Below, one piece after another: positions 1-17,775 of a stretch of DNA of 17,775 nucleotides. Origin of the DNA: an uncultured Ruminococcus sp. GTDB taxonomy: Bacteria > Bacillota > Clostridia > Oscillospirales > Ruminococcaceae. The DNA is taken from positions 1 through 17,775 of the forward strand of contig CAMAIG010000006.1 in NCBI GenBank assembly GCA_945835085.1, in the 5' to 3' direction. Both the position numbers and the translations under genes were made by a program. The notes beneath the pieces are model-generated. The model worked only from the letters and a program-made list of their open reading frames with translations, was not told where the DNA came from and ran no database searches. How positions within the stretch are numbered: the first letter of the stretch is position 1; each line of letters opens with the position of its first letter.

Positions 1-870
1 ATCGGGTATCTCAGGGAATTAAAGGATATTATCAAGCCCTGCTGCATAATCACGGACGTGGGAAGCACTAAGACCGAGATACACGAGGAAGTCATCAGGC
101 TCGGTCTGGAGAAAAATTTCATCGGCGGACACCCCATGACGGGTTCTGAGAAAACAGGCATAGAAAATGCCGATGAGCTTCTCCTTGAAAATGCTTATTA
201 CATAATCACTCCCACTGCAAAAAACACCGAGGAGCAGATATCGGAATTTCGTTCAATGGTAAGCTCTCTGGGGTCAATACCTCTGATACTCGACTATAAA
301 AAGCATGACTATGCCACTGCGTCTATCAGCCATCTTCCTCATATGATCTCATATGCCCTTACAAACCTTGTAAGGAACATCGACGATGAGGACGAAACCA
401 TGAAAACCATCGCTGCAGGCGGATTCAGGGATATGACCCGCATTGCAGCCTCCTCTCCCGTTATGTGGCAGAATATTTGTGAGTCCAACAGGGAACAGCT
501 TCTTACACTTATGGACCTTTATATCGGGGAGATAACCCATCTGAGGGAGAGCATTGAGGCTTCGGAGAAGGACAAGCTTCTCGGTTATTTTCAAAGCGCA
601 AAGGATTACAGAGATTCCCTGTTCATTCCCAACAAGCGCTCCCGCACAGTTTGCTATGAAATGTTCGTTGACCTTGTTGATGAAGCGGGGGGAATTGCTA
701 TCATCGCATCTATGCTTGCCTTCAAGGGCATTAACATCAAGAACATCGGCATTATCAATAACCGTGAATTTGAGGAGGGCGTGCTTCGCATAGAATTTTA
801 CAGCCATGAAGCTCTTGACCTTGCCATTGATGTCCTGAAGAACAAGAATTACAAGATCTATTGCAGATAA
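1..870 (+). CDS. tyrA: Prephenate dehydrogenase with C-terminal ACT domain (5' end outside window)
   Basis: Oxidative decarboxylation of prephenate to 4-hydroxyphenylpyruvate in tyrosine synthesis. The frame is open from base 1 (289 visible residues), so the true start and the N-terminal NAD-binding glycine motif lie upstream; the GTG at 58 is the Val of the family motif TDVGSTK (visible residues 18-24), not a start. Further family signatures are GGHPMTGSEKTG (42-53), SHLPH (110-114) and GGFRDMTRIA. An ACT domain starts near residue 217 (EMFVDLVDEAGG) and fills the rest, suggesting feedback control by an amino acid, probably tyrosine. The gene converges on the flagellar operon and ends at a terminator directly after its TAA. 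Family assignment is secure; the allosteric ligand is inferred. Confidence 0.93.
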   Translation: MGYLRELKDIIKPCCIITDVGSTKTEIHEEVIRLGLEKNFIGGHPMTGSEKTGIENADELLLENAYYIITPTAKNTEEQISEFRSMVSSLGSIPLILDYKKHDYATASISHLPHMISYALTNLVRNIDDEDETMKTIAAGGFRDMTRIAASSPVMWQNICESNREQLLTLMDLYIGEITHLRESIEASEKDKLLGYFQSAKDYRDSLFIPNKRSRTVCYEMFVDLVDEAGGIAIIASMLAFKGINIKNIGIINNREFEEGVLRIEFYSHEALDLAIDVLKNKNYKIYCR

Positions 871-876
871 TAAAAG

Positions 877-909
877 GGGCTGATACAGCGAAAGATACTG
901 TATCAGCCC
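877..909. terminator. Two-way intrinsic terminator between tyrA and the flagellar operon
   Basis: A perfect 12-bp stem (GGGCTGATACAG, 877-888, with its complement 898-909) encloses a 9-base loop. It is followed by TTTATTAATTT on the + strand and preceded by a run of A (T on the - strand). It lies between the stop codons of two convergent genes, so it can serve both. Confidence 0.88.
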
Positions 910-913
910 TTTA

Positions 914-1381
914 TTAATTTGTCTGATTGAATTTGCTTCCCTTTGTAACGTCAACGGCGGTTGCACCGAAATAATTGACAAGCTTTTTGCCCTTTGCAGA
1001 CTTCGAAAGCTCGGAATATATCTCGTCCCTTACCTTTGTAAGCTTCTCCTGTGCTGCTCTTTCATTGGCTATGGCTTCGTCGGTGACCTTTCTGAGCTTT
1101 GCGATCTTTTCGGCAAGCTCTGCCATGGCTCCCGTAAGCCCCGATATCTCCTCAAAGCTGAGAAGCGCATTTATCGTGTCCTTGCGCTCTATGGACTGCT
1201 GATTTATCAGCGCTTTCATTTCCATAGATATGCCGTCAACAGCGGTCACTATTTCCTGCCTGCGCTCAATAAGCTCACCTACGCCGTCGATATCCTCATA
1301 TATTATCCGTGATGTTATCTCGTTATAGTGCCTGAGCTGTTCTATTTTGAGGTCTACAAGCTCCGATAATCTTGGATCCAT
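914..1381 (-). CDS. FliT/FlgN-like flagellar export chaperone, last gene of the late flagellar operon
   Basis: A 155-residue, largely helical, charged protein with heptad-like stretches and no signal peptide or membrane segment. It sits directly after fliS, the place of fliT in Bacillus subtilis, and size and helix content fit a FliT-type chaperone that would hold FliD before export. Sequence similarity to named FliT proteins is too weak for me to assert by eye, so the function rests on position and build. It could alternatively be a second FlgN-like chaperone. The start ATG (1381) follows GGAGGG with 8 bases of spacing, 19 bases after the fliS stop. The C-terminal third is Lys-rich and ends near the operon terminator. 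Confidence 0.72.
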   Translation of the reverse strand: MDPRLSELVDLKIEQLRHYNEITSRIIYEDIDGVGELIERRQEIVTAVDGISMEMKALINQQSIERKDTINALLSFEEISGLTGAMAELAEKIAKLRKVTDEAIANERAAQEKLTKVRDEIYSELSKSAKGKKLVNYFGATAVDVTKGSKFNQTN

Positions 1382-1400
1382 AACTGCCGCCCTCCATAGA

Positions 1401-1766
1401 TCATTTTACCGTTTTGCTTACTTCAAAAAAGGCATCTCTTATTTCCTTGAAGAGAGGTATCAGCTCCTTGATGATCTCGGCGTCCTTCTTCATGTTCGCC
1501 TCTACCAGCCTTTCACGGAAATACTGGTAAAGAGCTGCAAGATTGTCGGATATCTCATACTTTACCTTGAGATTTGCGTCAAGGGTATCTACTATCTCAC
1601 TTACCCGTGTTATGGAATTATGCGCTTTGGGGATATCCTTTTCTTCAATGAAAATTATAGCCTTATTAAGCTCGGTAATTGCCTTGTCATAAAGTGCGAT
1701 GAGCAGTTGGGAGGGTGTCATGGTCGTGACCGACTGCTGCATATATTTCTGGTAAGGATTCATCAT
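1401..1766 (-). CDS. fliS: Flagellar export chaperone FliS
   Basis: A 121-residue helical protein of typical FliS length. The N-terminus MMNPYQKYMQQSVTTM followed by TPSQLLIALYDKAI matches the family pattern (NPYxxYxxxxVxTaspxeLixmLYdgai). FliS binds the disordered C-terminus of flagellin in the cytoplasm, prevents premature polymerisation and delivers it to the export gate; in Firmicutes it also takes part in the FliW/CsrA/flagellin circuit. Two consecutive ATG codons (1766, 1763) follow AAAGGAA; the first has the better spacing (8 bases). The gene lies 27 bases downstream of fliD and 19 bases upstream of the FliT-like gene, consistent with cotranscription. Confidence 0.95.
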   Translation of the reverse strand: MMNPYQKYMQQSVTTMTPSQLLIALYDKAITELNKAIIFIEEKDIPKAHNSITRVSEIVDTLDANLKVKYEISDNLAALYQYFRERLVEANMKKDAEIIKELIPLFKEIRDAFFEVSKTVK

Positions 1767-1793
1767 ATCAATTTTCCTTTGTATTTATGGTTA

Positions 1794-4535
1794 TCAGCCT
1801 GTTGTGGTGGTCGTGCCGAAGAGCTGAGATGACTGGGTGTTCATCATGTTGATATAGGATTCCAGCTGTGAATACTGCTTCCAGAGTCTTTCCTGCTGGC
1901 TTTCGTACCTTGTGTTAAGGCTTTCGATAAGCTTCTGGATATCCGACATCTGATTGTAGATAAGGTTGGTTTTTTCGGAGCGTGTGTTTGCAACTCCCGC
2001 AACGCTTGTGAGCAGTCCCTTGGGATAGCCTCTTGATGTGGTGCTTGTATCAACAGCTGCCTTAACTGCATTATTAAGCGCCGCTCCAAGACCGTTCTCG
2101 GTGTCTGTGAAGAACTCTGCTATCTCCTCGCCGTACTGTTCAATTGCGGTATCAAGCTTGCTTTCGCCGTCCTGCATAAACTCCAGCTTGCCATATTCGT
2201 CATAATCGCTGGAGGTGTCTATTCCAAGAGCCTGGATAGTCATGCCGCCTACGGAAGCGTTTATTGCGGAGCGTATCTGAGTGAACACCTTTGAAAGAGT
2301 GGTATCGTGATAAAGCAGACCTGTTTTAGCCTGTTCCTCCCACTTTTCGATCTCCTTCTCGTCCATTTCCTCCTTCTGCTCGTCGGTAAGTGGGTCGAAG
2401 TAATCGCCGTTTGACTTGGGTCGGTTTGTACTCAGCTGCTTGTTTATGGTATCGAGGAGACCGTTATATGCTTCCATGAAGCCTAAAATGGTTTCCTTTA
2501 TTGCGCTTGTGTCCTTTGTAACGTTAACGGTTATCTCTTCGGCATCGCCGTTTGCGATATCCTCCTCGGTGAATTCCTTGACATTTTCTATGCCGAAGGT
2601 GGTGCCGTCGATGGAGAAGGTATTTGACGCACTTTCGAGAGTTATGCCGTTTACGGTTATCTGTCCGTTGGTTCCGTGAATGCTCATGGCGCCTTTTGTT
2701 TCGCTGCCCACGAGAGATACGGTTCCGAATGCGTCATCGAAATCAAATGCGGCGTCGGTTGCTCCTGCATCTATCCTGTGAGTGCCTGTTACGGAGAGGG
2801 TGCCGTCGGCTTCATTGTAGCTGAAAAGTCCCGAATCAACCAGATCCTGAACAGTAACATTTCCGTCGGCATCTCCTGATATCTCCGTCAGGCTGCCGTC
2901 AACTACGAGGCTTATGGGGCCCTTTGTGGAAAATACAGCATCTGCCGAATAGGGAGTTTCGGTATAGTTTGCTATCTCTCCGCTGTCGATGCCGTCGGCG
3001 GTGATATTTCCCGAAACGTTTATCTTTATATCCGTGTCCTCGCCGGGGTCGAAGGTTATCTTCGCACCGTCCTGGGCAACGGTAACCGAGAAGCTGCCCT
3101 TACCCTCGGGGAATGCATTTTTATATGCGTCGTTGAGAGCGTCGGCATATTCGGCTGAGCTTTTGGTCTTATACTGCTTTTCTATGCCCATTGCGGCAAT
3201 AAAATCATTGGCTGAAAGCTCGGTTTCCTGCTCTGTGCCGTCTACTGTTATGGTCTTGCCCTCAACGGTGATATAGTCCTCATAGGCATCGCCGTTTTTC
3301 TTTGCATAATGCTCAATGCCGTCCTGAGTATATTTATAGAGGGTGTTGCCGTCGCTGTCACCGTAGAGAACTGCATTTACCTCGCTGCCGTTAACGGTTA
3401 TCTTTTCGGTGGAAGGTGACTTTGTAAGACCTGTCACACCAAGCTCAACGCCGTTTACGGTTATCTTATCCCCCTCCCCAAAGCCTGCTGCGGAAGCGGT
3501 GAATTTAAATTCGGTGTCGTCATTGCGGGTCTTGTTGAGGAGCTTTGCGGTTGTGGGAGCAATACCTATGGTACTGCCGTCAACATTAAAGAGAGCGTTT
3601 ACAAGATTGCCCTCCTTCTGGGAGATGTTTATCTCGCTTGCTGCACCTGTGGAGGTGGTTTCAAGGGTAAACGCCTGGGAAAGTCCGCTGAAGGACATTT
3701 TTACTCCTGCGTCGGACTTATTGATGGTGTTCATCATTTCCTTTATGGTGGTGTCCTTATCAAATGAGAAGTCCACACCGTTGATGGAGAAGCTGAACTT
3801 ATTGCCCTGAAGGTCGTTTATAAAATCAAGGCTTCCGAGAGCAGCGCTTGATGAAATGGTATTGGAGGCGCTGTTCTCAAGACCTACGGCGTTGCTGTAG
3901 CCTACTGTGAAGATATGGGAAACCTTATCGCCTGCACCGTTATTTATGGTGAGCTTGTTGGAATCTCCCATAAAACCGAAGGTGGTATTTTCGGGAGCAA
4001 TGCCCTTGAAGGTTTCATTAAGGGCACTCAGGAAATTATCCCTGGTTTCACCGTAATCCGCACCGCCGCTAAAAGTAATGTTCTTTGTGGTGCCGTCAAG
4101 GGTAACTGCTACGGTATTTTCTCCGCTTTCAGCCTTGGAAAAGTCAAGAGTTACACTGCCTGCGGACGCTTTTGTTCCGCCGATAGATGCTGCCTTGGCT
4201 GTTTTCACGGAGGTGATATTGTATTTTGTAAGTGTTGCTGAGGAGGAAGCCGCTGTTACAAGGGAGTCGTTTGAAGAAACTGCCTTATTTGACTTCATAA
4301 CAGCATTTGAGCGGATAGAATTCTTTGAAAGGATATCGAGATACTTGCTCTGGAAATTTGAGATAGCAGATATTACTTCTCTGTATGCTTCCTGCTTCCA
4401 CTGCAAGCTCTGGAGCTTCTGCTTTTTGGTATTTATGGAATTTTTTGTGCTTGCGGTAGCAGCCTTTATCAATGATTCCGTATCAAGTCCGGACATAAGT
4501 CCCGCCATTCTTGTAGTTTCTGAAACCGATGACAT
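1794..4535 (-). CDS. fliD: Flagellar filament cap protein FliD (HAP2), enlarged
   Basis: FliD caps the growing filament and helps flagellin subunits fold in place. The N-terminus (MAGLMSGLDTESLIK, residues 10-24, then a helix 30-70) is the FliD_N signature. Residues about 680-755 (SAIKETILGFMEAYN, then DPLTDEQKEEMDEKEIEKWE) are the FliD_C signature. The last 50 residues form the terminal coiled coil. Between them lie extra beta-rich sections with many short G-x-I-T-V-N/D-G strands (about 340-620). At 913 residues it is far longer than B. subtilis FliD (about 498), by expansion of the outward-facing domains. It contains no cysteine, unlike FlgK and FlgL here. The ATG (4535) follows GGAAGGA, 16 bases after csrA, where Bacillus has hag. 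Confidence 0.95.
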   Translation of the reverse strand: MSSVSETTRMAGLMSGLDTESLIKAATASTKNSINTKKQKLQSLQWKQEAYREVISAISNFQSKYLDILSKNSIRSNAVMKSNKAVSSNDSLVTAASSSATLTKYNITSVKTAKAASIGGTKASAGSVTLDFSKAESGENTVAVTLDGTTKNITFSGGADYGETRDNFLSALNETFKGIAPENTTFGFMGDSNKLTINNGAGDKVSHIFTVGYSNAVGLENSASNTISSSAALGSLDFINDLQGNKFSFSINGVDFSFDKDTTIKEMMNTINKSDAGVKMSFSGLSQAFTLETTSTGAASEINISQKEGNLVNALFNVDGSTIGIAPTTAKLLNKTRNDDTEFKFTASAAGFGEGDKITVNGVELGVTGLTKSPSTEKITVNGSEVNAVLYGDSDGNTLYKYTQDGIEHYAKKNGDAYEDYITVEGKTITVDGTEQETELSANDFIAAMGIEKQYKTKSSAEYADALNDAYKNAFPEGKGSFSVTVAQDGAKITFDPGEDTDIKINVSGNITADGIDSGEIANYTETPYSADAVFSTKGPISLVVDGSLTEISGDADGNVTVQDLVDSGLFSYNEADGTLSVTGTHRIDAGATDAAFDFDDAFGTVSLVGSETKGAMSIHGTNGQITVNGITLESASNTFSIDGTTFGIENVKEFTEEDIANGDAEEITVNVTKDTSAIKETILGFMEAYNGLLDTINKQLSTNRPKSNGDYFDPLTDEQKEEMDEKEIEKWEEQAKTGLLYHDTTLSKVFTQIRSAINASVGGMTIQALGIDTSSDYDEYGKLEFMQDGESKLDTAIEQYGEEIAEFFTDTENGLGAALNNAVKAAVDTSTTSRGYPKGLLTSVAGVANTRSEKTNLIYNQMSDIQKLIESLNTRYESQQERLWKQYSQLESYINMMNTQSSQLFGTTTTTG

Positions 4536-4551
4536 ATTATCCTTCCTTTCC

Positions 4552-4809
4552 TTATTCTGTGGGTTCCTTTATCTCATTGAGCTTTCCCGGAGTGCCCAGG
4601 AAGCTGTTCATGAAGTCGATGGAAACCTTGTTTACTGCTGCCTGAACGTTGAACTTTCTTGATTCATACAGCTCGGAACGCATTATAATAACGTCCTTTG
4701 GGGCATCTATGCCGATCTTTACCTTATCCTTGCCCGCTTCAACAACGTTTATCTTAACATTGTCGCCGACATAAAAGCCTTCGCCTGTTTTTCGGGTGAT
4801 TATCAGCAT
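4552..4809 (-). CDS. csrA: Translational regulator CsrA
   Basis: A small RNA-binding homodimer that represses translation, in Firmicutes chiefly of flagellin mRNA, and is antagonised by FliW. The protein begins MLIITRKTGEGFYVGD and contains KVKIGIDAPKDVIIMR, the whole core fold. Arg6 and Arg44 are kept; the residue before Arg44 is Met where many homologues have His. It has 85 residues, with a C-terminal tail beyond the 60-residue core; in B. subtilis a comparable tail contacts FliW. The ATG at 4809 is preferred over an in-frame ATG 21 bases upstream because the protein then starts at the family N-terminus and AAAGGGGGG lies at suitable distance. Only one base separates it from the fliW stop, implying translational coupling. 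Confidence 0.96.
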   Translation of the reverse strand: MLIITRKTGEGFYVGDNVKINVVEAGKDKVKIGIDAPKDVIIMRSELYESRKFNVQAAVNKVSIDFMNSFLGTPGKLNEIKEPTE

Positions 4810-4810
4810 A

Positions 4811-5266
4811 TCAGTTGCCCCCCTTTGCAAAAACGGGGAATTTTATGGGGTAATTATCCGCAGCTATCACCTGAGCTGCCTTGCGGTTTGCGGAATTTAT
4901 TATTATGGGGCTTTTGAGATTTACAGTTGCGTCCATGTGATCTTCCGGGACAACGGCTATTACATAGAAGGAGGCGTCCTCGTCATTTTCTATGTCAAGA
5001 AAATCCACGTCCTCATCGGCAACCGTTACTCGGTAATTCGGACAGAATTCAACGGGATCAAACAGAATAAAGCAGAGATTCTGATTTTCTACGCTCTGGA
5101 GCCATACAGGAAATTTTCCTTCGCCCAGAGGGGTCAGCATAATATACTCTTTGTATTCTTCAAAGGCAAGTATACCCTGAGGAAATGTGATTATATCCTT
5201 TCGGGTAACTTCAATCTCGTCAAAATCTCTTGTTTTTACTGTGATTTTCTCATTGATCTCATTCAT
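4811..5266 (-). CDS. fliW: Flagellar assembly factor FliW
   Basis: FliW binds CsrA and lifts its repression of flagellin translation; when free flagellin is abundant it binds flagellin instead. The 151-residue protein shows the family pattern: TFPQGILAFEEYKEYIML near residues 28-45, the FILFDPVEFCPNY segment, and ATVNLKSPIIINSANRKAAQ near 112-131. It is of usual length. The ATG follows AAGGA, which overlaps the stop codon of the upstream yviE-like gene, and its own stop lies one base before csrA, so yviE-like, fliW and csrA are tightly packed. Confidence 0.96.
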   Translation of the reverse strand: MNEINEKITVKTRDFDEIEVTRKDIITFPQGILAFEEYKEYIMLTPLGEGKFPVWLQSVENQNLCFILFDPVEFCPNYRVTVADEDVDFLDIENDEDASFYVIAVVPEDHMDATVNLKSPIIINSANRKAAQVIAADNYPIKFPVFAKGGN

Positions 5267-5279
5267 GGCAGTTCATTCC

Positions 5280-5870
5280 TTATTCTTTGTAGCCGGGAGC
5301 TGCGCTTGCGGGGAAGTATATAGGCTCGCCGGTATATTCGATCTCTACCTTGGGAAGCTGGTTTACGACAAACTCTATGCTGCCCGGAACAAATTCCATG
5401 GCAGGTCTTGGGCTGACGTCCCAGTCCATATTGAGGGTGTCTGCGGTATAGTTGATGCTCAGTGTGTTTCCTGTCCAGCTGATATCGGGACCCTCCTTGG
5501 GAAGAAAGTCCATAACGGTTTCAAGGGTCTTGCTGGCTTTCTGTGCTGCAAGGGAGGAGGGTGTTGCGGTGCGGTCGGCAAGAGCGTTTCCTTCGTTTAC
5601 AATTGTTGCGGTCGCCTCGTATGCTATCCTCATGCCCTTATCGGCTTCGTCCTTGGCAAAGGTGTCGATATTCTTGTGTCCGTAGCCCAGGCTTTCTCTT
5701 GCTGCGGAATTGTCGATCTGCACCTTTATGGGGTCTGCCTTTATCTGCATTCCGCCGGGATTTTTGCTTATCTGAACTTTGGGAGCGGAGGAGTCCTGCT
5801 TCAGTTCAGCTCTTGTAACATTGACCTCTATATTAATGGGAACGGTTGTAATACTTAACAGCTGATTCAT
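5280..5870 (-). CDS. YviE-like DUF6470 family protein
   Basis: A 196-residue soluble protein without signal peptide or membrane segment. Position between flgL and fliW is that of yviE in B. subtilis, and the build fits: an N-terminal stretch of alternating hydrophobic residues, a mid segment ESLGYGHKNIDTFAKDEADK, and a C-terminal IEFVVNQLPKVEIEYTGEP with YFP near the end. The biochemical role of the family is not established; constant linkage to flgL and fliW suggests a part in late flagellar assembly. The ATG (5870) follows AAGGGGG with 7 bases of spacing. I recognise it by order and general sequence character, not by a catalytic motif. Confidence 0.85.
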   Translation of the reverse strand: MNQLLSITTVPINIEVNVTRAELKQDSSAPKVQISKNPGGMQIKADPIKVQIDNSAARESLGYGHKNIDTFAKDEADKGMRIAYEATATIVNEGNALADRTATPSSLAAQKASKTLETVMDFLPKEGPDISWTGNTLSINYTADTLNMDWDVSPRPAMEFVPGSIEFVVNQLPKVEIEYTGEPIYFPASAAPGYKE

Positions 5871-5892
5871 ATGAATACCCCCTTAAAAATTA

Positions 5893-7389
5893 TTATATAA
5901 AGTCAAACAGGCTCTTTGGAAGGACCTGCGAGCCCATTGACAGGGACGCCTTATAGGCTGCGTCAATGGTTTTCCAGTTGGTGATCTCAGATTCAAGATC
6001 GGTTCCTTCGATCTCGTTCTGCTTATCCTGAAGGCTTATTCTGTAAACAGAATTCTTTTCAATATGGTAATCCATATTGTTCTGCTTGATGCCGAGGTCT
6101 GTTATTGCATTAAGCACCAGGTTGTTTGCGTTATCAAGCTTATCAATGTTCTTGTTAACGGTGGGATAGTCGCCTGCTCTCAGTGCCTTTGCAGTATCGT
6201 AAATAAGCTGGATAAGATTTTTTGCATCTCCGTCCTTGTCGGTCCCGCAGCCTGTTATCTTTGCACCGTTAAGGGAAAGGTCAAGGGCGGTGGCGTCAAG
6301 CTTGGAGTAGTTTATTCCAAGACCTATATCAACATAGATGGGATTGGTTCCGGGGAATGCGTCTGCATTGCCCTCCTGACCCGGCTCAAGAGGAATGTCG
6401 ATGGTCTTTGTTCCTGCCATTTTGCCGTTTTTGTCATAGTAAACTATGGTGCCTCCGCTGACAGCGTCAAGGAGATCCTGACCGTCCAGATTAACGGGAA
6501 CGTCGTTATAGCATACTATTCTGTCGAGAGGAGCGGATTTTCTGTCGTTTTCGCCTACAACGGTAAATTTAACAGCGTTTTTAGTATCGGGGCCGTCGTA
6601 ATAAACATCGCCGTCATATTTATCCATGTCGGTTATCTCATTGCCGTCCTCGTCGTAGAACTTCTGATCGCTCTTATAAACGGTTACGGTGTTGCCGTTA
6701 AGATCCTTTACGCCGCCTGCACCGTCTGCATATGCGGGGTATCTCTGACCGTCCTTGTCATAAAGCACGGTATCTGCCTCTGCTGCGGCAAGGTCGATAA
6801 CATTGCCCTCTTCATCGTAAAAATCCTGATCGTTCATGAAGAGAGTATTTATCTTTGCACCGCCCTGCTCTGCCGTATCGGGGATATTTCCGAAGCCGGG
6901 AGCGTTTATCTCATTGCCGTCCTTGTCAAAGACTCTTACGGAGGAATAAACCATGAAGGGGGTCTTGTCATTGCTTGTGCAGCCGAACATCTGTCTTTCG
7001 GAGAAATCACTGTTCATATCCTGTATCATGTGACCTGCAAGCTCCGAGATCTCCTGAGCTATGATGTCATACTCTGTCTGGCTCATGGTATCCTGAACGG
7101 AATCTACCTTGGTATAAACATTAAGATAGGTCTTGTTTGCGATATCGTAAAGTGCGTCCTCTGCCGCACAGAAAAGGTCCTTTGCGGTCTTGCAGTTTTC
7201 GTCGTAAACATTGAGATTTTCCAGAGATTTTCTTACATGAGCAGCCTTTGCCGCTGAAACGGAATCCTCGGAGGCTCTTGTATATTTCTTCTGGCTCAGG
7301 ATCTTTGTTTCTGATTTAAGGAGATTGCCCAACAGAGAATTGTTATTCTTGAGGTAGTTTGTGGTATATGCTCTTGTAGTAACTCTCAA
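5893..7389 (-). CDS. flgL: Hook-filament junction protein FlgL (HAP3), enlarged, TTG start
   Basis: FlgL joins the FlgK zone to the flagellin filament. The N-terminus MRVTTRAYTTNYLKNNN and the segment KKYTRASEDSVSAAKAAHVR are typical of FlgL and the flagellin D0/D1 helices. The C-terminus (residues 390-498) is again a long helix ending in LPKSLFDFI. Residues about 149-326 are an insert of short beta modules related to those in the neighbouring FlgK. Length is 498 residues against about 298 in B. subtilis. The start codon is TTG, chosen because AAAGGAG lies 9 bases upstream, the N-terminus is then exactly FlgL-like, and the next in-frame Met is at residue 102. The ribosome binding site overlaps the flgK stop. 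Five cysteines are present (66, 74, 137, 293, 381). Confidence 0.94.
   Translation of the reverse strand: MRVTTRAYTTNYLKNNNSLLGNLLKSETKILSQKKYTRASEDSVSAAKAAHVRKSLENLNVYDENCKTAKDLFCAAEDALYDIANKTYLNVYTKVDSVQDTMSQTEYDIIAQEISELAGHMIQDMNSDFSERQMFGCTSNDKTPFMVYSSVRVFDKDGNEINAPGFGNIPDTAEQGGAKINTLFMNDQDFYDEEGNVIDLAAAEADTVLYDKDGQRYPAYADGAGGVKDLNGNTVTVYKSDQKFYDEDGNEITDMDKYDGDVYYDGPDTKNAVKFTVVGENDRKSAPLDRIVCYNDVPVNLDGQDLLDAVSGGTIVYYDKNGKMAGTKTIDIPLEPGQEGNADAFPGTNPIYVDIGLGINYSKLDATALDLSLNGAKITGCGTDKDGDAKNLIQLIYDTAKALRAGDYPTVNKNIDKLDNANNLVLNAITDLGIKQNNMDYHIEKNSVYRISLQDKQNEIEGTDLESEITNWKTIDAAYKASLSMGSQVLPKSLFDFI
6412..6945 (-). repeat. FlgL insert built of Y-D-x-x-G-N modules shared with FlgK
   Basis: FlgL residues 149-326 repeat a pattern of Tyr/Phe-Asp-x-(Asp/Glu)-Gly-Asn followed by Ile/Val (VFDKDGNEI at 153, FYDEEGNVI at 190, FYDEDGNEI at 244, YYDKNGKM at 317). 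Residues 206-255 (DNA 6625-6774) align over about 50 residues with the FlgK repeat unit: an LY-D-G opening, a central ADGxGG, a G-x-x-V-x-VY strand, then the FYDEDGN end. This is direct inspection; no structural prediction was run. Confidence 0.7.
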
Positions 7390-7406
7390 CCTAATTCACT
7401 CCTTTA

Positions 7407-9980
7407 TCAGGTTCCCACAACGCCTGTGCCGTTTATGAGCTTTTCAAGGCACTGGTCCATTGCGGTTATCATTCGGGAAATGGCATTGTACCATTTCTGA
7501 TAGTTCATCATGTTAACGCCTTCCTCGTCCATGGACACGCCCATTACCTCTTCACGGGCGTCGGAAACGCTGTTGAACATTACTGTGGTGGATTCAAAAT
7601 CGCTCAGCTCATATTCAAGCTGTGAGCCGATGGTGTTTCCGCAGTTTGTTACAAACTCGCTGAAGGTATATTCCAGAGGCTCGTCGCCAAAGTCATACTT
7701 CTTGTCGAATGCGGAAAGTATCTTATTGAGGAACGCATTGTCCAGCTCGTCGTAGTTGTAGTCACCTTCCTCGGTTCCCTGGGGGTGAACGCATCTGAGC
7801 GGGTTGTCGTTCCATGTTTTTGCTGTGACGAGATTTGCAACGGTTTCGGCTCCGTCAAATTCAAAGAGCTTGAAGGGAACGTATTCCTCCTCTGCCTTTT
7901 TCCTTGCTGCGTCCATATCGTCCGCGGTGGCTGCGGGGTTTGCTTTAAGAAGAGCGCTGACTGCGTCATCTCCTGCCTTTGCCTTAGCCTCTTTGTTATA
8001 CTCGTCATAGAGGGCATTGAAATTTGTCACCATTGTTTTTGCCAGTGAGCGGTAGGTTTCCTCGTAATATTTGATGCCCTTGTAGGAATTTCCTCTAAGA
8101 CCGCTGTACCAGCCTTCGCCGTTATACATATCGAACAGACCCTTTAATGAGCCACCGCTCAGGGTGTCGGTTTCTTCCGTAAAGCTGATGGCGTATTCGG
8201 GCTTTTCGGCAGAGGTGATATGCTTGGTAAAGATAGGGTCGTATTTTACTCCTGCCTTTGCAGCGGCAGCCATAAGCTCTTCCTCCTTGCGGAAGGCTTC
8301 CTCAACGTTGCCCGATTCAATAAGGGAGTTGAGGTCTACGATCATATCGCCGAGTCCTGCGTCTTGAAGCTCCTTTGTAAGCTCTCTGAGTGCTCTGGTC
8401 CAGCCCTTGTCGGTATTTGCGGAGCTGATATAAAGCTCTGCAAAGTTATATTCTATTGTTTCGGCATCAAAATTTCCTCTTACGGTGATCTTGTTGCCGT
8501 TTTCGTCGTAAACTATGGAGCCGTCGTTTATGGTTCCCCAGTTTTCGATGATATTTCCGTCCTTATCCTTGAAAACGGATTCGCCTACCACATAGACATT
8601 TGCCTGCTTGCCGTCCTCTGTAAGGTAGCCGCCTTTGCCGTCGGCAGTAAGCTTGGAATCCTCGCCATTTGCAAAGTAAAGCTTTGTGCCCTCGGTAATA
8701 TTGCCGTCGGGAGAGAGCGGCAGATCATTTCCCTTTTCATCCTGATACTTTACATTGTCAAAGCCAAGAACTGTGACCTTCTCGCCTGCGGCATTAACGT
8801 ATCCGCCGCTGCCGTCGGCAATAAGACCTGTATCTGTTCCGTCCGATGTATAGAGCTTTGTTCCTGCGGGAGGATCCGTAAGCTCATCGCCTGCATCATT
8901 GTAAAATTTATCTTCCTTGGTAAAATATACATTCACAGCATCGCCGGCTGCATTAACATATCCGCCGTTTCCGTCAGCAGTAAGACCTGTATCTGTTCCG
9001 TCAGCTAAAAGAAGCTTAGTGCCTTCGGGGAACTTGCCGTTTTCATATGTAACGATCTTATTGCCGTTTTCATCATAAGCGGGCTTATATTCAAGATACA
9101 CGGGTGTTGATGTCAAGGGATTTCCCGCTGCGTCCTCGATGATATCCTCCTTGTCGGGAGCAAATTTAACATCTACTCGTGCATATTTATCCTTTTCAAC
9201 AAGAAGCTTTGCCCCTGTTTCAACGGTAAAGGAACCGGTGGTTGTTTCGGTAACGGTGATGTTGATATACTCGGAAAGCTCGTCGGCAAGCAGATTGAAC
9301 TGATCCTTCAGCTCAAGAGGTCCATACTGGCTCTCGGTCTGATAGCCTGTGTTTGTGACATAAACGTCGTTCATCTGAACGTAGCCGTCTTCTATCTGCT
9401 TATTAAGGCTTGCCATTTCCTTGAGTATGAAGTTTACTCTTGTGGTGGTGTTGTCGATATCCTTCTCGGTGGAGATCTGGGTATCCTTGATACGGGTGTC
9501 GAAATTTCTCAGAACGTTGATAACGGATCTTGCGGAGTTTATGCAGATGTTTGCAAGGTCTGTTCTGTCTGCTCCCGTTGCGGAGAAGGACTGAAAGCTT
9601 GCGCTCCATTTGTTCATTATGGCGGTAAGACCTGTGGTTTCGTTCTCAACGTCGTCAATGATATCCTCGATATCCGCAAGCACGGTGGATTTTGAGCCGA
9701 TATCGCAAAGCTCGCTGCTGTATTTTCTAACCTTTGCATCAAGGAGCTTATCTCTTGTATGAGTAACGCCGATGGCATCTGCACCCTGACCTGCAAGGGA
9801 GATGCCTGTGTTATAGTTTATTGAACCCTTTGTATTTGCAACGGAGCATACGTCGAGCCTTTGTCTTGCATAGCCCTCGGTTCCGATGTTTGTGATATTG
9901 TGACCTGTTATATCAAGGGATTTCTGTGCCAGCTGGAGAGCGTCCCTCTGCACATAAAGCCCGAAAAAGCTTGAAGCCAT
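7407..9980 (-). CDS. flgK: Hook-filament junction protein FlgK (HAP1), enlarged
   Basis: FlgK is the first junction protein laid on the completed hook. The N-terminus has the axial-protein signature (residues 8-50: LYVQRDALQLAQKSLDITGH, NITNIGTEGYARQR) and the C-terminus has GVSMDEEGVNMMNYQKWYNA with a final amphipathic helix, both diagnostic for FlgK. Residues 181-240 hold the family's RVNFILKEMASLNKQI helix. Residues about 293-502 are inserted tandem repeats (separate entry), followed by a helical section with Ala/Lys-rich stretches (555-700). At 857 residues it greatly exceeds the B. subtilis protein (about 507). It contains six cysteines (45, 92, 146, 730, 780, 844), uncommon in axial flagellar proteins. 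The ATG follows AAAGGA, 21 bases after flgN. Confidence 0.95.
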   Translation of the reverse strand: MASSFFGLYVQRDALQLAQKSLDITGHNITNIGTEGYARQRLDVCSVANTKGSINYNTGISLAGQGADAIGVTHTRDKLLDAKVRKYSSELCDIGSKSTVLADIEDIIDDVENETTGLTAIMNKWSASFQSFSATGADRTDLANICINSARSVINVLRNFDTRIKDTQISTEKDIDNTTTRVNFILKEMASLNKQIEDGYVQMNDVYVTNTGYQTESQYGPLELKDQFNLLADELSEYINITVTETTTGSFTVETGAKLLVEKDKYARVDVKFAPDKEDIIEDAAGNPLTSTPVYLEYKPAYDENGNKIVTYENGKFPEGTKLLLADGTDTGLTADGNGGYVNAAGDAVNVYFTKEDKFYNDAGDELTDPPAGTKLYTSDGTDTGLIADGSGGYVNAAGEKVTVLGFDNVKYQDEKGNDLPLSPDGNITEGTKLYFANGEDSKLTADGKGGYLTEDGKQANVYVVGESVFKDKDGNIIENWGTINDGSIVYDENGNKITVRGNFDAETIEYNFAELYISSANTDKGWTRALRELTKELQDAGLGDMIVDLNSLIESGNVEEAFRKEEELMAAAAKAGVKYDPIFTKHITSAEKPEYAISFTEETDTLSGGSLKGLFDMYNGEGWYSGLRGNSYKGIKYYEETYRSLAKTMVTNFNALYDEYNKEAKAKAGDDAVSALLKANPAATADDMDAARKKAEEEYVPFKLFEFDGAETVANLVTAKTWNDNPLRCVHPQGTEEGDYNYDELDNAFLNKILSAFDKKYDFGDEPLEYTFSEFVTNCGNTIGSQLEYELSDFESTTVMFNSVSDAREEVMGVSMDEEGVNMMNYQKWYNAISRMITAMDQCLEKLINGTGVVGT
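8475..9104 (-). repeat. Tandem repeat region inside flgK (three full units of 53-58 residues plus half units)
   Basis: FlgK residues 320-372, 373-430 and 431-487 each open with GTKL(L/Y) and continue xADGxDTGLTADGxGGYVNAAG-like, then a V-x-V strand and a (F/Y)-x-D-x-x-G-(D/N)-x-(I/L) end. Partial units lie before (293-319) and after (487-502). At DNA level the stretch at 8791-8843 matches 8950-9002 in 48 of 53 positions with a period of 159 bases, so the first two units duplicated recently or are being homogenised. The third unit has diverged more. Confidence 0.88.
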
Positions 9981-10001
9981 ATTATCATATCCTTTCTCTT
10001 A

Positions 10002-10448
10002 TCAGGCGTCGGTTATTACCTTTGAGCCTGCTGCGAAATCCTTCTGAAGAGTTCCGTGACCGTCATAGGTGGAATCATTCAGGCGGCTGCCCGTGCTGAT
10101 CTTCTTCAGTCGCTCGCTGATGATGATGTTGGCAGTATCGTTTATTTCCTTTATCTTGTAAACCATTTCGGAAAGCGCCTTATACTGCTCATTGAGAGTT
10201 GATCTGTATTTTTCGGGAGCTTCCTCTATGATATCCGCAAAGGTCTTTTCTTCGCCAAGCATTTTTATCCGCTTGTTCTCAAGGGAATTGCTTTTCATAA
10301 TAAATGCCTGCTCGGAGGAAAGCGCCTGTGTCAGCTTCTCAATCTCTCCCTTATGTATCATATCGAGCTTTGAATATTCAAACTTCAGAAAGCTGCGGAA
10401 ATGATCGTTATATTCATCAAAAAAAGCAATTACAGCAGAATAGTCCAT
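10002..10448 (-). CDS. flgN: FlgN-like chaperone for FlgK/FlgL
   Basis: A helical cytoplasmic protein of 148 residues between flgM and flgK, the exact position of flgN (yvyG) in Bacilli. Its N-terminal half is a long helix pair (FFDEYNDHFRSFLKFEYSKL and following), and a Gly/Ser/Asn-rich flexible tail ends the protein, as in FlgN chaperones that bind the C-terminal helices of FlgK and FlgL. The ATG at 10448 is preferred over the in-frame ATG 27 bases upstream (which would add MRKKGRVFA) because the purine-rich AAAGGAAGGG lies in front of it with about 9 bases of spacing. Primary sequence similarity to FlgN is low across the family, so position carries much of the weight. Confidence 0.82.
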   Translation of the reverse strand: MDYSAVIAFFDEYNDHFRSFLKFEYSKLDMIHKGEIEKLTQALSSEQAFIMKSNSLENKRIKMLGEEKTFADIIEEAPEKYRSTLNEQYKALSEMVYKIKEINDTANIIISERLKKISTGSRLNDSTYDGHGTLQKDFAAGSKVITDA

Positions 10449-10487
10449 TGCGAATACCCTTCCTTTCTTCCTCATCTCTGAGGAGCG

Positions 10488-10775
10488 TTACATTCCTATG
10501 ATCGAAGCTGCTACTTCCTCTGCGGAAACCTCATAGGTGCCGTTTTCGATAGCTGCGGAGATGGCTCTGAGCCTTTCTGGCGATGCAGGGGAATCGGCAG
10601 CCTTTCTTGCGGCAGCCTTCATGCTGTCGGCAAAGCTTGCTCTTGAGGCGGAGGAAAACTCAGCCTTGTCGGTGTTTGCTTTAGTGCCGTGAGCCTTATC
10701 GGCTCTTGCCTTCGGCTTGTTATCTGCATTAAATCTGTAAGCGTTAACAGCAGCAGTGTAATTCTTAATTTCCAT
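10488..10775 (-). CDS. flgM: Anti-sigma-28 factor FlgM
   Basis: FlgM binds sigma-28 in the cytoplasm and is exported after hook completion, releasing the sigma factor for late genes. The 95-residue product has a Lys/Ala/Ser-rich, probably disordered N-terminal half and the conserved C-terminal sigma-binding helices (LRAISAAIENGTYEVSAEEV, residues about 69-88). The ATG at 10775 is chosen because GGAAAGGAG stands in front of it and the family N-terminus (MEIKNYTAAVNAY) follows; a longer reading from 10817 would place the ribosome binding site inside the gene and put the start at the expected transcription start. First gene of the late operon, 39 bases before flgN. Confidence 0.92.
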   Translation of the reverse strand: MEIKNYTAAVNAYRFNADNKPKARADKAHGTKANTDKAEFSSASRASFADSMKAAARKAADSPASPERLRAISAAIENGTYEVSAEEVAASIIGM

Positions 10776-10817
10776 AAAAACTCTCCTTTCCGGGGACATA
10801 CTATACCTCTGATACAT

Positions 10818-10845
10818 ATATCGGCACGGGGTTAACAGAACTTTA
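10818..10845 (-). promoter_or_regulatory. Sigma-28 (SigD/FliA) promoter of the flgM operon
   Basis: Read on the - strand: TAAAGTTC (10845-10838) as -35, then GCCGATAT (10825-10818) as -10, with 16 bases between TAAA and GCCGATAT. This nearly matches the published consensus TAAAGTTT-N11-GCCGATAA, with one extra base of spacing. The -10 lies 42 bases upstream of the flgM ATG, leaving room for a short leader with the ribosome binding site. Confidence 0.88.
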
Positions 10846-10899
10846 ATGTTTTTCGGAAATTTTTCTGCTTTATTTTTAAACTGTAATATTTTTTTTGAT

Positions 10900-10930
10900 T
10901 ATACAATTTGTATATTTATTCCGGGAATAA
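10900..10930. promoter_or_regulatory. Two adjacent 15-base palindromes in the flgM/helical-protein intergenic region
   Basis: TATACAA-T-TTGTATA (10900-10914) and TTATTCC-G-GGAATAA (10916-10930) are both perfect inverted repeats around one central base and are one base apart. They lie upstream of the sigma-28 promoter on one side and 54 bases before the ATG at 10984 on the other. They could be operator sites; the AT-rich background makes the first less significant. No regulator is encoded next to them. Confidence 0.4.
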
Positions 10931-10983
10931 AACATGTTTGCGGGGGTAAAATATTATCAGTTAAGAGTATTGGAGGCTTTAAA

Positions 10984-11424
10984 ATGGAAGCAAACAACAG
11001 CGATACAAGGAAGCTTCTCAGGGAGTGTCATGCGGGGATAAAGATGGGCATTGCATCTCTTGACGATGTCATGAATTCCGTCAGCGAATATTCCCTGGAG
11101 CGCAGGATAAAGGACAGCAAAAGGGCTCACGAGCGCCTGAGGATAGAAACGGAGGAGCAGCTGAACAATATCCGTGACAAGGGAAAAAATCCCAATCCCA
11201 TGGCAAAGACCATGTCCCACATCAAAACAAAGGCGGTCACGGCTGCCGACAAGACAGATCATGCTGTGGCAAAGCTTGTTATCAAGGGCTGCGACATGGG
11301 TGTGAAGTCCCTTAACCGATACATGGACAAATATGCTGCTGCCGATGAATCGGGCAAGGCTCTTGCTGGCAGGATAATTGCGGAGGAGCAGGGGCTTAGA
11401 AACGATCTGGAGCAGTATCTTTAG
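10984..11424 (+). CDS. Small helical protein, possibly ferritin-like (DUF2383-like)
   Basis: A 146-residue soluble protein made almost entirely of charged amphipathic helices, with a Gly/Asn/Pro-rich turn in the middle (RDKGKNPNPM, about residues 65-74). The four-helix layout and two similar helices, ECHAGIKMGIASLDDVM (14-30) and GCDMGVKSLNRYM (about 103-115), suggest a ferritin-like bundle of the DUF2383/PA2169 type, but I cannot see a firm set of metal ligands and do not assign a function. The start ATG follows TTGGAGG with 8 bases of spacing; a longer upstream reading has no ribosome binding site. It stands alone, divergent from flgM and convergent with the chemoreceptor gene, with its own terminator. 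Confidence 0.8.
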   Translation: MEANNSDTRKLLRECHAGIKMGIASLDDVMNSVSEYSLERRIKDSKRAHERLRIETEEQLNNIRDKGKNPNPMAKTMSHIKTKAVTAADKTDHAVAKLVIKGCDMGVKSLNRYMDKYAAADESGKALAGRIIAEEQGLRNDLEQYL

Positions 11425-11448
11425 AACGATCAAAGATCAGTATTATTA

Positions 11449-11483
11449 AAAAAGTACCGGGCAGAATGCTCCCGGTACTTTTT
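11449..11483. terminator. Two-way terminator between the helical protein and the chemoreceptor
   Basis: A perfect 13-bp stem AAAAAGTACCGGG (11449-11461) with CCCGGTACTTTTT (11471-11483) and a 9-base loop. The A run on one side and T run on the other allow use in both directions; the genes on either side converge on it. Confidence 0.92.
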
Positions 11484-11487
11484 ATGA

Positions 11488-13593
11488 CTATGCCTTCAGC
11501 ATACTTACCTGTTTTCTGAGTATCTGGGACTGACCGCTCAGCTCCTCGCAGGATGCGGCAGTCTGCTCTGCGGTGGCAGAGTTCTGCTGAACAACGTCGG
11601 ATATCCTTGAAAGTCCGACCATTACCTGTCTTACGCCCTCTGCCTGGTTTTCCGATGCCTCGGAGATCTCGTCGATAAGGCGGGTGGTTTCCTTGGTCAT
11701 TTCGGTGATCTCTGCCATGGACTTTACTGCGGCGTCAACAAGCTCAGAGCCTTCGTTTACGGCTGCGACTGTTGCGGAAATGAGATCGTTTGTATCATTT
11801 GCGGCTTCTGCGCTCTTGTTTGCAAGGTTTCTTACCTCATCGGCAACTACTGCAAAGCCAAGACCTGCATCGCCTGCACGGGCTGCCTCAACTGCTGCGT
11901 TGAGGGCAAGGATATTGGTCTGGAATGCGATATCCTCGATAGCGGCAATGATATTGCTTATCTCGGAGGACTTTTTCTCGATATCCTTCATGGCGTTCAT
12001 TACGCTTTCCATATCCACATTCTGCTTCATAGCGCTCTGCTCAACACTTGCGGAAAGATCCTTTGCTCTGAGGGCGTTCTGAGCGTTGATCTCGGTCTTT
12101 TCGGAAATGGAAAGAACTGTTGCATTAAGCTCCTCGACTGCTGTTGCCTGAGTGGTGGTGCCGTCGGCAAGTATCTGGGAGCCGCTTGCCATCTGCTGTG
12201 AGCCGCTCATTACCTGCTCGGAGGAGCGGTTGATGTTTCTTACGATATCGGAAAGCGTTCCCTGTATCTTGCCGAAGCTTTCTTCGATCATGGCAAAATC
12301 TCCGTCATAGGTTATGGCGGGCTTTACGGTGAAATCACCGCTTGCCATTGCACTCAGGACTCTTGAAATGTCGCTGATATATCCTGCAAGGCTGTGCTTT
12401 GTGTTCTGGAGGGACAGTGCAAAATCACCGATCTCGTTGTTTCCGAACTTATAGCTGAAATCGGGGACGCTCAGATTTCCCTTGCTCATATTTTTTGCAA
12501 GCTCGCTTACCTCAACGATAGGCTTAGCGACTACCCTCTTCATGAAGAATACTATTACGCCGAATGAGATAAAGAGTATGACAAGGGCAGCGATAGCGGA
12601 AATACGCACTACTCTTAAAAATGCAGCGTCACTTTCGGAGCTGTCCTTTGCCGCACAATATGCGCCGCATATCTGCCCGTTAAGGTCTGTAATAGGCTCA
12701 TACATTACAAAATAGCCGCTGCCGCCTATTTTCTGCTTCTCGCTGACGTTTTCGCCCTTTTCAAGGACCTTTTCGGAGGCCTTTTTGCTCATAAGCTCGG
12801 TTACATTCTCAAAGGTGGTGGCAGCGATGCCCGATGACGATAAAAGTGATACCTCACAGTCTATCTGGGATTTGACATCCTCGATAAGGGCAGCTGAGCT
12901 GAGATTATAGCCGATAACATATGCTCCGACCACTGTCTGATTATCTATTCGTGTGCCGCCGTAGAGAACGGGTCCCGAGAAAATGAAGCTGAGAGGAACA
13001 TTTGCATCACTGTATATGCCGCAGCTTACTTCCTCGGCAAGTGCCTTTGATACGTCAAAATCCGCAAATTTATAGCTGTCGCTTGACCACTGCTTCTTTC
13101 CCTCGGCATCGGTAAACATACAGAAATAATTGCTGTCAAGGTTAAGATTGTCGAAAGCAACTCCAAGCTCCGCAACGTAGCCTTTTTTAAGGGCGCCTGC
13201 AACGGTCTGCTGAGTAAACCATGTATTGTCTATGTCCCTGAGCTCGGCTTCCTTTTTCTGAACATTGTTGCTGAGGACATTTACTCCCGTGGCTGCTATG
13301 CCCGAATAAATTTCGCTGTTCTGAGCGGAGGAAAGTGATATTGATATGGAAAGAGCGACCACGGTGCTGACGGTAATGATAGCGCCTACTATAAAGCAGA
13401 CGGCTCTTTCTATCTTGGTCATTTTTGATTTGCCCGCAGCGCCTACAGCCGATATGCCGTCCCGCAGCTTTTGTGGGAGCTTGGGAAGCTTAGGCATTTT
13501 TTTCAGCTTCGGGAGTTTGATTTTTCGGAAAAGGTCGGGGAGCTTTTTGAAAAAATCCACGATCTTGTTTAATACAGCAAAGATTTTATCCAT
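11488..13593 (-). CDS. Methyl-accepting chemotaxis protein with Cache-type sensor and Lys/Pro-rich N-terminus
   Basis: A membrane chemoreceptor of 701 residues feeding CheA/CheW. Order: an unusual basic cytoplasmic N-terminus (1-62) with an amphipathic helix and the run [18 protein letters not shown] (26-43); membrane segment 1 (about 64-88); an extracytoplasmic domain of about 240 residues ending [19 protein letters not shown], which resembles Cache sensors; membrane segment 2 (about 329-351); HAMP (about 352-405), probably a second HAMP-like unit to 455; then the signalling coiled coil with the invariant tip [20 protein letters not shown] (555-574) and [13 protein letters not shown]. No C-terminal CheR-binding pentapeptide. 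The ligand cannot be predicted. The ATG follows AAGGATG. It is a single-gene unit with its own promoter. Confidence 0.95.
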
Positions 13594-13640
13594 ATATACA
13601 CATCCTTATTTAAAAAGGTAAAGTCATCAAATATATATAA

Positions 13641-13670
13641 ATTATACCATAACGGGGAATAATAAGTCAA
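13641..13670 (-). promoter_or_regulatory. Sigma-A promoter of the chemoreceptor gene
   Basis: On the - strand, TTGACT (13670-13665) and TATAAT (13646-13641) are 18 bases apart, and TGG directly before TATAAT gives an extended -10. The -10 lies 47 bases upstream of the ATG. No sigma-28 motif is present here, so this receptor is probably expressed independently of flagellar completion. Confidence 0.82.
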
Positions 13671-13773
13671 CAGGCAATATGTTTGATTTGTAGGTTTTAT
13701 TTATATCAGTTTGCACAATATTTTTGGACAGTTATTAACATGATTTGACAGAAATATCAAGGAGAATATGAAT

Positions 13774-13983
13774 ATGAATGACAGGAAAAGACATATTTTT
13801 TACAGGCTTGAGCTTCTGCTCGTGATGATAGGGGCGGCGCTTTTTCTTTATATCGGCAGCTCTGTTGTAAGCGTCAACTGCGGGAATATGATAAACGGGA
13901 CTGACACTGTTTTTTTTGATGTATATTTTTCAGACGGGGGGCTGACCTTTGTTTTTATGGACAAGGAATATAGTATCGGGTGA
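13774..13983 (+). CDS. Small single-pass membrane protein of unknown function
   Basis: A 69-residue protein with a basic N-terminus (MNDRKRHIFYR), one hydrophobic segment (about 13-32, LELLLVMIGAALFLYIGSSV) and a short tail with alternating hydrophobic residues that would lie outside the cell. AAGGAGA precedes it; the ATG at 13774 gives 9 bases of spacing, while an in-frame ATG at 13768 would leave only 3. I do not recognise a family. It diverges from the chemoreceptor gene and is followed by 155 bases before the next gene. Coding status rests on the ribosome binding site and the sensible topology. Confidence 0.6.
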   Translation: MNDRKRHIFYRLELLLVMIGAALFLYIGSSVVSVNCGNMINGTDTVFFDVYFSDGGLTFVFMDKEYSIG

Positions 13984-14086
13984 AAATGTAATGGTTTTCA
14001 CAAAAAAATATGTTCAAAAGCACAATAATGCCGGAAAAATATACAAAAAATATCGTTTAGTCTGCATATAGCATTATCAGTGCCTT

Positions 14087-14098
14087 GTATGCTAAAAT
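14087..14098 (+). promoter_or_regulatory. Probable extended -10 promoter element upstream of the phosphofructokinase gene
   Basis: TGC-TAAAAT (14090-14098) is an extended -10 element about 40 bases before the ATG. There is no convincing -35 box at 16-18 bases upstream, which extended -10 promoters tolerate. Weak prediction. Confidence 0.4.
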
Positions 14099-14138
14099 TA
14101 TTTCAGAAGAAAATTTCCGAAAAGGACGGTATTTTTTT

Positions 14139-15389
14139 ATGTCAGCTTCCGATAACAGTAAATTCAATATTGCAGTGGCTCAGTCGGGCGGACCTACCGC
14201 TGCGATAAATGCAAGTCTTGCAGGAGTATTTCTCAGAGCCTCCGAATGCCCGGAGATAGGCAAGATCTACGGCTCTATAAACGGCATTGAGGGAATGATA
14301 AACGGGGAGCTTACTCCTCTTGACAGCATCATTACCTGCGACGCCGACGCACAGCTTCTGAAAAAGACTCCTTCGACGGTCCTCGGCTCCTGCAGATATA
14401 AGCTTGCTGCCTACGACCCCAACGACAGCGTTACTGAATCGGAATACATGAGCATAATCAACACCTTTGAGGAATATAACATAAAGGCTTTTTTCTATAT
14501 CGGCGGAAATGACTCCATGGACACGGTCATGAAGCTTAGCAGCTACTGCAAGGCTGTTGGCAAGGATATTAAGATAATTGGCGTTCCCAAGACCATTGAC
14601 AACGACCTTCCCGGAACCGATCACACTCCGGGCTTCGGCTCTGCCGCAAAATATGTTGCCACCACTCTCCAGGAGATAATCCGTGACAGCAGAGTGTACA
14701 GCATACAGTCCATAACCATTGTTGAGATAATGGGAAGAAACGCGGGCTGGCTCACGGCGTCCTCATGTGTTTTAAGGGCAAACGGAGAGCCCGCTCCTCA
14801 TCTTATCTATGTTCCCGAGGCATTTCCCAACGGCTTTGAGATGGAGCGTTTCCTTGATGATGTGGCTCAGATGATGAAGCGGTACAGGGCGGTCATCATT
14901 GCTGTTTCGGAGGGTATCGTTCCCGCTGACAGAAAGTATGTTAAAACCGGTGCTGATGCTTTCGGGCATACGGATAATTCGGGGGTCGCAAAGTATCTTG
15001 AACATTGCTGCTCAGAGCGCTTCGGCTGCAAGGTACGTTCCATTGAGCTGAACGTTATGCAGAGATGCAGCTCTCACATTGCTTCTCTCACGGACATTGA
15101 GGAAGCAGAGAAGATAGGACGGGCTGCTGTGGACTGCGCTCTTGAGGGCAATACGGGCAGAATGATGGGATTTCGCAGGATAAGCAACGAGCCTTATCGC
15201 ATTGAGATAGTTTCCTTTGATGTTGCGGATGCTGCCAACAAGGAAAAATATCTTCCAGAGAACTGGATAACTCCCGACAGAAGCGGCGTTACAACAGACG
15301 CTCTCAACTATTTCCTGCCCCTTATCCAGGGAGAGGTCGTTACAGAATACCGCAACGGCATTCCCGTTCATTTCAGGCTTAATCAGTAA
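14139..15389 (+). CDS. pfp: Pyrophosphate-type 6-phosphofructokinase
   Basis: Interconverts fructose 6-phosphate and fructose 1,6-bisphosphate, most likely with pyrophosphate as phosphoryl donor. In the 416-residue product the phosphofructokinase motifs are in order: SGGPTAAINAS (16-26), GGNDS (122-126), GVPKTIDNDLPGTDH (148-162, catalytic Asp154 or its neighbour Asp156) and VEIMGRNAGWL (195-205). Asp after Asn in GGNDS and Lys in PKTIDND replace the two glycines that ATP-dependent enzymes use for ATP, which is the classical mark of pyrophosphate use. The first position is Asn where Asp is common. The ATG at 14139 is preferred over one 54 bases upstream because the motif spacing fits and AAAGGACGG lies before it. 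Monocistronic, with its own terminator. Confidence 0.92.
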   Translation: MSASDNSKFNIAVAQSGGPTAAINASLAGVFLRASECPEIGKIYGSINGIEGMINGELTPLDSIITCDADAQLLKKTPSTVLGSCRYKLAAYDPNDSVTESEYMSIINTFEEYNIKAFFYIGGNDSMDTVMKLSSYCKAVGKDIKIIGVPKTIDNDLPGTDHTPGFGSAAKYVATTLQEIIRDSRVYSIQSITIVEIMGRNAGWLTASSCVLRANGEPAPHLIYVPEAFPNGFEMERFLDDVAQMMKRYRAVIIAVSEGIVPADRKYVKTGADAFGHTDNSGVAKYLEHCCSERFGCKVRSIELNVMQRCSSHIASLTDIEEAEKIGRAAVDCALEGNTGRMMGFRRISNEPYRIEIVSFDVADAANKEKYLPENWITPDRSGVTTDALNYFLPLIQGEVVTEYRNGIPVHFRLNQ

Positions 15390-15392
15390 AAA

Positions 15393-15428
15393 AAACGCCG
15401 GTCAGTAAAATCAAACTGACCGGCGTTT
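15393..15428. terminator. Intrinsic terminator after the phosphofructokinase gene
   Basis: A perfect 14-bp stem AAACGCCGGTCAGT (15393-15406) with ACTGACCGGCGTTT (15415-15428) and an 8-base loop, three bases after the TAA. The flanking A and T runs also let it stop transcription arriving from the comFB side. Confidence 0.9.
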
Positions 15429-15441
15429 CACAATATTGTGA
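15428..15441. repeat. Perfect 14-base palindrome TCACAATATTGTGA
   Basis: A perfect even-length palindrome touching the right arm of the terminator. A related half (CACAATAT) recurs at 15492-15499. It may be a protein binding site or the end of a dispersed repeat. Confidence 0.45.
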
Positions 15442-15549
15442 TGAAAAAATATAGGTTGCAAAATATGGCTTCAATAATTACGTTACCGAGCCACAATATA
15501 TAAAATTTTTCGCTATCTCCCCAGCGAGCTGGCTTCAGCGACACGCTGA
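15442..15549. other. Non-coding stretch with paired GC-rich hairpins downstream of comFB
   Basis: About 108 bases without a gene. Its comFB-proximal end holds two adjacent inverted repeats, CCAGCGAGCTGG (15521-15532) and TCAGCG-ACA-CGCTGA (15535-15549), the latter abutting the comFB stop codon; a weak pairing GGCTT...GAGCC lies further away. The rest is AT-rich. The hairpins lack a following T run on the - strand, so they are not ordinary terminators. May be an RNA 3' structure or a dispersed repeat; one copy cannot decide. Confidence 0.4.
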
Positions 15550-15807
15550 CTAGTGTTTTGGATTTGCGCTTACAAGTGTTATTGCCTTTAATATCTCAAT
15601 ATCAAGGTCGGTTGCGGACTGAGGGAGCATACTGTTGACCCTTTTGAAAAGTATGCCTTTGTTGGTGTTTACATATGCGGGTTTTAAGTTGTTGAGAACT
15701 ATTGCCATCATGTCACCCATGCATTTTTCGCATTTGCAGCAGTCGTAATTGTTCAGCAGCTCTTCAAGACGCCGACGAGTAATATCTTCGTTTACATTTA
15801 CAACCAT
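15550..15807 (-). CDS. ComFB-like protein with a Cys-rich motif
   Basis: An 85-residue soluble protein. The segment YDCCKCEKCMGDMMAIVLNN (21-40) followed by LKPAYVNTNKG matches the ComFB family (Cys cluster, then D-x-x-A-x-x-LN-x-L-x-P-x-Y). Cys23, 24, 26 and 29 could bind zinc, as in the B. subtilis ComFB structure. Members in cyanobacteria and other bacteria have been reported to bind cyclic dinucleotides and to affect motility; in B. subtilis the comF operon gene itself has no clear role. No comFA or comFC is nearby here. The ATG at 15807 is preceded by AGGGTGG; a GTG three codons upstream (15816) is an alternative start with AAGGAA before it. Only 22 bases separate it from the epimerase gene, so it is probably cotranscribed. 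Confidence 0.82.
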   Translation of the reverse strand: MVVNVNEDITRRRLEELLNNYDCCKCEKCMGDMMAIVLNNLKPAYVNTNKGILFKRVNSMLPQSATDLDIEILKAITLVSANPKH

Positions 15808-15829
15808 TTTGTCCACCCTATTTCCTTAA

Positions 15830-16999
15830 TTATATATCGACATTCCTGCCGATAATTTCCATGCACATTCTTCCGTTGTGATAAGGGCATTTCCACTCGT
15901 TTACCATGGTAAATTTAGTCATAGGCTTGCCGTGTTCATCGACCTCTGCCCACCATTCGCTGCTTTTGCGCTTGTCTATCTGTACATCTCGTATCCATTC
16001 CCAGACCTTTGCGGCTGCTTCAAGGAACTTCCTGTCACCGCCGTGCTGATATGCGTTGACAAAGCCTACGATAGTTTCTGCTTGCACCCACCATACACGC
16101 TTTTTGTCGATCTTGTCATTCTCTCTCTCGTTATTGAGGGAGCCGTTTTCATATGCGATATCGTAGATGTTGTTTGCTATCCTGAGGTCAATATCCTTCC
16201 AGCGCTTAATATACTCGGGATCGCCCAGAACGTCGCAGGCACGGTCTATGAGCCATGCGGCTTCTATATCGTGGCCATAGGAATGGATATCTCCGATAAC
16301 GTTAAGCTCACGGTCAAAGAAAACAAGGAGCTTATTGTTACTGCTGTCGAAGATCTTGCTTTCTGTAATATCCAGCAGGAATTTTATCCTTTCCTTAACT
16401 CTTTCGTCACCGCTTGCCTTATAAAGAACGGTATAGCCTTCGATAAGGTGAAGCACGGTGTTCATTGTCTTGTCAGCCATAAGACCGTTTTCGCTGAGAG
16501 CGTCGTTGTCAATAAGCTGCCAGTTCCTGTCAAAGGCTTCCATATACGCAATATCATCGGTGCATTTTTCTTCCACTGTTTCAAAAAGCTCGAATGCAAG
16601 CTCCAGAGCGCTTTTGTCCTTGCAGGCAAGGTAATATGTTGACAGTGCATAGATGGCAAATGCCTGATTATAGGTGTGCTTCATGCTGTCCATAACGGTG
16701 CCGTCGTAATTCATCATCCAGTAAACGCCGCCGTTTTCACGGTCAACACAGTGGTTTTTCAGAAATTCATAGGCATGACGGGCGTTGTCAAGATTTTTCT
16801 CTCCCCCAAGGGTAAGGTAGCAGGAGGAATAGAACCACATTATGCGGGAATTGAGAATAACTCCCTTTCCGCCCTTTTTGTCAAGGTTAAGTTCGTTGTC
16901 CATCTGACCGTAAAAGCCGCCGAACTCGTCGTCACGTAGTGCGTCCCAGAAGGGAATTATGTGATTTTCAAGCTCTTTTTTCACTTCGCTTATAAGCAT
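15830..16999 (-). CDS. Cellobiose 2-epimerase
   Basis: Cytoplasmic EC 5.1.3.11 enzyme that epimerises the reducing-end glucose of cellobiose to mannose (giving glucosyl-mannose) and acts likewise on mannobiose or lactose. It has 389 residues, the length of the R. albus enzyme, and is clearly alike throughout: GFYG (28-31), SRIMWFY (51-57), MKHTYNQAFAIYALS (106-120), SYGHDIEAAWLIDRACDVLG (240-259), RVWWVQAE (301-308) and CPYHNGRMCMEII (371-383). Arg52, His243, Glu246 and His374 coincide with the catalytic and binding residues known in that (alpha/alpha)6-barrel family. No signal peptide. The ATG follows AAGAGGAA. It lies 28 bases after secA, without the mannosyl-glucose phosphorylase genes that often accompany it. 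Confidence 0.95.
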   Translation of the reverse strand: MLISEVKKELENHIIPFWDALRDDEFGGFYGQMDNELNLDKKGGKGVILNSRIMWFYSSCYLTLGGEKNLDNARHAYEFLKNHCVDRENGGVYWMMNYDGTVMDSMKHTYNQAFAIYALSTYYLACKDKSALELAFELFETVEEKCTDDIAYMEAFDRNWQLIDNDALSENGLMADKTMNTVLHLIEGYTVLYKASGDERVKERIKFLLDITESKIFDSSNNKLLVFFDRELNVIGDIHSYGHDIEAAWLIDRACDVLGDPEYIKRWKDIDLRIANNIYDIAYENGSLNNERENDKIDKKRVWWVQAETIVGFVNAYQHGGDRKFLEAAAKVWEWIRDVQIDKRKSSEWWAEVDEHGKPMTKFTMVNEWKCPYHNGRMCMEIIGRNVDI

Positions 17000-17027
17000 T
17001 GTTATTCCTCTTTTCGAATTTTACCAA

Positions 17028-17775
<748 letters not shown>

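Follow-up and report, generated by a model that had tools for sequence, protein, structure and literature searches.

The hook-filament junction proteins FlgK and FlgL encoded by this uncultured Ruminococcus share one co-linear domain that includes an entry and an exit hairpin, and not merely a repeated unit. We consider it probable (about 0.6) that this is a single small all-beta hairpin domain with two descendants, one in FlgK and one in FlgL, which was copied once. On this reading the domain would consist of short hairpins with D-x-x-G turns set in outward loops, in the D1b region of FlgK and in the loop that follows K-T-P-F in FlgL. A single copying between the neighbouring genes, more likely from flgL to flgK, would have been followed by separate evolution of the two copies, with FlgK passing from one to three units in two lineages. 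With 11 FlgK and 11 FlgL subunits per junction, as in other species, the copies may form two outer rings that clad the junction, perhaps touching like-to-like, and the extra FlgK units might lengthen the reach of the lower ring, although we hold the rings and what follows from them less firmly.

The window (the whole stretch of DNA analysed, 17,775 nucleotides) carries on its minus strand a flagellar operon of FlgM, FlgN, FlgK, FlgL, a DUF6470 protein, FliW, a small ORF, FliD and FliS, all but the small ORF being named by Pfam. The DUF6470 protein gene (window 5280-5870, minus strand) lies between flgL and fliW, and the small ORF at 4830-4552 we take to be CsrA. FlgK was identified by NCBIfam TIGR02492 (184.5 bits against a cut-off of 170.75) and by Pfam FlgK_D1 and Flg_bbr_C, both above cut-off, and the termini and helical D1 are present in FlgK and in FlgL alike. 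The two genes are adjacent, with 17 bases between the flgK stop and the flgL start, which is a TTG codon at window 7389. At 2.17 Mb in 420 contigs, the host assembly is incomplete, with a completeness of 77.6%.

Table 1. Positions of flgK, flgL and the parts of their inserts in the window, with the basis of each assignment.
Feature	Residues	Window position	Strand	Remark
flgK		7407..9980	-	857 aa; hook-filament junction protein 1; hosts the triple-unit insert
FlgK whole insert	274-508	8457..9161	-	within the part aligning with the D1b subdomain
FlgK entry hairpin	293-319	9024..9104	-	co-linear with FlgL 174-205 (profile and strand pattern)
FlgK unit 1	320-372	8865..9023	-	unit HMM
FlgK unit 2	373-430	8691..8864	-	unit HMM
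FlgK unit 3	431-486	8523..8690	-	unit HMM; nearest is the single unit of relative P0003
FlgK exit hairpin	487-508	8457..8522	-	aligns with FlgL 261-280
flgL		5893..7389	-	498 aa; hook-filament junction protein 2
FlgL domain copy	174-280	6550..6870	-	FlgK-only profile A7 matches at window 6568-6870
FlgL entry hairpin	174-205	6775..6870	-	profile and strand pattern
FlgL unit	206-260	6610..6774	-	unit HMM; strand pattern resembles the FlgK units
FlgL exit hairpin	261-280	6550..6609	-	profile and strand pattern

A preliminary description, made from the sequence alone, had noted central units in FlgK and FlgL that are alike over about 50 residues, and this likeness was borne out: the FlgL unit agrees with the three FlgK units at 20/49, 20/47 and 18/47 aligned residues, with scores of 80, 81 and 65 that were reached by none of 2000 shuffles per pair under two schemes. 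BLASTP of whole FlgK against whole FlgL, one against one, gave E = 3.6e-7, and an HMM built solely from the three FlgK units gave FlgL a score of 29.5 bits, whereas shuffled FlgL sequences (1000 + 1000) reached 12.3 bits at most. The motif quoted in that description is looser than stated, its (F/Y)YD-x-x-GN-x-I end being literal in FlgL only, with FYNDAGDEL, KYQDEKGNDL and FKDKDGNII as the FlgK equivalents, but the FlgK/FlgL likeness itself stands. Columns T2, L4, G9, A16, D17, G18, G20, G21, G27, V32 and G45 are invariant across the four units of the window; across 20 units from relatives G27 is the sole invariant column, with L4, G9, G20, Y41, D42 and G45 nearly so, and ADGxGG is complete in one of ten FlgL rows, that of the window's own FlgL.

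The similarity extends beyond the unit to a co-linear domain of about 105 profile columns which includes the preceding and the following hairpin, the profile alignment running from the hairpin ahead of the unit to a V-x-G-x-x-D exit in both inserts. Relatives were collected by protein searches, yielding 12 FlgK (P0001, 98% alike, being counted as own) and 24 FlgL sequences (P0005 being the own protein), with a further sample of 15 stretches from relatives' genomes. Three profiles recur below: a unit profile (A6) made from 20 units out of 24, a FlgK domain profile (A7) from eight of ten single-unit FlgKs, leaving out P0033 and P0036, and a FlgL profile (A8) from nine of ten FlgLs, leaving out P0015. 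Comparison of a profile of eight FlgKs with one of nine FlgLs, all from other species, gave a significant match (probability 99.1, E 7.9e-19, 105 columns, 36% identity), and a pair of ten and ten gave E 3.8e-19 and a score of 113 over 104 columns. An earlier pair of five FlgKs and 11 FlgLs (own included), with a shortened FlgK row of G006, scored 98, against column-shuffle maxima of 25.0 and 26.1 (two sets of 100) and 15.3 when reversed. Among 36 proteins, a FlgK HMM from ten relatives found residues 174-273 of the own FlgL at E = 3.2e-16 (50.9 bits), and a FlgL HMM from ten relatives matched several stretches of the own FlgK, with E = 1.1e-14 (46.1 bits together, 26.6 for the best single stretch, the FlgKs of G005-G007 scoring 24.9-27.8). 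Searched against all six frames of the own, incomplete genome, A7 matched FlgK and then only FlgL (E 7.4e-15), the next match standing at E 0.025. The confident profile-profile match, the HMM cross-hits in both directions and the same predicted strand order (below) make the two inserts homologous, as had been proposed.

Since hairpins with D-x-x-G turns are frequent, real decoys were used. Family and class searches had returned nine outside stretches, of which by eye five resemble DUF4367 proteins, one a mobilisation protein and two surface proteins, and one belongs to a FliD (Pfam FliD_N). A decoy profile made from five of the nine, all unrelated hairpin proteins, reached a score of 44 (27 columns) against FlgK and of 54 (59 columns) against FlgL. 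Off-register self-alignment of each FlgK and FlgL profile gave 43.7-49.4, so that part of any score is periodicity, and the FlgK profile aligned off register with the FlgL profile gave E 3.3e-9 and a score of 57.7, against 113 over 104 columns in register. The generic hairpin motif therefore accounts for at most about half of the FlgK-FlgL score. Separation from decoys is weaker by plain HMM than by profile pairs: the FlgK HMM gave the own FlgL 50.9 bits against 28.5 for the best decoy (the FliD fragment), but with the FlgL HMM the single FlgK stretches (23-28 bits) did no better than the DUF4367-like decoys L085 and L087 (27.5 and 27.0 bits).

A hairpin pair FDKNGN...YYDKDGN was seen in stretches L085, L086, L087, L088 and L089, in proteins of other families; of the two proteins scanned, that of L085 contains Pfam DUF4367 and that of L088 does not. 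We propose that this is a small hairpin pair which is either mobile or convergent. The DUF4367-like proteins carry the same pair, with profile scores of 44 and 54, but differ in that the match is weaker and shorter, lacks an entry and exit of the FlgK/FlgL type and sits in another host protein. The FliD fragment (L080, from genome G415, of another genus in the same family) shows a run of hairpins at residues 218-322 of a 515-aa frame; against the FlgK domain profile it aligned over 67 columns with E 4.3e-9 and a score of 55, which exceeds the FlgK decoys (44) and lies near the off-register background.

FliD of the window itself is not supported as a third carrier: its profile score of -0.8 bits was reached by 716 of the 802 shuffles listed (1000 made), and the FlgL domain HMM gave E 0.59. 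A faint likeness in FliD residues 385-440 had been mentioned earlier without being claimed, and there is a weak pairwise score (as high in 23 and 18 of 1000 shuffles for FlgK-FliD, and in 69 and 80 for FlgL-FliD), whereas the profile match is not significant, although matches do fall on that stretch, at 393-423 and 380-446.

The FlgL and FlgK structures were predicted separately, from alignments without any protein in common. Mean pLDDT was 82 for FlgL (87-93 by ten-residue blocks over residues 171-280) and 75 for FlgK (68-86 over 281-500), and both models show hairpins in the insert. According to DSSP, each of the four units has its strands near positions 3-5, 11-16, 22-24, 29-34, 40 and 46-47; those of the entry and exit hairpins agree as well, and FlgK unit 2 has an additional helical turn in its model. 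The strand order predicted for FlgK and FlgL is thus the same, as compared by strand pattern and not by superposed coordinates, and similar sequences may alone yield similar strands. Full-length fold searches gave no insert-specific match among the 50 listed each time, these being filled by D0/D1 matches, and this does not argue for a new fold; the matches listed were FlgK, FlgL, flagellin and FliD chains, together with unrelated, mostly helical chains.

The FlgK insert starts where the alignment with Salmonella FlgK 9go6_A ends, near 9go6_A residue 250; in C. jejuni FlgK, D1b is given as residues 214-289, a part modelled against the hook protein (PMC5691160). In FlgL the insert comes after K-T-P-F, where the first block aligning with B. 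cereus FlgL 5ziy ends, and downstream of it the model has strands at 311-331 and helices at 375-379, 392-404 and 408-461. PMC12221982 describes the FlgK and FlgL D2 domains as exposed and reports, for C. jejuni, layers of 11 FlgK and 11 FlgL. From these insertion positions, set against the exposed D2 of other species, we infer that both inserts point outward from the helical junction core.

As to origin, one old copying event between flgK and flgL is the likeliest explanation. Within the genus a FlgL match was found in ten of 20 genomes (the own included), in all ten of which both genes were read. Four of these ten FlgKs carry the domain (the own and those of G005, G006 and G007), and the other six form one clade with support of 100/98, their partner FlgLs retaining part of the unit only (the G011 FlgL ends at a contig end). 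Insert-bearing FlgKs group at 61/20 only, so gain and loss in FlgK are not separated. A further unit profile (A1) at E 0.01 found nine of the 20 genus genomes, with all 13 places in flgK or flgL. Besides the own protein, 11 module-bearing FlgKs were collected, P0002 with three units and ten with one (P0036 being shortened); the 24 FlgLs comprise 11 with one full unit, P0016 with one and a divergent copy, six with a partial unit, five enlarged without a clear unit and P0028 with none. In P0016 the apparent second, divergent copy lies, by eye, within residues 175-330, which would be a duplication on the FlgL side. In L046, L047 and L048 (from G005-G007) the FlgLs are 680-683 aa long, the insert being far larger but bounded by the same flanks, and the FlgKs have a single diverged unit.

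Rather unlikely, in our judgement, is separate acquisition of the domain by both genes from an outside pool of mobile hairpin modules. Similar hairpin stretches do exist elsewhere, in G436 at E 5.4e-9 (on a protein with Pfam DUF4367) and in the FliD fragment from the other genus (67 columns with the FlgK profile, E 4.3e-9), and in seven genomes at a greater distance (G021, G024, G028, G030, G034, G041 and L074) neither FlgK nor FlgL gave a domain match below E 0.1. Against this reading, A6 at E 0.001 matched 7 of 396 family and 7 of 391 class genomes, the own genome in both, and beyond FlgK and FlgL of this genus it found the nine weak stretches, at 21-38 bits against 63-83 for full units (those of G106, 4-48, and G801, 6-54, span most of the unit). 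With A7 at E 1e-4, two of the 396 family genomes matched, both of this genus, and the profile scores to the pool come to no more than about half of that between FlgK and FlgL.

Convergence, with short D-x-x-G hairpins having arisen independently in the two inserts, is already disfavoured and we regard it as very improbable: the off-register FlgK/FlgL alignment (E 3.3e-9), the off-register self-alignments, the decoys that equal single FlgK stretches with the FlgL HMM and the rarity of a complete ADGxGG among the FlgL rows would all fit it, but the in-register score is about twice those of the off-register and decoy alignments, with entry, unit and exit in the same order. Recent or continuing gene conversion keeping the modules alike is extremely improbable, for although the genes lie 17 bases apart with the module in both, their units fall into separate clades (100/99), same-genome pairs are no closer than swapped ones (in the four pairs compared), ungapped DNA repeat families present in both genes reach 30 nt at the longest, with the FlgL reference and its best FlgK copy 80% alike, and gapped DNA alignments of the units are 62-68% alike.

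The preference for a single copying event draws on a tree of 30 units, in which 18 FlgK units split from 12 FlgL units at 100/99; this tree has no outgroup and by itself gives neither donor nor direction. Four genomes hold two copies (the own, P0003/P0007, P0030/P0013 and P0032/P0010, the last three pairings being inferred), and the mean score of their same-genome FlgK/FlgL pairs is 104.5, compared with 106.75 for the full set of 24 pairings, of which 14 score as high. Since the FlgK and FlgL clades are separate and same-genome pairs no closer, one old sharing event is likelier than continuing conversion, and the sharing would be old relative to these species. The earlier suggestion of duplication or recombination between adjacent genes is thus likeliest in the form of a single old copying, the same evidence speaking against recent recombination. 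In both proteins the module has diverged faster than the rest, with 42-57% against 64-79% identity in FlgL (nine relatives) and, for FlgK unit 3 and exit, 48-63% against 66-74% (ten relatives). The direction flgL to flgK appears likelier, the one ground being that the domain or a remnant of it is more widespread in FlgL; rooting of the FlgL tree did not help, as the outgroup did not fall on one side of a branch and the branches were very long.

Repetition of the unit within FlgK, also noted at the outset, is supported as duplication. P0001, a FlgK 98% alike from another assembly, has three units too, so the triplication is no assembly fault of the window. FlgK units 1 and 2 group at 84/84 in an earlier tree, and in the 30-unit tree stand in an open fork (83/90) that also holds the G005-G007 units; unit 3 pairs with the P0003 unit at 97/91 in the earlier tree and adjoins it, without forming a strict pair, in the later one. 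In the 30-unit tree the three P0002 units fall together with P0034 and P0035, which have one unit each (92/88). Given these different neighbours, the two FlgK expansions were probably separate, and a passage from one to three units in two lineages is the most likely course. The unit trees omit P0036, the divergent second copy in P0016, the half-units found in G002, G004, G009, G011, G012 and G018, and the FlgLs with enlarged inserts from G005-G007; the gene trees omit G024, G030, G034 and G041, the FlgL tree also P0017-P0020, P0022-P0024, P0026 and P0027, and FlgKs P0029-P0036 are absent.

At the junction, contact or reinforcement and passive cladding appear about level as roles for the domain, with an adhesin below both. 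In Burkholderia a like-to-like contact between FlgL D2 and FlgK D2 has been proposed (PMC6155364); for Shewanella, PMC11839096 reports that the domains not engaged in ring linkages are FlgL D2 and FlgK D3. The fast divergence seen among the module sequences does not favour a tight conserved contact. That the domain is a passive, fast-drifting surface cladding without a partner, tolerated outside the core, is possible though doubtful: its divergence is faster than that of the rest of the protein and it is missing from the P0028 FlgL and from six FlgKs of the genus, but across 20 units the turn glycines and Y41-D42 hardly vary, and FlgK and FlgL retain the same order of strands, which suggests a constrained fold.

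A role as adhesin or glycan binder is distinctly unlikely. It would suit loops that we place outward and a variable number of units, and the two best PDB sequence matches of the unit point that way, one being a lectin at E 0.057 over 29 positions and the other an S-layer protein at E 0.12, both at noise level like all other matches in that search. A Pfam scan of 20 units, by contrast, yielded no binding family and no family above cut-off (ten families with E up to 1, the best 0.0062, with one or two members each), a scan of whole FlgK and FlgL gave no above-cut-off family within the insert, and aromatic residues are raised in the FlgL insert only (12.1 against 7.4%) and not in FlgK (9.4 against 9.6%). 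One junction per flagellum is, moreover, a sparse site for an adhesin. A wider scheme, unlikely as a whole and offered as conjecture, is that outer axial domains spread by copying between neighbouring genes, that the copies face each other as matched junction rings, that how far the lower ring reaches is set by the number of FlgK units (0, 1 or 3), and that the FliD of the other genus is a third user of the same building block.

The preliminary description had assumed that different axial proteins normally share only their terminal helices, a premise that is not supported: according to a crystal study of 2018, Xanthomonas FlgL D2 resembles FlgK D2, and Xanthomonas FlgL (5ziz, 5zj0) and Burkholderia FlgK (4ut1) have a common D2 fold, a beta-sandwich (PMC6155364). 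As described there, an accessory all-beta outer domain occurs in both junction proteins and is absent from shorter orthologues, and an accessory beta domain in both FlgK and FlgL is likewise what we find here. The differences are several. The kinship of the D2 domains comes from structure (RMSD 1.8-1.9 A over about 80 C-alpha), whereas here it is visible in sequence; D2 is an eight-stranded beta-sandwich (5 + 3 strands), whereas in our models the domain appears as successive hairpins, the unit being 55 residues long; and Xanthomonas FlgL D2 lies between alpha3a and alpha3b, whereas alignments, as opposed to superposition, here place the FlgL insert apparently after K-T-P-F (all D2 features from PMC6155364) and the FlgK insert apparently in the D1b region. 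Burkholderia FlgK also has, besides D2, a further outer domain D3 of similar fold (PMC5691160), which is a likeness to the repeated FlgK units, but here three tandem units stand inside one insert and single-unit relatives exist.

That FlgK and FlgL can have the fold of an outer domain in common is therefore already known (PMC6155364), as is a second similar outer domain in one FlgK (PMC5691160). New, as far as our searches of the open-licence literature reach, which gave no description of this FlgK/FlgL domain, are another domain, apparently other insertion points, kinship at the level of sequence and countable units. Domain sharing between two junction proteins is here legible from sequence, and because relatives have FlgKs of 0, 1 or 3 units, the order of events can be dated and the function of an outer junction domain tested through a naturally optional part. 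The case illustrates how outer parts of the flagellum can be remodelled. It also advises caution, which matters for flagellar annotation in gut metagenomes, in that lineage-specific outer domains can be common to different axial proteins.

Both inserts are acidic and glycine-rich, with a pI of about 4.1 and glycine contents of 14.0 and 11.2%, and the module may bear a resemblance to calcium-binding loops.
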